From: Gemmiger formicilis
Lineage (GTDB): Bacteria > Bacillota > Clostridia > Oscillospirales > Ruminococcaceae
DNA length: 64,000 nt
Direction: 5' to 3'
NCBI RefSeq assembly: GCF_016900095.1
Contig: NZ_JACJJP010000009.1
Span: 1 to 64,000, forward strand
Shown here: one piece after another, positions 1 to 64,000 of the stretch
Layout: the number at the start of each line of letters is the position of its first letter
Numbering within the stretch: position 1 is the stretch's first letter
Notes under the pieces: model-generated
The model's database searches: none
Told to the model about the DNA's origin: nothing
Seen by the model: only the letters and a program-made list of their open reading frames with translations
Translations under genes and position numbers: made by a program

Positions 1-87
1 GGCTCCGCTTACGCTTCGCCAGTCCTGTTAAGGTCCCCACTACACGAGGGTCTTTTTATTCATGTCTACTAATTCTGGGGCAGTTCA
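1..87. mobile_element. possible end of an IS3-family insertion sequence (partial)
   Basis: Read on the minus strand, the bases from 87 downward begin TGAACTGCCCC and continue with AGAATTAGTAGAC, which resembles the terminal inverted repeat of IS150-group IS3 elements. No transposase is visible because the window starts here, and there is no second end to compare. A GTCCC/GGGTC stem followed by TTTTTATT at about 33-60 could be a weak terminator. The call rests on motif likeness alone. Confidence 0.25.
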
Positions 88-123
88 CTTCTTCAATGAG
101 GAGCATCGGTTTTTATTTTGACT

Positions 124-891
124 TCAGGAATTTGCGCGGCGATGCAGTACCGAAAGCCCTTTGAAGAGCAGATCGGCATCGTACAAGACCTTCCGGCGGC
201 AGCAGGGAATGATTCCACGGGCCAGTCCGCCGGTGGCCACCACCGTGAGCGGCTGCCCCAATTCCGTTTCCACACGGTCAGCCAGCCCTTCCATCATGGC
301 GGCGGTTCCGAACACGGCACCGCTGTTCAGGCATTCCACCGTGTTGCGGCCAATCAGATGATCGGCGGCTTCGGGGGCGATGGGCGGGAGCTGGGCGGTG
401 CCGGCGCTGATGGCCCGCAGACTGGTCTGTACGCCGGGAACGATGAAACCGCCCAGAAAACACCGCCGGTCATCAATGACGTTGTAGGTGGTGGCAGTGC
501 CCAGGTCCACCGTCATACAGGGCAGGGGATACAGCGCCGCCGCAGCAGCGGCATCGGCAATGCGGTCCTGGCCTATCCGCTCGGGGCTGTCCACCGCAAA
601 CTGCAGGCCGGTATCCAGCATGTAGCTGACCCGCATGGGTTCGTGACCGGTCACCCGGCGTATGGCCTGGGCCAGGGGCTCGCTCAAGGCGGGCACCACG
701 CTGCATAAAATGGCGCCGGTACACTGTTCAGAGGAAAAGCCCACACGGCGCAGCAGAAATCGAACTTCAGCCGTATATTCGTCCGGTGTGCAGCGAGGCC
801 TGGTCACCATGCGGAAACTGAAGAGCTGCTTGTGCCCGTCCAGCCCTCCGATACAGATGTTGGTATTGCCGATGTCGACTGCCAGAATCAT
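124..891 (-). CDS. coaX: type III pantothenate kinase
   Basis: CoaX phosphorylates pantothenate, the first step of coenzyme A synthesis in the cytoplasm. The 255-residue product has the usual family length. It opens with the phosphate-binding DIGNT motif (residues 6-10), carries GQDR at 107-110 with the expected catalytic Asp109, and has the second ATPase-fold motif VDLGTATTYN from residue 128. The ATG at 891 follows a GGGGCAG ribosome site at about 8 bases. It is divergent from coaBC, which supplies the next steps of the same pathway. Type III kinases lack CoA feedback inhibition as a family property, so control may be transcriptional through the shared promoter region. Confidence 0.96.
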   Translation of the reverse strand: MILAVDIGNTNICIGGLDGHKQLFSFRMVTRPRCTPDEYTAEVRFLLRRVGFSSEQCTGAILCSVVPALSEPLAQAIRRVTGHEPMRVSYMLDTGLQFAVDSPERIGQDRIADAAAAAALYPLPCMTVDLGTATTYNVIDDRRCFLGGFIVPGVQTSLRAISAGTAQLPPIAPEAADHLIGRNTVECLNSGAVFGTAAMMEGLADRVETELGQPLTVVATGGLARGIIPCCRRKVLYDADLLFKGLSVLHRRANS

Positions 892-923
892 GTGTCTGCC
901 CCGTTTCTGTGTGATATAATCTG

Positions 924-951
924 ATTATACCAGCCTTTACAATGAAGTCAA
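924..951 (-). promoter_or_regulatory. coaX promoter, sigma-A type
   Basis: On the minus strand TTGACT (951-946) is followed after 16 bases by TATAAT (929-924). The -10 box lies about 35 bases upstream of the coaX ATG. The element physically overlaps the coaBC promoter on the other strand. Confidence 0.75.
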
Positions 952-964
952 ACCAACCTATAAT
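936..964 (+). promoter_or_regulatory. coaBC promoter, sigma-A type
   Basis: TTTACA (936-941), a 17-base spacer and a perfect TATAAT (959-964) lie 52 bases upstream of the coaBC start. The -35 box falls inside the spacer of the coaX promoter, so both cannot easily be occupied by polymerase at once. Confidence 0.75.
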
Positions 965-1016
965 AAATACCGATAACACCTGCGAAGAAACGCAGAACAA
1001 ACGGGAGGACCCAACC

Positions 1017-2213
1017 ATGGAAAAAGACCTGCAGGGCAAGACGATTGTGCTGGGCATTACCGGCGGTATTGCCGCCTATAAAATGGCCAACGTAGCCCAT
1101 GCGCTGGCCAAGCGCGGCGCTGCGGTGCATGTACTGATGACCAAGCATGCCACCGAATTCATTGCGCCGCTGGTCTTCGAGACTTTGACCAACCGCCGCT
1201 GCATTGTGGATACCTTTGACCGCAATTTTCAATACGATGTGGCCCATGTGTCCCTGGCCAATGCGGCGGATCTGATGCTGATTGCACCGGCCACCGCCAA
1301 TGTGATTGCCAAACTGGCCCACGGTCTGGCCGACGATATGCTGACCACCGTCACGCTGGCAGCCACCTGTCCCAAGCTGGTGGCGCCGGCCATGAACACC
1401 CACATGCTGGAAAACCCCATCACCCAGGATAACATCGCCACGCTGCGCCATTACGGATTCACGGTGATTCCTTCCGGTTCCGGTATGCTGGCTTGCGGCG
1501 ATGTGGGCAGCGGGCGCTTGCCGGAAGAACAGGTCCTGCTGGATTATGTGGACCGGGAACTGGCTTGCAAAAAGGACCTGGCAGGAAAGAAAATTGTGGT
1601 GACGGCCGGCGCGACCAGCGAGCCCATGGATCCTGTGCGGTATATCACCAACCATTCCACCGGAAAGATGGGCTATGCCATCGCCCGTGCCTGTATGCTG
1701 CGCGGCGCACAGGTGACCCTCCTAAGCGCTCAGACTGCCCTGCGGCCGGTTCCCTTTGTGGATATGGTTCCTTTCACCACCGCCCAGGATCTTTTTGAGA
1801 AGGTCCAGAAATATTCTGCGCAGGCAGACGCGCTGGTGATGGCCGCCGCTGTGGCGGACTATCGCCCGGCGCAGGTGGCTGATCACAAGATCAAGAAATC
1901 CGACGGGGAGCTGACCCTGCAGCTGGAACGCACCCAGGATATTCTGGGGTGGATCGGGGCTCATAAACCGACAGGGCTGTTTGTCTGCGGATTCTCGATG
2001 GAAACTGAGCATCTGCTGGAGAACTCTTCGGTCAAACTTCACAAGAAGAACATGGATATGATCGTCGCCAACAATCTGAAAACTCCCGGGGCCGGTTTCG
2101 GCGTGGACACCAACGTGGTTACACTGATTACAAAAGACGGGGCCGAACAGCTGCCTCTGATGAGCAAAGATGAGGTGGCCATGCGCATTGCGGATGCCAT
2201 CGCCGCCCACTGA
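1017..2213 (+). CDS. coaBC: bifunctional phosphopantothenoylcysteine decarboxylase / phosphopantothenate-cysteine ligase
   Basis: This fused enzyme joins cysteine to 4'-phosphopantothenate (CoaB half, CTP dependent) and decarboxylates the product to 4'-phosphopantetheine (CoaC half, FMN dependent). The N-terminal flavoprotein shows GITGGIAAYK (13-22), His77 in the VAHVS context, PATANV (91-96), PAMNTHM (124-130) and Cys160 in the substrate-flap motif. The CoaB half carries NHSTGKMG at 212-219. The ATG at 1017 is preferred over an upstream in-frame ATG at 942 because GGGAGG lies at 1003-1008 and the promoter -10 box (959-964) would fall inside the longer frame. The product is 398 residues, normal for the family. 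Confidence 0.96.
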   Translation: MEKDLQGKTIVLGITGGIAAYKMANVAHALAKRGAAVHVLMTKHATEFIAPLVFETLTNRRCIVDTFDRNFQYDVAHVSLANAADLMLIAPATANVIAKLAHGLADDMLTTVTLAATCPKLVAPAMNTHMLENPITQDNIATLRHYGFTVIPSGSGMLACGDVGSGRLPEEQVLLDYVDRELACKKDLAGKKIVVTAGATSEPMDPVRYITNHSTGKMGYAIARACMLRGAQVTLLSAQTALRPVPFVDMVPFTTAQDLFEKVQKYSAQADALVMAAAVADYRPAQVADHKIKKSDGELTLQLERTQDILGWIGAHKPTGLFVCGFSMETEHLLENSSVKLHKKNMDMIVANNLKTPGAGFGVDTNVVTLITKDGAEQLPLMSKDEVAMRIADAIAAH

Positions 2214-2245
2214 ACCAATCCGTTACAAGCGTTTCAAAAGCCCGG

Positions 2246-2296
2246 TCGGGCAGGACCTTGCATAGATTGCAGGGCTCCTGCCCGATTTTTGTTTTG
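2246..2296 (+). terminator. rho-independent terminator after coaBC
   Basis: TCGGGCAGGA (2246-2255) pairs perfectly with TCCTGCCCGA (2276-2285), extended inside by complementary CCTTGCA/TGCAGGG, and is followed by TTTTTGTTTT. It lies 33 bases past the coaBC stop. Confidence 0.93.
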
Positions 2297-2359
2297 GCTG
2301 GTTCCGGCGATTTTCACAGATATTCAAAACTCTATCCCACAATTTTCACAAAAGGGGCC

Positions 2360-2399
2360 TATAATCACATACGGACATCCAGACGGGCATTCATGCCCG
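2360..2399 (+). promoter_or_regulatory. -10 box and palindrome before the ABC exporter operon
   Basis: A perfect TATAAT lies at 2360-2365, though the matching -35 (around 2337-2342) is poor. About 20 bases downstream is a 16-base perfect palindrome, CGGGCAT-TC-ATGCCCG (2384-2399), between the inferred start site and the ribosome site. It could be an operator or a 5' leader hairpin. A weak -35 with a downstream palindrome would suit a regulated promoter, but that is inference. Confidence 0.5.
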
Positions 2400-2425
2400 A
2401 AAAATACAAAAGGGGAGTGTGCATC

Positions 2426-3490
2426 TTGATCGAAGTCAGCCATCTGACCAAGCGGTACGGTTCGCATGTGGCGGTCGATGACATCAGCTTCACGGTTGAT
2501 GACGGCTGCATTTACGGCTTGCTTGGCCCCAACGGTGCAGGCAAGTCCACCACCATGAATGTCATTACCGGCTATCTGTCGCCCACCAGCGGCACGGTGA
2601 CCATCAACGGCCATGATATCCAGGAAGACCCCCAGGCCGCCAAGGCCTGCATCGGGTATCTGCCGGAATTGCCGCCGCTGTATACGGATATGACGGTGGG
2701 AGAATATCTCAACTTTGTGGCGGAACTGAAAGGCGTGAAGAAAAAAGCCGATCGCGCCGCCGATGTGGCCCGCGCGTCGGAGCGTGCGGGACTGCAGGAA
2801 ATGCAGACCCGACTGATTCGCAATCTTTCCAAGGGCTACCGTCAGCGTGTGGGCGTGGCGGCGGCTCTGCTGGGCAGCCCGGACATCATCATTCTGGACG
2901 AACCCACCGTCGGTCTGGACCCCGCCCAGATGATTGAGATTCGTTCTCTGATCCATGATCTGGGCAAAACCCATACGGTCATTCTGTCCAGCCACATTCT
3001 GAGCGAGGTCCAGACCGTCTGTGACCGTGTCCTGATTATTTCCAACGGCAAGCTGGCAGCCCAGGGCACGCCGGAAGAGCTGGCGGCCCGACTGGCGGCA
3101 AAGGGTGTGATTTCGGCCACGGCACAGGGCAGCAAGGAAGCGGTTCTGCAGGCGGCCCAGAGCGTGCCCGGCCTGACAGATCTGCGGGTGACGGCGGAGA
3201 AGGCGGACGAGGTCAGCTTTACCGCCACCAGCACCGACGGCACCGACCTGCGTGCCGCATTGTCGGCCGCTTTGGCGGCAGCCGGATGCCCGGTGCTGAG
3301 CTTGAGCAGTCAGAACCTGAGCCTGGAGGACGTGTTCCTGCAGCTGACTGAAACCGATCATCCTGACGAGGCCGGCACCGAACCCGAAGAAAAGGCACTG
3401 CCTGCCGGGGAAACCGAGCAGACGGCGGAACCGGAAGAAGCACCCGCCCAACCGCAGGTGGAGCAGCCGGATGAGAAGGAGGGGGACTGA
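2426..3490 (+). CDS. ABC transporter ATP-binding protein (GldA-like, ABC-2 type)
   Basis: This is the ATPase that would power the membrane permease encoded next. Walker A GPNGAGKS is at residues 34-41, and the signature (LSKGYRQR) and Walker B (IIILDEPTVGLDP) follow in order. The chosen TTG start at 2426 has AGGGGAG at 2411-2417; an in-frame GTG at 2417 overlaps that site and was rejected. The product is 354 residues. After the ATPase core and an accessory domain it ends in a roughly 45-residue acidic, proline-rich tail (many PEE, TEPEE and QPE runs) that is not needed for ATP binding. It heads a four-gene operon, with the permease starting 3 bases after its stop. Confidence 0.9.
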   Translation: MIEVSHLTKRYGSHVAVDDISFTVDDGCIYGLLGPNGAGKSTTMNVITGYLSPTSGTVTINGHDIQEDPQAAKACIGYLPELPPLYTDMTVGEYLNFVAELKGVKKKADRAADVARASERAGLQEMQTRLIRNLSKGYRQRVGVAAALLGSPDIIILDEPTVGLDPAQMIEIRSLIHDLGKTHTVILSSHILSEVQTVCDRVLIISNGKLAAQGTPEELAARLAAKGVISATAQGSKEAVLQAAQSVPGLTDLRVTAEKADEVSFTATSTDGTDLRAALSAALAAAGCPVLSLSSQNLSLEDVFLQLTETDHPDEAGTEPEEKALPAGETEQTAEPEEAPAQPQVEQPDEKEGD

Positions 3491-3493
3491 GGT

Positions 3494-4357
3494 ATGCTGG
3501 CAATTTTCAAGCGTGAAACCAGAAGCTATTTTACCAGCATGATCGGGTATGTTGTGATCGGCGTCATTCTGGCCTTTATCGGCCTCTATTACAGCGCCAA
3601 CTGCCTGATTTACGGTACATCGGATTTTTCCATCATTCTGTATTCCACCACGCTGGTTATGCTGTTTGTTCTGCCGGCGTTGTCCATGCGCAGCTTTGCA
3701 GATGAACGACGCAACAAGACGGATCAGCTGTTGCTGACCAGCCCCGTCACCATTCCCCAGATTGTGATGGGCAAATACCTGGCACAGCTGGTGGTCTTTG
3801 CGGTGCCCATGGCGGTGGCCTGCATCATGCCGTTGATCCTTACGGCTTTCGGTACCGTTTCGCTGGTCAACGCTTACTCCACCTTGTTGGCGTATTTCCT
3901 GCTGGGAGCTTCCTGCATTGCGGTGGGGACCTTCATTTCGGTCCTGACCGAAAATCAGATCATTGCGTATCTGGCCACCTTCGGCGTGCTGCTGATTGCC
4001 TATCTGATGGAAAGTGTGCAGTCGCTGTTCACCTCCGGCAATACGCTGGCGTTTATCGTGTTCTGCATTGTTCTGGCGCTGGCCTCTGTCCTGATCGGGC
4101 TTCTGTGCAAAAGTCTCACGGTGGGCTGCGGGATCTTCTGCGGCGGCGCCGTCGCGCTGATCCTGCTGTTCCAGTTGCGTCCGGCCTGGCTGCTCAGCGC
4201 TTTCAACAGCATTCTGGATGCGCTGGCTCTGTTCACCCCCTTTGAAACCTTTGTGGGCGGTATGTTCAGCCTTTCCACCATTGTGTATTATCTGTCCGTC
4301 ATTGGATTGTTTTTGTTTTTAACCGGTCAGGCGCTGGAACGGCGCCGCTGGAACTGA
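3494..4357 (+). CDS. ABC-2 type transporter permease
   Basis: This is a 287-residue membrane protein with about six hydrophobic helices and the ABC-2 layout. A short N-terminal cytoplasmic amphipathic stretch (FKRETRSYFTSM) comes before the first helix, and a charged loop containing RSFADERRNKTDQLLLTSPV comes after the second. That loop motif is typical of GldF/NosY-like permeases that couple to a GldA-type ATPase. It starts 3 bases after the ATPase stop, and its ribosome site lies in that gene's 3' end. The exported substrate cannot be read from sequence. Confidence 0.88.
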   Translation: MLAIFKRETRSYFTSMIGYVVIGVILAFIGLYYSANCLIYGTSDFSIILYSTTLVMLFVLPALSMRSFADERRNKTDQLLLTSPVTIPQIVMGKYLAQLVVFAVPMAVACIMPLILTAFGTVSLVNAYSTLLAYFLLGASCIAVGTFISVLTENQIIAYLATFGVLLIAYLMESVQSLFTSGNTLAFIVFCIVLALASVLIGLLCKSLTVGCGIFCGGAVALILLFQLRPAWLLSAFNSILDALALFTPFETFVGGMFSLSTIVYYLSVIGLFLFLTGQALERRRWN

Positions 4358-4376
4358 GAGGGGAGGGGGATTCAGC

Positions 4377-5873
4377 ATGAAATTCAAATTTGGCAAAAAG
4401 CCCTCCGGCCACACTCCGGCTGCACAGCCTACCGAAGCACAGCGCGTCAGCCGGCGTCGCATGCTCCATTCCGGTGCTTACGCCAGCGTACTGGCGGCCA
4501 TTGTTCTGGTGGTCGTGATCCTGTTGAACCTGGTTGTGAACGCCATTCCCACCAAGTACACCGAGTTCGACATTTCCACCGGCCAGATGTTCACCCTGAG
4601 TGAGACCACCGTCAGCATGATGAAGTCTCTGGACAAGGACGTGACCGCCTATTTCCTGGCGGAAACGGGCAACGAGGATACCAATATCAGCCGGATTCTG
4701 GACCGGTACGCCGGCGAGAGTTCCCACTTTACCTGGCAGCAGCGTGACCCGGCACTGTATCCCACCTTTGCGGATCAGTATGATGCCGGAGACGCCAGCA
4801 GCAACAGTGTGATCATTGTATGCGGTGACAACCATACGGTGGTGGATTACAATGACATGTATTCCTACAGCTACACCGATTACTACTCCTCCACCATGGA
4901 TTTTGACGCCGAAAATGCGCTGACCACGGCCATTGCCCAGGTAACCCGGGAAAACACCTACACGATGTATGCGCTGACCGGGCACGGCGAGAGCTCTTTG
5001 GGCAGTGACTTTACCGACACTCTCAGCAATGCCGGTGTTACCGTGTCCGAACTGAACCTGATCACCGGAGAAATTCCCGAGGATGCCGACGCTTTGCTCA
5101 TCAATGTGCCCCAGGCGGATTTCAGTGAGCTGGATGCGGATGCACTGCGGGGTTACCTGGCCGATGGCGGCAAGGTGATCGTGACCACCAGCCTTCTGTA
5201 CGACACGCCCAACCTGGACGCGGTTCTGGCGGAATACGGCATGGAACGCCAGTCCGGTTTGCTGGTAGAAACCGACCCCAACTATTATGCATACCGGTAT
5301 GCCGGCACCTATCTGCTGCCGCAGATCAAAACCAATACCATCACGTCTGGCATGACAGACGGCATGTATGTGTTTGCGCCCACCGCCCAGGGCATTGTGA
5401 CGGCGGACGATACCGACGATACCCAGACGGATGAAACCGCCGAGACCACATCCAATATCACCTATACCAAGCTGCTCTCCACCTCTGACAGCGCCTATTC
5501 CATGCTGGATTATGAGACCGCAACGACCCTGCAGAAGGGTGACAACGACCCCGAAGGCAGTTTTGATCTGGCGGTTGCTGCCGAGGATTCCGATTCCGGC
5601 GCCAAGATCGTGTGGATCAACTGCGGCAATGTCTTCCTGGACGAGATCAATTCCGCTGTGTCCGGCGGCAACGCGCAGCTGCTGGGCAGCATTGCAAACT
5701 GGATGAACGGGGAAGAAAACAGCGTGGTGATTGACGCCAAGAGCATGAGCGCCGAAACGCTGTCTGTTCCCAGCGGACTGGTCACCCCCTTGGGCCTGCT
5801 GTTTGTGTTCATTATTCCGCTGGGCTTCCTGCTGGCCGGTGTGTTTGTCACCATCGTGCGCCGCCGTAGTTAA
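4377..5873 (+). CDS. GldG-like extracytoplasmic ABC transporter accessory protein
   Basis: The 498-residue product has one helix near the N-terminus (about residues 38-58), a large extracytoplasmic region and a closing helix (about 469-491) that ends in RRRS. After the first helix it reads FDISTGQMFTLSE, the hallmark opening of the GldG/ABC_transp_aux family. The mid region contains YALTGHGE, the family's glutamine-amidotransferase-like fold motif. In Bacteroidota, GldG belongs to gliding and type IX machinery. In Bacillota the same family accompanies orphan ABC-2 exporters, so gliding is not implied. It is translationally linked to the permease (19-base gap). Confidence 0.85.
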   Translation: MKFKFGKKPSGHTPAAQPTEAQRVSRRRMLHSGAYASVLAAIVLVVVILLNLVVNAIPTKYTEFDISTGQMFTLSETTVSMMKSLDKDVTAYFLAETGNEDTNISRILDRYAGESSHFTWQQRDPALYPTFADQYDAGDASSNSVIIVCGDNHTVVDYNDMYSYSYTDYYSSTMDFDAENALTTAIAQVTRENTYTMYALTGHGESSLGSDFTDTLSNAGVTVSELNLITGEIPEDADALLINVPQADFSELDADALRGYLADGGKVIVTTSLLYDTPNLDAVLAEYGMERQSGLLVETDPNYYAYRYAGTYLLPQIKTNTITSGMTDGMYVFAPTAQGIVTADDTDDTQTDETAETTSNITYTKLLSTSDSAYSMLDYETATTLQKGDNDPEGSFDLAVAAEDSDSGAKIVWINCGNVFLDEINSAVSGGNAQLLGSIANWMNGEENSVVIDAKSMSAETLSVPSGLVTPLGLLFVFIIPLGFLLAGVFVTIVRRRS

Positions 5874-5887
5874 GGAGGGATCTGCCA

Positions 5888-6973
5888 ATGAAAGCAAAGA
5901 AATATCTGCCCCTGGCCATTCTCGCCGCGGTGGTTGTGATTCTCGGTGTGGCACTCATCATCCTGAGCAACCTGGGCGAGGAAGAGGAAACCGGTGTGCC
6001 CCTGTTTGACTTCGATACCAGCACGGTAACCGCTTTGGCTTACCGCAACGACGAGACGGATGCCACCTTGCTTCAGGATGAGGATGAGGCATGGTATCTG
6101 GAACAGGACCCGACCTTGCCGCTGGATCAGGACACGGTTTCTTCCTTGTTGGAAAAGTATACCGGTCTGCAGGCTCTCCGTGATTTGGGCGCCGGAACCG
6201 GAAACGAGGACATGGGCCTGGACAATCCCACGCTGGTCTTCACCTTGGGAACGGATGGGGCCGACATTGCCTCGGCGGAAACCGCTTCTTCCGAAACCGC
6301 CACCGCAGAGACAGCTTCCGGTGTCTATACGGTCACCATCGGCGCGGAAAATTCCATCACCGAAGCGTATTATGCCAAGGTCAGCTGGAATGATCACATC
6401 TATACCATTGACGCCACAGATCTGTCCGGTCTGGTAAAGACCGCGAAGGATCTGTATGCGGAACAGGACGTGGTGGACCTGGAAACGGATGATGTCGCCA
6501 CCATGACCGTGGAAACTTCTGGAGAAATTCTGACCTTTGCCCAGAACGACGGAACCTGGACACTGCAGGACGACCCGGACTATGCGGTGGATCAGGATAT
6601 CGTCAAGAAAATGGCTTCGACCATCTGTGATATGACCACCGAAATGTCCATCACTCAGCCCGAGGACAATAGTACCTATGGCCTGGATGAGCCCCAGGCC
6701 GTGGTGACCCTGGTGGGCACCGACGGAACCACCATCACCTGCAGTTTCGGCGATTTGTGCGCGGATGACAGCGATCTTTGCTATATGCGCTCCAGCCATG
6801 CAGGCGGAGTGGTGTATGAGGTGGATGCTGATCATCGCTCTGCCTTTGCCTACACCAAGGACACCCTGAAAGCCGCCACCGAAGAAACGGCCGATTCCGA
6901 CAGCGACAGTTCGGATATCATTGCCGAAAATCCTGTGGGTGGCGAGGACGATTACGCTAACTCTGCATCGTAA
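5888..6973 (+). CDS. DUF4340 domain-containing membrane-anchored protein
   Basis: This 361-residue protein has an N-terminal signal anchor (about residues 7-27) and an acidic exterior region. Two repeated DUF4340 units each contain a 'W.L..P..ldqd.v' block: WYLEQDPTLPLDQDTV near residue 63 and WTLQDDPDYAVDQDIV near 224. The tail is Ser/Asp rich. It is the fourth gene of the exporter operon, 14 bases after the GldG-like gene. GldG-DUF4340 pairing is recurrent and suggests both act outside the membrane with the transporter. Its biochemical role is unknown. Confidence 0.82.
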   Translation: MKAKKYLPLAILAAVVVILGVALIILSNLGEEEETGVPLFDFDTSTVTALAYRNDETDATLLQDEDEAWYLEQDPTLPLDQDTVSSLLEKYTGLQALRDLGAGTGNEDMGLDNPTLVFTLGTDGADIASAETASSETATAETASGVYTVTIGAENSITEAYYAKVSWNDHIYTIDATDLSGLVKTAKDLYAEQDVVDLETDDVATMTVETSGEILTFAQNDGTWTLQDDPDYAVDQDIVKKMASTICDMTTEMSITQPEDNSTYGLDEPQAVVTLVGTDGTTITCSFGDLCADDSDLCYMRSSHAGGVVYEVDADHRSAFAYTKDTLKAATEETADSDSDSSDIIAENPVGGEDDYANSAS

Positions 6974-6994
6974 ATCCGTCAGAACAGCCCAATA

Positions 6995-7047
6995 AAAAAC
7001 GCGCCTTCTGTGCCGACTCATCGGACCGGCACAGGGGATGCGTTTTT
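6995..7047. terminator. bidirectional terminator between convergent genes
   Basis: Outer arms AAAAACGC (6995-7002) and GCGTTTTT (7040-7047) enclose inner arms CTGTGCCG (7008-7015) and CGGCACAG (7027-7034). A-rich and T-rich flanks make it work on both strands, ending the exporter operon and rarA. Confidence 0.9.
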
Positions 7048-7067
7048 GTTTTGGGACAAAACCAGAA

Positions 7068-8390
7068 TTATAGCTGATGTTCCTTTTTCCAGCTTTTGAT
7101 CTGTTGCAGCCGGGTTTTATACCGGGATTCCAACCCTTCCTCGGTGGGCTCGTAGTATTCCCGGCCTTGCAGGCTGTCCGGCAGGCACTGCATGGCAGAA
7201 AGCTTGTCCGGCTCATCATGGGCGTACCGGTATCCCTTGCCATAGGAAAGATCCTTCATCAGTCTTGTGGGGGCGTTTCGGATCACAAGGGGAACCGGTT
7301 CCGCCAGCTGACGGACCGCATCACTTTTGGCATGTTCATATGCCTTGTATAGCGAGTTGGATTTGGGGGCCATGGACATGTACACCACGGCCTGGGTCAG
7401 GTGCACCGTACATTCCGGCATTCCCAGAAAATGACAGGCCTGATAGGCCGCCACGGCCTGTTCCAATGCCCGGGGGTCGGCCAGGCCCACATCCTCGCTG
7501 GCAAAACGGATGACCCGCCGCGCCACATACAAGGGGTCTTCGCCCGCTTCCAGCATTCTGGCAAGCCAATATACAGCGGCATCCGGATCAGAATTTCGCA
7601 TGGACTTGTGTAGTGCGGAAATCAGATTGTAGTGTTCCTCACCGTTCTTGTCATACAGCAGGGACTTTTTCTCCGTGCATTGTTCCAGCGTTTCCTTGCT
7701 GACGGTGATGCTGCCGTCGGCATTGACCTCGCCGTTCAGCACGACCATCTCCAGGGTAGAAAGAGCTGTACGGGCGTCTCCGTTGGCGAAGACAGCCAAT
7801 GCCTCCAGCAGATCCGGATCGATATGGACCACCTGATTTCCGAATCCGCGCTCATCTCGTAAAGCCCGCTGCAAAAGGGTGACGAGGTCCTCGGTTTTCA
7901 GAGCCTGCAGTACAAACACCTTGCATCGTGACAAAAGAGCGCCGTTGATCTCAAAGGACGGGTTTTCGGTGGTGGCACCGATCAGGATGATGCTGCCCTT
8001 CTCCACAAAGGGCAGGAAGGCATCTTGCTGCGCCTTGTTGAAACGATGGATCTCGTCTACGAACAGGATGGTCTTTTCACCGAAACGACGGTTTTCTTCT
8101 GCCTGCTGCATTACCGTCCGGATTTCCTTGATCCCGCTGGTCACGGCCGAAAAATCGATGAAAGCGGCCTTGGTGCGGTTGGCAATGATGCGGGCCAGGG
8201 TGGTTTTGCCCACCCCCGGCGGGCCCCAAAAAATCATGGAAGAAATCTGGTCGCTCTCAATCAGCCGCCGCAGAACTTTCCCCGGCCCCAACAGGTGGGT
8301 TTGCCCCACATATTCCTCCAACGTGCGCGGCCGAAGCCGGGCTGCCAGAGGCTGCGGGGTGTTTTGTTCAAATAAGGTGGTCTGCTGCAC
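7068..8390 (-). CDS. rarA: replication-associated recombination protein A (RarA/MgsA AAA+ ATPase)
   Basis: RarA is a clamp-loader-like ATPase that acts at stalled replication forks. The 440-residue product has Walker A GPPGVGKT at 56-63 and Walker B FVDEIHRF near 109-116. It also has the family N-terminus (PLAARLRPRTLEEYVGQ) and the C-terminal tetramerisation region with the conserved YGKGYRYAHD segment. It is monocistronic, divergent from the desulfidase-family gene and closed by the shared terminator. Confidence 0.95.
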   Translation of the reverse strand: MQQTTLFEQNTPQPLAARLRPRTLEEYVGQTHLLGPGKVLRRLIESDQISSMIFWGPPGVGKTTLARIIANRTKAAFIDFSAVTSGIKEIRTVMQQAEENRRFGEKTILFVDEIHRFNKAQQDAFLPFVEKGSIILIGATTENPSFEINGALLSRCKVFVLQALKTEDLVTLLQRALRDERGFGNQVVHIDPDLLEALAVFANGDARTALSTLEMVVLNGEVNADGSITVSKETLEQCTEKKSLLYDKNGEEHYNLISALHKSMRNSDPDAAVYWLARMLEAGEDPLYVARRVIRFASEDVGLADPRALEQAVAAYQACHFLGMPECTVHLTQAVVYMSMAPKSNSLYKAYEHAKSDAVRQLAEPVPLVIRNAPTRLMKDLSYGKGYRYAHDEPDKLSAMQCLPDSLQGREYYEPTEEGLESRYKTRLQQIKSWKKEHQL

Positions 8391-8431
8391 AGGTATCCCT
8401 CCCGGACGGGTGTGATGGTTTCTTACTTTTT

Positions 8432-8459
8432 ATTATACAACCATGCCCCAAGGCTGCAA
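8432..8459 (-). promoter_or_regulatory. rarA promoter
   Basis: On the minus strand TTGCAG (8459-8454), a 16-base spacer and TATAAT (8437-8432) lie about 40 bases upstream of the rarA ATG. Confidence 0.75.
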
Positions 8460-8467
8460 GGCCGGTT

Positions 8468-8496
8468 TTGATTTTTATGGTTATCTATAGTATAAT
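8468..8496 (+). promoter_or_regulatory. promoter of the cysteine desulfidase-family gene
   Basis: TTGATT (8468-8473), a 17-base spacer and TATAAT (8491-8496) precede the ATG at 8531. The element sits back to back with the rarA promoter, with 8 bases between the two -35 boxes. Confidence 0.8.
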
Positions 8497-8530
8497 AGCG
8501 GCGAAATATGGACAAAGGCGGAGGAAGGAT

Positions 8531-9820
8531 ATGCAAGAAGAAATGACGCCGGAAATCTACCAGGCATACATTGATATTTTGCGGGAAGAGCTGGTTCCCG
8601 CCATGGGATGCACCGAGCCCATTGCGTTGGCCTATGCAGCGGCGCTGGCCAGGCAGGAATTGGGGCGCCTGCCCCAGATGGTCACGGTTGCGGTCAGCGC
8701 CAACATCATCAAGAACGTCAAGAGTGTGGTGGTTCCCCACACCGGAGGTATGCGCGGCATCGAAGCGGCGGTGGCGGCCGGTGCGGTTGCCGGTGATGCC
8801 GGGCGACAACTGGAAGTGCTGGCCGACGTTACCCCGGAACGGCAATCCGAACTTGCCGATTGGCGCGAGCATACCCCTATCACGGTCACCCAGGCAGACA
8901 GTCCCTTCTTGCTGGATATCGATGTCACCGTGGCAGGAGGGGGACACACCGCCCGGGTCCGCCTGGTAGGCGGTCACACCAACGTGGTGCGGGTGGAGCG
9001 GGACGGACAGACCAAGCTGGACCGGCCCTGCAATGAAGAACAGCCGGCCAAAGGCACCGACCGCAGTCTGCTGAGCGTGGAACGGATTATCACGTTTGCC
9101 GACGAGCTGAACCCGGAAGACGTGCAGGACGTGCTGCAGCGTCAGATAGACTACAACACGGCCATTGCCGAGGAAGGCCTGCGTGGAAACTATGGTGCCA
9201 ATATCGGCCGCATCCTGTTGCAGGCATACGGCGATGATGTGCACAACCGCGCCAAAGCCCTGGCTGCCGCCGGTTCGGACGCCCGCATGAACGGTTGCGA
9301 ACTTCCCGTCGTCATCAACTCGGGCAGCGGCAACCAGGGATTGACGGCGTCCTTGCCCGTCATTGTATATGCAAAGCAGCTGCAGGCGGACCGGGCGCAA
9401 TTGTACCGGGCCCTGGCAGTTTCCAACCTGGTGACTATCCACATCAAAACCGGAATCGGCAAGCTCAGTGCCTTCTGCGGCGCGGTGGCAGCTGGCGTGG
9501 GGGCCGGTGCGGGTGTATGTTATCTGCACGGCGGGAGGTATAATGAGATTTCCCACACCATTGTGAATGCAATTGCCATGGATTCCGGCATCATCTGCGA
9601 CGGCGCCAAGGCCAGCTGCGCGGCCAAGATCGCATCGGCGGTGGAAGCGGGCCTGTTGGGTATGCAGATGCAGGCGCATGGAACACAGTTTTACAGCGGC
9701 GATGGGATTGTGACCAAGGGCGTGGAAAACAACATCCGCAACATTGGAGCTCTTGCCCGGGAAGGAATGCGGGAAACAGACAAAACCATCATCCGTATGA
9801 TGACGGCAAGCTCCTGCTAA
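8531..9820 (+). CDS. L-cysteine desulfidase / L-serine dehydratase alpha-like protein (UPF0597, CyuA family)
   Basis: Members of this Fe-S family break L-cysteine down to pyruvate, ammonia and sulfide in anaerobes. The 429-residue product begins after a strong GAGGAAGG site. It contains the family motif PAMGCTEPIA with Cys27, glycine-rich stretches such as GSGNQG and GIGKLSAFCGAVAAGVGAGAG, and later cysteines (in the VCYLHGG, IICDGAK and ASCAAK contexts) suited to binding a [4Fe-4S] cluster. An upstream in-frame ATG at 8468 lies inside the promoter and was rejected. The exact substrate is uncertain because the family overlaps serine dehydratase alpha subunits. No partner transporter is adjacent. 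Confidence 0.85.
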   Translation: MQEEMTPEIYQAYIDILREELVPAMGCTEPIALAYAAALARQELGRLPQMVTVAVSANIIKNVKSVVVPHTGGMRGIEAAVAAGAVAGDAGRQLEVLADVTPERQSELADWREHTPITVTQADSPFLLDIDVTVAGGGHTARVRLVGGHTNVVRVERDGQTKLDRPCNEEQPAKGTDRSLLSVERIITFADELNPEDVQDVLQRQIDYNTAIAEEGLRGNYGANIGRILLQAYGDDVHNRAKALAAAGSDARMNGCELPVVINSGSGNQGLTASLPVIVYAKQLQADRAQLYRALAVSNLVTIHIKTGIGKLSAFCGAVAAGVGAGAGVCYLHGGRYNEISHTIVNAIAMDSGIICDGAKASCAAKIASAVEAGLLGMQMQAHGTQFYSGDGIVTKGVENNIRNIGALAREGMRETDKTIIRMMTASSC

Positions 9821-9934
9821 ACTGTCAACCTGCGGTTGATACAGTGCAGCCAAAAATATTCTTCCGATTGCAGTGCTTCTTCGCTACAATAAAAGCAAAA
9901 GGCCGCCTGGCGGCCAGTCGGGGGAGGCAGTACA

Positions 9935-11044
9935 ATGCAATATCGCAGACTTCCGCATGGGGAGAAGAAAGAGCGTTTCAGCACTTTGGGGCTTGGCCTG
10001 GGAGGCATCCAGCAGGCACCGGCCGAGGAAATCGAATCGGCGGTCCGGCTTGCCGTTGACAACGGCATTAACTTTTTTGATCTTTGCGCCGGCGGGGCCG
10101 GTGTGTATGAGCCGTTTGGCAAGGCTATTCGGGGACGTCGGGAGCAGGTTTTCTTTCAGCTGCATTTTGGCGCCGTATATAATGAGGCAGGGGAGTACGG
10201 CTGGTCAAGAGATCCGGAAGAAATCCGCCGGACTTTCCAATGGGAAATGGAAATGCTGGGTACCGAATACGCTGACTTTGGTTTTTTGCACTGCGTGGAT
10301 GAGATGCAGGACCTGGAAGAATTGATGGATTCCGGTGTGCTGGCATATTTGCAGGCATTGAAAGGTCAGGGGCGCATCCGGCATATCGGATTTTCTTCCC
10401 ACACACCGGCGGTGGCCCAGCGGGCGCTGGATACCGGTCTTATGGATATGATGATGTTCTCCCTCAATCCGGCGTATGACTTGGAGCAGGGGGACGAACT
10501 GGGCATCGGCACTGTCTCGGAACGCGCACAGCTTCTGCAGCGGTGTCAGGCATTGGGAGTGGGCGTCTCGGTGATGAAGCCCTTCCACGGCGGCAAACTT
10601 TTGGACGCCTCTGCCTCTCCTTTTGGCGTTGCCATGACGCCCTTTCAATGCCTGCAATATGCCATGGACCGTCCCGGGGTGCTGTCGGTTGTTCCCGGTG
10701 TTCGTGGTATGCAGGACTTGCGGGATCTGCTAGGATTTCTGCAGGCCGACCCCGAAGAAAAAGATTATTCCCTGATTGCTCGCTTCACCCCGAAAGAGGT
10801 GACCGGCAGTTGTGTGTACTGCAATCATTGCCAGCCCTGCCCGGCGGGAATCGACATCGGACTTGTCAACAAGTATTACGATCTTGCCTGTGCCGGCGAC
10901 CAGATGGCCGCGGATCACTACCGAAAATTGTCCGTCAAAGCAAACGCCTGCATCGGCTGCGGACACTGCGACAAGCGCTGCCCTTTCCATGTGACGCAAA
11001 AAGACCGTATGCAGACCATTCGTCAGTATTTTGAAGGAAAATAA
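9935..11044 (+). CDS. aldo/keto reductase-like protein with C-terminal ferredoxin domain
   Basis: The first 280 or so residues of this 369-residue protein form an AKR-type TIM barrel (TLGLGLGGIQQAP at 17-29, NGINFFDLCAGGAGVYEPFGKAI at 43-65). The C-terminus carries two 4Fe-4S motifs, CVYCNHCQPCP and CIGCGHCDKRCP. The position that normally holds the catalytic Lys (VFLATK in canonical AKRs) reads FFQLHFGA, placing His77 there, so ordinary NADPH carbonyl reduction is doubtful. The GGGGGAGG site at 9921-9928 fixes the start. It stands alone between a desulfidase gene and a terminator; the substrate is unknown. Confidence 0.85.
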   Translation: MQYRRLPHGEKKERFSTLGLGLGGIQQAPAEEIESAVRLAVDNGINFFDLCAGGAGVYEPFGKAIRGRREQVFFQLHFGAVYNEAGEYGWSRDPEEIRRTFQWEMEMLGTEYADFGFLHCVDEMQDLEELMDSGVLAYLQALKGQGRIRHIGFSSHTPAVAQRALDTGLMDMMMFSLNPAYDLEQGDELGIGTVSERAQLLQRCQALGVGVSVMKPFHGGKLLDASASPFGVAMTPFQCLQYAMDRPGVLSVVPGVRGMQDLRDLLGFLQADPEEKDYSLIARFTPKEVTGSCVYCNHCQPCPAGIDIGLVNKYYDLACAGDQMAADHYRKLSVKANACIGCGHCDKRCPFHVTQKDRMQTIRQYFEGK

Positions 11045-11045
11045 G

Positions 11046-11086
11046 AGAACGCCCCTCACAATCCAAGTGCGGGGCGTTCTTCTGTT
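11046..11086 (+). terminator. terminator after the Fe-S aldo/keto reductase gene
   Basis: AGAACGCCCC (11046-11055) pairs perfectly with GGGGCGTTCT (11071-11080), followed by TCTGTTTC. It lies between two convergent genes and touches the stop of the MerR-family gene. Confidence 0.85.
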
Positions 11087-12001
11087 TCATCGGGTGCGGT
11101 CGTTGAAATGATAATAATAATTATACCAGGCTCCCAGGCCGCACAAAGCCGCAATTCCCAGGACAAATACCAAAGTTCCCATAAAATCCATCCATGTCTG
11201 ACCACCTGCCAGAATCCACCCGGCGTTGGGAACCATGATCAGGACAAACAAGAGCGTGCCTGGAAAGGCGCAGCGCAGAATGCGCAGGATCCGCCGGCGA
11301 ACAGGCGGTACGCATTCGTCCTCACTGTTGTGATCACGCAACCGGCAGCGAATGATAGCCTGGGGCACGCTGCAATATCGATACCCTATACGGCGATATA
11401 CACGTTCGGCCTCATACTCTGCACCGTCCAGAAGAAAACGAGGATACATGCTTTCTCTGATAATGACAATATCCTTGTCGCAGCTGTCGGCCCAGGCAAG
11501 GAGAACATCCGTGAATTCACGCGGTGTGGTTACCGCGTCGTTCGGTACAAATGTAAACAACTCTCTGTGCTGAGCTGCAACCACGTGCTTGTAGTCCTGC
11601 ATCCAATCGGCAAAGAAACCGGTCTGTTCCGGTTCCTTTTTCATCCTCTGCAGGCAGGCATCCACATCCACCTTATCCACGGACAAGGACAAACTGCGCA
11701 TATTGCGGCAAAAGCGGATGGCGGATTGCAGTTTATTCTCCCTGGCGTGCAGCCGTTGCTCCTGCTCCGACAAGGCTTGAGACAAAGAAGTCTTCTGTTC
11801 CAGAACCAAGCGGATTTCCTCCAGCGGCATGTCCAGCATTCGCAGCATGCGAATCAGCTTCAAGGTGCGCAAATCCTCCGGGGAGTAAATCCGATATGAA
11901 TTGTTTGGGTCGCGTTTGGGGTGCAACAGGTTTTCACGCTCATAAAATCGGATGTTCTGGGATGAAACACCACTCTCTTTGGCGGCTTCCTTGATGTTCA
12001 T
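11087..12001 (-). CDS. membrane-anchored MerR-family transcriptional regulator
   Basis: The 304-residue product starts with a MerR winged helix-turn-helix (MNIKEAAKESGVSSQNIRFY, then YRIYSPEDL) and a coiled dimerisation helix (about 70-110). A middle region of unknown type follows, and the C-terminus has two hydrophobic helices (about 248-268 and 276-298) before NDRTR. Most MerR proteins are soluble, so the tail suggests membrane tethering. An ATG at 12040 would lie inside the promoter and is rejected; ATG 12001 or the in-frame GTG at 12013 remain, with 12001 chosen. The promoter upstream has the 19-base spacer typical of MerR control, implying autoregulation. The EFR1 gene lies just upstream in the same direction. 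Confidence 0.85.
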   Translation of the reverse strand: MNIKEAAKESGVSSQNIRFYERENLLHPKRDPNNSYRIYSPEDLRTLKLIRMLRMLDMPLEEIRLVLEQKTSLSQALSEQEQRLHARENKLQSAIRFCRNMRSLSLSVDKVDVDACLQRMKKEPEQTGFFADWMQDYKHVVAAQHRELFTFVPNDAVTTPREFTDVLLAWADSCDKDIVIIRESMYPRFLLDGAEYEAERVYRRIGYRYCSVPQAIIRCRLRDHNSEDECVPPVRRRILRILRCAFPGTLLFVLIMVPNAGWILAGGQTWMDFMGTLVFVLGIAALCGLGAWYNYYYHFNDRTR

Positions 12002-12028
12002 TCCTGTGTTCACCGTCCTTTCGCGCAC

Positions 12029-12059
12029 AGTATAAGCCATACAGTGGGTATAAGGTCAA
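12029..12059 (-). promoter_or_regulatory. MerR-type promoter with 19-bp spacer
   Basis: On the minus strand TTGACC (12059-12054) and TATACT (12034-12029) are separated by exactly 19 bases. The spacer holds a dyad (CCTTATAC-CCACT-GTATGG). Long spacers with a central dyad are the established target of MerR activators, which untwist the DNA to align the two boxes. Confidence 0.85.
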
Positions 12060-12093
12060 GGAAAACACGAAAAAAATTCCGGGAAATGCCAAA

Positions 12094-12858
12094 TCACAGA
12101 AAGAGTTCGTTGATTTTGTGGTCGGCACAAAGTTTGGCCAGTTTGGTTTCGGTGGCGGCCACCTTTGCGGCATCGGCATGGCGGGCGTGCTCGGGACAAA
12201 CGGAAACACAACGCATACAGCTGATGCAGCGTGCGGCATCCACTTGTGCAGGGTCACTGATCGAAATGGCCCGGGTGGGGCAAAGAGCAGCACAGGTTCC
12301 GCAGTATGTACAGGATGCATCGGGCATGGGTATCATCCCCACGCCGCCGAATGCGCGGTAGGGACGGTTACCGGGAACCGCCAGATCTTCCGGAAGTGAA
12401 TCGTCTTTGATGTGTGCAAGAATGTTCTTTCCGAAGTCTTCCAGCTCCTTTGCATCGGACGCATCGGGGCGCCCGGCGGCATAGCAACGGGCAATGGAAT
12501 GTTGAGCAATGGCGGCAACGGCGGCAACGCAGCGGAAACCGGCTTTCTGTGCCAGATCCTTCATCTCGATGAGGGTGTCGTCAAAAGCCCGGTTGCCGTA
12601 GGCAACCAGCAAAACTGCCAACGCACCGTTGCCGCGCATCGCGGCCATCCGCTGTGCCGCCGGCGCGGGAACACGTCCGCCGAAACTGGGCACTCCAAAG
12701 ACGCAAAGATCCTGCCGGGAAAAGGACAGGGAAGAAAAATTTGTTTGTGAATTGCAAAGATCGATCCGGCTTACCGGAAGGCCGAATCCGGCACAAAGAG
12801 CATCGGCGGCCTTTTTGGTTCCGCCGGTGGGACTGAAATCCAGCTGATACAAATTCAT
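12094..12858 (-). CDS. EFR1-type ferrodoxin (flavodoxin-like domain fused to 2x[4Fe-4S] ferredoxin)
   Basis: This 254-residue cytoplasmic electron carrier opens with the flavodoxin phosphate loop FSPTGGTKKAAD (residues 8-19) and continues with the flavodoxin-like GVPSFGGRVPAPA stretch. Near the C-terminus it has two ferredoxin motifs, CTYCGTCAALCP and CISCMRCVSVCP. The start at 12858 has AAGGAGG at ideal spacing. Its own promoter and the following MerR promoter suggest independent or nested transcription. The redox partner cannot be told from sequence. Confidence 0.88.
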   Translation of the reverse strand: MNLYQLDFSPTGGTKKAADALCAGFGLPVSRIDLCNSQTNFSSLSFSRQDLCVFGVPSFGGRVPAPAAQRMAAMRGNGALAVLLVAYGNRAFDDTLIEMKDLAQKAGFRCVAAVAAIAQHSIARCYAAGRPDASDAKELEDFGKNILAHIKDDSLPEDLAVPGNRPYRAFGGVGMIPMPDASCTYCGTCAALCPTRAISISDPAQVDAARCISCMRCVSVCPEHARHADAAKVAATETKLAKLCADHKINELFL

Positions 12859-12888
12859 GGGGGATGCCTCCTTGCAAAATATGGCCCC

Positions 12889-12918
12889 ATTATAGCACCT
12901 GCCGCGCAGTTTCGCCAA
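12889..12918 (-). promoter_or_regulatory. promoter of the EFR1 gene
   Basis: On the minus strand TTGGCG (12918-12913), an 18-base spacer and TATAAT (12894-12889) lie 30 bases upstream of the ATG. Confidence 0.7.
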
Positions 12919-12953
12919 CCGGACGCCCGGCAAAAAATCCTTTTGGACACATC

Positions 12954-12982
12954 TTGTACTTTTTTAGGCTGTGCGATATACT
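12954..12982 (+). promoter_or_regulatory. promoter of the miaB-mutSL-miaA group
   Basis: TTGTAC (12954-12959), a 17-base spacer and TATACT (12977-12982) precede the miaB TTG start by 60 bases. Confidence 0.8.
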
Positions 12983-13042
12983 ATTATGGTATATGTGGGC
13001 GTATGCCCTTTTGGACTTTCATCAAATGGCAGGAGATCAATT

Positions 13043-14437
13043 TTGGAAAAACTGACCTACACACATGACGCACAGGCCGCAGCCGTGATTGCGTCGGTAT
13101 ATCAGGATGCACCGCCTTTGGCGTATGTGCACAGCTTTGGCTGCCAGCAGAATGTGAACGACGGCGAAAAGATCCGCGGCGTACTGATGGACGTGGGCTT
13201 TGGCATGTGCGATAACGTGGAACAGGCGGATTTGATTCTGTTCAATACCTGCGCCGTTCGTGAGCACGCGGAACAGCGGGTATTCGGCAATGTGGGCGCC
13301 CTGAAAAAGCTGAAAGAGAAGAACCCGAAGCTGGTGATCGGGGTTTGCGGGTGTATGGCGCAGCAGCAGCACATCGTGGACAAACTGCGCAAGAGCTACC
13401 CGTATGTGGATCTGGTGTTCGGGGTGGACGGCATCGATCGTCTGCCGGCCATGCTGGCCGAACGGTTCCGCCGCGGAAAGCGGTACCTGGAAAATCCCAA
13501 AGCCCGCAATGCCGTGGTGGAAGATCTGCCCATCCGGCGGGATTCCGGCTTTCGGGCCTGGCTGCCCATCATGTACGGTTGCGATAACTTCTGCACCTAT
13601 TGTATTGTGCCGTATGTCCGCGGCCGGGAGCGCAGCCGTGAACCGGAGGACATTCTGGCGGAATTCCGGCAGCTGGTCGAGCAGGGATACAAAGAAATCA
13701 CGCTTCTGGGACAAAACGTCAACAGCTACGGCAAGGGCCTGGAAAATCCCATCGATTTTGCTGATCTGCTGGTTCGTTTGTGCGAAGTGCCAGGGAATTA
13801 TCAGATCCGTTTCATGACCAGTCATCCCAAGGACGCCAGCCGCAAGCTGATTGATACCATCGCGGCCCAGCCGCATCTGTGCAAGCATATCCATCTGCCG
13901 GTACAGTCCGGCAGCGACCGGATTCTCAAACAGATGAACCGCCACTATACGGTGGAGCAGTATCATGAGCTGATTGAGTATGCCCGAAGCAAAATTCCGG
14001 GTGTGACCTTCTCCAGCGATATCATCGTCGGGTTCCCCGGAGAAACCGAAGAAGATTTCCAGAAGACGCTGGACCTGGTGGAATCCGTGGGCTATATGCA
14101 GCTGTTTACCTTCATCTATTCCAAGCGGGAAGGAACCCCTGCCGCCAAGATGGAGGATCCCATCACCCGGGAAGAAAAGACCGCCCGGATGGACCGTCTG
14201 CTGCGTACCCAGGAAAAGATCGCCTTCGCTTCCATCGCGTCTCTGGTCGGGCAGACTGTCCGGGTACTGGTGGAGGGCGCCGGCCGTCTGGAAGGAACGC
14301 TGAACGGCCGTCTGGACAACAACCTGGTAGTGGAATTTGCCGGTGCGGACACGCTGATCGGCGAATATGCCGAAGTGCGGCTGACCGGATCCAGAGCGGC
14401 GCTTTTGCTGGGTGAACTGGCCGACACGCAGAACTGA
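13043..14437 (+). CDS. miaB: tRNA-2-methylthio-N6-dimethylallyladenosine synthase
   Basis: MiaB adds the 2-methylthio group to i6A37 of tRNAs reading codons that begin with U. The N-terminal UPF0004 domain has the three auxiliary-cluster cysteines at 34, 70 and 104, with the family spacing. The radical SAM motif CDNFCTYC places Cys180, Cys184 and Cys187, and a TRAM domain closes the 464-residue protein. The TTG start at 13043 follows AGGAGA (13031-13036). A longer frame beginning at 12971 would overlap the -10 box. The partner gene miaA, which makes the i6A substrate, lies about 5 kb downstream in the same gene group. Confidence 0.95.
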   Translation: MEKLTYTHDAQAAAVIASVYQDAPPLAYVHSFGCQQNVNDGEKIRGVLMDVGFGMCDNVEQADLILFNTCAVREHAEQRVFGNVGALKKLKEKNPKLVIGVCGCMAQQQHIVDKLRKSYPYVDLVFGVDGIDRLPAMLAERFRRGKRYLENPKARNAVVEDLPIRRDSGFRAWLPIMYGCDNFCTYCIVPYVRGRERSREPEDILAEFRQLVEQGYKEITLLGQNVNSYGKGLENPIDFADLLVRLCEVPGNYQIRFMTSHPKDASRKLIDTIAAQPHLCKHIHLPVQSGSDRILKQMNRHYTVEQYHELIEYARSKIPGVTFSSDIIVGFPGETEEDFQKTLDLVESVGYMQLFTFIYSKREGTPAAKMEDPITREEKTARMDRLLRTQEKIAFASIASLVGQTVRVLVEGAGRLEGTLNGRLDNNLVVEFAGADTLIGEYAEVRLTGSRAALLLGELADTQN

Positions 14438-14500
14438 ATTCCCACGCAACACAACCATTAGACCAATACAAAAGTTTTAATTATTATAAGGAGTACAATT

Positions 14501-14908
14501 ATGGATTGCATCGATCTCTTCAAGAAAGCTGCTATGGCCCTGCAGACCGACCCCCGCTATCTGGAGCTGGACGCCGCACGCCGTGAAAACGATATGGACC
14601 AGGAACTGCAGAACCTGATCGGCGAATTCAACCTGGCCCGTCTGGACCTGAACAACGAAACCACCAAGACTTCTCCCGACCATGAGCGGGTGGCAGACCT
14701 GAACAAGCGGGTCAATGACCTGTACAGCCAGATCATGGCCAGCGAAGGTATGGTGCGCTACAACACCGCCAAGGCGGAGTGCGAAGCTCTGGTCAGCCAC
14801 ATTGACGCCATCATCAACACCGCGATGAACGGTGGGGATCCCATGACCGTCAACCCGCCCCAGGGCGGCTGCACCGGCAGCTGCGCCACCTGCGGCGGCT
14901 GCCACTGA
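14501..14908 (+). CDS. YlbF/YmcA (RicA-like) family protein with Cys-rich tail
   Basis: This 135-residue helical protein matches the YlbF/YmcA family. In Bacillus subtilis these proteins form an Fe-S bearing complex with YaaT that affects RNase Y-dependent mRNA processing and sporulation phosphorelay activity. The gene lies between miaB and mutS, where B. subtilis has ymcA. The last 12 residues carry Cys124, Cys128, Cys131, Cys134 and His135 (CTGSCATCGGCH), a plausible [4Fe-4S] ligand set. Which of the two paralogues it corresponds to cannot be decided. The upstream site AAGGAG sits 7 bases before the ATG. Confidence 0.85.
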   Translation: MDCIDLFKKAAMALQTDPRYLELDAARRENDMDQELQNLIGEFNLARLDLNNETTKTSPDHERVADLNKRVNDLYSQIMASEGMVRYNTAKAECEALVSHIDAIINTAMNGGDPMTVNPPQGGCTGSCATCGGCH

Positions 14909-14949
14909 GCCTGCAAACGGCAGAGAGTAAAGAACCAGGAGTGTGAAGC

Positions 14950-17562
14950 ATGGCCGGACAAAATGTATCGCCCATGATGCAGCAGTATTTTGAAATCAAG
15001 AAGCAGCATCCCAATGAAATCCTCTTCTACCGTGTGGGGGATTTTTATGAGATGTTCTATGATGATGCGCTGACGGCTTCCCGGGAGCTGGAACTGACCC
15101 TGACAGGGAAAGCCTGCGGCCAGGAAGAGCGTGCGCCCATGTGTGGTGTGCCTTTTCACTCCTATGAAATTTATGTGGCCAGGCTGATTGCCAAAGGATA
15201 CAAGGTTGCCATCTGCGAACAGATGGAAGACCCCGCCACCGCAAAAGGCCTGGTCAAGCGGGATATTATCCGGGTGGTGACTCCGGGCACCGTCATCGAG
15301 AGCAGCATGCTGGCGGAGGACAAGAATAACTATCTGTGTTCCATCTACGCCAAAAAGGTGCGTGGCGGCTGGAAAGCCGGTATCTGCTTTGCTGATATTT
15401 CCACCGGCGAAGCCTACGCCACCGAACTGCACAACGAAAAGATGGGCGGGGCGCTGATTACCGAACTGTGCCGGTATATGCCCAGTGAAATCCTGATCAA
15501 CCCCGCCGTGCTGGATCTGAAGGACCTGACCAACTACATCAAGCAGCATACCAATGCCCTGGTGGAACTGCGGGAGGAATCCTGTTACAAACAGGCGGTT
15601 GTGGAGAGCATGCTCAGCCGTCAGTTCGGTGAGGACTGGAACAAGAGCTGCGGCTTTGCACCCGACGGGCTTGTGCCCCAGGCGTTCGGTGCATTGCTTG
15701 GGTATCTGTACGAGACCCAGAAGCACGGCACCGAGCGCATCAAGGCGGTGCAGAACTACGCCGATGCCCAGTACATGCGCCTTTCGGCGGTAACCCGGGC
15801 CAACCTGGAATTGACCGAGACCATGCGCGGTCGTGAAAAGCGCGGCACCCTGCTGTGGGTGCTGGACAAAACCGAAACGTCCATGGGCAAGCGGATGCTT
15901 CGCTCCTGGATTGAGCAGCCGCTGGTGGACAGCGAGGTCATCAATGAACGGCTGGACGCGGTGGAAGCCCTGTACAACGCCAATGTGGGGCGGGCCGAGC
16001 TCAAGGAGGCTCTTTCCCACGTGTTTGACATCGAGCGCCTGACCACCCGCATCCTGTACGGGTCGGCCACGCCCCGGGAGGTAAAAGCCCTGGGAGATAC
16101 CTGCCAGCGCCTGCCTCAGGTCAAGGAACAGGCCGCCGCGGCGGGAGCCAAGCTGCTGGATAACCTGGCGGACGCCATCGATCCGCTGTCCGATATTCTG
16201 GACAAGGTCAGCCGCGCCCTGGTGGACGATCCCCCGGCCAACCTCAAGGATGGCGGTGCCATCCGGGAAGGCTACAATTCGGAAGTGGACGAGCTGCGGG
16301 ATATTATGCACGGCGGCAAGGGGGTCCTTTCCCAGCTGGAAGCGGACCTGCGCCAGCAGACCGGCATCCCCAAGCTGAAAATCGGCTTCAACAAGGTGTT
16401 TGGGTATTACATTGAGGTCAGCCGCAGCTATGTGGGCAGCGTGCCCGATACCTTCACCCGCAAGCAGACCCTGACCACCGGCGAACGGTACATTACTCCC
16501 GAACTCAAGGAGCTGGAAAACAAGATTCTGGGTGCCAACGAACGGCTGCTGGCCTTGGAACATCAGCTCTTCTCCGAACTTCTCAACGATATTTCGGCCC
16601 AGCTGCTGCGCATCCAGCGCACCGCCACGGCGGTGGCCCAGCTGGATGTGCTGGCCTCCTTTGCCGAGGCAGCCGTCCAGAATAACTACGTCAAACCCAC
16701 GGTGGATGACAGTGATGTACTGGACATCGCGGAAGGCCGCCATCCTGTCATTGAACAGATGCTCAAAAGCAGTCTGTTTGTTCCCAACGATACCACCCTG
16801 GATGAAAGTGAAAACCGCATGCTGATCATCACCGGCCCGAACATGGCCGGTAAATCCACCTACATGCGGCAGAACGCCCTGATCGCCCTGATGGCCCAGA
16901 TCGGCAGCTTTGTGCCGGCAACCCAATGCCATGTGGGCGTGGTGGATGCCATTTTCACCCGCGTGGGCGCTTCGGATGACCTGGCAGCCGGTCAGTCCAC
17001 CTTCATGGTGGAGATGACCGAAGTGGCAGAGATTCTTAGCAACGCCACCAAGTCCAGTCTTGTGATTCTGGATGAAATCGGCCGGGGCACTTCGACCTTT
17101 GACGGCATGAGCATCGCCCGCGCGGTGGTAGAATACATCTGCGACAACATCGGCTGCAAGACGCTGTTCGCCACCCATTACCATGAGCTGACCGCCATGG
17201 ATCAGGATGTGTTCGGCGTCAAGAATTACAACATTGCCGTCAAGAAGCGCGGGGATGACATCACCTTCCTGCGGCGTATTGTGGCTGGTCCGGCAGATGA
17301 CAGCTACGGTATCGAGGTGGCCAAGCTGGCCGGACTGCCGGACGCCGTCATCAAGCGGGCTCACGCTGTGCTGCGCCAGCTGGAAGCCACGGCCCCCGGT
17401 GCCAATACCGCCATGCAGCTGGATTTTGAGACGGTGGAAGCCTACAACAATCCCACGGTGCCCAGCGAAGTGGTGGACAAGCTGCATCAGATTGATGTGG
17501 AGACCCTGACCCCGCTGGAAGCGCTGAATTTCTTGTACGAACTTAAGCAGGCGCTGAAATAA
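14950..17562 (+). CDS. mutS: DNA mismatch repair protein MutS
   Basis: MutS recognises mispairs and starts repair. The 870-residue product has the mismatch-wedge motif Phe32-Tyr33-Glu34 (GDFYEMF), the connector and lever regions, and a Walker A TGPNMAGKST at 628-637. It also has Walker B ILDEIGRGTSTFDG and the family HYHELT segment. Length and order match MutS1 proteins. It sits between the YlbF-family gene and mutL with short gaps, so the repair genes are probably co-transcribed with the tRNA modification genes. Confidence 0.97.
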   Translation: MAGQNVSPMMQQYFEIKKQHPNEILFYRVGDFYEMFYDDALTASRELELTLTGKACGQEERAPMCGVPFHSYEIYVARLIAKGYKVAICEQMEDPATAKGLVKRDIIRVVTPGTVIESSMLAEDKNNYLCSIYAKKVRGGWKAGICFADISTGEAYATELHNEKMGGALITELCRYMPSEILINPAVLDLKDLTNYIKQHTNALVELREESCYKQAVVESMLSRQFGEDWNKSCGFAPDGLVPQAFGALLGYLYETQKHGTERIKAVQNYADAQYMRLSAVTRANLELTETMRGREKRGTLLWVLDKTETSMGKRMLRSWIEQPLVDSEVINERLDAVEALYNANVGRAELKEALSHVFDIERLTTRILYGSATPREVKALGDTCQRLPQVKEQAAAAGAKLLDNLADAIDPLSDILDKVSRALVDDPPANLKDGGAIREGYNSEVDELRDIMHGGKGVLSQLEADLRQQTGIPKLKIGFNKVFGYYIEVSRSYVGSVPDTFTRKQTLTTGERYITPELKELENKILGANERLLALEHQLFSELLNDISAQLLRIQRTATAVAQLDVLASFAEAAVQNNYVKPTVDDSDVLDIAEGRHPVIEQMLKSSLFVPNDTTLDESENRMLIITGPNMAGKSTYMRQNALIALMAQIGSFVPATQCHVGVVDAIFTRVGASDDLAAGQSTFMVEMTEVAEILSNATKSSLVILDEIGRGTSTFDGMSIARAVVEYICDNIGCKTLFATHYHELTAMDQDVFGVKNYNIAVKKRGDDITFLRRIVAGPADDSYGIEVAKLAGLPDAVIKRAHAVLRQLEATAPGANTAMQLDFETVEAYNNPTVPSEVVDKLHQIDVETLTPLEALNFLYELKQALK

Positions 17563-17599
17563 AGGCGCGTTTTTATGAATAAGGCAGGTGAAACGCAAT

Positions 17600-19684
17600 A
17601 TGGCACAGATTCATGTGCTGGATAAACACACCGCGGAGCTGATTGCTGCCGGTGAGGTGGTGGAACGCCCCGCCTCGGTGGCCAAAGAACTGCTGGAAAA
17701 TGCCATTGACGCCGGTGCTACCCAGATATCTCTTTCCATTGTACGGGGCGGGATCCAACAGCTGCAAATCTCGGATAACGGCAGCGGCATTGAAGCGGAA
17801 TCCATTGAAAATGCGTTTGTACGCCATGCCACCAGCAAGATTGCCACCGCCGATGACCTGACCCACATCCATACGCTGGGCTTCCGCGGCGAGGCGCTGG
17901 CGTCCATTGCCAGCGTGGCCCGGGTGGAACTGCTGACAAAAACCGACGCCGACGAATTTGCCTACTGCTATCGCATCGAAGGCGGCGAAGCCCTGGGACT
18001 GGAACCCGGTGCCCGTGGCCGCGGCACCACCATCACGGTCAACGATCTCTTTTACAACACCCCTGCCCGCATGAAGTTCCTGAAAAAGGATGTGAGCGAG
18101 GGAACCTTTGTGGCCGATGCCGTGTTGCATGTGGCCCTTTCCCATCCGGAAATTTCCTTCCGTTTTGTGCGCGACGGCAAGCAGCAGTTTGTCACCCCCG
18201 GAGACGGTTCGCTGCGCAGTGCCGCCTATGCGGTTCTGGGACGGGAGTTTTCCCGGGATCTGCTGGAATTGGAAGGGGAGAACGGCGTCTATAAGATCAA
18301 GGGCCTGATCACGCCGCCCCGTGCCTGCCGGGCTTCCCGCAGTGCCCAGCATTTTTATGTCAACGGTCGGTACGTCAAAAACCGGACCATGATGGCCGGG
18401 CTGGAAAATGCGTATAAAGGTACCCTCATGCAAGGGCGCTTTCCCGGCGCGATTCTGATGCTGGAGATGCCGGCCGAACTGGTGGATGTGAATGTCCATC
18501 CGGCCAAAACCGAAATCCGGTTTGCCCGGGAAAGCGATGTGTTTGATACAGTATATCGCGCTGTCCGCTCGGCTCTCAGCACCCCGGGCAGTGGGGAATG
18601 CAGGTTTGAGCTGGGACACAAGGCTCCGGAGGAAGCGCAAGAACCTTCCCGGACGCCCACTGCCGCTCCCGCCCCGAGACCGGCAACTACCGCCCATCAG
18701 CCTTCTGCTCCGCAGCCGCAAAAACATTTTGCCACCCTCTCTGCGGCGGAATACCGGGCTCTGAACCAGATGACCGCAGGCGTGACGCCGCGGCCGGTGC
18801 CGGGGCTGCAAAAGCCGCCGGTACCGGATGAAGTGCCTCTGGAATCGGTGCCTGTTTCTCCTCAGTCCGAGGCAGTTCTGGATATTCTGCCGGATTTGCC
18901 GGAACAGGAACCCGCCGCACCGGAAACGCCTGCCGTTCCGGCACCGAGAAAACCGGAAGACGCCATTTCCAAGCCGGAACCTTCCGATACCGATGCGCCC
19001 GTGATCTCACAGGCGCCGGCCGGTGCACCGGAACAGACGGAATCTCCCCACGCGCTGAGCGCCCTGCCCACCGAGACCCCGGAGCAGACCACCTTTGACC
19101 CGGAGCCGGCCTCCAAGCCGCTGCGCCTGGTGGGGGAAGTGTTCAAGACATACATTATTACAGAGCGGGACGGAGAGATGTGCCTGATTGACAAGCACGC
19201 CGCCCATGAACGGATTCTGTTCGAAAGCCTGTCCCGGGATTACGGCAATGTACCGGCACAGATGCTTCTGATGCCGGTGCAGGTCAATATGAGCGCCCCG
19301 GAAAAGCTGGCAATTCTGCAGAATCAGGAACTTTTGCAGAACGCGGGCATTGAAGCCGAAGATTACGGCGGCCCCACCGTGGTGGTGCGTGCGGTACCTG
19401 CCGACGTGCCGGTGGACGATGTGGCGGACATGCTGCTGGAACTGGCCGGACATCTGATGAACGGCGCCCATGACGCGCTGCGGGAAAAAACCGAATGGGT
19501 GCTGCACTCCATCGCATGTCGTGCGGCCATCAAGGCCGGGGATAAGACCAATGCCGAAGAGATGATGGCGTTGGCACAAAAGATCATGGACGGTACCGTT
19601 CCGCCGTTTTGCCCCCACGGACGCCCTTGTGTGCTGAAAATCACCCGGAAGGAGCTGGAAAAGCAATTTGGACGCCTTGTCTGA
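17600..19684 (+). CDS. mutL: DNA mismatch repair endonuclease MutL
   Basis: The GHKL ATPase half shows ELLENAIDAGA, SDNGSGI and TLGFRGEALASI. A Pro/Ala/Glu-rich linker of roughly 170 residues follows, then the dimerisation/nuclease half. The metal-binding endonuclease motif is present as DKHAAHERILFE (531-542), with CRAA and CPHGRPC zinc-site motifs near the end, so this is an incising MutL as expected in an organism without MutH. ATG 17600 is preferred over GTG 17588 because the AGGTG ribosome site falls between them. The 694-residue protein overlaps miaA by 17 bases. Confidence 0.96.
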   Translation: MAQIHVLDKHTAELIAAGEVVERPASVAKELLENAIDAGATQISLSIVRGGIQQLQISDNGSGIEAESIENAFVRHATSKIATADDLTHIHTLGFRGEALASIASVARVELLTKTDADEFAYCYRIEGGEALGLEPGARGRGTTITVNDLFYNTPARMKFLKKDVSEGTFVADAVLHVALSHPEISFRFVRDGKQQFVTPGDGSLRSAAYAVLGREFSRDLLELEGENGVYKIKGLITPPRACRASRSAQHFYVNGRYVKNRTMMAGLENAYKGTLMQGRFPGAILMLEMPAELVDVNVHPAKTEIRFARESDVFDTVYRAVRSALSTPGSGECRFELGHKAPEEAQEPSRTPTAAPAPRPATTAHQPSAPQPQKHFATLSAAEYRALNQMTAGVTPRPVPGLQKPPVPDEVPLESVPVSPQSEAVLDILPDLPEQEPAAPETPAVPAPRKPEDAISKPEPSDTDAPVISQAPAGAPEQTESPHALSALPTETPEQTTFDPEPASKPLRLVGEVFKTYIITERDGEMCLIDKHAAHERILFESLSRDYGNVPAQMLLMPVQVNMSAPEKLAILQNQELLQNAGIEAEDYGGPTVVVRAVPADVPVDDVADMLLELAGHLMNGAHDALREKTEWVLHSIACRAAIKAGDKTNAEEMMALAQKIMDGTVPPFCPHGRPCVLKITRKELEKQFGRLV

Positions 19685-20624
19685 TAAGGATCTTCCCCGT
19701 GTGGTGGCCATCGGCGGGCCTACAGCCACAGGCAAAACCGCTTTGTCGGTGGCGCTGGCGCAACGGTTTCAAGGGGAAGTAATCAGTGCGGACTCCATGC
19801 AGATATACCGTGGTCTGGATGTGGGTACCGCCAAGGTCACACCGGAAGAGTGTTGTGGCATACTTCATCATCTGGTGGATATACTGGACCCGGAAACACC
19901 GTTCAGCGTGGCGGATTTTGTAAGTGCCGCCGATCAGTGCATCCAATCCATCACCGCAGCCGGGCATCTGCCCCTGGTAGTCGGCGGGACGGGATTGTAC
20001 ATCACCAGTTTGCTGAACGGACTCGGGTTTGCCCCGGAAAAGGGTGACCCGTCCGTCCGCGCCAATCTGGAACAGCGTGCCATCGCCGAAGGGAAAGAAT
20101 CTCTCTATCGGGAGCTGCAGGAAATTGACCCCGAATATGCCGCCACGGTCCATCCCAACAATCTGCCCAGGGTCATCCGGGCTCTGGAATTGTACCGGAA
20201 CACCGGACGACGGATGAGCGAGCATCGCCGGGAGGCCAGAAATACAAGACCCCCGTACCGGTCCCTTTGTATCTGTCTGGGGTATCATGACCGCGGGCTT
20301 CTATACCAGCGCATTGACCAGCGGGTTGACCGTATGCTGGAAAAGGGGATTCTGGAGGAAGCCAAACGGGTATACGTTCATCGGGATATCTACCGAACAG
20401 CGGCGCAGGCCATCGGGTACAAAGAATTCTTTCCCTATTTTGAGGGCACGCAATCACTGGAAGCCTGTACGGACAAACTGAAGCAGGCTTCCCGCAATTA
20501 CGCCAAACGGCAGCTGACCTGGTTTCGCCGCCAGCAGGATGCCGTCTGGCTGTATGTAGACGAGGATGGAGATTCTTTGGCACAGCGTGCCGAAACACTG
20601 ATTCGTCACTTTTTACAAGAATAA
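19668..20624 (+). CDS. miaA: tRNA dimethylallyltransferase
   Basis: MiaA transfers a dimethylallyl group from DMAPP to N6 of A37, giving the substrate of MiaB. Walker A-like GPTATGKT is at 17-24, followed by the DSMQIYRGLDVGTAK substrate-loop motif and LVVGGTGLYI. The C-terminus has the tRNA-binding RQLTWFRRQ segment. Translation begins inside the end of mutL at TTG 19668 (AAGGAG at 19649-19654); TTG 19677 is an alternative. The 318-residue length is typical. Confidence 0.94.
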   Translation: MDALSDKDLPRVVAIGGPTATGKTALSVALAQRFQGEVISADSMQIYRGLDVGTAKVTPEECCGILHHLVDILDPETPFSVADFVSAADQCIQSITAAGHLPLVVGGTGLYITSLLNGLGFAPEKGDPSVRANLEQRAIAEGKESLYRELQEIDPEYAATVHPNNLPRVIRALELYRNTGRRMSEHRREARNTRPPYRSLCICLGYHDRGLLYQRIDQRVDRMLEKGILEEAKRVYVHRDIYRTAAQAIGYKEFFPYFEGTQSLEACTDKLKQASRNYAKRQLTWFRRQQDAVWLYVDEDGDSLAQRAETLIRHFLQE

Positions 20625-20645
20625 AGAGCAGGGGAGGAATTGCCC

Positions 20646-21878
20646 ATGCCGGAAAGAGAAAAAAGCCGTCACGCAGCCATGAAGGCTGCCTTTGCCATGG
20701 GCACCCTGCTGTTTCTGCTTGCGGCTGCGTATATCATCGTACAGTTGTATGCCATTCTGGGCCGGGAATACAAAACCGAAACCGCTCTTGTCTATACCAT
20801 GGCCGACAGCGTCAATTTGTCCGGTTTTGTTATGTTTGACGCGGTCAATGTGCCGGGTGATGGTAACCTTGGGTATCTTGCCGAAGATGGAGAACGAGTG
20901 ACGGAAGGGGCCGTTATCGCTGAGAAATATACGGATGATTCCCAGAGCGCGGCCAGAGAACAGCTGATCCGGCTGAATAACAGCATTGATTTGCTGACCA
21001 AGTCCCAGAACTCTGCCGGCAATGATCTGTCCCTTCTGACCACCCAGACCAAAACCGCTCTGTATAATCTGTTGGATCAGCTGGACACCGCTTCCTACAG
21101 CGGAATGCTGGATGCGGAATCCGAGTTTCTGCTGGCCCAGAACCGGCTGCAGGTGTCCACCGGCCAAAGCAGCGGTTTTCAGTCCACCATTGCGGAACTG
21201 GAAGCCGAGCGGGATCGGGTGGCCGCCCAGCTGAGCGGTCTTGAAACCATCACGGCGGAAAAGAACGGATATTTTATCTCTGGTGCGTCCGCCATGCCTT
21301 TGGATCTGGACGAGCAGACTTTGAAGGACGCCACGCCGTCGCAGCTGCGGGATCTGCTGAACGTAGGGGTGGCCGACAGTACCGAAAGTCTGGCGGGGCG
21401 CATCGTGGAAGGTTTTTCCTGGCGCTTTTACACCGTGTGTGGCCTGGACACCGCCGAACGCTTCGATGGCGTAACGAATGTTCGCATCAGTATTCCCGGC
21501 AAGGAGGACACCCCTTTGGATGCCGTGGTTTCTTCGGTGGATGTGGATGAAGAGGCGGAACTGGCGAAAGTGGTGATCGAATGCCACACCATCAACGCCG
21601 ATGTGCTGCGCCTGGGACAGGAAATGGCGCAGATCGATCTGCAGACATACCAGGGGCTGCGTATTGACAAAGCGGCCCTGCATATTGTGGACGGGCAGAA
21701 AGGCGTTTACGTCAAATACGGCGACCTGCAACGATTCCGTAAAATCACCATCCTGTATGAGGATGACCATTACATGTTGGTCCCCGCCGATGGGGCCATC
21801 GGCTCGGACAGCGAAGTGCGTTTGTATGATGAAATTATTGTGGAAGGCAGCAATCTGCAGGACGGTGGACTGATTTAG
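20646..21878 (+). CDS. HlyD-like membrane-anchored protein of the sepF neighbourhood
   Basis: The 410-residue protein has one N-terminal membrane helix (about residues 16-36). A large extracytoplasmic part then starts with a lipoyl/HlyD-like beta hairpin, a helical coiled region (about 90-200) and further beta-rich segments. This resembles periplasmic adaptor (HlyD/RND) subunits, but no ABC or RND partner is adjacent. Related clostridial genes are often found directly before sepF, which suggests an envelope or division role rather than efflux. GGGGAGGA at 20631-20638 supports ATG 20646 over TTG 20640. Confidence 0.7.
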   Translation: MPEREKSRHAAMKAAFAMGTLLFLLAAAYIIVQLYAILGREYKTETALVYTMADSVNLSGFVMFDAVNVPGDGNLGYLAEDGERVTEGAVIAEKYTDDSQSAAREQLIRLNNSIDLLTKSQNSAGNDLSLLTTQTKTALYNLLDQLDTASYSGMLDAESEFLLAQNRLQVSTGQSSGFQSTIAELEAERDRVAAQLSGLETITAEKNGYFISGASAMPLDLDEQTLKDATPSQLRDLLNVGVADSTESLAGRIVEGFSWRFYTVCGLDTAERFDGVTNVRISIPGKEDTPLDAVVSSVDVDEEAELAKVVIECHTINADVLRLGQEMAQIDLQTYQGLRIDKAALHIVDGQKGVYVKYGDLQRFRKITILYEDDHYMLVPADGAIGSDSEVRLYDEIIVEGSNLQDGGLI

Positions 21879-21909
21879 TGTCGTAACAGGTGGAATTATC
21901 GCCATTGTA

Positions 21910-22003
21910 TTGACAATTGGACAAAAAAAGACGATAATAATTTATGTGTATCGCTGGAACTATTGTCCGTCCAGTCGTGTACAACCACCTGATATGGTAT
22001 ACT
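21910..22003 (+). promoter_or_regulatory. tandem promoters before sepF
   Basis: Promoter one is TTGACA (21910-21915), a 17-base spacer and GATAAT (21933-21938). Promoter two is an extended -10, TGG-TATACT (21995-22003), 44 bases before the sepF ATG and without a convincing -35. Two start sites would give a short and a longer leader. Confidence 0.7.
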
Positions 22004-22046
22004 ATCTTGATTTGATTATCTTAAGAGAAGCGAAGGAGAATTCATC

Positions 22047-22508
22047 ATGTCAATGTTTGACGGCCTGAAAAACGTTCTGGGTATCAACCAGGACCCCGAC
22101 GGGGACGCCTATGTGGATGATACCGAGGACGAAATCTTCGCAGGGGGACAGGGCGGTTCGGCTGCGCCCGATACCTATGCGCAGCGCGAGCCGGCACAGC
22201 AGCGCAACAAGGTTGTAAACATCAACGCCACCACCCAGCTGCAGGTTGTTCTGGTCAAGCCGGAGCGTTTTGACGATGCTTCCACCATTGCCGACCAGCT
22301 GAACGCCAAGCGCACGGTTGTGCTGAACCTGGAATCCACCAACAAAGAAGTGTCCCGTCGTCTGATTGATTTTCTGTCTGGTGTGGCCTACGCCAACAAC
22401 GGCCAGATCAAGCGTGTGGCTACCAGTACCTTTATCATCACCCCGTACAACGTCGATATTATGGGCGATTTGATCGACGAACTGGAGAACAATGGCGTCT
22501 TCTTCTGA
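22047..22508 (+). CDS. sepF: cell division protein SepF
   Basis: SepF binds FtsZ filaments and the membrane and organises the septal ring. The 153-residue product begins with the short amphipathic membrane-binding helix (MSMFDGLKNVLGI). A disordered acidic/Gln linker follows, then the conserved C-terminal domain from about residue 60 with VVLNLESTNKEVSRRLIDFLSG and the terminal FIITPYNVDI. Its 3' end overlaps ylmH by 17 bases, indicating translational coupling. The neighbours ylmE and ylmG, common in this locus elsewhere, are not present here. Confidence 0.95.
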   Translation: MSMFDGLKNVLGINQDPDGDAYVDDTEDEIFAGGQGGSAAPDTYAQREPAQQRNKVVNINATTQLQVVLVKPERFDDASTIADQLNAKRTVVLNLESTNKEVSRRLIDFLSGVAYANNGQIKRVATSTFIITPYNVDIMGDLIDELENNGVFF

Positions 22509-23298
22509 TACCGGTGTTCGCGGATTTGTTCCGCCCCAAAATGAGGCGGAACGTTTTTTGATGCACCGTGTGCAGGAATTGTGCGAGCTTGCACACCGGC
22601 GTGGGATTCCACGCAGCACCGGTTTTCTGTCTGACAGGGAACAGATTCTTGCATCGGCAGCCATGAACAGGGAAGACTGTACATACGGGCGTTTTTGGGG
22701 TGGCTGGTCTCAGGCGGAACGCAAGGTTCTGTGCCTGGAGCCGCCAGACACATGGCAGCTTGAACCCGTTGCCGCCCTTCGGCTTACCGCGCTCCATGCA
22801 CAACCGCCCCGTGTTCCCGGACACCGGGAATATCTGGGGGCTATCCTCGGCCTTGGTCTGGACAGGGCCTGTCTGGGCGATATCTTGTCTGACCCCGAGG
22901 ACCCCTGTGTGATGTATGCCTTTGTTCTGGAAGACAAACTGGATTTCTTGGCCCAGGAGCTGCACCAGGCGGGGAGTTTTTCCGTGCGGGCAGAGCCATG
23001 TGAGACGGTTCCGGAGCGTGTGCTGGCGGAACCTGACCGTGAGTTGCATGATACCACGGTGTCCAGTCTGCGGGCGGATGCAGTCCTGGCTGCCATGATG
23101 CATACCTCGCGCACATTGGCGGCCCAGGCCATTTCCGGAGGCAAGGTGGAGATCAACCATCTGCCGCTGCACAGTGCTGCGGAACCCGTTTATGCGGGAG
23201 ATTTGTTCACCGTGCGCGGGGCCGGACGCTGGCGTGTCAAGGAAATTGGCGGAACCAGCCGGAAAGGTCGCCTATTCATCACTTATTTTCAGTATTGA
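22492..23298 (+). CDS. ylmH: YlmH-type S4-domain RNA-binding protein
   Basis: The 268-residue protein has the YlmH architecture: an N-terminal region with FLSDREQ, a middle RRM-like fold (LGLGLDRACLGDI), and a C-terminal S4 RNA-binding domain from about 185 to 250 (RTLAAQAISGGKVEINHLP). Its place between sepF and divIVA matches the conserved Gram-positive locus. B. subtilis YlmH has been linked to ribosome-associated quality control. The start codon is embedded in the sepF end. Confidence 0.9.
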   Translation: MASSSDTGVRGFVPPQNEAERFLMHRVQELCELAHRRGIPRSTGFLSDREQILASAAMNREDCTYGRFWGGWSQAERKVLCLEPPDTWQLEPVAALRLTALHAQPPRVPGHREYLGAILGLGLDRACLGDILSDPEDPCVMYAFVLEDKLDFLAQELHQAGSFSVRAEPCETVPERVLAEPDRELHDTTVSSLRADAVLAAMMHTSRTLAAQAISGGKVEINHLPLHSAAEPVYAGDLFTVRGAGRWRVKEIGGTSRKGRLFITYFQY

Positions 23299-23352
23299 AA
23301 TTGAGCAGGATCGTAAACGATACGGCTTTTGCCCGAACAGGAGGAGTAACGG

Positions 23353-24297
23353 ATGATTGCTTCGGAGGATGTCCGCCGCGTGACCTTTGAGCGCGCGATG
23401 CGCGGGTACCGCTGCGAGGATGTGGACGATTATCTCAAGCAGGTTGCGGACAGCATTGATGCGCTGAGCGCCGAAAACGAAGACCTGCAGAAAAAGCTGG
23501 TTGTTCTGGCACAGCGGATTGACCAGTACCGTGCGGAGGAAGATACCCTTCGCACGACCATGATCAACGCCCAGCGGCTGGGCGAAAATGTGATCCGTGA
23601 AGCCAAGCAGAAGGCGGCCGAAATCATCCGTGCGGCCAATATCAAGTCCGAAGACCGGGAACAGCATGCCCGTGACGAGGTGGAACTGGCCAAGCAGGAA
23701 CTGATCACCCTGAAAAAGGAAGCGGACAATTTCAAAAAGACCCTGATGGGAATGTACCGCGAGCATATCGAAGTGCTCAGCAAGATACCGGAATATCCGG
23801 GAGAGCTGGCCCAGGAGGCCGCCGCAGAGCAGAAAGCCCAGGCATCCGCTTCCTACCACCAGGAGCCGGAAGAACCCGAACCCGAGCCTGCGCCGGTCCA
23901 GCCTGAACCGGCCCCGGCCTCGGAACCTCAGCCGGTTCAGCAGGAGGAGCCCGTTTACCAGGAACCTGCCTATGATCAGCCGGAATATTATGCCCCCACC
24001 GCCGCAGACCCGTCTCAGGAAGGCAAAATCGATACGGTGGAATTTGCCATTGCTCCCAAACCGGAGGAGCCGGACCCGGAATATTATCCGCCCGAACCTG
24101 AGCCGCAGCCCGCGGACGAACTTCCCGATGCATCGGGACTGTATGCCGATGTGACCCCGGAGCCGCCCAAGAAGACGACCCGCAGCCGCAGTACCACCAA
24201 AAAAACCACCACCCGCAAGACGAAAACGGCCAAGCCTAAGGAAGAAAGTCTGCCGTCCGCCTTTGATTCGTTCCAGGGTGTGGATTATAACGACTAA
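23353..24297 (+). CDS. divIVA: DivIVA-domain cell division protein
   Basis: DivIVA marks curved membrane at poles and septa and recruits partners. The N-terminal lipid-binding domain reads VRRVTFERAMRGYRCEDVDDYL. Coiled coil runs to about residue 145. A long low-complexity Pro/Glu/Gln region follows (about 155-270), then a very basic Thr/Lys/Arg stretch (KKTTRSRSTTKKTTTRKTK) and a short conserved-looking end (FDSFQGVDYND). At 314 residues it is longer than B. subtilis DivIVA because of this tail. It sits between ylmH and ileS as usual. Confidence 0.9.
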   Translation: MIASEDVRRVTFERAMRGYRCEDVDDYLKQVADSIDALSAENEDLQKKLVVLAQRIDQYRAEEDTLRTTMINAQRLGENVIREAKQKAAEIIRAANIKSEDREQHARDEVELAKQELITLKKEADNFKKTLMGMYREHIEVLSKIPEYPGELAQEAAAEQKAQASASYHQEPEEPEPEPAPVQPEPAPASEPQPVQQEEPVYQEPAYDQPEYYAPTAADPSQEGKIDTVEFAIAPKPEEPDPEYYPPEPEPQPADELPDASGLYADVTPEPPKKTTRSRSTTKKTTTRKTKTAKPKEESLPSAFDSFQGVDYND

Positions 24298-24370
24298 CCC
24301 CGCAGTTTTGGCGGTGAGTTTTGCCGCCGTGCCGCGGTGATTATATCAATTATAGAGGGAGTTGGAGACC

Positions 24371-27148
24371 TTGGCGCAAAATTACAACGATACCATCCAC
24401 AAGATGGCTACCCCGTTTGAGATGCGGGCCGGCCTGCCGAAAAAGGAACCCAAAATGCTGGAAGACTGGGAGAAAAACCATGTCTATGAGCAGATGATCA
24501 AGAACAATGAGGGCTGCCCGGATTTTATCCTGCATGACGGCCCCCCGTATGCCAACGGCAGCATTCATATGGGCACTGCCCTGAACAAGATCATCAAGGA
24601 TATCATTATCCGTTACAAGAACATGGCCGGTTTCCGTGCGCCTTACATTCCCGGCTATGATACCCATGGTCTGCCCATTGAGTTGAAAGCTCTGGGTTCT
24701 CTGGGGGATAAGAAGGCCGGTATTTCCAAACTGGAACTGCGCCATATCTGCCGTGAATTCGCCACCGAACACATCGACGTGATGAACAGCCAGTTCAAGC
24801 GCCTGGGCGTACAGGGCGATTTCGATAACCCTTATCTGACCCTGCGTCCGGAGTTTGAAGCCCGCCAGGTGGAAATCTTCGGCAAGATGGCCCAGAAAGG
24901 CTACATTTACAAGGGTAAGCGTGTTGTGTACTGGTGCCCGGAAGACCAGACCGCTCTGGCGGAAGCTGAGATCGAGTACGGCGAGGACGAATGCGATTCT
25001 CTGTACGTTCGTTTCAAGCTCACCGGTGATCCCAACGGCGTGCTGGCCAAGGCCGGTGTGCCGCTGGACAAGGCCTGGATTGTGATCTGGACCACCACCA
25101 CCTGGACCCTGCCTGCCAACGTGGCTACCTGCCTGCATCCCGATTTCGACTATACCTTTGTCAAGATCGGCGATGATTACCACATCATGGCTGCCGAGCG
25201 TGTGGAAGCGACCATGAAGGCCTGCGGCATTGAGGATTACACCGTTCTGGATGTGCGTATTCCCGGCCGCGACCTGGAAATGATGGAGTACAAGCATCCC
25301 TTCCTGGACCGCACCGGTCTGGTGATTCTGGGCAACCACGTCACGCTGGACAGCGGTACCGGCTGCGTTCATACCGCTCCCGGCCACGGCGCCGAGGACT
25401 TTGATGCCTGCGTGGGCCATTACCCCCAGCTGCCCATTGTGATGCCGGTGGACGCTGCCGGCTGCCTGACCGAAGAGGCTGGCAAGGAATTTGCCGGCCT
25501 GAAGGTCTGGACCGCCAACAAGGTCATCCTGGAACACATCCGGGAAAGCGGGCATCTGATGGGCGTGGAGCACATTGTGCACCAGTATCCCCATTGCTGG
25601 CGCTGCCACCATCCCATTATCTACCGTGCCACCGAGCAGTGGTTCTGCTCCATCGACGCCTTCAAGGAAGACGTGTACAAGGCCGTCGACAATGTCAAGT
25701 GGCAGCCGGCCTGGGGCCATGACCGTATGACCGGTATGGTCCGTGATCGCAGCGACTGGTGCATCTCCCGTCAGCGCGTCTGGGGCGTGCCGATCCCCGC
25801 TTTCTACTGCAAGAAGTGCGGCAAGTATCACATCACCGAAACTTCCATCAAGGCCGTGTCCGATCTGTTCCGCAAGGAAGGTAGCGACGCCTGGTACAAG
25901 TATGACGCCAACGACATCATGCCGAAGGGCGAAACCTGTGAATGCGGTGCTTCCGACTGGGAAAAGGACAACGACATCATGGATGTCTGGTTCGATTCCG
26001 GCTCCACCTGGAGCGCTGTCTGCCGCGAGCGTCCGGAGCTGCGCTGGCCCGTTGATCTGTATATGGAAGGTGCCGACCAGTTCCGCGGCTGGTTCCAATC
26101 CAGCCTGCTGACCAGCGTGGCTACCGAAGGCATTGCTCCCTACAAGGGCGTTCTGTGCCATGGCTGGGTTGTGGATGCCCAGGGCAAGCAGATGCACAAG
26201 TCTGCCGGCAACGGCATGGAGCCGTCCGAGATCATCCGCGACTACGGCGCTGATATCATCCGTCTGTGGGTCGCTTCCAGCGACTACACCGTGGATGTGC
26301 GTGCCGGCAAGGAGATTTTCAAGCAGCTGTCCGAGGCCTACCGCAAGATGCGCAACACCGCCCGATTCATGCTGGGCAACCTGGGCGATTTCAATCCCGC
26401 CAAGGATATGGTGGCCGATGACCAGCTGTTCGAGATCGATCGCTGGGCTCTGGAGGCCGTGGCGGAACTGACCCGCACCATGCGCGCCGCCTATGATGAG
26501 TATGATTTCTCCCGCGCCTATCATGCCATCTACAATTTCTGCGTCATCGACATGTCCAACTTCTATATGGACGTGATCAAGGATCGTCTGTACTGTGCAG
26601 ACGATCGTGCGCGCCGCTGCGCACAGACCGCTCTGTACCGCATTCTGGTGGACTTCACCAAGCTGTTGGCTCCCATCCTGTGCTTCACCAGCCAGGAAAT
26701 CTGGAGCTACATCCCGAAGCTGCCGGACATGAAGGACTATGTTGTGTTCGAGCGTATGCCTGAGCCGAAGCCCGCTGCCGACGAAGCGTTTACTGCCAAG
26801 TGGGAGCGCATCATGGCGGTCCGCGACGATGTCAAGAAGGTTCTGGAGCAGGCCCGTGCCGATAAGGTCATCGGTTCTTCTTTGGAAGCGGCTCTGACTT
26901 TGTATTGCAACGACGATCTGTACGATTTCCTCAATGCCATTCCCATGGACGAGCTGGCCGATCTGATGATCGTTTCTCAGGTCAAGCTGGAAAAGGGCGA
27001 AGGCGGTGCCAAGGGCACCGTGGAAGGCCTTGGCGTCAGCGCCGCCCATGCCACCGGCAACAAGTGCCTGCGTTGCTGGAAGTTTGACGATGCCGTGAAC
27101 GAAGAGGGCCTGTGCCCGCGCTGCGCTGCTGTTCTGAACCGCGGCTGA
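24371..27148 (+). CDS. ileS: isoleucine-tRNA ligase
   Basis: IleRS charges tRNA-Ile. The 925-residue protein has the class I signature around PYANGSIHMG (59-68), the CP1 editing domain with TTTWTLPANVA, and KMSKS in the form KQMHKS (606-611). The C-terminal zinc site has Cys899, Cys902, Cys915 and Cys918. TTG 24371 is chosen because GAGGGAG sits 9 bases upstream; TTG 24362 lies too close to it. Only 73 bases separate divIVA from this start, too few for a T-box leader, so ileS is probably transcribed from the sepF promoters. Confidence 0.96.
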   Translation: MAQNYNDTIHKMATPFEMRAGLPKKEPKMLEDWEKNHVYEQMIKNNEGCPDFILHDGPPYANGSIHMGTALNKIIKDIIIRYKNMAGFRAPYIPGYDTHGLPIELKALGSLGDKKAGISKLELRHICREFATEHIDVMNSQFKRLGVQGDFDNPYLTLRPEFEARQVEIFGKMAQKGYIYKGKRVVYWCPEDQTALAEAEIEYGEDECDSLYVRFKLTGDPNGVLAKAGVPLDKAWIVIWTTTTWTLPANVATCLHPDFDYTFVKIGDDYHIMAAERVEATMKACGIEDYTVLDVRIPGRDLEMMEYKHPFLDRTGLVILGNHVTLDSGTGCVHTAPGHGAEDFDACVGHYPQLPIVMPVDAAGCLTEEAGKEFAGLKVWTANKVILEHIRESGHLMGVEHIVHQYPHCWRCHHPIIYRATEQWFCSIDAFKEDVYKAVDNVKWQPAWGHDRMTGMVRDRSDWCISRQRVWGVPIPAFYCKKCGKYHITETSIKAVSDLFRKEGSDAWYKYDANDIMPKGETCECGASDWEKDNDIMDVWFDSGSTWSAVCRERPELRWPVDLYMEGADQFRGWFQSSLLTSVATEGIAPYKGVLCHGWVVDAQGKQMHKSAGNGMEPSEIIRDYGADIIRLWVASSDYTVDVRAGKEIFKQLSEAYRKMRNTARFMLGNLGDFNPAKDMVADDQLFEIDRWALEAVAELTRTMRAAYDEYDFSRAYHAIYNFCVIDMSNFYMDVIKDRLYCADDRARRCAQTALYRILVDFTKLLAPILCFTSQEIWSYIPKLPDMKDYVVFERMPEPKPAADEAFTAKWERIMAVRDDVKKVLEQARADKVIGSSLEAALTLYCNDDLYDFLNAIPMDELADLMIVSQVKLEKGEGGAKGTVEGLGVSAAHATGNKCLRCWKFDDAVNEEGLCPRCAAVLNRG

Positions 27149-27190
27149 GCGTTTCCGTAACGGCCATCCAGGCAAAAAAGAAGCCCTGTG

Positions 27191-27228
27191 GGCGGTGCTT
27201 TACATCTGATGGAAAGCACCGCCTTTTG
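27191..27228 (+). terminator. terminator after ileS
   Basis: GGCGGTGCTTT (27191-27201) pairs perfectly with AAAGCACCGCC (27213-27223), followed by TTTTG. It ends the division/ileS transcription unit 43 bases after the stop. Confidence 0.92.
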
Positions 27229-27271
27229 TGGCTTATCAGGAATTTGGATTCCGCGAAAGGTAGTTTTTCCT

Positions 27272-27784
27272 ATGCTGTATGGCGTATGTTTTCTGATCGG
27301 CGGGCTTGCTCTGGCCGCACTGGATCAGCTCATCAAGATATGGGCAACCACCTACCTGATGCCCATTGGCAGCGCCCCGTTGGTTCCTGGCTTTGTGGAA
27401 CTGCGGTATGTGCTGAATGACGGCATGGCCTTTTCCATGCTCAGCGGCCGCCGCTGGCTTCTGATTGCGGTGACCGGTGCGGTGTTGCTTGTGGTGGCCC
27501 TGGTGCTGCTTTTCCGTAAGATGCCCCGCCTGGAACGGATTGTTTGGATGCTGATCCTGGGAGGCGGTCTTGGCAATCTGATTGATCGCGTCAGAACCGG
27601 CGTGGTGGTGGATTACCTGAATTTTCAGTTTATGGAATTTCCGGTTTTCAATTTTGCGGATATCTGTGTGTGTACCGGCGTGGGACTTTTGATCCTTTCG
27701 CTGGTTCTGGATCTTGTGCATGAACGCCGCAACGCCTCGGAAAAGGCGCCCGGCAAGGGTGATACCACCGATGCAGACGCTTGA
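27272..27784 (+). CDS. lspA: lipoprotein signal peptidase (signal peptidase II)
   Basis: LspA cleaves prolipoprotein signal peptides in the membrane. The 170-residue product has four predicted helices and the family motifs NDGMAFS (49-55), GNLIDR (101-106), VVDY with Asp114 and FNFAD with Asp130; the two aspartates are the expected catalytic pair. The ATG at 27272 removes an N-terminal extension that would begin within the terminator stem. It overlaps rluD by 14 bases. Substrates in this window include the ABC binding lipoprotein at 31565. Confidence 0.94.
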   Translation: MLYGVCFLIGGLALAALDQLIKIWATTYLMPIGSAPLVPGFVELRYVLNDGMAFSMLSGRRWLLIAVTGAVLLVVALVLLFRKMPRLERIVWMLILGGGLGNLIDRVRTGVVVDYLNFQFMEFPVFNFADICVCTGVGLLILSLVLDLVHERRNASEKAPGKGDTTDADA

Positions 27785-28697
27785 ATTTACCGCCACTCCG
27801 CAGGATGCCGGTCAGCGAATGGACCGCTGGCTGTCTGACTGCTGCTCGGAGCTTTCCCGCAGCGCTTTGCAAGCCTTGATGGAACAGGGAATGGTCCTGC
27901 GGCAAGGCGGACCCGTAAACAAGAAAGAAAAGGTTGCCGCAGGGGATACCGTACAGATTACGCTGCCGGATCCACAGCCCATTGAGGCAATCCCGCAGCC
28001 CATCCCCTTGGACATTGTGTATGAGGACGAACATCTGCTGGTAGTTAACAAGCCGAAAGGTATGGTGGTCCATCCCGCCCCGGGCAACCCGGATGGCACT
28101 CTGGTCAACGCACTGTTGTATCATTGCGCCGGCGGTCTTTCCGGAATCGGCGGCGCCATCCGCCCGGGTATCGTCCATCGCATTGACAAGGACACCAGCG
28201 GCCTTTTGGTTGTGGCAAAGGACGACGCCACCCATCAGGGATTGAGTGAGCAGATGGCGGTCCACGATATTCACCGTGTGTACCATGCAGTGGTTTACGG
28301 CAATCTGAAGGAAGACTGCGGCACGGTGGATGCTCCCATCGGCCGCGATCCCAAGGACCGCAAGAAAATGACGGTCACTCTTACTAACTCCAAACCGGCA
28401 CGCACCCATTGGCGCGTATTGGAACGGTTCGGCAACTTCACCTACATTGCTTGCCAGCTGGAAACCGGCCGCACCCACCAAATCCGTGTGCATATGGCAT
28501 CCATCGGTCATCCCTTGGCCGGCGACTCCGTGTATGGGCCGCGGAATGTCATCCGTTTTCTGAACGGGCAATGCCTGCATGCCAAAGAATTGGGCTTTGT
28601 ACATCCCATTACCGGGGAGGCCCTTCGGTTTGACAGCGAACTTCCGCCCTACTTCCAAGACTACCTTACGCGTCTGAGAAAGGAACATCGCAGATGA
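27771..28697 (+). CDS. rluD: RluA/RluD-family 23S rRNA pseudouridine synthase
   Basis: The 308-residue enzyme has an S4 domain (about 14-65) and the catalytic domain with HRIDKDTSGLL (136-146), Asp139 being the nucleophile. ETGRTHQIRVHMASIGHPLAGD follows near 235-256. The family converts uridines in 23S rRNA or tRNA; the precise target is not readable, so the rluD symbol denotes the family. It overlaps lspA upstream and the HAD gene downstream (ATGA), the classical lspA-rluD arrangement. Confidence 0.92.
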   Translation: MQTLEFTATPQDAGQRMDRWLSDCCSELSRSALQALMEQGMVLRQGGPVNKKEKVAAGDTVQITLPDPQPIEAIPQPIPLDIVYEDEHLLVVNKPKGMVVHPAPGNPDGTLVNALLYHCAGGLSGIGGAIRPGIVHRIDKDTSGLLVVAKDDATHQGLSEQMAVHDIHRVYHAVVYGNLKEDCGTVDAPIGRDPKDRKKMTVTLTNSKPARTHWRVLERFGNFTYIACQLETGRTHQIRVHMASIGHPLAGDSVYGPRNVIRFLNGQCLHAKELGFVHPITGEALRFDSELPPYFQDYLTRLRKEHRR

Positions 28698-29518
28698 AAC
28701 GGAACCTGCATGATTATCTGGTTTTTTGCGATATGGACAATACACTTCTGACGGCCAAAGAGGGCATTCCGGAGTGCAATCGTACCGTGATCCGTCTGTT
28801 TATCCAGATGGGCGGACGCTTTACGGTTGCATCCGGCCGGCCGCCCGAATCCATCCGCGCCGCATTGGGCGATATCCATCTTTCGCTTCCGGCCATCGCC
28901 TGCAACGGTGCGCTGCTGTACGATTTCAATGCCAATCGGGTTCTTCGCCATGCAACCCTGGAACGGGCGCAGGCCACCACAGCCATTTTGGATATCGCAC
29001 AGAAATTCCCCCAGATCGGTGTGGAGGTTATGGCCGGAGCAGGGGAGATGTATGTGATCCGGGCCAATACATACACCCATGCCCACCAGGTGGATGAAAA
29101 GCTGTCCGGCGTGGCTTGCCCGGTGGACAGCGTTCCCGACGGCTGGGTCAAGGTTGTGTTTGCCGCAGACCCGGAAACCATCCGCAAAGTGGGCCAATAT
29201 GCCAAAACCCGGTATTACGGCCGCGAAAACTATTTCTTGGCCACCAACAGCATCTACCTTGAAATTATGCCGGCAGGAATCGGCAAAGCTTCCGGCCTGC
29301 GGGATATGTGTACCTTGTTGGGAGAACCGATTCAGAATACTTTGGTGATCGGCGATTATTACAATGACCTGGAAATGATGCAGCAGGCCGGATATTCGGT
29401 GGCGGTTGCCAATGCACCGGCGGAGGTAAAAGCCGCAGCCAACGAAGTAACCACCTGTACCTGCGTGGAAGGCGCTGTGGGCGAATTCCTGTACAAGCTG
29501 ATCGAACAGTCCACCTGA
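28694..29518 (+). CDS. Cof-type HAD-IIB family phosphatase
   Basis: The 274-residue protein shows HAD motif I FCDMDNTLL (Asp13, Asp15), motif II TVASGRP and the closing motif IGDYYNDLEMMQQAGYSVAVANA with the C2 cap layout of the Cof subfamily. Such enzymes dephosphorylate sugar phosphates or phosphorylated cofactors; specificity cannot be assigned. It is coupled to rluD by a 4-base ATGA overlap. Confidence 0.88.
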   Translation: MKRNLHDYLVFCDMDNTLLTAKEGIPECNRTVIRLFIQMGGRFTVASGRPPESIRAALGDIHLSLPAIACNGALLYDFNANRVLRHATLERAQATTAILDIAQKFPQIGVEVMAGAGEMYVIRANTYTHAHQVDEKLSGVACPVDSVPDGWVKVVFAADPETIRKVGQYAKTRYYGRENYFLATNSIYLEIMPAGIGKASGLRDMCTLLGEPIQNTLVIGDYYNDLEMMQQAGYSVAVANAPAEVKAAANEVTTCTCVEGAVGEFLYKLIEQST

Positions 29519-29540
29519 TTCCGGAGGGAGGGTGTTTGCC

Positions 29541-30011
29541 GTGCGTGTGAGTGATCTATTGAACCGGGACAGTGTGCTCCTGCATGCCGATATGGAAGAT
29601 GCCGCGGATGCCTTGGGTGTTCTTGTGGAATTGCAGGAATCCAACGGTGTCATTACCAACGGAACCGCCTACTACAACGCCATCTGTGAGCGGGAAGCCG
29701 CCGGCGGCAGCACTGCCATCGGGGACGGTATGGCTTTACCCCACGCCTGCACTACCGGCGTGGCAGCTCCTGGCGTTGCGGCGCTGACCCTGCGCCACGG
29801 CGTGGATTGGGGGGCGCCGGACAACCGTCCCGTGGACCTGATCTTCATGATCGCCGTTCCGCCGCAGGCACAGGCAGAGCATCTTTTGATCCTGGCTCGT
29901 CTGGTCAATCTTTTGTCCGACGCGAATCTGGTCAAGGAATTGCGTGCCAGCGTCTCCCGGGAAGATTTTATCATGCGCATGGCACGGGCAGAGGCCTCTC
30001 GCTTTGCCTGA
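29541..30011 (+). CDS. PTS EIIA type-2 (fructose/mannitol/nitrogen) domain protein
   Basis: This single-domain EIIA protein of 156 residues has the phosphoryl-accepting histidine in GDGMALPHACT (His68). There is no EIIB or EIIC gene nearby, so it may be a regulatory EIIA like PtsN or a free subunit of a distant permease. GTG 29541 is preferred to GTG 29532 because GAGGGAGG occupies 29524-29531. It closes the lspA-rluD-HAD unit. hprK later in the window shows that this organism regulates PTS phosphotransfer. Confidence 0.85.
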   Translation: MRVSDLLNRDSVLLHADMEDAADALGVLVELQESNGVITNGTAYYNAICEREAAGGSTAIGDGMALPHACTTGVAAPGVAALTLRHGVDWGAPDNRPVDLIFMIAVPPQAQAEHLLILARLVNLLSDANLVKELRASVSREDFIMRMARAEASRFA

Positions 30012-30033
30012 CAACCGGCGATGCCGGATCATA

Positions 30034-30090
30034 GGGGAATGAAGTTCTCCCCGGGGAAACCCAAACCGCTTTAGTGGCTGATGACTTCTG
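30034..30090 (+). promoter_or_regulatory. fluoride (crcB-type) riboswitch aptamer
   Basis: P1 is GGGG (30034-30037) with CCCC (30049-30052), enclosing AATGAAGTTCT. AAACCGC-TTTA-GTGG (30063-30077) forms the second hairpin, and CTGATGACTTC follows. GAAGTT (30041-30046) can pair with GACTTC (30083-30088), the defining pseudoknot. The order and the sequences (ATGAAGTTC, AAACCGC, GCTGATGAC) match the B. cereus and Thermotoga crcB RNAs as remembered. An extra GGG-GAAA-CCC hairpin (30053-30062) is inserted between P1 and the AAACCGC segment. The 3' end of the aptamer shares bases with the terminator, the usual switch design: fluoride binding should prevent termination. Confidence 0.88.
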
Positions 30091-30130
30091 TGATTTCTTT
30101 TGTCGCAGAAGTCATCGGCTTTTTTATTTT
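30080..30130 (+). terminator. riboswitch-controlled terminator
   Basis: GATGACTTCTG (30080-30090) pairs perfectly with CAGAAGTCATC (30106-30116), followed by GGCTTTTTTATTTT. The 5' arm contains the pseudoknot strand of the aptamer, so stem and aptamer compete. Only about 11 bases separate the T-run from the antiporter ribosome site, too little for another promoter. Confidence 0.92.
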
Positions 30131-30151
30131 CGTTTATTTAGGAGGAAAACC

Positions 30152-31366
30152 ATGCTTACATCACTGGCTTTCATTTTTCTGGTGGGTCTGTCGGCGGCAG
30201 CCCTATGCCGCATTCTCCATCTACCCCGCATTATTGGTATGTTGCTCACCGGCGTTTTGCTGGGACCTTATGTGCTGAACCTGTTGGATCCCATTATTTT
30301 GCAGGCTTCGTCCGATCTGCGCCAGATGGCTCTCATCATCATTCTGCTCAAGGCCGGACTGTCTCTCAACCTGTCCGACTTGAAAAAGGTAGGGCGTCCG
30401 GCAGTCATGATGTCCTGCGTTCCTGCCACTTGTGAACTCCTGGCTTTTGTACTGTTTGCCCCTACTTTGCTGGGCATCAACCGGATCGAAGCAGCCGTCA
30501 TGGGAGCTGTGCTGGCTGCGGTGTCGCCGGCCGTGGTGGTGCCCCGCATGGTGAATCTGATGGAACAGCGTTGGGGCACGGAAAAAGGCATTCCGCAGAT
30601 GATCATGGCGGGGGCCTCCTGCGATGATATTTATGTGATCGTGCTGTTTTCCACTTTTGTGGGCATGGCCCAGGGCGGCAGCGCCCACTGGCAGGACTTC
30701 GCCCAGATTCCCATATCCATCGTCCTGGGCGTGCTTCTTGGCGCGGTTGTCGGATGGGGGCTGAGCCTGTTTTTTGAAACCGCCTACGCCCGTCGCCAGT
30801 ATGTGCGCAACAGTATGAAAGTGATTATTGTGCTGGGGTTGTCCTTCCTGTTGGTAGCCGTGGAGAACTGGCTGAAGGGGATTGTCCCGCTGTCCGGCCT
30901 GATCGCTGTGGTGGCAATGGCCTGCACACTCAAATTAAAATCCACACCTTCCGTTTCCAGACGCTTGTCCGAAAAATTCGGCAAATTGTGGCTGGCTGCG
31001 GAAGTGATTCTCTTTGTGCTGGTGGGGGCGGCTGTGGACATCCGGTATACCCTGCAGGCGGGTCTTGCCGCTGTAGCCATGATTGCTCTGGCCCTCGTGT
31101 TTCGCTCCCTGGGCGTTTTTCTGTGCATGTTTGGAACCCGGTTGTCCGGCAAAGAACGACTGTTCTGCATGATTGCCTATCTGCCCAAAGCCACCGTGCA
31201 GGCAGCCATCGGCTCGGTTCCCTTGTCTTTGGGGTTGCCCTGCGGACAAATCGTATTGACGGTGGCCGTCGTTGCCATTCTGATCACAGCACCCCTGGGA
31301 GCGTTGGGAATGGATGCAACCTACCGGATTTTACTGACGCACGCCCCCGCCCAGGATACGGAATAA
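30152..31366 (+). CDS. cation:proton antiporter (CPA superfamily) under fluoride riboswitch control
   Basis: The 404-residue membrane protein has about 12 hydrophobic helices and the Na+/H+ exchanger core. GMLLTGVLLGPYVLN is near residues 29-43, and MGAVLAAVSPAVVVPRMV and an acidic GASCDDIYVIVLFS helix follow. GGAGGA at 30141-30146 sets the ATG. CPA-type antiporters are among the established gene classes behind fluoride riboswitches, where they are thought to help cells withstand fluoride. The ion actually moved is not shown by sequence. It has no partner gene and is followed by the ABC importer promoter. Confidence 0.88.
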   Translation: MLTSLAFIFLVGLSAAALCRILHLPRIIGMLLTGVLLGPYVLNLLDPIILQASSDLRQMALIIILLKAGLSLNLSDLKKVGRPAVMMSCVPATCELLAFVLFAPTLLGINRIEAAVMGAVLAAVSPAVVVPRMVNLMEQRWGTEKGIPQMIMAGASCDDIYVIVLFSTFVGMAQGGSAHWQDFAQIPISIVLGVLLGAVVGWGLSLFFETAYARRQYVRNSMKVIIVLGLSFLLVAVENWLKGIVPLSGLIAVVAMACTLKLKSTPSVSRRLSEKFGKLWLAAEVILFVLVGAAVDIRYTLQAGLAAVAMIALALVFRSLGVFLCMFGTRLSGKERLFCMIAYLPKATVQAAIGSVPLSLGLPCGQIVLTVAVVAILITAPLGALGMDATYRILLTHAPAQDTE

Positions 31367-31464
31367 AGGGGTTGCAACACCATTTTCTTCTTCCTGACGG
31401 CTAAAATATGTGCATTTTGACTATTTTTTCTTTCTGAAAAGCGGTCTGTTTGTGAATTTGCATC

Positions 31465-31493
31465 TTGCCAGAGCTTAAAAGCTGTGCTATACT
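31465..31493 (+). promoter_or_regulatory. promoter of the ABC importer operon with embedded dyad
   Basis: TTGCCA (31465-31470), a 17-base spacer and TATACT (31488-31493). A small dyad AGCTT-AA-AAGCT (31472-31483) fills most of the spacer and could be an operator. Confidence 0.8.
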
Positions 31494-31564
31494 TTAAAAC
31501 ATTAAATCGCAAAAGAGCTGTGCGTGAATCTTTTGCGACAGCGAGGTTATCAGGAGGAAGAAAG

Positions 31565-32593
31565 ATGAAAAAGCGTATTGTTTCCCTCATTACGGCAGGG
31601 TGCATGGTGCTGGCTCTGGCCGGTTGTACTTCCGGCGGCACCCAGGAAAGTTCTTCGGCTGCGTCTGCATCCGGTACGACAGAATCCCAGAGCAGTGAAA
31701 CCGCGGCGGAAGGTGCCAAGTACACCATCGGTATCTGCCAGCTTGTCCAGCATGATGCCTTGGATGCCGCCACTCAGGGCTTCAAAGATGCCATTGTGGA
31801 GGCTCTCGGGGAAGATGCCGTCACCTTCGATGAGCAGAACGCCCAGAACGATACCAATACATGTGCTACCATCATCACAGGCTTTGTGGCCTCTGACGTG
31901 GACCTGATCCTGGCCAACGCCACGCCCGCCTTGCAGGCGGCCCAGGCCGGTACCGACACGATTCCCGTGTTGGGTACTTCTGTCACCGAGTACGGCGTAG
32001 CCTTGGGCATTGATGACTTTGACGGTCTGGTGGGAACCAACATTTCCGGCACCAGCGACCTTGCTCCTCTGGATGAGCAGGCGGCTATGATCCAGGAACT
32101 GTTCCCGGATGCAAAGACCGTAGGTCTGCTGTACTGCAGCGCCGAAGCCAACAGCCAGTATCAGGTGGATACCGTCAAGGCGGATCTGGAAGCCATGGGC
32201 TATACCTGCGAATACTACGCCTTCAGTGATTCCAATGACCTGTCCACTGTTTGCCAGAGTGCGGCCGATGCCAGCGATGTAATCTACGTGCCCACCGACA
32301 ACACCGCCGCCAACAACACCGAGTTGATCAACAATATCTGCTACGGCAAGGTTCCTGTTGTGGCCGGTGAAGAGGGCATCTGCGCCGGTTGCGGTGTGGC
32401 AACCCTGTCCATCAGCTACTATGACCTGGGCGTAGCCACCGGCAAGATGGCGGTCAAGATTCTGACCGGCGAGAGCAAAGTGGAAGAAATGCCCATTGAA
32501 TATGCGCCGCAGTTCACCAAGAAGTACAACCCGGCCAATGCCGAGGCTCTTGGCATCACGATTCCTGACGATTATGTCGCAATCGAGAAATAA
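31565..32593 (+). CDS. ABC transporter substrate-binding lipoprotein (TrpX-like, PF04392 type)
   Basis: The 342-residue precursor has a lipoprotein signal with lipobox LALAGC (Cys21), followed by a Ser/Thr/Glu-rich linker to about residue 55. The two-lobed binding domain follows (YTIGICQLVQHDALDAATQGF; GTSVTEYGVALGI; VIYVPTDNTAANN). This is the family annotated as putative tryptophan/tyrosine or branched-chain-like ligand binders. The ligand is not determinable here. AGGAGGAAG sits before the ATG. Permease and ATPase genes follow, separated by a terminator that should raise binding-protein output over the membrane parts. Confidence 0.9.
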   Translation: MKKRIVSLITAGCMVLALAGCTSGGTQESSSAASASGTTESQSSETAAEGAKYTIGICQLVQHDALDAATQGFKDAIVEALGEDAVTFDEQNAQNDTNTCATIITGFVASDVDLILANATPALQAAQAGTDTIPVLGTSVTEYGVALGIDDFDGLVGTNISGTSDLAPLDEQAAMIQELFPDAKTVGLLYCSAEANSQYQVDTVKADLEAMGYTCEYYAFSDSNDLSTVCQSAADASDVIYVPTDNTAANNTELINNICYGKVPVVAGEEGICAGCGVATLSISYYDLGVATGKMAVKILTGESKVEEMPIEYAPQFTKKYNPANAEALGITIPDDYVAIEK

Positions 32594-32620
32594 CGAATTC
32601 AGCGTTCTGCACTGAGAAGC

Positions 32621-32667
32621 GGCAGAAAGCCACGGAAGGGGAAACCTGTTTTCGTGGCTTTTTGCCG
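32621..32667 (+). terminator. intra-operon terminator after the binding-protein gene
   Basis: AAAGCCACG (32626-32634) pairs with CGTGGCTTT (32653-32661), extended by GGCA/TGCC, with a short T-run (TTTTT). No promoter is evident between it and the permease, so it probably acts as a partial terminator. Confidence 0.82.
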
Positions 32668-32710
32668 TGAATGCGGTTCATCAATTTTATTTGTAGAGAG
32701 GATTGTTTCT

Positions 32711-33640
32711 GTGGAAATCTCAACACTGTTCAATGCCATGCCCGGCGCCTTTTCGCAAGGGCTGATCTGGGCCATCATGGCTATTGGCGTATACATCACC
32801 TTCCGGATTCTGGATGTTGCCGACCTGACGGTCGACGGTACTCTCGGTCTGGGCGGCGCTGTCTGCATTATGTGTATGCTGGCAGGCATGAATGTCTGGG
32901 CCGCCATGGCACTGGCCTTTGCGGCCGGGATCCTTGCCGGGCTGGTCACCGGTCTGTTCCATACCCTGATGGGAATTCCCGCCATCCTGGCCGGTATTCT
33001 CACCCAGCTTTCTCTGTATACCGTCAACCTGAAGGTCATGGGAAAGGCCAACCAGGCCATCAATGTGGATAAGTATGACCTTCTGATCTCTCTTCGCTTT
33101 GTCAAAGGTGTGCCGATCTGGCAGAATACCATCGTGATTGTTGCCCTGATTGTGGTACTGCTCATTGCCATCCTGTACTGGTTCTTCGGCACGGAACTGG
33201 GTTGTTCCGTGCGTGCCACCGGCTGCAACGGCAATATGGCCCGGGCCCAGGGCATCAACACCAGCTTCACCACTGTTTTGGGCCTGATGCTCTCCAACGG
33301 GCTTGTGGCATTTTCCGGTGCGCTGCTCTGCCAATACCAGGGATTTGCCGACGTTTCCATGGGACGTGGCGCCATCGTTATCGGTCTGGCAGCCGTCGTG
33401 ATCGGGGAAACGCTGTTCAGCAAGATTTTCCGCAACTTTGCCCTCAAACTGCTCAGCGTGGCCATCGGCAGCATTGTCTATTATCTGGTGATGCAGGTAT
33501 GCATCTGGTTCCGTATCGACACCGACCTGCTCAAAATGCTCAGCGCCATCGTGGTGGCGGTTTTCCTGGCTGTGCCTTACTGGAAGGCCAAGTATTTCAC
33601 CCGCGTGAACGTTCACAAAGGAGGCGCCGACCGTGCTTGA
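32711..33640 (+). CDS. ABC transporter permease (TrpY-like, BPD_transp_2 family)
   Basis: The 309-residue protein has about eight to nine hydrophobic helices, with AMAIGVYITFRILDVADLTVDGT near the N-terminus and RATGCNGNMARAQGIN in the coupling region, typical of permeases paired with PF04392 binding proteins. It starts at GTG 32711 behind AGAGAGGA and overlaps the ATPase gene by 8 bases. The pairing predicts a high-affinity importer. Confidence 0.88.
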   Translation: MEISTLFNAMPGAFSQGLIWAIMAIGVYITFRILDVADLTVDGTLGLGGAVCIMCMLAGMNVWAAMALAFAAGILAGLVTGLFHTLMGIPAILAGILTQLSLYTVNLKVMGKANQAINVDKYDLLISLRFVKGVPIWQNTIVIVALIVVLLIAILYWFFGTELGCSVRATGCNGNMARAQGINTSFTTVLGLMLSNGLVAFSGALLCQYQGFADVSMGRGAIVIGLAAVVIGETLFSKIFRNFALKLLSVAIGSIVYYLVMQVCIWFRIDTDLLKMLSAIVVAVFLAVPYWKAKYFTRVNVHKGGADRA

Positions 33641-34424
33641 GCTGAAAAATATCTATAAGACTTTCAATGTCGGTACCGTCAACGAAAAGGTGGCACTGAA
33701 CGGACTGTCTCTCACCCTGGAAGACGGCGATTTTGTGACAGTAATCGGGGGCAACGGCGCCGGTAAGTCCACCATGCTAAATGCGGTGGCCGGTGTGTGG
33801 CCCATCGATATGGGCAAAATTCTGATCGACGGCAAGGACATTACCCGCCTGCCCGAACACAAACGCGCCAAGTATATCGGACGCGTTTTTCAGGATCCTA
33901 TGATGGGCACCGCCGGAACCATGGAGATTGAGGAGAACCTTGCTCTAGCGGCTCGGCGCGGCGACGCCCGTACCCTCAAGGCCGGTATCACCAAGCAGGA
34001 GAGGGAAATGTATCGGGAGCGACTGAAGATTCTGGGACTTGGTCTGGAAGACCGCATGACCAGCAAGGTGGGGCTTCTGTCCGGCGGTCAGCGGCAGGCC
34101 ATCACCTTGCTTATGGCAACTCTGAAAAATCCCCGCCTGCTCCTGCTGGATGAACATACCGCTGCTCTGGACCCCAAAACGGCGGCCAAGGTGTTGGAAC
34201 TGTCGGAAAAAATCGTACAGCAGAATCACCTGACCACCCTGATGATCACGCACAATATGCGGGACGCCATCAAATACGGCAACCGCCTGATCATGATGCA
34301 TGAAGGCCGCATCATCTATGATGTGCGCGGAGAAGAGAAAAAGGCTTTGCAGGTGTCTGACCTGTTGGCTCGCTTCGAGCAGCTCAGCGGGGACGGCGCC
34401 AATGATCGTATGTTGCTTTCCTGA
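33633..34424 (+). CDS. ABC transporter ATP-binding protein (TrpZ-like)
   Basis: This 263-residue ATPase has Walker A GGNGAGKS (39-46), signature LLSGGQRQA, Walker B LLLLDEHTAALDP (His after the catalytic Glu, common in this subfamily) and the H-loop ITHNMRDA. GTG start at 33633 follows AAAGGAGG. It completes the binding protein-permease-ATPase set and is closed by a strong terminator. Confidence 0.92.
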   Translation: MLELKNIYKTFNVGTVNEKVALNGLSLTLEDGDFVTVIGGNGAGKSTMLNAVAGVWPIDMGKILIDGKDITRLPEHKRAKYIGRVFQDPMMGTAGTMEIEENLALAARRGDARTLKAGITKQEREMYRERLKILGLGLEDRMTSKVGLLSGGQRQAITLLMATLKNPRLLLLDEHTAALDPKTAAKVLELSEKIVQQNHLTTLMITHNMRDAIKYGNRLIMMHEGRIIYDVRGEEKKALQVSDLLARFEQLSGDGANDRMLLS

Positions 34425-34441
34425 TTTCTGTACATACCCTA

Positions 34442-34479
34442 AAGACGTCAGCTGTCCTGTCTGACGTCTTTTTTCTTTT
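34442..34479 (+). terminator. terminator of the ABC importer operon
   Basis: AAGACGTCAG (34442-34451) pairs perfectly with CTGACGTCTT (34461-34470), followed by TTTTCTTTT, 17 bases after the ATPase stop. Confidence 0.95.
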
Positions 34480-34522
34480 GGCGGCATATTTCTCAAAAGA
34501 ATATCAAATTTTGAAGAAGTGA

Positions 34523-34551
34523 TTTTCAAAAGCGGCTTTCTGTGTTATAAT
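34523..34551 (+). promoter_or_regulatory. promoter of the HAD hydrolase gene with overlapping dyad
   Basis: A perfect TATAAT (34546-34551) is preceded at 17 bases by a weak TTTTCA (34523-34528). An inverted repeat TTTTGAA (34509-34515) / TTCAAAA (34525-34531) overlaps the -35 box and could be an operator. Confidence 0.65.
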
Positions 34552-34613
34552 ATACATCACTGTTACTGTGCCGGTTTATGCCCGGTGAAAACCAGATGTC
34601 GGGAGGAACGAAG

Positions 34614-35261
34614 ATGCTTATGTACGATGCCGTGTTGTTTGATGTGGACGGCACGCTTCTTCATTCCCGGCCCGGCATCTGTGATACCTTTGCCTACGCT
34701 TTTCGGGCGATGGGCATCGATCCGGACAAGATCGATCTGAGCCGGTATCTGGGGCCGCCCCTTCGCCAAAGTTTTGCCGAGCATTTCCGGAGTGAAGCAG
34801 ACGTGGAAAAGGCCGTTACACTGTACAGAACACGCTATGCGCAGCGGGGCATGCACATGTGCACGCCGTTTCCCGGCGTTGTGGAGATGCTGAACACCCT
34901 GCAGGCTGCCGGCATCTTGATGGCAACGGCTACCTCCAAACCCACAGCCGTGGTTACGCCGATTCTGCAGGAGCAGAATCTGGGCAGTTACTTTTTCCGC
35001 ATCGGCGGCGCAAGCCTGGATAAAAGCATCGACACCAAAACAGCGGTCATCCATTCTGTTCTTCAAGACCCCCGGCTTCAGGGCAAGCGGGTCCTGATGG
35101 TGGGGGATCGCCGTGATGACATGGAAGGCGCATCCTCTTGCGGAATTGATGCAGCAGGGGTCTTGTACGGGTACGGAAGCCGGGAAGAACTGGCTGCCTG
35201 GAACCCGGTCACACTGGCCCTGGATTGTGCCGCGCTGACAGATTTTATTCTCCGCACATAA
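34614..35261 (+). CDS. HAD-IA hydrolase, phosphoglycolate phosphatase/beta-phosphoglucomutase-like
   Basis: The 215-residue protein has motif I FDVDGTLLHS (Asp10, Asp12), motif II with ATATSKPT, and motif III/IV LMVGDRRDDMEGASSCGIDAAGVLYGYGS. The small helical C1 cap and the PGP-like end (GSREEL) are characteristic of Gph/PpaX relatives. Substrate is open. The start uses GGGAGGA at 34601-34607. It is the first gene of a loose group that runs into the surface protein gene. Confidence 0.85.
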   Translation: MLMYDAVLFDVDGTLLHSRPGICDTFAYAFRAMGIDPDKIDLSRYLGPPLRQSFAEHFRSEADVEKAVTLYRTRYAQRGMHMCTPFPGVVEMLNTLQAAGILMATATSKPTAVVTPILQEQNLGSYFFRIGGASLDKSIDTKTAVIHSVLQDPRLQGKRVLMVGDRRDDMEGASSCGIDAAGVLYGYGSREELAAWNPVTLALDCAALTDFILRT

Positions 35262-35309
35262 CACATAAAAAGATTTCACCGCAACATAGAAACGGAGGTA
35301 TCTTTCAAT

Positions 35310-36995
35310 ATGAGCCGCAATGGTTTCCGCGGGGCTTCTTTCAGCCCCACACAGCGTCGCGCCTGCCTTGTGCTGGTGCTGTGCGTTCTGGCTGTTATTC
35401 TCACTTTTGTGTGTGCATGGATTGTTCCCGGCATGCTGGGTGCCGGAAAGGGCAACAAAGAAAGCGCAAATTACGACAGCAGCCTGTATCCGGTGGATAC
35501 CTCTCTGGATGCCGTACTGAAAGAATCGACGTCTTCTGACGCTTCCTACGCTTCCACCATCGCCTACGTGGGCGACGAATATACCAAATCCCTGAAGGAT
35601 TCCGGCCAGATCACCCTGAACCAGTATCTGGGCAAAGATGGGCTTGCGGTGAGCAAAGCACTTCAGGAATACTGCATTTACTTTGAAAACGATTCCAACT
35701 CCTACACCATCCCGCAGGCCCTTGCCAAGATGAAGCCCCGCCGCATTGTGGTCACACTGGGCAACAATGATCTGGGGTCCGGGTTGTCGGTTGATGCTTT
35801 CGTCCAGGATTACCAGCATATGCTGGAAGGCTTTTCCACCGCCTATTCCTACTGCGATATTATTGTGAATTCCATTCCGCCGGTTGCGCAGGATTCGCAG
35901 AATGCCGCGGCCAACCAGCTGCTGATTGACCAGTACAACCAGGCGCTGGCCAATATGTGCAACGAAGCCGGCTATAAGTTCCTGAACAGTGCCGAAGTGC
36001 TGAAAGATGACACCGGTTTTGCCGACAGCAATTTCATCAGTGGGGAATCCTTCACCACCAACGGTGCCAAGGAACTGGTCAACTATGTGGTCTCCCATGC
36101 CTATGACGCGGAAGACCGTCGCCCTGATGCCAGCGATATTCCCAACCGCGCCGAATCCGCCTCCCAGAGCGCCGGAAGCACCGCTACTGCCACCCCGACG
36201 GCAACGCCTTCCGTCCACAAGGTCGTCTTTGAAATTGAAGACGGAAAAGGCACCCTCAACGGCAACAACCAGACCGGTGTGACCAAGCTGGAATTCGAGG
36301 TGGAAGACGGCGAAACCATTACTGTGGAAGCTGTTCCCGCCGACGGGTATACCTTCTTTGGCTGGAGTGACGGCATCAAGAACACCAAGTGGGTCAAAAA
36401 GGTCACCCAGGATATCTCGGTCACCGCCATGTTCAATAAAAAGACCACCGCCACCTTGACCATTGACGAGGGCAACCAGACCATGCACGTGGGGGACAGC
36501 ATCACCTTCCACGCCACCCTGATCGTGAATGATGCAGCCGCCAGCGCGGATAATGTACAGTGGGCTGTCAACGGGGATTTGGTGCGCAATGGATACAGTT
36601 ATGCGTTCAGCCCCACGGCCACAGGCACTTACACCATCAAAGCCGGCATTGAGGTAGATGGGGTTTATGCCTCTCAGGAAATTACCGTTACGGTGGAGGA
36701 GGCGCCTACAAGGGTCTCGGTCACCGGTGTTTCCAGCATGCCGGCAGGCAGCTCCACAACGCTGACCGCCACCGTTGAAAATCAGGTGGGGGACATCACC
36801 TGGTCCTGCCCGCAAAAGCCCGATTGGTCCGCTACCGGCAATTCGGTACAGTTTACCGCCACCGGTGTGGGTGAGTATACCATTTGCGCCACCAACAACG
36901 GCAAAACGGCCGAGTTCAAACTGACCGTGACCGAGGCAAAGCAGACGCCCGCCCCCACCGCCACACCTTCCGTCGATCAGGATGACGACGATTGA
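35310..36995 (+). CDS. surface-exposed SGNH-fold protein with InlB-type and Ig-like repeats, probably catalytically dead
   Basis: The 561-residue product has an N-terminal anchor helix (about 17-40) and an SGNH/GDSL-like domain (about 80-270). A TATPTATP linker, one divergent InlB B-type repeat (about 308-376, with GYTFFGWSDG), two Ig-like domains (about 380-460 and 467-545) and an acidic end DQDDDD follow. In the SGNH domain block I reads VGDEYT, with Glu90 where the serine nucleophile is expected. Block III is kept (LGNNDLG, 150-156), and the block V Asp-x-x-His region reads GESFTTNGAKEL without the His. Fold and surface location are well supported; loss of activity is inferred. There is no sortase motif. 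Confidence 0.78.
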   Translation: MSRNGFRGASFSPTQRRACLVLVLCVLAVILTFVCAWIVPGMLGAGKGNKESANYDSSLYPVDTSLDAVLKESTSSDASYASTIAYVGDEYTKSLKDSGQITLNQYLGKDGLAVSKALQEYCIYFENDSNSYTIPQALAKMKPRRIVVTLGNNDLGSGLSVDAFVQDYQHMLEGFSTAYSYCDIIVNSIPPVAQDSQNAAANQLLIDQYNQALANMCNEAGYKFLNSAEVLKDDTGFADSNFISGESFTTNGAKELVNYVVSHAYDAEDRRPDASDIPNRAESASQSAGSTATATPTATPSVHKVVFEIEDGKGTLNGNNQTGVTKLEFEVEDGETITVEAVPADGYTFFGWSDGIKNTKWVKKVTQDISVTAMFNKKTTATLTIDEGNQTMHVGDSITFHATLIVNDAAASADNVQWAVNGDLVRNGYSYAFSPTATGTYTIKAGIEVDGVYASQEITVTVEEAPTRVSVTGVSSMPAGSSTTLTATVENQVGDITWSCPQKPDWSATGNSVQFTATGVGEYTICATNNGKTAEFKLTVTEAKQTPAPTATPSVDQDDDD

Positions 36996-37083
36996 TTTTT
37001 CCTTTTGAGGAAGATGAAAACGGGATTTTTCCCTTATGCTGATCTTCCCGTCCTGACACAGGAATATTTACAGGAGCAATTTT

Positions 37084-37833
37084 ATGGCTTATTATACTTG
37101 TTTGCTGTTGGATGCCGACAATACATTGCTGGATTTTGACGCCGCCGAGCGGCAGGCGATGACAGATACCCTCATGCATTATGAGCTGCCTTATGACGAA
37201 GCAGCCCTGGACACGTATCATTCAGTGAACCGCCAGCTGTGGGATCGCCTTGCCAAGGGGGAGCTGTCCAAAAATAAGCTCTTCTCCATTCGATTCGGTC
37301 AGTATCTCAAAGCTATGGGGCTTCCGGACAACGGAAAAGGCCGGGAGATGAACGACTATTACGAAGATCAGTTGTCCAATCACGCCGATCTGCTGCCCGG
37401 TGCACTGTCTGCCCTGCACGAGCTGGCAGAGGTAGCAACCCTTGCCATCGTTTCCAACGGTGCGTATAAGGTACAGAAATCCCGGATCGGGGCTTCCGGA
37501 CTGGAGACTTTCATAGACGGGGTGTATATCTCGGAAAAGATCGGCGCCACCAAGCCGAACCCCAAAATCTACGAAGCCGCCCTGCGGGACTTGGGCATCA
37601 CGAACCGTTCCCGCGTTTTGGTGGTGGGGGATGATCTGCTGGCTGACATCCGGGGCGGTAAAAACGCCGGACTGGATACCTGTTGGGTCAATTTTACCGG
37701 CGCCGAGAACACAACCGGAATTGAACCGAAATACACCATCGGTTCGTATGAGGCATTGTACCAAATTGTGATGGAACCGGAAGAGCTGGATAATATTGGT
37801 GTGCGCAATCGCCGACACATGAATGACCAGTAA
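37084..37833 (+). CDS. YjjG-family HAD nucleotidase
   Basis: The 249-residue protein starts LLLDADNTLLDFD (nucleophile Asp10, Asp12) and has VSNGAYKVQKSRI (motif II), GATKPNPKIYEAAL (motif III) and VVGDDLLADIRGGKNAGLDTCWVN (motif IV), a good match to YjjG-type pyrimidine 5'-nucleotidases that remove non-canonical nucleotides. It is separated from the surface protein gene by 88 bases that hold only weak hairpins, and is followed by a terminator. Confidence 0.85.
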   Translation: MAYYTCLLLDADNTLLDFDAAERQAMTDTLMHYELPYDEAALDTYHSVNRQLWDRLAKGELSKNKLFSIRFGQYLKAMGLPDNGKGREMNDYYEDQLSNHADLLPGALSALHELAEVATLAIVSNGAYKVQKSRIGASGLETFIDGVYISEKIGATKPNPKIYEAALRDLGITNRSRVLVVGDDLLADIRGGKNAGLDTCWVNFTGAENTTGIEPKYTIGSYEALYQIVMEPEELDNIGVRNRRHMNDQ

Positions 37834-37842
37834 CGGGATACT

Positions 37843-37876
37843 GATGCCGCTGCTCTGTGGGGCAGCGGCATCTTTC
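37843..37876 (+). terminator. terminator-like hairpin after the yjjG-like gene
   Basis: GATGCCGCTGC (37843-37853) pairs perfectly with GCAGCGGCATC (37862-37872). The following tract is short (TTTC), so termination may be partial. Confidence 0.7.
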
Positions 37877-37936
37877 GGTACCGCCGCCCCCTTGCGTCAA
37901 GGCGGGAATAACGAAGGATGAAAGGTTGAAAGCATT

Positions 37937-39835
37937 ATGCTGATCGAATTGCAGAACCTTGGAAAGAGCTTTGGGGAACATGAGGTTCTGGCCGGAATTA
38001 CCGCAGGCGTCGAAAAAGGTGACCGCATCGGAATCATCGGCGCGAACGGGACAGGAAAAACAACGCTTTTCCGCATTTTGTGCCAGGAAAGCCAGCCTGA
38101 CACGGGGGAGGCCGTTTTTGCCAGCGGCGTTACCTGCGGCTATCTGGAACAGTCCGGCCATCTTGCCCCGGAAAAAGACATTTACGAAACCATGAAGCTG
38201 GCATTTACACCGGCGCTGGAAGCCATGGAGCAGCTGGAATATCTGCAAAAGCAGTTGTCCCAGGATCACGGCCCGGAATTGGAAGCGCAGATTTCCCACT
38301 GTACAGCCGTGATTGATGCCATGGATGCGTATAACATGGATACGCAGATCAAAAAGGTGCTCAACGGCATGGGCTTTCCCGCTGATACATGGACGAAGAA
38401 GGCCGGCGTACTTTCGGGCGGAGAGCAGACTCGCCTGCGTCTGGCCCGCCTGCTTCTGGAACGGCCCGACATCCTGATTCTGGACGAACCTACCAACCAT
38501 CTGGATCTGGAAACCATGGAATGGCTGGAAAGCTATCTCAAAACCTATCGTGGGGCGGTTCTAGTGGTCAGCCATGACCGGTATTTTCTGGATGCCGTAT
38601 GCACACGGATCTGGGAGCTTGCGGGCAAAACCATTCTGACGTACAAGGGCAACTATTCCGCCTATCTGCCCCAGCGGGAAGCGGCGGACGAACGGCAGCA
38701 GAAAATGCACGACGCCGCTGTGGAAAAGGCTGCCAAATTGCAGGACTACATTGACCGCAACCTGGTGCGCGCCTCCACCACCAAAATGGCGCAAAGCCGG
38801 CGCAAGCAATTGGAAAAGCTGGAAATTGTGGATGCCCCGCAGCGTCAGGGCCGGGAACTGAACTTCCGGTTCGAATATGATATCGAGCCGTATGATGAAC
38901 TGGTGATCATGAAAGGTCTTACCGTCCGCATCGGTGACCGCACCCTCCTGGAACCTCTCGACTACACCGTCCATCGCGGGGACAAGCTGGTGATTGCCGG
39001 TCCCAACGGTGCCGGCAAGTCCACGCTTCTGCAGGTTCTTGACGGCAAACGGCGACCTTCCGGCGGTATGGTCCGCCTCGGGTCCGGCGCCAAGGCGGGC
39101 ATCTTTACCCAGCAGCAGGCGCGCCGTGCCGGCCGGGTGATCGATGCCATCTGGAATCAGTATCCGCGTTTCACCGAGCTGGAAGTCCGCAGTCACCTGG
39201 CCCGTTTCGGGTATCGCGGGGAGGAAGTCTTCAAGGATTGCGCCACCTTGTCCGGCGGCGAACTTGCCAGGCTGCGTTTTGCCGAACTTTCGCTGGAACG
39301 GCCGAACCTGATGTTCCTGGACGAACCCACCAACCATCTGGATATCTATATGCGGGAGAGTCTGACCAACGCGCTGGCAGCTTATACGGGCACGCTGCTT
39401 CTGGTCACCCATGACCGCTATCTGATGCAGACTTTGGGTTGCCCCATCCTGTATCTCCAGAATGGAAAAGCCGTCTTTTACCGTGATTTTGCTGCGTTGC
39501 ATGCGGCGTCCACCAGCACGGAACCGGTCAAGAATCCCGGCAAGGATGAACGTCCGTCGCGTGCCGGTTACGGAAAGGAACAGCGTCGCCGCCGTGCCGA
39601 GCTGCGGAACCGGATCAAAGAGTTGGAAAACAAGATCGAGGATCTGGGTGCCCGCATCGTTGAGTTGGAAAATGAGATCAACGACCCGGAAGTGTTGAAG
39701 GATCATCTGCTTCTTCGTGACAAATGCGATGAACTCGATGATACCCGTTTTCATCAGCAGGAGCTCTTTGACGAGTGGGAAAAGTTGGCGGAGGAACAGG
39801 AAAAGCTGGAAGCCGAAGAAGCTTCCGAAGCCTGA
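37937..39835 (+). CDS. ABC-F family ATPase (Uup/YdiF-like translation factor)
   Basis: ABC-F proteins are soluble twin ATPases acting on ribosomes. The 632-residue protein has Walker A GANGTGKT (35-42) and a second GPNGAGKS near 355, each with an LSGGE signature and LILDEPTNHLD or MFLDEPTNHLD Walker B. A linker (about 240-300) is rich in Arg/Lys/Gln. The C-terminal coiled coil (about 540-630, ENKIEDLGARIVELENEIN) is as in the Uup/YdiF branch. No membrane domains or partners are present. A resistance role is not indicated. Confidence 0.92.
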   Translation: MLIELQNLGKSFGEHEVLAGITAGVEKGDRIGIIGANGTGKTTLFRILCQESQPDTGEAVFASGVTCGYLEQSGHLAPEKDIYETMKLAFTPALEAMEQLEYLQKQLSQDHGPELEAQISHCTAVIDAMDAYNMDTQIKKVLNGMGFPADTWTKKAGVLSGGEQTRLRLARLLLERPDILILDEPTNHLDLETMEWLESYLKTYRGAVLVVSHDRYFLDAVCTRIWELAGKTILTYKGNYSAYLPQREAADERQQKMHDAAVEKAAKLQDYIDRNLVRASTTKMAQSRRKQLEKLEIVDAPQRQGRELNFRFEYDIEPYDELVIMKGLTVRIGDRTLLEPLDYTVHRGDKLVIAGPNGAGKSTLLQVLDGKRRPSGGMVRLGSGAKAGIFTQQQARRAGRVIDAIWNQYPRFTELEVRSHLARFGYRGEEVFKDCATLSGGELARLRFAELSLERPNLMFLDEPTNHLDIYMRESLTNALAAYTGTLLLVTHDRYLMQTLGCPILYLQNGKAVFYRDFAALHAASTSTEPVKNPGKDERPSRAGYGKEQRRRRAELRNRIKELENKIEDLGARIVELENEINDPEVLKDHLLLRDKCDELDDTRFHQQELFDEWEKLAEEQEKLEAEEASEA

Positions 39836-39875
39836 TGCACGCTTCCGGTTGCCGGGGGTTTTACATATCTGTAAC

Positions 39876-39937
39876 TTGCTTTCTGCCAAAAACGCGGTAT
39901 ACTTATTAAAAATAACCTTAGTGCGCCCGTCGGGCGC
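39876..39937 (+). promoter_or_regulatory. promoter and leader hairpin of the glycan cluster
   Basis: TTGCTT (39876-39881), a 16-base spacer and TATACT (39898-39903). About 13 bases past the inferred start site is a GC-rich perfect stem GCGCCCG-T-CGGGCGC (39923-39937) without a T-run. A second GC-rich stretch follows up to the first gene. The leader of about 90 bases may be structured. Confidence 0.65.
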
Positions 39938-39997
39938 GTGCAGAATAAAACAACGCCGCGGTGTACCCGCCGGCGCGTACCGTAAGCGGGGAACACT

Positions 39998-40762
39998 TTG
40001 GAAACGAAAATTATCATTGCGACGCATAAGCCGTACTGGATACCGGACGATCCCATGTATCTGCCGGTACAGATGGGGCATGCCATTCATCCGGATATCG
40101 GCTATATCGGCGACGATACCGGCGAAAATATTTCGGACAAAAACTGGAATTTCTGCGAATTGACCGGCCTGTACTGGGCTTGGAAGAATCTGGACGCCGA
40201 TTATATCGGCATTGTCCATTATCGCCGGTATTTTTCCAGCCGTCACAACCGGTTTGCCTCCAAAAAGCGTCGTGTCATCGGCCATGACGAACTGAACACC
40301 ATCCTGGCCACTACCAATGTCATTCTGCCGCGGGAACGACATTATTACATCGAGACCAACTACACCCAATATATCCATGCACATCATAAGAAAGACCTGG
40401 AAGTCACACGGTCTATCATTGAGCGCAAATGCCCCGAATACCTGCCGGCTTACGACATGTACATGTCCAAAACCCACGGTCACCACTTCAATATGTTTAT
40501 TATGAAGAGGGAATTGCTGGGGCATTACTGTTCCTGGTTGTTCGACATTTTGTTTGAACTGGAGAAGGAGCTGGATATTTCCAACTACTCCACCAACGAC
40601 AAGCGTGTGTTCGGTTTTGTCAGTGAACGCTTGCTGGATGCCTGGCTGATCACCAACAACATCTCTTACGAAGAACTGGAAGTCCTGCACATGGAAAGCC
40701 AGCGTTGGCTGCGCAAAGGTACGGCGTTCCTGATGCGCAAACTCTTCCCGAAAAAGGACTGA
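39998..40762 (+). CDS. DUF4422 family glycosyltransferase
   Basis: The 254-residue protein begins IIIATHKPYWIPDDPMYLPVQ and has GDDTGENISDKNWNFCELTGLYWAWKN and IGIVHYRRYF. These are the hallmarks of DUF4422 proteins of capsule and exopolysaccharide loci, regarded as glycosyltransferases. Translation starts at TTG 39998 behind AGCGGGGA. It is the first gene of the eight-gene glycan cluster; the next starts 3 bases after its stop. Confidence 0.85.
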   Translation: METKIIIATHKPYWIPDDPMYLPVQMGHAIHPDIGYIGDDTGENISDKNWNFCELTGLYWAWKNLDADYIGIVHYRRYFSSRHNRFASKKRRVIGHDELNTILATTNVILPRERHYYIETNYTQYIHAHHKKDLEVTRSIIERKCPEYLPAYDMYMSKTHGHHFNMFIMKRELLGHYCSWLFDILFELEKELDISNYSTNDKRVFGFVSERLLDAWLITNNISYEELEVLHMESQRWLRKGTAFLMRKLFPKKD

Positions 40763-40765
40763 GCC

Positions 40766-41659
40766 ATGGGGCAGGGGAAGATTGCTGCGGTTGTGGTGAC
40801 CTACAACCGCAAGGAACTTTTGTGCCGGTGCCTGATGGCGCTGCAGGCGCAGAACACCGCAAAACCGGATATTCTGGTCATTGACAATGCCAGTACCGAC
40901 GGGACAGGACAGGCAGTACAAGCCTTGGAATTGCCGGGACTGCATTACTGCAACACTGGCCGCAATCTGGGCGGTGCCGGCGGTTTTGCGTTCGGTGTCC
41001 GTGCTGCAATGGCGGCCGGGTATGAATATCTGTGGCTGATGGATGACGACACATTGCCGGAACCGGATGCCTTGCAGGCTTTTCTGCGTGTGGACAAAGA
41101 CCTAAAGGGAATTTACGGCTGGCTTTCCTCCCGGGCACTGACTCCGGCAGGGGAAGACCAGCCCATGAACCGGCAACGGAAAACGCCTTACCGGGATATT
41201 GACGGGTACGAACAGGACTTGGTGCCCAGCGTCATGGCCAGCTTCGTCTCCCTGTTTATGCCGGCCGAAACCGTGCGGAAGGTGGGCCTGCCCATTGCAG
41301 AATTCTTTATCTGGTCGGATGACTGGGAGTATACCAGACGGATTTCCCGGCAGATGCCTTGCTACACAGTTTCCTCCAGTCGTGTCGTTCACGCCATGAA
41401 AAATTCCACCGTGGTCAACATTGCCGCGGATGTGCCTGCCCGGTGGGAGCGTTATCGTTATTTTTACCGCAACGATGTATACCTGTATCGCAGGGAGGGG
41501 ATAATCGGCTGGCTGTGGCTTCTCACCAAATTTGCCTGGCACAGTGCGCAGGTTCTTGTCAGCCCTTCCGGCAAACGGCTGCAACGCCTGTCAATCATCT
41601 GGAAAGGATTTTTTGCCGGTATCCGATTCAATCCGCCGGTACAAGGGATTGATAATTAA
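40766..41659 (+). CDS. glycosyltransferase family 2, GlfT/rhamnosyltransferase-like
   Basis: The 297-residue GT-A enzyme has VVVTYNRKELL at 9-19, DNASTDGT, the signature NLGGAGGFAFGV seen in galactofuranosyl/rhamnosyltransferase-like GT2 enzymes, and the metal motif LMDDDTLPE. EFFIWSDDWEYTRR forms the acceptor region. It probably transfers galactofuranose or rhamnose, but the sugar is not proven by sequence. Confidence 0.85.
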   Translation: MGQGKIAAVVVTYNRKELLCRCLMALQAQNTAKPDILVIDNASTDGTGQAVQALELPGLHYCNTGRNLGGAGGFAFGVRAAMAAGYEYLWLMDDDTLPEPDALQAFLRVDKDLKGIYGWLSSRALTPAGEDQPMNRQRKTPYRDIDGYEQDLVPSVMASFVSLFMPAETVRKVGLPIAEFFIWSDDWEYTRRISRQMPCYTVSSSRVVHAMKNSTVVNIAADVPARWERYRYFYRNDVYLYRREGIIGWLWLLTKFAWHSAQVLVSPSGKRLQRLSIIWKGFFAGIRFNPPVQGIDN

Positions 41660-41684
41660 ACATGCACATACGGGACGGAGTATC

Positions 41685-43514
41685 ATGCAGCAGTTGGAGC
41701 AAAAATTAATCAAAGTTGCCGGTTCTTACCGGGCGGTGGCTTTTGATGTGTTTGACACACTTTTGTTCCGTGATGTTGCGGCTCCGTCCGATTTGTTTGT
41801 CCTGATGGAAAAAACCGGCCGTGTTCCGGCCGGTTTTGCCGAAAAGCGGCTGGAAGCCGAAAAACTGGCACGAACACCCGGACGAGAAGTGACCTTGCCG
41901 GAGATTTATGCGCAGGAGCCTCTGTCCGGCCTGGACCCGCAGCCCGAGATCGATGCTGAACAGAAGGTGGTCATGCCCAACCGTGCACTTCTTTCCGCCG
42001 CCCAAAAGCTGCATGCCCAGGGAAAAGCGATCTATGCCGTTTCCGATATGTATCTGTCACAGCCGCAAGTGGAGGCCATGCTGCGGCGCTGCGGCTTTGA
42101 TTTTCTGGATGGGGTCTTTGTCTCCTCTTCCTATGGGGTACAAAAACGGAGCGGGAAACTGTTCCGGGTGTTTTTGCAGGAAACAGGTCTGGAAGCTTCC
42201 CAGGTCCTGTTTGTGGGCAATGATCGTCGTGTGGACATCGTCGGCGCGGCGCTGGCCGGAATTCGCGGTTATCTGATTCCCGAGCCGAAGCCTCTGCTCT
42301 ACTTTGCACGGCCTGAAACACCCGTGCAGGGGGCTCTTCAGGCATTTATCCGCAACCGCCATCCTGAGGGAAATCCATGGCAATCTCTGGGCTATTCGGC
42401 GATCGGTCCTTTGCTGACTTCCTTTGCGATATGGCTGCGTGAAACGTACGGCGGCGATCGCCTGATGTTCCTGGCACGGGACATGTATCTTGTGCGGCGC
42501 ATTTATCGGGAACTGTACGGCTGTGAGGCGGAGTACCTGCGCGTTTCCCGCCGCAGTCTGTGTCCTGCATTATTGCAGCGCCCCATGAACGAAGGGGGAC
42601 TGGCCCTTCTGGCAGATGCTCTGCCGCGCCAGGAACTGACGGTGGGCCAGATTCTTGTTTACTGTGGATTTGATACCTCTGCCAGTCTGCACGGTGCCGA
42701 TCTCAACCAACGGATTGATCTTCGGTCACGGCCCCTTTCGGCGGAGACGAAAGAGCATCTGCTGGAACTGGCAGCGCTGGGAAAAGCCACCGCCGGTGCC
42801 GGTGTGCGCCACCAGGCTGATCTGGTGCGGCGGTACCTGCGGCAGAATCAGCTGAAAGAAAAGCCGCCTGTTCTGGTGGATATTGGCAGCGGCGGAACGA
42901 CCCAACGGATTTTGGAAAGCCTGTGCGGTGCCGAAATGCAGGGGGCTTATCTAGCATGCGACGAGCGTCTGAATCAGTCGCTGCCGCAGACCCGGGCTAG
43001 GGCTTTTTTGTTCGACGGCAATCCGGCTCCTTTGTGGTATTGGGTAGGGCAGCCGCTGTTGGAACGGCTGATCTCCGAACCGTGCGGGGCAACCGTCGGC
43101 TATGAACGTCCGGCGAATACGGTGATCCCTTCTTTGGAAGACGCCTTGCCCCAGCAAGGAATACTGGAATTGCAACAGGCCGCGCTGGAATTTGCCCACG
43201 ACTGGAAGAACGGTTCCTGGGGCACGCTTGCCCCCGGGCCGGATATGCCGCTTCAGGCATATCTGTCCCTGGTCCGCACCCCACAGCTGCGTGATATTCA
43301 GCTGCTGGGAGATCTGACGGTGGAGGACGGCGGAACCTGGTCTTTGGCAGCTCCGCAGCCATGGGGAATCTATATAAAGAATCCGCGGGCTTTTGTGCGG
43401 GATTTCGGTAAATCCAGATGGAAGAACGCCTTTTTGAAACGGGCATTTCGTATACCGCTGCCCTATGCATGGCTGTATGAGATGCTGAAAAGAAAACGTG
43501 AAGGGGGACTTTGA
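41685..43514 (+). CDS. large HAD-superfamily protein of polysaccharide loci (COG5610 type)
   Basis: The 609-residue protein has an N-terminal HAD domain: motif I AFDVFDTLLFRD (Asp21), motif II AVSDMYLS and motif IV LFVGNDRRVDIVGAALAG. The residue two after the nucleophile is Phe23, where phosphatases have a general-acid Asp. This resembles dehalogenase-type HAD motifs and makes ordinary phosphatase action uncertain. The C-terminal 350 residues (FLARDMYLVRRIYRELY, VDIGSGGTTQRIL) are the conserved unknown module of this family. ATG 41685 is preferred because longer frames would run inside the upstream GT2 gene. The next gene overlaps by one base (TGATG). Confidence 0.8.
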   Translation: MQQLEQKLIKVAGSYRAVAFDVFDTLLFRDVAAPSDLFVLMEKTGRVPAGFAEKRLEAEKLARTPGREVTLPEIYAQEPLSGLDPQPEIDAEQKVVMPNRALLSAAQKLHAQGKAIYAVSDMYLSQPQVEAMLRRCGFDFLDGVFVSSSYGVQKRSGKLFRVFLQETGLEASQVLFVGNDRRVDIVGAALAGIRGYLIPEPKPLLYFARPETPVQGALQAFIRNRHPEGNPWQSLGYSAIGPLLTSFAIWLRETYGGDRLMFLARDMYLVRRIYRELYGCEAEYLRVSRRSLCPALLQRPMNEGGLALLADALPRQELTVGQILVYCGFDTSASLHGADLNQRIDLRSRPLSAETKEHLLELAALGKATAGAGVRHQADLVRRYLRQNQLKEKPPVLVDIGSGGTTQRILESLCGAEMQGAYLACDERLNQSLPQTRARAFLFDGNPAPLWYWVGQPLLERLISEPCGATVGYERPANTVIPSLEDALPQQGILELQQAALEFAHDWKNGSWGTLAPGPDMPLQAYLSLVRTPQLRDIQLLGDLTVEDGGTWSLAAPQPWGIYIKNPRAFVRDFGKSRWKNAFLKRAFRIPLPYAWLYEMLKRKREGGL

Positions 43515-44551
43515 TGCAGCGGCCATTGTTCAGCATCATTATCCCGGTATACAATGCCGCCGAAACCCTCACATCCGCGGTGGAAAGCATTCTGAACCAA
43601 TCGGAGCCGGATTTTGAATTGCTTCTGGTGGATGACGGTTCGCAAGACACAAGCGCCGATTTGTGCCGTCAGCTGGCCGCAAGGGATACCCGTATCCGTG
43701 TCTTCTCTCAGGAAAACGGCGGGATTTGTGCCGCGCGCAATCGTGGCCTGGCGGAAGCCTGTGGCGAATACATCGGCTTTTGCGACGATGACGACCTGTA
43801 CCTGCCGGACGCTTTGCAGACGGCCAAACAGCTGGTGAAGGACACCGGCGCGGACTTCGTGCGCGGCGGGTACGAACTTCTGCGGGAGACAGATTCCGGT
43901 CAGATGGTACAGCTGCCCCACGCCCCCGGCACCGCTTGCCGGCTGCCCGCCGGAAAAGATGGAAAGGCGTATCTGACCTTTTTGACCAATGCGGGCCCAC
44001 AGTTTGTGTGGAATGCTTTTTACAAACGGGACCTGCTGGTGGATATCCGGTTTGATGAACGGTGCCGGTTCGGTCTGGAAGACTTTTTGTTCAACGCTTG
44101 CGTTTACGCCAAAGATTCCGCGGCTGTCTATACGCCCTTTCCCTTTTATCGGCATTATGAGCGAGGGGACAGTACCTCAGCTGCTACCGCAAAGGCCGTT
44201 CAGGGGCGCATTCAGACGGTTTCCATCTGGGTACAGGCGGAATATACCGCAGCGCAGGCCCGCTGTACGTCTTGCGATTTTCGGGATGTGTGGGCTGTGC
44301 GGAAAGCGGAGTTCGTCACCTTCCTGATGCACCAGCTGCGGGACAGTCATGCCGGACAGGACATTTGCCGCTCGGCATGGGATCGTTTGCGCCAGGCTTA
44401 CCGGAACACAACCGGTTGTAACGGTGGTCTTGACTTTTTGCGTGCTGCAAGGCACAATAAAAAGCAAGCAATAGCGTTATTCCTGTATACCACTCATCTG
44501 CAGGCTCTCTATGCCCATCTTCCGAACAAGGAGGAAAAACTGTTAAAATGA
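43514..44551 (+). CDS. glycosyltransferase family 2
   Basis: The 345-residue protein has the standard GT2 layout: SIIIPVYNAAETL, LLLVDDGSQDTS, ENGGICAARNRGLAEACGEYIGF and the metal-binding CDDDDLYLPDAL. The second half (VWNAFYKRDLL, FGLEDFLFN) matches capsule GT2 enzymes. The start overlaps the stop of the HAD gene, with AAGGGGG at 43501-43507, and the end overlaps the epimerase start by 4 bases. Confidence 0.88.
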   Translation: MQRPLFSIIIPVYNAAETLTSAVESILNQSEPDFELLLVDDGSQDTSADLCRQLAARDTRIRVFSQENGGICAARNRGLAEACGEYIGFCDDDDLYLPDALQTAKQLVKDTGADFVRGGYELLRETDSGQMVQLPHAPGTACRLPAGKDGKAYLTFLTNAGPQFVWNAFYKRDLLVDIRFDERCRFGLEDFLFNACVYAKDSAAVYTPFPFYRHYERGDSTSAATAKAVQGRIQTVSIWVQAEYTAAQARCTSCDFRDVWAVRKAEFVTFLMHQLRDSHAGQDICRSAWDRLRQAYRNTTGCNGGLDFLRAARHNKKQAIALFLYTTHLQALYAHLPNKEEKLLK

Positions 44552-45393
44552 AAAAGATTCTTGTGACCGGCGCTGCCGGATACATCGGCCGCCATGTTGT
44601 CAAAACGGCTCTTGATATGGGATATGAGGTGATTGCCGCCGACTTTTCCTTCAAGGGAATAGACGAGCGTGCGGAATTCTGCGATGTTCCCCTTTTCAGC
44701 GGAGATAAAAATATTTACCGTGCCATGGGCAGTCCCGATGTCTGCATCCATATGGCGTGGCGCGATGGGTTCCGTCATAACGCGCCCAGCCACATGGAGG
44801 ACCTGTCCAACCATGTGGTATTTCTGAACAACATGGCCGCCGGAGGGCTTCCGTCTCTTTCGGTGATGGGCACCATGCACGAAGTCGGTTACTGGGAAGG
44901 CCCCATCAAAGCGGACACCCCCTGTAACCCGCAAAGCCAGTATGGCATTGCCAAAAATGCGCTTCGCCAGAGTCTGATGCTCTCTCTGGCCAACTGCCCC
45001 TGCCGCCTGCATTGGCTGCGGGCCTACTATATTACCGGTGACGAGGCCCACGGCAGTTCCATTTTTGCCAAGATCTCCCAGGCGGAACTGGATGGAAAAA
45101 AGACCTTCCCCTTCACCAGCGGCAAGAACCTGTACGATTTTATCGATGTGGATGAACTGGCCCGCATGATTGTGGCTGCCAGCGTTCAGGAAACTTTTGA
45201 CGGGATCATCAATGTCTGCACCGGCAAGCCTGTTTCTCTGGCACAACGGGTTGAGCAATTCCTGAAGGACAAGAACTATAAAATCAAACTGGACTATGGT
45301 GCCTTCCCGGACCGCCCGTACGACAGCCCCGGCGTGTGGGGCGATCCCACCGAAATTGAACAGATTATGCGGGATGCCGGCCTGAACGGTTAA
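44548..45393 (+). CDS. NAD-dependent epimerase/dehydratase (extended SDR)
   Basis: The 281-residue protein has the Rossmann motif GAAGYIG (8-14) and the catalytic Tyr132 and Lys136 (YGIAK). FIDVDELARMIVAA marks the substrate domain. It probably makes or interconverts the nucleotide sugar used by the neighbouring transferases. Its exact reaction (4-epimerase, reductase or dehydratase) is not clear, and at 281 residues it is a little shorter than GalE. Confidence 0.82.
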   Translation: MKKILVTGAAGYIGRHVVKTALDMGYEVIAADFSFKGIDERAEFCDVPLFSGDKNIYRAMGSPDVCIHMAWRDGFRHNAPSHMEDLSNHVVFLNNMAAGGLPSLSVMGTMHEVGYWEGPIKADTPCNPQSQYGIAKNALRQSLMLSLANCPCRLHWLRAYYITGDEAHGSSIFAKISQAELDGKKTFPFTSGKNLYDFIDVDELARMIVAASVQETFDGIINVCTGKPVSLAQRVEQFLKDKNYKIKLDYGAFPDRPYDSPGVWGDPTEIEQIMRDAGLNG

Positions 45394-45415
45394 ACCAAAA
45401 TCGAAAGGATACTCC

Positions 45416-47362
45416 ATGAAACGACTGGGAATCTTCTTTTTCTTTGAGAAGCAAGGGTATGTGGACGATTTTATCGTGTACTACCTGAATGATCTTGTCA
45501 AAAATCTAAGCGAACTGGTCGTCGTCTGTAACGGCAAACTCAGCGAACAGGGGCGCAAGGCGTTCGAACGTTTTACCGACAACATCATCGTCCGGGAGAA
45601 TAAAGGGCTGGATGTGTGGGCCTATAAAACCGCCCTGGATCAGTATGGCTGGCAGCGCCTGAGTGAGTTTGACGAGGTTGTCATGACCAACTCTACCTTA
45701 ATGGGGCCTGTCCGTCCGCTTCAGGAAATGTTTGACGCTATGGCGGAAAAGCCGGAGCTGGATTTCTGGGGTCTGACCATCCATCATGGTGCGGAAGGCA
45801 ATCCTTTCAAAGGCAAGCATATCTACGATTATCTGCCTGTACACATCCAGTCCCATTTTATTGTCTACCGCAAAAAGTTCATCCAGTCTGTCGATTTGCA
45901 GAAATATTGGGACGAAATGCCCATGATCACCGGCTATACTGACTCAGTGCAGCGGTACGAATCGGTCTTTACCAAAATGTTTGCGGATAAAGGGTACGAG
46001 TGGGACGTGTATGTCAACACCGATGACCTGAAAACCTTTACCGATTACCCCCTGCTGGTATGTCCGGCCAGGCTGCTGCGAGACAAAAAATGCCCGCTGT
46101 TCAAACGACGCAGCTTTATGCATGATTATGAAGCGTATCTGAACGATACGGCAGGGGAGCCCGTGCGGGAATTGTATGCCTATCTGCGGGACCACACCTC
46201 CTATCCTTTGGAACTGATCTGGTCCAACATGATCCGCACCATGCATCCCTTCGACTTCACCCGGAATTTGGGCCTGACCCGTTTGATCATGCCGACGGCG
46301 CAGGATGCATCCTGCGCCGAGAAGGTCCGCAAAAGCCGCCGGATTGCGCTGGCTATGCATCTGTACTTTATGGACATGTTGCCGCAAAGTATGGATTTTG
46401 CCAGAAATATGCCGCCGGAGACCGATGTTTATATTTCCACGGACAGCGAAGAAAAGAAGCGGCAGATCGAGCAGGCATTCTCCGGATTGCCGCTGAACAG
46501 TGTAACGGTTCTGGTTGTGGAGAATCGCGGCCGCGACGTTGCTGCCTTCCTGTGCGATCTGGCCCCTCATCTGAAGGGGTACGACTATGCCTGCTTTATG
46601 CATGACAAAAAAGCCATCCAGACCAAACCGGGCAGCGTGGGTGCCAGCTTTGGGTATGTCTGCAACGAGAATATCTGTAAAAATGCCGATCATGTGCTGA
46701 ACATTCTGTGCGAGTTCGAGAAGGATCCCCGCCTTGGCATTCTGTGCCCTCCTTTCCCGACCCATGGTCTGTATTTCATGAACATGTGTTCCAACGGCTG
46801 GGGCCCGAACTTTGACAACACCAAGCAGCTGCTCAAGACATTGGGACTGAATGTGCCCATCTCGGGGGAGAAAGCACCTCTGGCGCCTTTCGGCAGCGTA
46901 TTCTGGTTCCGCCCGGCTGCGCTGGCCCCTCTGTTCGATCATGGCTGGAAGCATGACGATTTTCCGCCGGAACCGTTGCCGCAGGACGGCACCATCAGCC
47001 ATGCCATTGAGCGTGTGTATCCCTTTGTTGCCCAGGGAGCTGGATACTATCCCGCCGAGGTGATGAGCACGGAATTTGCCGTTTCCCGCTGCGATGCCAT
47101 GCAGGCATATGCCTCCGGTCTGATCCGGCCGCTGGCGCGTGTTTTCAACTGCACCACCTTCGGCAGCGCGGCGCAATCTGCCATCGCTTTTTCGCACAAG
47201 CGGCATTTTGGCATGTTCCGTTTCTATGGTCCTTATTCCAACAGCCGCCGGCGCCGTACCCGCAACTGGCTGCGGGACCGGCTTCCGAATAATGTCTATT
47301 GGGGCATGATGCACGCCAAACGTGCCGTGTTTGGTCCTCATGGGGCTCCTTACGAAGAGTAA
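45416..47362 (+). CDS. RgpF-like rhamnan synthesis family protein, two-domain
   Basis: The 648-residue protein carries two RgpF-type (PF05045) halves. The first (1-270) has IVRENKGLDVWAYKTAL, MTNSTLMGPVRPL and LDFWGLT. The second (300-600) has VENRGRDVAAFLCDL, CFMHDKKA and LGILCPPFP with APFGSVFWFRPAAL. RgpF proteins elongate rhamnose-glucose polysaccharides in streptococci, so an alpha-rhamnosyl or related transferase role is likely. It is followed 6 bases later by a paralogue. Confidence 0.85.
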   Translation: MKRLGIFFFFEKQGYVDDFIVYYLNDLVKNLSELVVVCNGKLSEQGRKAFERFTDNIIVRENKGLDVWAYKTALDQYGWQRLSEFDEVVMTNSTLMGPVRPLQEMFDAMAEKPELDFWGLTIHHGAEGNPFKGKHIYDYLPVHIQSHFIVYRKKFIQSVDLQKYWDEMPMITGYTDSVQRYESVFTKMFADKGYEWDVYVNTDDLKTFTDYPLLVCPARLLRDKKCPLFKRRSFMHDYEAYLNDTAGEPVRELYAYLRDHTSYPLELIWSNMIRTMHPFDFTRNLGLTRLIMPTAQDASCAEKVRKSRRIALAMHLYFMDMLPQSMDFARNMPPETDVYISTDSEEKKRQIEQAFSGLPLNSVTVLVVENRGRDVAAFLCDLAPHLKGYDYACFMHDKKAIQTKPGSVGASFGYVCNENICKNADHVLNILCEFEKDPRLGILCPPFPTHGLYFMNMCSNGWGPNFDNTKQLLKTLGLNVPISGEKAPLAPFGSVFWFRPAALAPLFDHGWKHDDFPPEPLPQDGTISHAIERVYPFVAQGAGYYPAEVMSTEFAVSRCDAMQAYASGLIRPLARVFNCTTFGSAAQSAIAFSHKRHFGMFRFYGPYSNSRRRRTRNWLRDRLPNNVYWGMMHAKRAVFGPHGAPYEE

Positions 47363-47368
47363 TTCATT

Positions 47369-48862
47369 TTGACTATGAACAACCGACTCGTGATCTATTT
47401 CCACTATGACCCGAACGGGCAGGCCGACTCGGCCTGCCGTTTTGCGGTACGTGCCATGCGGAAACAGGCGCGAGCCTTTTTGTTTGTGACAAACGGAACT
47501 CTCCAGGCCCAAAGTCGGCAATGGCTGGAAGAAAATCAGATTCGCTATCTGGAGCGGGAAAACACCGGTCTGGACGTGGGCGCCTACAAGGCTGCCCTGC
47601 AGCATGTCGGACGCCAGGCAATGGACGACTTTGACGAAGTCATTCTGATGAATTATACACTGGCCGGTCCTGTCCGGCCGCTGGCACAGATGTTTGAACG
47701 GATGGACGCCCGCAAGGATCTGGATTTCTGGGGATTGAGCCGTCACTACGCCATGCGCAGCCGACGTTTCGGCAAACGCGGTGAGGTTCCGGAACACATT
47801 CAGTCACACTTTATTGCCGTACGTCGGCGGATGTACGCCGACTTCTGGGCGTACTGGCAGAAAATCCCTCTGCCGGGCAGCTACGAGGACTCCATCCGCT
47901 TTCACGAAAGCCGCTTCACCGCGCACTTTGCCAAGCTTGGCTACCGCTGGGATACTTTCGTGGACGGAGATGCCTGGCGCGGTATTTTTGTCAATCCCAT
48001 CATGGCATGCCCGCGGGAATTGATTGTGCGGGAAAACTGTCCTTTCTTCAAGCGGCGCAGTTTCTTTACCCCCTATGCGGATGAGCTGCGCCGGACGGAC
48101 GGGCGTGCCGCTGCGGAGCTTTATGCCTATCTGCAGCAGGAAAGCGATTTTCCGGTAGATGCACTGATTGCTGACTTGCTGCCTGTGCAGCCTTTGGCAT
48201 ACATGGCGCAGAACCTGCATTGGCATTATCTGTTTGCCCCGGCAAACGGTGTGACTTCCACTCCGATCACTCCCTTGACAACACCGGAATTGGCCCAGGG
48301 TGTTCAGCTTCGGTCCGATACGCTTTACAGCATTTCTCTCCCTGTGACCGCAGAGGGAGCAGCGGCTTGGTACGAAAGGAATCTTGCTTGGGACCCGGGA
48401 ACAGCAGCTGCAGCGTTGGCATTGTTTGAAGAACATGCCGGACTGGGTGTCCTGGGCCCTGCCTTGCCGCTGTATCCGGATATGGCAAGAGCAAAGCGCA
48501 AGCAATGGCAGCGGAATCTGCCATACCTGAAAGAAAAACTACAAACATTGCAGCTTGGCATACCTCTGGCGGAAGACCTGCCCCTGCCGTTACCGAACGG
48601 TGGTTGGCTCCTGCTGCGCGGGGCTGCTTTTCCCGACGGCATACCGCCGATTTCCCGCAAGGCCGACTTCTGGCTTTTGCCATTGCTGGCCCAAAAGAAC
48701 GGCTACTTTTCCGCCACAGCGGAAAGTCCGGAACAGGCAATCGCTCGCAAAGATGTATACGAGGCCGGCTTTTGGCCGGTACAGACGGTGGCCGGAGCAG
48801 GTAAACTGCTTGCCCGGCGAATCAAACACCGATTGACATGCCGCAAGGAGGGTGACGAATGA
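47369..48862 (+). CDS. RgpF-like paralogue with reduced second domain
   Basis: The 497-residue protein repeats the first RgpF half (ENTGLDVGAYKAAL, MNYTLAGPVRPL, LDFWGLSRHY, IQSHFIAVRRRM). The second half is shortened: it keeps a block like LGVLGPALPLYPD and GGWLLLRGAAF but has lost the ENRGRDVAAFL...FMHDKK section present in its neighbour. That suggests an altered or regulatory second domain. TTG 47369 is favoured by the weak GAAGAG site 9 bases upstream; ATG 47375 is possible. The end overlaps the acyltransferase by 4 bases. Confidence 0.78.
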   Translation: MTMNNRLVIYFHYDPNGQADSACRFAVRAMRKQARAFLFVTNGTLQAQSRQWLEENQIRYLERENTGLDVGAYKAALQHVGRQAMDDFDEVILMNYTLAGPVRPLAQMFERMDARKDLDFWGLSRHYAMRSRRFGKRGEVPEHIQSHFIAVRRRMYADFWAYWQKIPLPGSYEDSIRFHESRFTAHFAKLGYRWDTFVDGDAWRGIFVNPIMACPRELIVRENCPFFKRRSFFTPYADELRRTDGRAAAELYAYLQQESDFPVDALIADLLPVQPLAYMAQNLHWHYLFAPANGVTSTPITPLTTPELAQGVQLRSDTLYSISLPVTAEGAAAWYERNLAWDPGTAAAALALFEEHAGLGVLGPALPLYPDMARAKRKQWQRNLPYLKEKLQTLQLGIPLAEDLPLPLPNGGWLLLRGAAFPDGIPPISRKADFWLLPLLAQKNGYFSATAESPEQAIARKDVYEAGFWPVQTVAGAGKLLARRIKHRLTCRKEGDE

Positions 48863-49869
48863 AAAAACCGCGGCTTTTTTATCTGGATCTGATTCGTACG
48901 GTGGCGTTGATCAGCATCCTGATCATTCATTTCAATGCCTCGGTCACCGGATATTTCACCTTGCCGCACAAGCTGTTTACCAGCACCTTGCCTTTTGGAA
49001 TTTATCTGGGAGATTTCGGCTCCACCTTGTTTTTCATCGTTTCCGGCGCTTCTTTGTGCTACACGGCTCCGGAACGCTTTGACCCGATTGGGTTTTACAA
49101 AAAACGATGCCGGGCTGTTTACCCCATGTTCTGGCTGGCCTGGGCCATCTGCTTTTCCATCCGCTTTGTTTCCCGGCCCGGATACTACGCCGGCGCCCGA
49201 ACCGTCACTCTGATTCTCACCATTCTCGGTTTGGACAACTTTGCTGTGGCCGCCGGTTGGGTCGGTCAGGATTTCGCCTGTGTGGGCGAATGGTTCCTGG
49301 GCAGTATCCTGTTTCTGTATCTACTTTTCCCGCTGCTTTTGTGGGGGTGCCGCAAGCATCCGTGGGTGACCTTTCTGCTGACCTGTGCCTTCGGTGTTTC
49401 CGTCCATCTTATGGGGTGGGATGCAAGGCTGGTGGCCATCCACCTGCCGGAATTCTTCTTTGGCATGTTGTTGGTGACCATGACACGGAAACGGCAGATT
49501 CTGCTGGCAGCGGCGGCGACCGTTTTGCTGGGCAGCCAGACACTTTTGGGGGGATGGGACACAAAAATCGTATGCGCTCTTTTTGGGGCTGTGGTTTTTG
49601 TGGTGCTCATTTTTGTGGCCGATTGCATCGGGTTCGGCCCTGTGCGGCGGCTGTGCGCGCTGCTGGGCAAATATTCCTACGCCGTTTTTTTGGTGCACCA
49701 TGTCATTATACTGCGCCTTGTGGAAGGCTTTGATCTGGGCGCTTTGACCCGCCGTGACACGGCTCTGTTGTTTTTCGCCTATCTGGTGTTCACGGCGATG
49801 GCAGCTTCCGTCTTGCATTGGCTGGATGGCAAGGTACGCACCGGATTTTCCCATCTTGTACATGGCTGA
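48859..49869 (+). CDS. acyltransferase family 3 membrane protein
   Basis: The 336-residue protein has about ten hydrophobic helices and begins FYLDLIRTVALISILIIHFNAS, with the conserved R-x10-H of acyltransferase_3 proteins (Arg13, His24). These enzymes O-acetylate or otherwise acylate cell-surface glycans. As the last gene of the cluster it probably decorates the glycan made by the upstream transferases. No polymerase or flippase gene follows. Confidence 0.87.
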   Translation: MKKPRLFYLDLIRTVALISILIIHFNASVTGYFTLPHKLFTSTLPFGIYLGDFGSTLFFIVSGASLCYTAPERFDPIGFYKKRCRAVYPMFWLAWAICFSIRFVSRPGYYAGARTVTLILTILGLDNFAVAAGWVGQDFACVGEWFLGSILFLYLLFPLLLWGCRKHPWVTFLLTCAFGVSVHLMGWDARLVAIHLPEFFFGMLLVTMTRKRQILLAAAATVLLGSQTLLGGWDTKIVCALFGAVVFVVLIFVADCIGFGPVRRLCALLGKYSYAVFLVHHVIILRLVEGFDLGALTRRDTALLFFAYLVFTAMAASVLHWLDGKVRTGFSHLVHG

Positions 49870-49898
49870 AAATTTGCTGGTTTTGCTCGCCGTGTCTC

Positions 49899-49927
49899 TG
49901 TACAAAGGCCGGCGTGTACGGTATAAT
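49899..49927 (+). promoter_or_regulatory. hprK promoter
   Basis: TGTACA (49899-49904, four of six matches), a 17-base spacer and TATAAT (49922-49927) lie 64 bases upstream of the GTG start of hprK. Confidence 0.65.
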
Positions 49928-49990
49928 ATTTAGTAAATATGGCAAAGCCTCCGGCGTTGCCGCATATCGTTTTGAAAGGGGAGAACACCT

Positions 49991-50926
49991 GTGGCGCAAT
50001 TTTCTGTAACTCTGGCCAAACTGGCGGAAGAGTCCAACCTGGCAATCGCCTACACCCCCAAAGACCTGAAGGAAATCAAGGTCTATTCCGCAGAGGTCTA
50101 CCGCCCCGGTATTATGCTTGCCGGGTATTATCAGTATTTTGACAACACACGCATCCAGATCATTGGTCTGACGGAGCTGTCCTATCTGGAAGAGCTGGAT
50201 CCCGCCATCCGCCGTACCCACCTGGAAAAACTTTTCTCCTTTGTGCCGCCGGCGGTCATTGTATCCCGCGGCATGACACCACCGCCCGAAATGTTTGAGT
50301 TTGCCAAGCAATACGGGGTGCCGCTGCTTCTCTCGGAAGAGATGACCTCGGTACTGATGATTACCCTGATCACCACCTTGAATACCGAACTGGCGCCGCG
50401 CATCACCCGCCACGGTGTGTTGGTGGAAGTGTACGGCGAAGGCATCCTGATTCTGGGTGATTCCGGTGTGGGCAAAAGCGAAACCGCCATTGAACTTGTC
50501 AAACGCGGTCATCGTCTGATTGCGGACGACGCTGTGGAACTGCGCAAGGTATCCAGCCGCAAAATCATGGGCATGGCTCCCGAAAACATCCGCCACTTCA
50601 TTGAGCTGCGCGGCATTGGTATCATCAATGTGGCTCGCCTGTTTGGCGCCGGTGCCGTCAAAAACAGCGTGGAAGTAGAAATGGTGGTGGAGCTGGAACC
50701 CTGGGAACGGACCAAGAACTACGACCGTACCGGTCTGGAACATGACAGTTACGACATCCTGGGTGTCAATGTGCCCAGCATGTTGATTCCGGTGATGCCC
50801 GGTCGAAATCTGGCCGTCATTCTGGAAACGGCTGCCATCAACAATCGTCAGAAAGAGATGGGCTACAACGCTGCGCAGGATCTGCTGAACAGCCTGGGCC
50901 TGCAAAACGATATTACCGGATTTTGA
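49991..50926 (+). CDS. hprK: HPr kinase/phosphorylase
   Basis: HprK phosphorylates Ser46 of HPr and reverses the reaction, setting carbon catabolite control. The 311-residue product has the catalytic His141, the P-loop GDSGVGKS (156-163) and the HprK signature LRGIGIINVARLFG. GTG 49991 follows GGGGAG. The genes downstream (ROK kinase, rapZ, pfkA) also concern sugar metabolism and its links to the cell wall, as in many Bacillota. The tetrapeptide-like EIIA protein elsewhere in the window could be one of the PTS parts affected. Confidence 0.95.
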   Translation: MAQFSVTLAKLAEESNLAIAYTPKDLKEIKVYSAEVYRPGIMLAGYYQYFDNTRIQIIGLTELSYLEELDPAIRRTHLEKLFSFVPPAVIVSRGMTPPPEMFEFAKQYGVPLLLSEEMTSVLMITLITTLNTELAPRITRHGVLVEVYGEGILILGDSGVGKSETAIELVKRGHRLIADDAVELRKVSSRKIMGMAPENIRHFIELRGIGIINVARLFGAGAVKNSVEVEMVVELEPWERTKNYDRTGLEHDSYDILGVNVPSMLIPVMPGRNLAVILETAAINNRQKEMGYNAAQDLLNSLGLQNDITGF

Positions 50927-50960
50927 TTTACAACGATAACGAAGTGAGGAACCTGTCCGC

Positions 50961-51710
50961 ATGCAAGTAATTGCTGATCTGCATACCCATACCCTGTGTG
51001 CATCCCACGCTTTTCATACCGCACTGGAGATGGCCGATGCCGCACAAGACCTCGGTTACCGCGCCCTGGCTTTGACCGACCACGCACCGGCTATGCCGGA
51101 CGCACCGCATATCTGGCACTTTGGCAACTGGAACACCATGCCGCGCACCATCGGGAATGTGGTCATGCTGTATGGGGCGGAAGCCAATGTCATGGATACC
51201 AAAGGAAATCTGGATTTACCGGACCGGATTTTGTCGGGCCTGGACTGGGTGGTCGCCTCCATCCACAGCCCCTGCATTCCGGGACTTCTGACCGAGAAAG
51301 AGGCCAACCGGCTTTGGCTTGCGGTGGCGGAAAATCCCTATGTGGACTGCATCGGACATTCGGAGCAGCAGCATTACCGCTACGATTATGATCTTGTAAC
51401 CAAGGCATTTGCCCGGAACAACAAGGTGGTGGAACTGAACGGAAACTCGTTCCAGGTGCGTAAGGACGGCATTCCCAATATGCGGGAACTGCTGAAGGCA
51501 TGTCTGAAGAATGGCTGCCGGGTTTCCCTGGACACCGATGCGCACAGCATCCGGCAGTTACGGGAAAACATGGCTGGTCTGTTTGCTCTGGTAGAGGAAC
51601 TTCGCTTCCCGCAGGAACTGATCGTAAACGCTTCTGCGGAAAATCTGGTTGCGGAATTGGTGCGACACCACCGTGGGTGTGCACAAGAAATAGGAGGCAT
51701 TTTACTATGA
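50961..51710 (+). CDS. PHP-domain phosphatase (YcdX-like)
   Basis: The 249-residue protein has metal-binding PHP motifs: DLHTHTLCASH (6-16), LALTDHAPAMP, GAEANVMD, VASIHSP, DCIGHSE and DTDAHSI. YcdX-like PHP proteins are zinc-dependent phosphoesterases; the substrate here is unknown. The stop codon overlaps the ROK start (ATGA), giving a coupled pair. Confidence 0.86.
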   Translation: MQVIADLHTHTLCASHAFHTALEMADAAQDLGYRALALTDHAPAMPDAPHIWHFGNWNTMPRTIGNVVMLYGAEANVMDTKGNLDLPDRILSGLDWVVASIHSPCIPGLLTEKEANRLWLAVAENPYVDCIGHSEQQHYRYDYDLVTKAFARNNKVVELNGNSFQVRKDGIPNMRELLKACLKNGCRVSLDTDAHSIRQLRENMAGLFALVEELRFPQELIVNASAENLVAELVRHHRGCAQEIGGILL

Positions 51711-52663
51711 GCCAGTATACCATCGGAATTGACCTGGGCGGCACAACCATGACCGCCGGTCTCGTCAATGAGAAATACGAGATTGTTTCCAAGCTGACCT
51801 GGGCGACCAGTCTTCCGCGTCCGGCCGACGATCTGGAGCACGCGCTGGCAGATTTGTGCCGCGCGGTTGCCAAGCAGGCAAAGGTAGGCTTTGATCAGGT
51901 GGCTTATGTGGGAATCGGTACCCCCGGCAGCGTGAATTTTACCACCGGTTTTGTAGGGTACAATACCAACTTCGGCTACTACGACTGGAACCTGGGCCCG
52001 GACATGGAAAAGCTGCTGGGCTGCAAAGTCTACGTGGAAAATGATGCAAACGCCGCCGCTTTCGGCGAATACCTGGCCGGCGGCGCCAAGGGATACCGGG
52101 ACGCTGTAATTGTAACCTTGGGTACCGGCATCGGCAGCGGCATCATCCTGGGCGGAAAAATCCTGCGTGGGTTCAATTTTGCCGCCGGTGAGATGGGCCA
52201 TACTGTCATTGTCAAGGACGGTCGTCCCTGCAATTGCGGCCGCCGCGGCTGCTGGGAGCGGTACGCCTCTGCCCGGGCGCTGAGCGAGGACACCAAGGAG
52301 GCCATGAAGAAGGATCCGGATACTCTGATGTGGAAGATTGCCGGAGATCTGGACCACGTAAACGCCAAGACCTCCTTTGACGCCATGGCTGCGGGCGATG
52401 CCTGCGGCAAGCGTGTGGTGGAGACCTGGCTGGAATATGTCGCCTGCGGCGTAGCCAACGTGGTCAACACGTTCCAGCCGGAAGTGATCTGCATCGGCGG
52501 CGGCGTGTCCAACCAGGGTGAAGTTCTGCTGGCTCCTGTCCGGGAGTACGTGGAACGGGAAACCCACAACATTACCACCGGGCGCAACCCGGTGATCAAT
52601 GCCTGCGTGCTGCGCAATGACGCCGGTGTGATCGGTGCCGCCGCCTTGGCGGATTCCATCTGA
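51707..52663 (+). CDS. ROK family glucokinase-like sugar kinase
   Basis: The 318-residue protein shows the phosphate loop IGIDLGGTTMTAG (7-19), the catalytic-region VENDANAAAFGE, and the zinc-binding ROK motif CNCGRRGCWERYAS (Cys175, Cys177, Cys182). The lack of an N-terminal helix-turn-helix argues for a kinase rather than a repressor. It likely phosphorylates glucose to feed glycolysis (pfkA is in the same region). GGAGG precedes the ATG by 9 bases. Confidence 0.9.
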   Translation: MSQYTIGIDLGGTTMTAGLVNEKYEIVSKLTWATSLPRPADDLEHALADLCRAVAKQAKVGFDQVAYVGIGTPGSVNFTTGFVGYNTNFGYYDWNLGPDMEKLLGCKVYVENDANAAAFGEYLAGGAKGYRDAVIVTLGTGIGSGIILGGKILRGFNFAAGEMGHTVIVKDGRPCNCGRRGCWERYASARALSEDTKEAMKKDPDTLMWKIAGDLDHVNAKTSFDAMAAGDACGKRVVETWLEYVACGVANVVNTFQPEVICIGGGVSNQGEVLLAPVREYVERETHNITTGRNPVINACVLRNDAGVIGAAALADSI

Positions 52664-52703
52664 ATCTTACATACACAAAACGTATCATAGGGGAGGGGCA
52701 AGC

Positions 52704-53630
52704 ATGATACAAGAGCCGATTGCCAATCTGCTGGACGCGATGGGCGCTGAGGCGTTGCCCTGTATTCATAACGAACCGTTGGATCGCCATACCACCTTCC
52801 GCATCGGCGGACCGGCCTGCGTGTTCTGCAAGCCGCGCACCGTGGTGGAGCTGGCCCGGACCTTGGAACTCTGCCATTCTTTCGGCGTTCGCACCTATCT
52901 GCTGGGCAACGGTTCCAACACATTATTTGCCGATGAAGGCTATGACGGCGCCGTCATCTGTCTGACTGACCTGAAGACCCGCAGCACAGCGCAGACGTTG
53001 CCGGATGGTAAAACCAGGCTCACTGCGGGGGCCGGAACTCTGCTGGTTTCGGTCTGTAACCGCGCTTTGGAACTGGGTCTCACCGGGCTGGAATTTGCAT
53101 TCGGAATTCCCGGTACAGTGGGCGGGGCCGTCTATATGAACGCCGGCGCTTACGGCGGCGAGATGAAGGACGTTCTTTCCAAAGTGACTTTTCTGGACGA
53201 AAACCTGAAATTGCAGACACTGCCTGTGAAGGAATTGGCTCTTGGTTATCGCACCAGTATCTTTGAACAACGAAATTGGTGTATTCTGGAAGCGGAGTTC
53301 GTTCTGGAACCCGGCAACCGGGAAGAGATTCAGGCACACATGCAGGATTTCATGGCCAGACGGCGGGAAAAGCAGCCTCTTGACATGCCTTCCGCCGGCA
53401 GCACCTTCAAACGTCCGGCGGGATGCTTTGCCGGGCAGTTGATTGAGCAATGCGGTCTGCGGGGCTTTTCGGTGGGCGGCGCCGCCGTCAGCTGCAAGCA
53501 TTGCGGCTTTGTTGTCAACACAGGCGGTGCCACCTGCGCCGATGTTGTGGAACTGACGGATAAAATCCGTGAAATTGTAAAGGAAAAGACCGGGCACGTT
53601 CTGGAACGTGAAATCCGGGTTGTGCGCTGA
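52704..53630 (+). CDS. murB: UDP-N-acetylenolpyruvoylglucosamine reductase
   Basis: MurB makes UDP-MurNAc for peptidoglycan. The 308-residue protein has the FAD-binding TTFRIGGPA and LGNGSNTLF motifs, FAFGIPGTVGGAVYMNAGAYG, the catalytic-serine region PSAGSTFKRP, and the C-terminal GFVVNTGGAT. The type II layout fits Gram-positives. GGGAGGGG before ATG 52704 sets the start and removes a longer frame that overlaps the ROK gene. Confidence 0.96.
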   Translation: MIQEPIANLLDAMGAEALPCIHNEPLDRHTTFRIGGPACVFCKPRTVVELARTLELCHSFGVRTYLLGNGSNTLFADEGYDGAVICLTDLKTRSTAQTLPDGKTRLTAGAGTLLVSVCNRALELGLTGLEFAFGIPGTVGGAVYMNAGAYGGEMKDVLSKVTFLDENLKLQTLPVKELALGYRTSIFEQRNWCILEAEFVLEPGNREEIQAHMQDFMARRREKQPLDMPSAGSTFKRPAGCFAGQLIEQCGLRGFSVGGAAVSCKHCGFVVNTGGATCADVVELTDKIREIVKEKTGHVLEREIRVVR

Positions 53631-53663
53631 CATCGGCTAGGCAGCGCGAAAGTGAGGGACTGG

Positions 53664-54527
53664 ATGAATTTTCTGGTTGTAACCGGACTTTCCGGTGCCG
53701 GCAAGTCCATGGCGGCCAATGCGTTGGAAGACATTGGATACTTTTGCATTGACAATATTCCGGCCGGGCTTTTGCCCCGCATCGTGGACTTTGCTTTGCA
53801 GGGGGAAAACCAGCTGAATCGTGTGGCCGTTGTCATGGATATTCGCGGGTTGCGCACGGTGAAGGAAGTCAAGACAGCGCTGGCGGCGCTGGATGATAAA
53901 CAGATGGCCTACGACATTCTTTTTCTGGATGCCGCCGATGCCGTCATCCGCCGCCGGTACAAGGAAACCCGGCGTGCCCATCCTATGACCGCCAACGGAC
54001 AGATGACCATTGACGAAGCTATCCGTCGGGAACGTGCCATTCTGCAGCCCCTTCGTGACCGTGCCAAATATGTGATCGATACCACCCAGTATTCCGCCGC
54101 ACAGACCAAAGAGCGCATCTGTGGACTGTTCCTGAACCGTGGGCAGTGCTCCATGTCTTTGAGCATCATGTCATTCGGGTTCAAATACGGCTTGCCCCAG
54201 GAAGCGGACATTGTGCTGGATGTGCGTTGCCTGCCCAACCCCTTTTATGTACCGGAGCTCAAGGAGCTGACCGGCCTGGACCAGGCTGTGGTCGATTATG
54301 TGATGGCGGCGCCCGAATCTCAGGAGCTGCTGCGCCGCTATGAAAGCATGCTGGAGTACTCCCTTCCGCTGTATGTCAAGGAAGGAAAGAGCCAGCTGGT
54401 GGTGGCCGTGGGGTGCACGGGCGGCAAACATCGGTCGATTACCTTTGCACGCAAGCTGGCTGAGTATTGCACCTCCATCGGCTATACGCCGACTGTTTTG
54501 CATCGGGATGCAAAACGTACTATGTAA
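53664..54527 (+). CDS. rapZ: RapZ/YvcJ family RNase adaptor / nucleotide-binding protein
   Basis: The 287-residue protein has the P-loop GLSGAGKS (8-15), a family middle stretch FLDAADAVIRRRYKETRRAHP, and the C-terminal VAVGCTGGKHRSI. In E. coli RapZ controls GlmS RNA decay. In Bacillota YvcJ is a nucleotide-binding protein of less clear role. ATG 53664 is preferred to GTG 53652 because TGAGGG lies just before it. The typical next gene yvcK is absent; whiA follows 21 bases later. Confidence 0.93.
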   Translation: MNFLVVTGLSGAGKSMAANALEDIGYFCIDNIPAGLLPRIVDFALQGENQLNRVAVVMDIRGLRTVKEVKTALAALDDKQMAYDILFLDAADAVIRRRYKETRRAHPMTANGQMTIDEAIRRERAILQPLRDRAKYVIDTTQYSAAQTKERICGLFLNRGQCSMSLSIMSFGFKYGLPQEADIVLDVRCLPNPFYVPELKELTGLDQAVVDYVMAAPESQELLRRYESMLEYSLPLYVKEGKSQLVVAVGCTGGKHRSITFARKLAEYCTSIGYTPTVLHRDAKRTM

Positions 54528-54548
54528 CCAGAAAGAGGCATCTGCAAG

Positions 54549-55487
54549 ATGAGCTTTTCTCAGGATGTCAAGGCGGAGATTCTGCGCCGCAAGGTCACTC
54601 GGCCTTGTTGCTGTACGGCTGCAGCGTATGCGGTCGCCTGCTTTGGCAAGTATTTTGACGACCGTGGCATCGTTCTCCAGACCGAAACGGAAGGTGTGGC
54701 CACCTTTGCCCAGAAAATGTATGCCCGCTGTGGCATCAGCGGACAGATTCTGCGCAAGGAACGCACCGCCGGATCGGTTGTGTATGAATTCAGCGTCAAA
54801 GACCCGGATGAGGTCCGGAAAATGCTGACCCTGTTCGGCCATACCGGCCGCGAAACGGCCCTGCGCATCAAGCCCGGATGTTTCAAATGTCAGCAGTGCG
54901 TATCCCACTTTGTGGCAACGGCCTTTCTGTGCTGCGGTACCGCAACAGACCCTGAAAAAGGATACAATATCGAGTTTCTGTCCACCAGATACCAGCTCTC
55001 TCAACAACTGGAAGCCATTCTGGCGGAGCATGAATTTCATCCCCATCGTGCCTTGCGCAAGGGTGCTAACACGGTATACATCAAGGCCGGCGATCATATC
55101 GAAGACCTGTTGACTTTTATGGGGGCCGGTAATGCGGCCATGCGGATCATGGAACAGCGCATGTACAATGAAATGCGCAACAAAACCAACCGCCTGTCCA
55201 ACTGCGAAACAGCAAACCTTGGAAAAAGTGTCCAGGCTGCGGTGCAGGTCCAGATGGCCATCCGGACACTGGAGGATGCCGGCGCTTTGGAAACGTTGCC
55301 GGAACCCCTGCGCACAACCGCCAAGCTGCGGATGCAGTACCCGGATTTGCCGCTGGCACGGCTGGCGGAAAAATTTGATCCCCCGGTCAGCAAGGCCGGA
55401 TTGTCCCACCGCTTCAAGCGGATCCAGCAGGCTGCCCAACGCCTGAGCGGGGCGCCTGCATCCGAAGGAAAGGAACAACATGCCTGA
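54549..55487 (+). CDS. whiA: DNA-binding protein WhiA
   Basis: The 312-residue protein fuses a LAGLIDADG-like N-terminal domain (MSFSQDVKAEILRRK, RPCCCTAAAYAV) with a C-terminal helix-turn-helix (LPLARLAEKFDPPVSKAGLSHRFKRI). WhiA affects chromosome segregation and cell division in Bacillota and sporulation in actinomycetes. The Cys-rich RPCCC segment is normal for the family. It overlaps dnaE by 8 bases, so translation may be coupled. Confidence 0.95.
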   Translation: MSFSQDVKAEILRRKVTRPCCCTAAAYAVACFGKYFDDRGIVLQTETEGVATFAQKMYARCGISGQILRKERTAGSVVYEFSVKDPDEVRKMLTLFGHTGRETALRIKPGCFKCQQCVSHFVATAFLCCGTATDPEKGYNIEFLSTRYQLSQQLEAILAEHEFHPHRALRKGANTVYIKAGDHIEDLLTFMGAGNAAMRIMEQRMYNEMRNKTNRLSNCETANLGKSVQAAVQVQMAIRTLEDAGALETLPEPLRTTAKLRMQYPDLPLARLAEKFDPPVSKAGLSHRFKRIQQAAQRLSGAPASEGKEQHA

Positions 55488-58400
55488 GCAACCAAAACGT
55501 CAGTTTACCCACCTGCATCTTCATACCGAATACAGCCTGCTTGACGGCGCATGTCGGATTGACAAACTGTTCGACCGCGTGAAAGAGCTGGGCCAGACCG
55601 CCGTGGCCATCACCGACCACGGCGTTATGTATGGATGCGTACAATTTTATGATGCCGCCATCGCTGCCGGTATCCGCCCCATCATCGGCTGCGAAGTCTA
55701 TGTGGCAACCCGCACCCGTTTTGACAAGGTAAACCGCATTGACGGCAACAACCACCTGGTTCTGCTGTGCAAGGACGAAACCGGTTATAAGAATCTGATT
55801 AAGTTGGTCAGCGCCGGATTTCTGGAAGGCTTTTATTCCAAGCCTCGCGTGGACAAGGATCTTCTGGAACAGCATCACGAAGGTTTGATCTGCCTGTCGG
55901 CCTGCCTGGCAGGGGAGGTGCCCCAGGCCATTCTGGCCGGGGATTATGAGCGGGCCAAACAAGTGGCGCTGTATTACCGGGATCTGTTCGGAGAAGGCAA
56001 CTATTATATTGAGCTGCAGGACCACGGACTGGAGGAAGACAACATCGTTCTTCCGCAGCTGATCCGCTTGTCCCGGGAAACCGGCATTCCTCTGGTAGCT
56101 ACCAACGACGCTCACTATCTGACGAGGGAAGACTCCAAGATGCAGAGTATTCTGCTGTGCATCCAGACAGGCAAAACCATTGCCGACGCCGACCGCATGG
56201 AATTCCAGACCGACGAATTCTATGTCAAGAGCACCGACGAGATGTATGATCTGTTCGCCATGGTACCGGAAGCCTGTGAAAACACGAACCGGATTGCGGA
56301 ACAGTGTCATTTTGATTTTCACTACGGTGAAACCAAGCTGCCCTATTTCAAGGCTCCGGACGGCATGGAAAACCAGGACTACTTTGAAAAGCTGTGTTGG
56401 GACGGACTGGAACGACGGTATCCCGGCCATGTCACCCAGGAACTGCGGGATCGTCTTTCCTACGAAATCGGCGTCATTTCCAAGATGGGGTATACCAACT
56501 ACTACCTCATCGTTTTCGATTTCATCAACTATGCCAAAAACAAAGGCATTCCGGTGGGGCCCGGCCGTGGCTCCGGTGCTGGCAGCCTGGCCGCGTACTG
56601 CGTGGGAATCACCGACATTGACCCCATTCGTTACAATCTCATTTTCGAGCGCTTCCTGAACCCGGAGCGCGTTTCCATGCCGGATTTTGACGTGGACTTC
56701 TGCTACGAACGCCGGCAGGAAGTCATTGATTACGTCAATGAAAAGTACGGCCGGGATCATGTGGCCCAGATTGTCACCTTCGGCACCATGGCGGCCCGGG
56801 CTGCCGTGCGGGATGTGGGCCGGGTCATGGGCATGTCCTACCAGGATGTGGACCGGGTGGCCAAGCTTATTCCCATGGAACTGAAGATGACCTTGCAGCA
56901 TGCACTGGAAGTCTCGCCGGACCTGAAGAATCTGTATGAAGCCGATTCCCAGGTGCATGAGCTGATCGACACTTCCCTGAAAGTGGAAGGCATGCCCCGC
57001 CACGCCTCCACCCACGCTGCCGGTGTTGTCATTACCCGGGAAGCCGCCACCGAATATGTTCCGCTATCCACCAATGACGGTCTGCCTGTAACCCAGTTCA
57101 ACATGACCGAGATTGAACGTCTAGGCCTGCTGAAAATGGACTTTCTGGGACTGCGTACCCTGACCGTGATTCATGATACGGAGGTGGCTGTCCAACGGCG
57201 GAATCCTTCTTTCACCCACGAATCTATCGATTACGATGACCAAGCCACCTACGCCATGCTCACCAACGGTGAGACCGAAGGGGTGTTCCAGCTGGAATCC
57301 ACCGGCATGAAACAGGTGCTCACCGGCCTGAAGCCAAAAGACCTGGAAGATATCATTGCTTTGATTTCTTTGTATCGTCCCGGCCCCATGGATTCCATCC
57401 CCACCTATCTGCGCAACCGCCGCGAGCCGGACAAGATCAGCTATCGCACGCCCCAGCTTGCCCACATTCTGGACGTCACCAACGGATGCATCGTGTACCA
57501 GGAACAGGTCATGCAGATCTGCCGGGAACTGGCCGGGTTCAGCTTTGGCCAGGCGGATAACGTCCGCCGTGCTATGAGCAAAAAGAAGCACAAAGTGATG
57601 GAGGCTGAACGTGCCCACTTTGTGTACGGCTGCACCGACCCAGGCAAGGAGTGTCCGGGGTGTATTCACAACGGTATTTCGGAGGAAGCTGCCAACGCCA
57701 TTTATGACGATATGAGCAGCTTTGCCTCCTATGCATTCAACAAATCCCACGCTGCCTGCTATGCCTATGTGGCCTTCCAAACGGCATACCTCAAATGCCA
57801 TTATCCCCAGGAATTCATGGCCGCATTGCTGACCAGCGTGCTGGACAACACCTCCAAGGTGATTGAGTACTCCACCGAGTGCCAGCGTCTGGGAATCAAG
57901 GTGCTGCCGCCCGACATCAACATTTCCCGCGGCGGATTTACAGCCGACGGCAACAGCATCCGCTTCGGCCTGAACGCGGTAAAAAGTGTGGGCCGCAACC
58001 TGATTGACGGAGTCATCCGGGAAAGAAAGCTTCGTCCTTTCCGCAGTCTGTACGACTTCTGTAAGCGGATGCGCGGTGCGGAACTGAACCGCCGTGCACT
58101 GGAAAACCTGATCCGGGCAGGCGCTTTTGACGCGCTGGAACCCAGCCGTCACGGCATGATGCAGAGCGTGGAAGGCATTCTGAAAAGCGTAGAAACAGAC
58201 GCTCGTCAAAATCTGGAAGGACAGCTGGACCTGTTCAGCGCCATGGCGGGGAACAGCGGGGATGCCGCCACAGACGATTACAAAGTGCCGGATCTGCCGG
58301 AATATCCCACTTCCGAGCTTCTCAAGATGGAGAAGGAAGTATCCGGTCTGTATCTGTCCGGACATCCTTTGGATGCCTACCGGGAAAAAATCATGCAGGT

Positions 58401-59013
58401 GTCCACCTGTATGATTTCCCAGTTGAGCGGGGACGATGCCAAGGAGTTCGACAACAAAACCGTGACGCTGCTGTGCACTGTAGTCAAAAGCAGAATCATG
58501 ACCACCAAGTCCAACACCTTGATGGCGTTCACCACCGTGGAAGATCTGACCGGCACCATGGAACTGCTGGTGTTTCCCCGGGTGTTTTCCTCCTATCGTG
58601 CCTACCTGCAGGAAAATGCGGTGGTGGTGGTATCCGGCCGTGTCTCTTATAAAGAGGATGAGGGTACCCGGCTGGTGGCCGAACATATCGCCCCTGTGGA
58701 TGAGTATGATCCTTCCCGAGGATTTGCCACCCCTGCCGGACAGTTTCCGGGGCAGGCCAGATCGGCCGATCCCCATAAAGTCATCGGGCTGTGGCTGCTC
58801 GTACCTTCGCGCAACAGCAGGGAAATGGCCAAAATCGAAAATCTTCTTCGGAATATCTTTGACGGCCCCACTCCGGTCTATTTCAAATTTGAAGATTCCG
58901 GCCAGCGCATGCGCGCCCCACAGAGCCTTTGGGCCAATGACGTTCCCATTTTGCGCAAGGAACTGCAGCGTATTCTGGGAGCGGACCATGTAAAAGAGCA
59001 AACGGCAAAATAA
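55480..59013 (+). CDS. dnaE: DNA polymerase III alpha subunit, DnaE type
   Basis: The 1177-residue protein has the N-terminal PHP domain (HLHLHTEYSLLDGA) and the palm aspartates Asp402, Asp404 and Asp406 in MPDFDVDFC. KMDFLGLRTL carries the third catalytic Asp. The fingers follow, then the tandem HhH region (AFNKSHAACYAYVAFQTAYLKCHYP) and an OB fold near the C-terminus (about 985-1080). An insert near residue 715 (YGCTDPGKECPGC) brings four cysteines close together, a variation seen in clostridial DnaE proteins that could bind zinc. Gram-positives usually also have PolC, so this is probably the lagging-strand or error-tolerant enzyme. Confidence 0.95.
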   Translation: MPEQPKRQFTHLHLHTEYSLLDGACRIDKLFDRVKELGQTAVAITDHGVMYGCVQFYDAAIAAGIRPIIGCEVYVATRTRFDKVNRIDGNNHLVLLCKDETGYKNLIKLVSAGFLEGFYSKPRVDKDLLEQHHEGLICLSACLAGEVPQAILAGDYERAKQVALYYRDLFGEGNYYIELQDHGLEEDNIVLPQLIRLSRETGIPLVATNDAHYLTREDSKMQSILLCIQTGKTIADADRMEFQTDEFYVKSTDEMYDLFAMVPEACENTNRIAEQCHFDFHYGETKLPYFKAPDGMENQDYFEKLCWDGLERRYPGHVTQELRDRLSYEIGVISKMGYTNYYLIVFDFINYAKNKGIPVGPGRGSGAGSLAAYCVGITDIDPIRYNLIFERFLNPERVSMPDFDVDFCYERRQEVIDYVNEKYGRDHVAQIVTFGTMAARAAVRDVGRVMGMSYQDVDRVAKLIPMELKMTLQHALEVSPDLKNLYEADSQVHELIDTSLKVEGMPRHASTHAAGVVITREAATEYVPLSTNDGLPVTQFNMTEIERLGLLKMDFLGLRTLTVIHDTEVAVQRRNPSFTHESIDYDDQATYAMLTNGETEGVFQLESTGMKQVLTGLKPKDLEDIIALISLYRPGPMDSIPTYLRNRREPDKISYRTPQLAHILDVTNGCIVYQEQVMQICRELAGFSFGQADNVRRAMSKKKHKVMEAERAHFVYGCTDPGKECPGCIHNGISEEAANAIYDDMSSFASYAFNKSHAACYAYVAFQTAYLKCHYPQEFMAALLTSVLDNTSKVIEYSTECQRLGIKVLPPDINISRGGFTADGNSIRFGLNAVKSVGRNLIDGVIRERKLRPFRSLYDFCKRMRGAELNRRALENLIRAGAFDALEPSRHGMMQSVEGILKSVETDARQNLEGQLDLFSAMAGNSGDAATDDYKVPDLPEYPTSELLKMEKEVSGLYLSGHPLDAYREKIMQVSTCMISQLSGDDAKEFDNKTVTLLCTVVKSRIMTTKSNTLMAFTTVEDLTGTMELLVFPRVFSSYRAYLQENAVVVVSGRVSYKEDEGTRLVAEHIAPVDEYDPSRGFATPAGQFPGQARSADPHKVIGLWLLVPSRNSREMAKIENLLRNIFDGPTPVYFKFEDSGQRMRAPQSLWANDVPILRKELQRILGADHVKEQTAK

Positions 59014-59060
59014 ATCCATATCTTTTGCATGATTTATCCATAATTGGCGAGCCACACATA

Positions 59061-59069
59061 TGGTATAAT
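59061..59069 (+). promoter_or_regulatory. extended -10 promoter of pfkA
   Basis: TGG followed by a perfect TATAAT (59064-59069). No good -35 is present at 16-18 bases, so the extended -10 (TGN) would compensate. The predicted start near 59076 leaves a leader of about 115 bases before the ATG. Confidence 0.7.
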
Positions 59070-59074
59070 ACTTT

Positions 59075-59166
59075 ACGGGGGATTGTTACACCTTTAACAC
59101 ACGGTCGGGAAGGGCCGTGCCCCCGGTTGGCGGAAGATCCGCAAACGGAGCATAAAACGCCAAGCC
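59075..59166 (+). promoter_or_regulatory. structured 5' leader of pfkA, unidentified RNA
   Basis: CGGGGG (59076-59081) can pair with CCCCCG (59120-59125), enclosing a CACGG/CCGTG hairpin (59100-59104 and 59115-59119). A second domain has TTGGCG (59127-59132) pairing with CGCCAA (59158-59163), enclosing TCCG-CAAA-CGGA (59138-59149). A competing GCGGA-AGA-TCCGC stem is possible. There is no terminator T-run, and the second domain ends 12 or so bases before the GGGAGGG ribosome site. No known riboswitch class matched from memory. Confidence 0.5.
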
Positions 59167-59191
59167 TTTGATTTAACGGGAGGGAAATCTT

Positions 59192-60166
59192 ATGGCTAAG
59201 GAGATTAAAACCATCGGCGTCCTGACGAGCGGCGGCGATGCGCCCGGTATGAACGCCGCTGTACGCGCAATCGTGCGTACCGGCATCACCCGCGGTTACC
59301 GCATGATGGGCATTCAGCGCGGCTATAATGGACTGATCAACGGTGAATGCTACGAGATGAATGTCCGCAGCGTGTCGGAGATCATCCACCGCGGCGGTAC
59401 GATTCTGTACACTGCCCGCTGCCTGGAGTTCAAGACCAAAGAAGGTCAGGCCAAGGGTCTGGCCCGCTGCAAGGAGCTGGGAATCGATGCCCTTGTGGTC
59501 ATCGGCGGCGACGGTTCCTTTATGGGCGCCCGGGCACTGGCCAATCAGGGCATTCCCTGCATCGGCATCCCCGGCACCATCGACAACGACATTGCCTGCA
59601 GTGAATATACCATCGGCTACGACACGGCCATGAACACGGCTGTGGAAGCCATCGACAAACTGCGCGACACCACGCAGAGCCATGACCGCTGCAGCGTGGT
59701 CGAGGTTATGGGCCATCACGCCGGGTACATTGCTTTGAATGTGGGCATCGCTACCGGCGCACTGGCTGTGTTGCTGCCCGAACGTCCCTTCGATTTTGAG
59801 CGGGACATCCTGCAGCGCATGCGCCAGACCCAGTTCACCGGCAAAAAACACTTCATTATCATTGTATCCGAAGGCGTCATCGGTGCCCAGGAACTGGCCA
59901 ACCAGATTCAGGCTGCCACCGGTGTCGATTCCCGTGCAACGGTGCTGGGCCATATCCAGCGTGGCGGTTCTCCCACGGTTCGCGACCGCGTGAACGCTTC
60001 TCTGATGGGGTATCACGCCATCGACCTGCTGGACAAGGGCATCTACAACCGTGTTGTGGCCGTATCCGGCGGTAAGATCGTGGACTACGATGTCAACGTG
60101 GCGCTGTCCATGCACAAGACCATCGATCCCAGCGAGATTGAAGTGGCCAACTCCATTTCCATCTGA
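59192..60166 (+). CDS. pfkA: ATP-dependent 6-phosphofructokinase
   Basis: This is the committing enzyme of glycolysis. The 324-residue product has LTSGGDAPGMNAAVRA near the N-terminus, the ATP site GGDGSF (105-110) with Gly108, which favours ATP over pyrophosphate, the catalytic GTIDND (128-133), EVMGHHAGYIA and the effector-side GHIQRGG. GGGAGGG precedes the ATG by about 7 bases. It has its own promoter and leader and is closed by a terminator, so it is probably monocistronic. Confidence 0.97.
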   Translation: MAKEIKTIGVLTSGGDAPGMNAAVRAIVRTGITRGYRMMGIQRGYNGLINGECYEMNVRSVSEIIHRGGTILYTARCLEFKTKEGQAKGLARCKELGIDALVVIGGDGSFMGARALANQGIPCIGIPGTIDNDIACSEYTIGYDTAMNTAVEAIDKLRDTTQSHDRCSVVEVMGHHAGYIALNVGIATGALAVLLPERPFDFERDILQRMRQTQFTGKKHFIIIVSEGVIGAQELANQIQAATGVDSRATVLGHIQRGGSPTVRDRVNASLMGYHAIDLLDKGIYNRVVAVSGGKIVDYDVNVALSMHKTIDPSEIEVANSISI

Positions 60167-60182
60167 TTGTTCGCATTTTTCA

Positions 60183-60217
60183 CGAAGCCGGTGTTCTGCA
60201 TCCGGCTTCGTCTTTTT
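60183..60217 (+). terminator. terminator after pfkA
   Basis: CGAAGCCGG (60183-60191) pairs perfectly with CCGGCTTCG (60202-60210), followed by TCTTTTT. Confidence 0.94.
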
Positions 60218-60299
60218 GTGTGGCATGGCAGGGGAAGGCCCTGTTGCAACCCGTAAAGCACAATCCGGGCCGGATTTGTCATGTTTTTATAAAAAGCAC

Positions 60300-60328
60300 T
60301 TGCAATCTTTTTGGCATTGTGGTATTAT
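60300..60328 (+). promoter_or_regulatory. rpsB-tsf promoter
   Basis: TTGCAA (60300-60305), a 17-base spacer and TATTAT (60323-60328). The leader to the rpsB ATG is about 120 bases. Confidence 0.82.
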
Positions 60329-60341
60329 ATTTCGGCAATAC

Positions 60342-60363
60342 ACACGCATTGCGTTGTTTTTTT
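60342..60363 (+). promoter_or_regulatory. promoter-proximal hairpin with T-run in the rpsB leader
   Basis: ACACGC (60342-60347), loop ATT and GCGTTGT (60351-60357, one bulged T) are followed by a run of seven T. It begins only about 7 bases after the inferred start site. The stem is short, so it could be a weak attenuator or simply a 5' stabilising hairpin. Confidence 0.4.
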
Positions 60364-60454
60364 GTGCCCAAACGGTCCATACTTGGGAACGGGAAGGTTA
60401 GAAAACAATCACGCGATGCGGAGGGTAAAACTAAATTTTTGGAGGAAAATTACT

Positions 60455-61177
60455 ATGGCAGTCGTTTCTATGAAGCAGCTTCTCGAAGCCGGTGTCCACT
60501 TCGGTCACCAGACCCGTCGCTGGAACCCCAAGATGGCGAAGTACATCTTCACCGAGCGCAACGGCATCTACATCATCGATCTGCAGAAGACCGTGAAGAA
60601 GCTGGATGAGGCTTACAACTTCGTGCGTGACACTACCGCCAACGGCGGCGAAATCCTGTTCGTCGGCACCAAGAAGCAGGCTCAGGAGTCTATTCGTGAT
60701 GAGGCTACCCGCTGCGGTATGCACTTTGTCAATGCTCGTTGGCTGGGCGGCATGCTGACCAACTTCCGCACCATTCGCAAGCGCATCGACCGCATGGAGC
60801 AGCTGAAGACCATGCAGGAAGACGGCACTTTCGATCTGCTGCCGAAGAAGGAAGTTGTCAAGCTGGAACTGGAGATGGAGAAGCTGGACAAGTACCTGGG
60901 CGGCGTCAAGGACATGAAGACCCTGCCGAAGGCTCTGTTCATCGTTGACCCCCACAAGGAGCGCATTGCCGTTTCTGAGGCCCGCAAGCTGCACATCCCC
61001 ATCGTGGCCATTGTCGATACCAACTGCGATCCCGATGAGATCGATTACGTCATCCCCGGCAATGACGACGCTATCCGCGCTGTCAAGCTGATCTCTGCCG
61101 CCATGGCCGATGCCGCTCTGGAAGGCAAGCAGGGCGTGCAGGATGCTCCTGCCGCTGCCGAGACTGCCGAGGCTTGA
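60455..61177 (+). CDS. rpsB: 30S ribosomal protein S2
   Basis: The 240-residue protein has the S2 signature [24 protein letters not shown] and later [23 protein letters not shown] and [25 protein letters not shown] at 60441-60446 fixes the start, discarding an upstream extension. The C-terminus adds an Ala-rich tail. It is followed by tsf in the universal rpsB-tsf order. Confidence 0.97.
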
Positions 61178-61235
61178 TCTGAAGCAGTACGATCCGATTC
61201 AACGCTGACTTTTTTCAAAGAAAGGACGATACGTT

Positions 61236-62153
61236 ATGGCTATTTCTGCTAAGGACGTTATGGAACTGCGCAAGCAGACCGACTGCGGCATGATGGAGTG
61301 CAAAAAGGCTCTGACCCAGGCTGACGGCGACTTCGCCAAGGCCATTGAGATTCTGCGTGAGCAGGGCCTGGCCACCGCCACCAAGAAGGCTGGCCGCATT
61401 GCTGCCGAAGGCATGGTCTATGCCGTTTCTTATCCCAACTGCGCCGTTGTGGTCGAAGTGAATGCCGAGACCGACTTCGTTGCCAAGAACGATAAGTTCG
61501 TTGAGTTCACCAAGAACCTGGCCGACGTCATCGCCGAGTCCAACCCGGCCGACGTGGACGCTCTGATGGGCTGCAAGATGGGCGAAGGCACCGTTGACGA
61601 TGCCCTGAAGGCCCTGATCCTGGTCATCAAGGAGAACATCAAGGTCCGTCGTTTTGCCCGCTATGAGGGCCATTGCGCCGCTTACGTCCACGGCGGCGGC
61701 ACCCACGGCGTTATCGTGAAGTTCGACACCTCCGATGAAGTGGCTGCCAAGGAAGGCTTTGCTGCTTTCGGCAAGGATATCGCCATGCAGGTTGCAGCTG
61801 CCAACCCCAGCTACCTGAACGAGGCTGCTGTGCCGGCTTCCGTCATTGACAAGGAGAAGGAGATCATCCTGGCCCAGATGGCCAACGATCCCAAGACCGC
61901 CAACAAGCCCGATGCCATCAAGGAAAAGATGGCCATCGGCAAGCTGGGCAAGTTCTACAAGGAGAACTGCCTGGTGGATCAGGCTTTCATCAAGGACGGC
62001 AACATGGACGTCAACAAGTATGTTGCTGCCACCGCCAAGGAGCTGGGCGGCGATATCAAGATCGTCGAGTACACCCACTTCATCAAGGGCGAGGGCCTGG
62101 AAAAGCGCAACGAGGACTTTGCTGCCGAAGTTGCTGCTGCTATCAAGGGCTGA
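61236..62153 (+). CDS. tsf: translation elongation factor Ts
   Basis: EF-Ts regenerates EF-Tu-GTP. The 305-residue product has the UBA-like N-terminus (KDVMELRKQTDCGMMECKKAL), the TDFVAKNDKFVEF motif and the HIASANP-like substitute MQVAAANPSYL. AAAGGA lies 8 bases before the ATG. A MITE-like element begins 11 bases after the stop, so the natural downstream sequence of tsf has been replaced. Confidence 0.97.
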   Translation: MAISAKDVMELRKQTDCGMMECKKALTQADGDFAKAIEILREQGLATATKKAGRIAAEGMVYAVSYPNCAVVVEVNAETDFVAKNDKFVEFTKNLADVIAESNPADVDALMGCKMGEGTVDDALKALILVIKENIKVRRFARYEGHCAAYVHGGGTHGVIVKFDTSDEVAAKEGFAAFGKDIAMQVAAANPSYLNEAAVPASVIDKEKEIILAQMANDPKTANKPDAIKEKMAIGKLGKFYKENCLVDQAFIKDGNMDVNKYVAATAKELGGDIKIVEYTHFIKGEGLEKRNEDFAAEVAAAIKG

Positions 62154-62163
62154 TTTTGTGTCC

Positions 62164-62205
62164 AGGGGCAAATTAAATTGTCACAGAAGCAAAAATAATT
62201 TGTCA
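62164..62205 (+). repeat. left terminal inverted repeat of the MITE-like element
   Basis: AGGGGCAA followed by AAATTGTCAC and, 21 bases on, AATTTGTCA. It matches the reverse complement of 63932-63973 at about 28 of 42 positions. Confidence 0.55.
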
Positions 62206-62218
62206 TAAAACGCATATA

Positions 62219-62262
62219 GAAGAGTAGTGTAGAGGTTTTTCCTCGCACTACTCTTTTTTTGT
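62219..62262 (+). terminator. terminator within the left arm of the MITE-like element
   Basis: AGAGTAGTG (62221-62229) pairs with CACTACTCT (62246-62254), with inner GAGG/CCTC pairs, followed by a run of seven T. It now serves as the terminator for rpsB-tsf and would also shield the element from host transcription. Confidence 0.93.
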
Positions 62263-62342
62263 TTGTCAGAAAGGGGAGGGGACCAAAGTTCTTCAAATAC
62301 TCCGATACCCAGCCCGCGCCGCCTTTCATGGGTGAGCGGGAA

Positions 62343-62350
62343 ACGCATCG
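62343..62350 (+). repeat. left 8-bp target-site duplication of the IS256 element
   Basis: ACGCATCG, repeated exactly at 63709-63716 on the other side of the element. Confidence 0.85.
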
Positions 62351-63708
62351 GATAAGGTAGAATAAGTTTCGCAAATTGAAAAGTAAATAAAAAGAGACAT
62401 GGTTTGCAGATCTCTGTTAGAATGAAGTTGCGACACCACCATTCGAAAGGAGACAGCAAACCATGCCTGAAAAGATTGTACAGCTAAACGAGGAAGTTAT
62501 CAAGGGGCAGCTCAAGGAACTCGTGCGAGGCAGTGTAGAAGAGACGCTCAATGAGCTGCTGGAGGCAGAGGCCAACAAGCTGACCCAAGCTGCCCGGTAT
62601 GAGCGCAATGAGCAGCGCCAAGGCTACCGCAGTGGCCACTACAACCGTAATCTCACTACCACTTCCGGAGACGTCACACTCAAGGTGCCCAAGCTCAAGG
62701 GAATCTCCTTTGAGACCGCCATCATTGAGCGGTATCGCCGCCGTGAAAGCAGCGTGGAAGAAGCTCTCATTGAGATGTATCTGGCAGGCGTATCCGTCCG
62801 GCGCGTGGAGGATATTACCGAGGCCCTGTGGGGCAGCAAGGTGTCGCCATCCACCATTAGCGAGCTGAACAAGAAAGCGTATGTTCACATTGAGGATTGG
62901 CGGAACCGCCCTTTGCAAGGAGGACGGTATCCGTATGTCTATGTGGATGGAATCTACCTGCGCCGCAACTGGGGTGGAGAGTTCGAAAATGTAGCTATTC
63001 TGGTAGCCATTGCGGTCAACGAGGATGGCTACCGTGAGGTTCTTGGTGCAGCCGAGGGCATGAAAGAAGACAAGGCCAGTTGGGTCAATTTCTTTCAGTG
63101 GCTCCGCGGCCGTGGTCTGGATGGGGTTAAATTGGTGGTTGGTGACAAGTGCCTTGGTATGCTGGAAGCAGTGGGTGAAGTGTTTCCCGAGGCCAAATAC
63201 CAACGGTGTACAGTCCACTTTTACCGGAACGTATTTGCTGTTACACCGCGCTCCAAGGCAAAGCTGGTGGGCAAGATGCTCAAAGCGATCCACGCCCAAG
63301 AAAGCAAGAAAGCTGCCCGCGAGAGGGCCAAAGCCGTGGTAGAGGAACTGCGCTCTATGAAACTGAAAGAAGCAGCCAAGAAGGTGGAGGACGGCATCGA
63401 AGAAACGCTGACCTACTGCGATTTTCCCAGCGAACACTGGACCCGTATCCGCACCAACAATGTCATTGAACGGCTGAACCGGGAAATCCGCCGCCGCACT
63501 CGCGTGGTGGGTAGTTTTCCGGACGGCAATTCCGCCCTTATGCTGGTTTGTGCCCGGCTACGCCATGTGGCAGGTACTCAGTGGGGCAACAAAAAGTACA
63601 TGAACATGAAGCACTTGGAGGCGGCCATTGAGGATGCCTCTATTGCTGGCTGACCTCATTTATTCCAGAGACTGCAAACTAAATTTGCGAAAGAATGTTG
63701 ACACTACC
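62351..63708 (+). mobile_element. complete IS256-family insertion sequence (1358 bp)
   Basis: The left end starts GATAAGGTAGAATAAG and the right end, reversed, GGTAGTGTCAACATTC. In both, TTTCGCAAATT begins exactly 16 bases in. A second shared block (GTTTGCAG then TCTCTG) lies further in, with about 22 extra bases on the left. The length, 8-bp duplication and transposase all fit IS256. The element appears intact and potentially active. Confidence 0.88.
62463..63653 (+). CDS. IS256-family DDE transposase
   Basis: The 396-residue protein has the IS256/MULE transposase layout. The N-terminal DNA-binding part includes GYRSGHYNRNLTT, followed by VDGIYLRRNW with the first catalytic Asp, LVVGDKCLGML with the second Asp and C-terminal NNVIERLNREIRRRTRVVGSFPD with the Glu. 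The frame is full length with no stop or frameshift, so the gene looks functional. AAAGGAG lies 10 bases before the ATG. Confidence 0.96.
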   Translation: MPEKIVQLNEEVIKGQLKELVRGSVEETLNELLEAEANKLTQAARYERNEQRQGYRSGHYNRNLTTTSGDVTLKVPKLKGISFETAIIERYRRRESSVEEALIEMYLAGVSVRRVEDITEALWGSKVSPSTISELNKKAYVHIEDWRNRPLQGGRYPYVYVDGIYLRRNWGGEFENVAILVAIAVNEDGYREVLGAAEGMKEDKASWVNFFQWLRGRGLDGVKLVVGDKCLGMLEAVGEVFPEAKYQRCTVHFYRNVFAVTPRSKAKLVGKMLKAIHAQESKKAARERAKAVVEELRSMKLKEAAKKVEDGIEETLTYCDFPSEHWTRIRTNNVIERLNREIRRRTRVVGSFPDGNSALMLVCARLRHVAGTQWGNKKYMNMKHLEAAIEDASIAG

Positions 63709-63716
63709 ACGCATCG
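63709..63716 (+). repeat. right 8-bp target-site duplication of the IS256 element
   Basis: ACGCATCG, identical to 62343-62350. Confidence 0.85.
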
Positions 63717-63931
63717 GAAGCCGCAATTATTCATCGACTAATCGTTAATTATTCTCTTCGAGGAACGACAACAAAGCTCTTCATCTATCCCAATCATTCC
63801 TTAAAATCCCCGCCGGGAGGCCCCATCCACCCCCAGCAGCCGGCGCCTCCCACCAGGCGCTCCCTACATATTTCTCGCTCTGCTCACGAGCGATTCAAAC
63901 CTCTTCATCCTTCTTCTTTTTCCCCCTTCTT
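63717..63931. other. non-coding right arm of the MITE-like element
   Basis: No gene is supported in the 347 bases after the transposase. This stretch is AT-rich at first, then C-rich and finally a pyrimidine run (63901-63930). On the minus strand a 38-codon open stretch without a start codon covers part of it; this could be a decayed coding fragment but nothing recognisable is left. Confidence 0.5.
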
Positions 63932-63973
63932 TGACAAATTAACACGCACTTCGTGACAAATTATGTTGCCCCT
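63932..63973 (-). repeat. right terminal inverted repeat of the MITE-like element
   Basis: Reverse complement begins AGGGGCAACATAATTTGTCAC and 21 bases later has AATTTGTCA again, mirroring 62164-62205. Confidence 0.55.
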
Positions 63974-64000
63974 AAACATTTACGCGGCTATATAACTAAA

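Follow-up and report, generated by a model that had tools for sequence, protein, structure and literature searches.

An NHA2-like antiporter behind a fluoride riboswitch as a probable stand-in for CrcB/Fluc in Gemmiger formicilis

On the basis of RNA anatomy, protein homology and the distribution of fluoride exporters among related genomes, we consider it likely that Gemmiger formicilis meets fluoride with a riboswitch-controlled exchanger: fluoride would release transcription termination and induce an NHA2-like cation:proton antiporter that replaces the Fluc/CrcB channel, probably by way of cation and pH balance. The locus lies in a 64,000-nucleotide stretch of contig NZ_JACJJP010000009.1 (the window, to which all coordinates refer). 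Its riboswitch is an ordinary, standard fluoride-sensing RNA, and what makes the locus interesting is the antiporter, a likely substitute for Fluc. New here is a riboswitch-linked antiporter that is closest to animal NHA2 (SLC9B2) and keeps the ion-site residues, and the replacement of CrcB by this exchanger would be the best supported of the new proposals. The features on which the argument draws are as follows.

29532-30011 (+), gene for a stand-alone PTS EIIA protein (PF00359, by profile), given for context only; P1 begins 22 bases after its stop codon
30026-30097 (+), fluoride riboswitch aptamer, by RF01734 covariance-model match
30034-30052 (+), P1 hairpin, GGGGA (30034-30038) with UCCCC (30048-30052) and the 5' pseudoknot strand in its loop, by sequence
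30041-30046 (+), 5' pseudoknot strand GAAGUU, forming six pairs with 30083-30088, by sequence and relatives
30053-30062 (+), extra hairpin P2, GGG-GAAA-CCC, directly abutting P1, by sequence and covariation in relatives
30063-30078 (+), conserved AAACCGC joint (30063-30069) and short P3, by model match, relatives and sequence
30076-30125 (+), intrinsic terminator (30076-30120; 19 pairs, 7-base loop) and the T-run behind it, by independent terminator scan
30083-30088 (+), 3' pseudoknot strand GACUUC, common to aptamer and terminator, by sequence and relatives
30140-30145 (+), ribosome-binding site AGGAGG, by sequence
30152-31366 (+), NHA2/SLC9B-like cation:proton antiporter (PF00999), 404 amino acids, by profile, sequence and fold

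The covariance model bears out the fluoride riboswitch of the original prediction. Positions 1-64 of RF01734 match the window at 30026-30097 (+) with 41.8 bits, over the gathering score of 34 (E-value 5.8e-10 with 1,101 bases searched, 3.4e-8 with the entire window searched); this is the only match above any Rfam cut-off in a scan of the whole window, and the single RF01734 match of the host genome is the one 5' of the antiporter. P1, pseudoknot, P3 and conserved joint are all present, as RF01734 requires, and the P1 stem, the pairing of 30041-30046 with 30083-30088 and the AAACCGC motif that had been proposed are found in place. P3 pairs G68, C69 and U70 (30068-30070) with G76, G77 and C78 (30076-30078).

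Further support comes from an alignment of 36 relatives, the family matches with the shortest, window-like spacer between P1 and the joint. Across the whole structure 93.6% of cells are paired, against 90.0 ± 0.6 in shuffles, and the covariation score is 0.137 against 0.073 ± 0.009; none of 500 shuffles reaches the observed pairing or covariation, and every slid version of the structure scores lower. The pseudoknot is paired in 93.1% of cells, with changes on both sides at one of its six pairs, and the four core pairs of P1 are invariant in 36/36 relatives and thus speak neither for nor against P1. The leader (30024-30127) has a folding energy of -45.1 kcal/mol, where shuffles give -26.4 ± 3.2 (z -5.9; 0/200 as good), a margin that is mostly the terminator's, since the aptamer stretch alone (30024-30090) folds no better than shuffles (z -0.60); for the P1-P2 stretch as a single sequence the folding energy is likewise not significant (z -0.95). 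A chance match is excluded by score, terminator and relatives, and by sequence and structure the element is a true fluoride riboswitch with a predicted response to fluoride.

The predicted terminator, with the pseudoknot strand in its 5' arm, was recovered at 30076-30120 by an independent scan, which found one site against 0.4 expected; alone it folds at -29.3 kcal/mol. Overlap with a terminator is common among fluoride riboswitches, though not universal. Because its 5' arm takes up the 3' strand of P3 and the pseudoknot strand 30083-30088, aptamer and terminator are mutually exclusive, which is the known ON mechanism as described in PMC11077080 and PMC13273304. Functional riboswitches with this reach into P3 are described in PMC13273304, and a loose pattern for it fits 100/105 host-family leaders. 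From these overlaps we infer an ON-type transcriptional fluoride riboswitch ahead of the antiporter gene: without fluoride, strand 30076-30094 would pair with 30102-30120 and end transcription before the gene; with fluoride, the aptamer would be locked, the terminator could not spread and transcription would enter the gene at 30152. Fluoride is held together with Mg2+ in the pseudoknotted core of such RNAs.

How transcription reaches the switch is less uniform across the host family. At least 10/12 bases of a promoter-like site stand just upstream in 75/104 host-family leaders, 20 of them perfect, a count taken without shuffled control; that control was made in five genomes. The best site at the window copy agrees in 8/12 bases, a level reached by 135/500 shuffles, and the three genus relatives that share its upstream flank (G407, G410 and G413) also have 8/12; a fourth, G409, has a perfect promoter (0/500 shuffles as good). 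A separate promoter scan of 29850-30250 found no promoter-like site, nor does any of 10/12 lie within 23501-30060. With no recognisable promoter at the window copy, its expression is uncertain; since P1 follows the EIIA stop codon by 22 bases, the switch may gate read-through from upstream, and the window copy may act as an attenuator within an operon. Ion transporters are among the targets that EIIA proteins can control, and the EIIA flank is the same in those three genus relatives. With the window EIIA as query, however, the window's own copy is the one place of 107 in the host family that has an upstream match, and EIIA-antiporter pairing as a general module is rejected (1/107). Downstream, at 31565-34421, lies an ABC transporter set of a TrpX-like binding protein (the TrpX model scoring below its cut-off), a permease and an ATPase.

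The antiporter expected right behind the switch is there: the protein scores 147.5 bits with PF00999 (gathering score 26.2), and its start at 30152 follows the AGGAGG at 30140-30145. The host genome has two PF00999 genes. No NCBIfam name applies above cut-off; the CPA2 subfamily model TIGR00932 gives 50.8, below its curated cut-off of 238.3. By sequence NHA2/SLC9B2 is the nearest protein of solved structure (148.3 bits, about 35% identity), and fold agrees: a structure model of the antiporter (pLDDT 84.1, pTM 0.83) superposes on bison NHA2 with Z 48.1 and rmsd 2.1 over 382 aligned residues, and on NapA with Z 37.6. Glu214, Asp277, Asp278, Arg431 and Lys459 of bison NHA2, ion-site residues with roles described in PMC8850199, align to E95, D158, D159, R318 and K346; E95, D158, R318, K346 and T348 are kept in 32/32 aligned relatives, and D159 in 31/32. 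According to the same source NHA2 is electroneutral, and an arginine takes the place of the lysine of electrogenic exchangers, so that the NHA2-like arginine suggests electroneutral exchange for the window antiporter too. By these residues its ion site appears to be that of a cation exchanger, which lends no support to movement of fluoride.

Linkage between switch and antiporter is widespread in the host family. RF01734 was found in 104/396 host-family genomes, and 107 of the 112 matches listed were taken, the five weakest being left out. Among four families tested, the nearest downstream gene is an antiporter in 94, CLC in 5, CrcB in 2, a permease in 1 and none in 5. Matches over at least 300 residues back 86/94 antiporter calls; of the eight shorter ones two are cut by contig ends and others look broken. 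Left out of the antiporter counts is L123 in genome G006, with a 27-residue match only; its riboswitch match scores 31.4 bits, below cut-off, the genome has CrcB, and the locus is possibly a decayed copy. The riboswitch matches L126 and L127, at 25.8 and 24.9 bits, are false. The antiporter gene starts less than 150 bases from the aptamer match in 90/95 host-family cases, the false call L123 included.

Seen from the protein side, the best 80 antiporter loci of the genome collection include 68 preceded, on the strand of the gene, by an RF01734 match above cut-off, at about 730 bases in one of them (L250), and 12 with none over cut-off upstream. Among these 12, L251 has only 33 bases of upstream sequence available, and L277 and L315 have weaker leaders by eye. 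The L261 leader keeps the terminator and that of L260 only its 3' arm, with no recognisable aptamer in either. L266, L294 and L309, from metagenome-assembled genomes labelled Treponemataceae or Treponema, have the antiporter with no riboswitch over cut-off, possibly through switchless transfer or mislabelled bins. Within the host genus (35 genomes drawn) the ortholog is patchy, occurring in 4/34 others, all four with a riboswitch leader. Two of the four orthologs are in two pieces (L035 and L050 in G410, L036 and L051 in G413), the riboswitch being kept, and host-family copies in G086, G101, G221 and G242 are also in pieces; split copies may be frameshifted or partly deleted, assembly error being an alternative. 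In one genome, G033, fluoride riboswitch matches stand at three places, before CrcB, a permease and an uncalled gene (L108, L093), and the antiporter ortholog is absent.

Na+/H+ antiporters are established targets of fluoride riboswitches; the review PMC11139923 places Na+/H+ antiporters as the next commonest riboswitch-linked class after exporters. A literature search that covered few subscription journals found nothing linking NHA2/SLC9B-type bacterial antiporters, or CrcB absence, to fluoride riboswitches.

The case for replacement rests on where CrcB is missing. The host genome, 99.45% complete, has no match to PF02537 (CrcB/Fluc). Among the 396 host-family genomes drawn, the antiporter ortholog (E <1e-20, a cut-off set at a gap in the match list) occurs in 97; an RF01734 match accompanies it in 89 of these and is missing from 8. 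CrcB is found in 0/97 ortholog genomes, whereas 44/299 genomes without the ortholog have it (Fisher 2.8e-6). This absence may partly follow ancestry; 14 host-family genera hold both states, ortholog and CrcB, in different species, and the chance of zero overlap within genera is 0.003-0.013, assuming 8-10 genomes per genus. In the host phylum outside the host family, CrcB occurs in 0/24 antiporter-riboswitch genomes (all 24 antiporter calls matching over at least 260 residues) against 17/56 controls (p 0.0019), the controls being a riboswitch-negative set, hand-thinned from a random 190 of 241, rather than a random one. The exchanger may thus stand in for Fluc, as it occurs where Fluc is missing in the genomes sampled. 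The original suggestion that tolerance comes from antiport in place of CrcB/Fluc is thereby better supported than the sequence alone allowed, ortholog and CrcB never having been found in one genome, but nothing here points to fluoride transport by the protein.

As for its role in tolerance and direction of transport, we infer that the exchanger most likely corrects the proton and sodium load caused by entering HF. On entry HF would dissociate, so that the cell gains protons as well as fluoride; the exchanger could then expel protons at the cost of a sodium gradient, or reduce the pH difference by which fluoride is trapped.

Among the other readings, the one that fares best makes the antiporter an accessory gene for pH or cation control, fluoride itself being handled by unseen or constitutive exporters such as GREGA-type CLC proteins; we hold this to be possible, yet the less probable account. 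The real exporter of fluoride could be a CLC protein; the host has one CLC gene, and the 77 good host-family genomes with riboswitch and antiporter, none of which has CrcB, include 39 with CLC. The host's gene has no riboswitch and is therefore not a CLC-F in the sense of a CLC under a fluoride riboswitch, the sole riboswitch match preceding the antiporter. Of 31 CLC proteins inspected, one (L337) was left out for a wrong frame, and the others, sorted by motifs that we take to mark types, are GREGA without GSGIP in 24 (the host's included), GREGP in 4, GREGT in 1 and GREGV in 1. The review PMC11139923, moreover, assigns riboswitch-linked antiporters to pH homeostasis. Against a purely accessory role stand the other 38/77 genomes, which have neither exporter family, and the lack of CrcB in genomes with the ortholog, which would be unexpected for a mere accessory.

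Another rival looks to the RNA, and would have P2 be a special adaptation that tunes the riboswitch for antiporter genes. The original prediction had described an inserted GNRA hairpin foreign to the well-known examples, with a possible influence on folding or sensitivity; the hairpin is real and covaries, but it is not unusual. In the 36 relatives two of its three pairs change on both sides, one of those two in a single sequence, and the outer pair (columns 28-37) is CG in 15, GC in 4, UA in 4, AU in 3 and an unpaired UU in 10. Usable spacers between P1 and the joint are available for 105 of the 107 fetched host-family matches, and a stem of at least three pairs is possible in 104/105 (92 by Watson-Crick pairs only). 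A possible three-pair stem is by itself weak support, as shuffled spacers average 3.16 ± 0.07 pairs (200 rounds, 105 spacers); the argument for P2 comes from the longer mean longest stem of the real spacers, 4.34, together with covariation. Stem and loop lengths vary widely across the host family. GNRA loops close 29/36 hairpins of the shortest-spacer class, but longer P2 hairpins carry varied loops, and the GNRA loop as a special docking element was dropped.

A figure legend in PMC3023696 describes a hairpin 'present in 31% of crcB RNAs', and the window P2, presumably at the same position, is very probably this published optional hairpin; with hairpins there family-wide as well, a novel insertion is rejected. 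Among the 150 matches listed for the host phylum, 38 are at least 71 bases long, some through other causes such as a long P3. P2 was seen by eye in 31/108 inspected phylum places (108 of 109 used, L150 left out), which is not a frequency, as the sample is rich in long matches (39 long ones taken). Family-wide stems, longer than shuffled, and covariation thus make P2 a real, ordinary optional hairpin of the lineage; it would serve as a structural side arm abutting P1, not as a new sensor part. The same by-eye calls, in this sample that over-represents long matches, give P2 in 16/24 antiporter-linked riboswitches against 5/40 CrcB-linked ones (p 1.6e-5), yet P2 tracks lineage: antiporter switches both with and without it occur in families f62, f87 and f130, in family f25 it is present on CLC genes and absent from the antiporter switch, and CrcB- and CLC-linked switches of the host family carry it too. 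The association is therefore confounded by lineage and the tie to antiporter genes is rejected, tuning for them being unlikely.

Least probable of all is that the antiporter itself carries fluoride, as F- or HF coupled to H+ or a cation, and forms a third exporter type beside Fluc and CLC-F: the failure to find ortholog and CrcB in one genome, the 38/77 genomes with neither CrcB nor CLC and the short distance from aptamer to gene in 90/95 cases (L123 false) would fit it, but E95, D158/D159, R318 and K346 form a cation exchanger's site, and CrcB absence is equally expected if pH or cation control suffices.

Many gut Clostridia appear to lack the known fluoride channel and to face fluoride through a sensor and a cation:proton exchanger. 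The exchanger as a replacement for Fluc raises a testable question, whether proton/cation exchange is enough for fluoride tolerance or an unrecognised fluoride exporter hides among antiporters, and it gives access to bacterial relatives of human NHA2 whose physiological cue is clear. A bolder version, which we put forward only tentatively, is that the NHA2/SLC9B-like clade provides stand-alone, riboswitch-dedicated fluoride resistance across many families of the phylum, replacing Fluc/CrcB and often CLC, as a third solution beside Fluc and CLC-F that would act by fluoride transport or by undoing the effects of HF.

Compared with known systems, the window element shares with the RF01734 fluoride riboswitch its core, pseudoknot, AAACCGC joint, terminator over the pseudoknot strand and ON logic; it differs in the hairpin between P1 and joint, an insertion in the Rfam model, and in a terminator that runs through P3, as in several functional variants in PMC13273304. 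With the crcB RNAs that carry the optional hairpin, as given in the PMC3023696 legend, it shares the same consensus plus a hairpin, presumably in the same position, their share being similar to the 38/150 long matches listed for the phylum. In the Clostridioides difficile case of PMC11477304, where a fluoride riboswitch precedes CLC and NhaP-type antiporter genes, the antiporter likewise belongs to the switch's transcription unit, but there the CLC gene is named first, whereas in the window the antiporter adjoins the switch. The CrcB/Fluc channel has the same presumed role in fluoride tolerance and belongs to a different protein family. Among solved structures NHA2/SLC9B2 comes closest in both sequence and fold, sharing the ion-site DD pair, arginine, glutamate, lysine and threonine; the window protein differs in being bacterial, in lacking the N-terminal part before NHA2 residue 113 and in standing under a fluoride switch.
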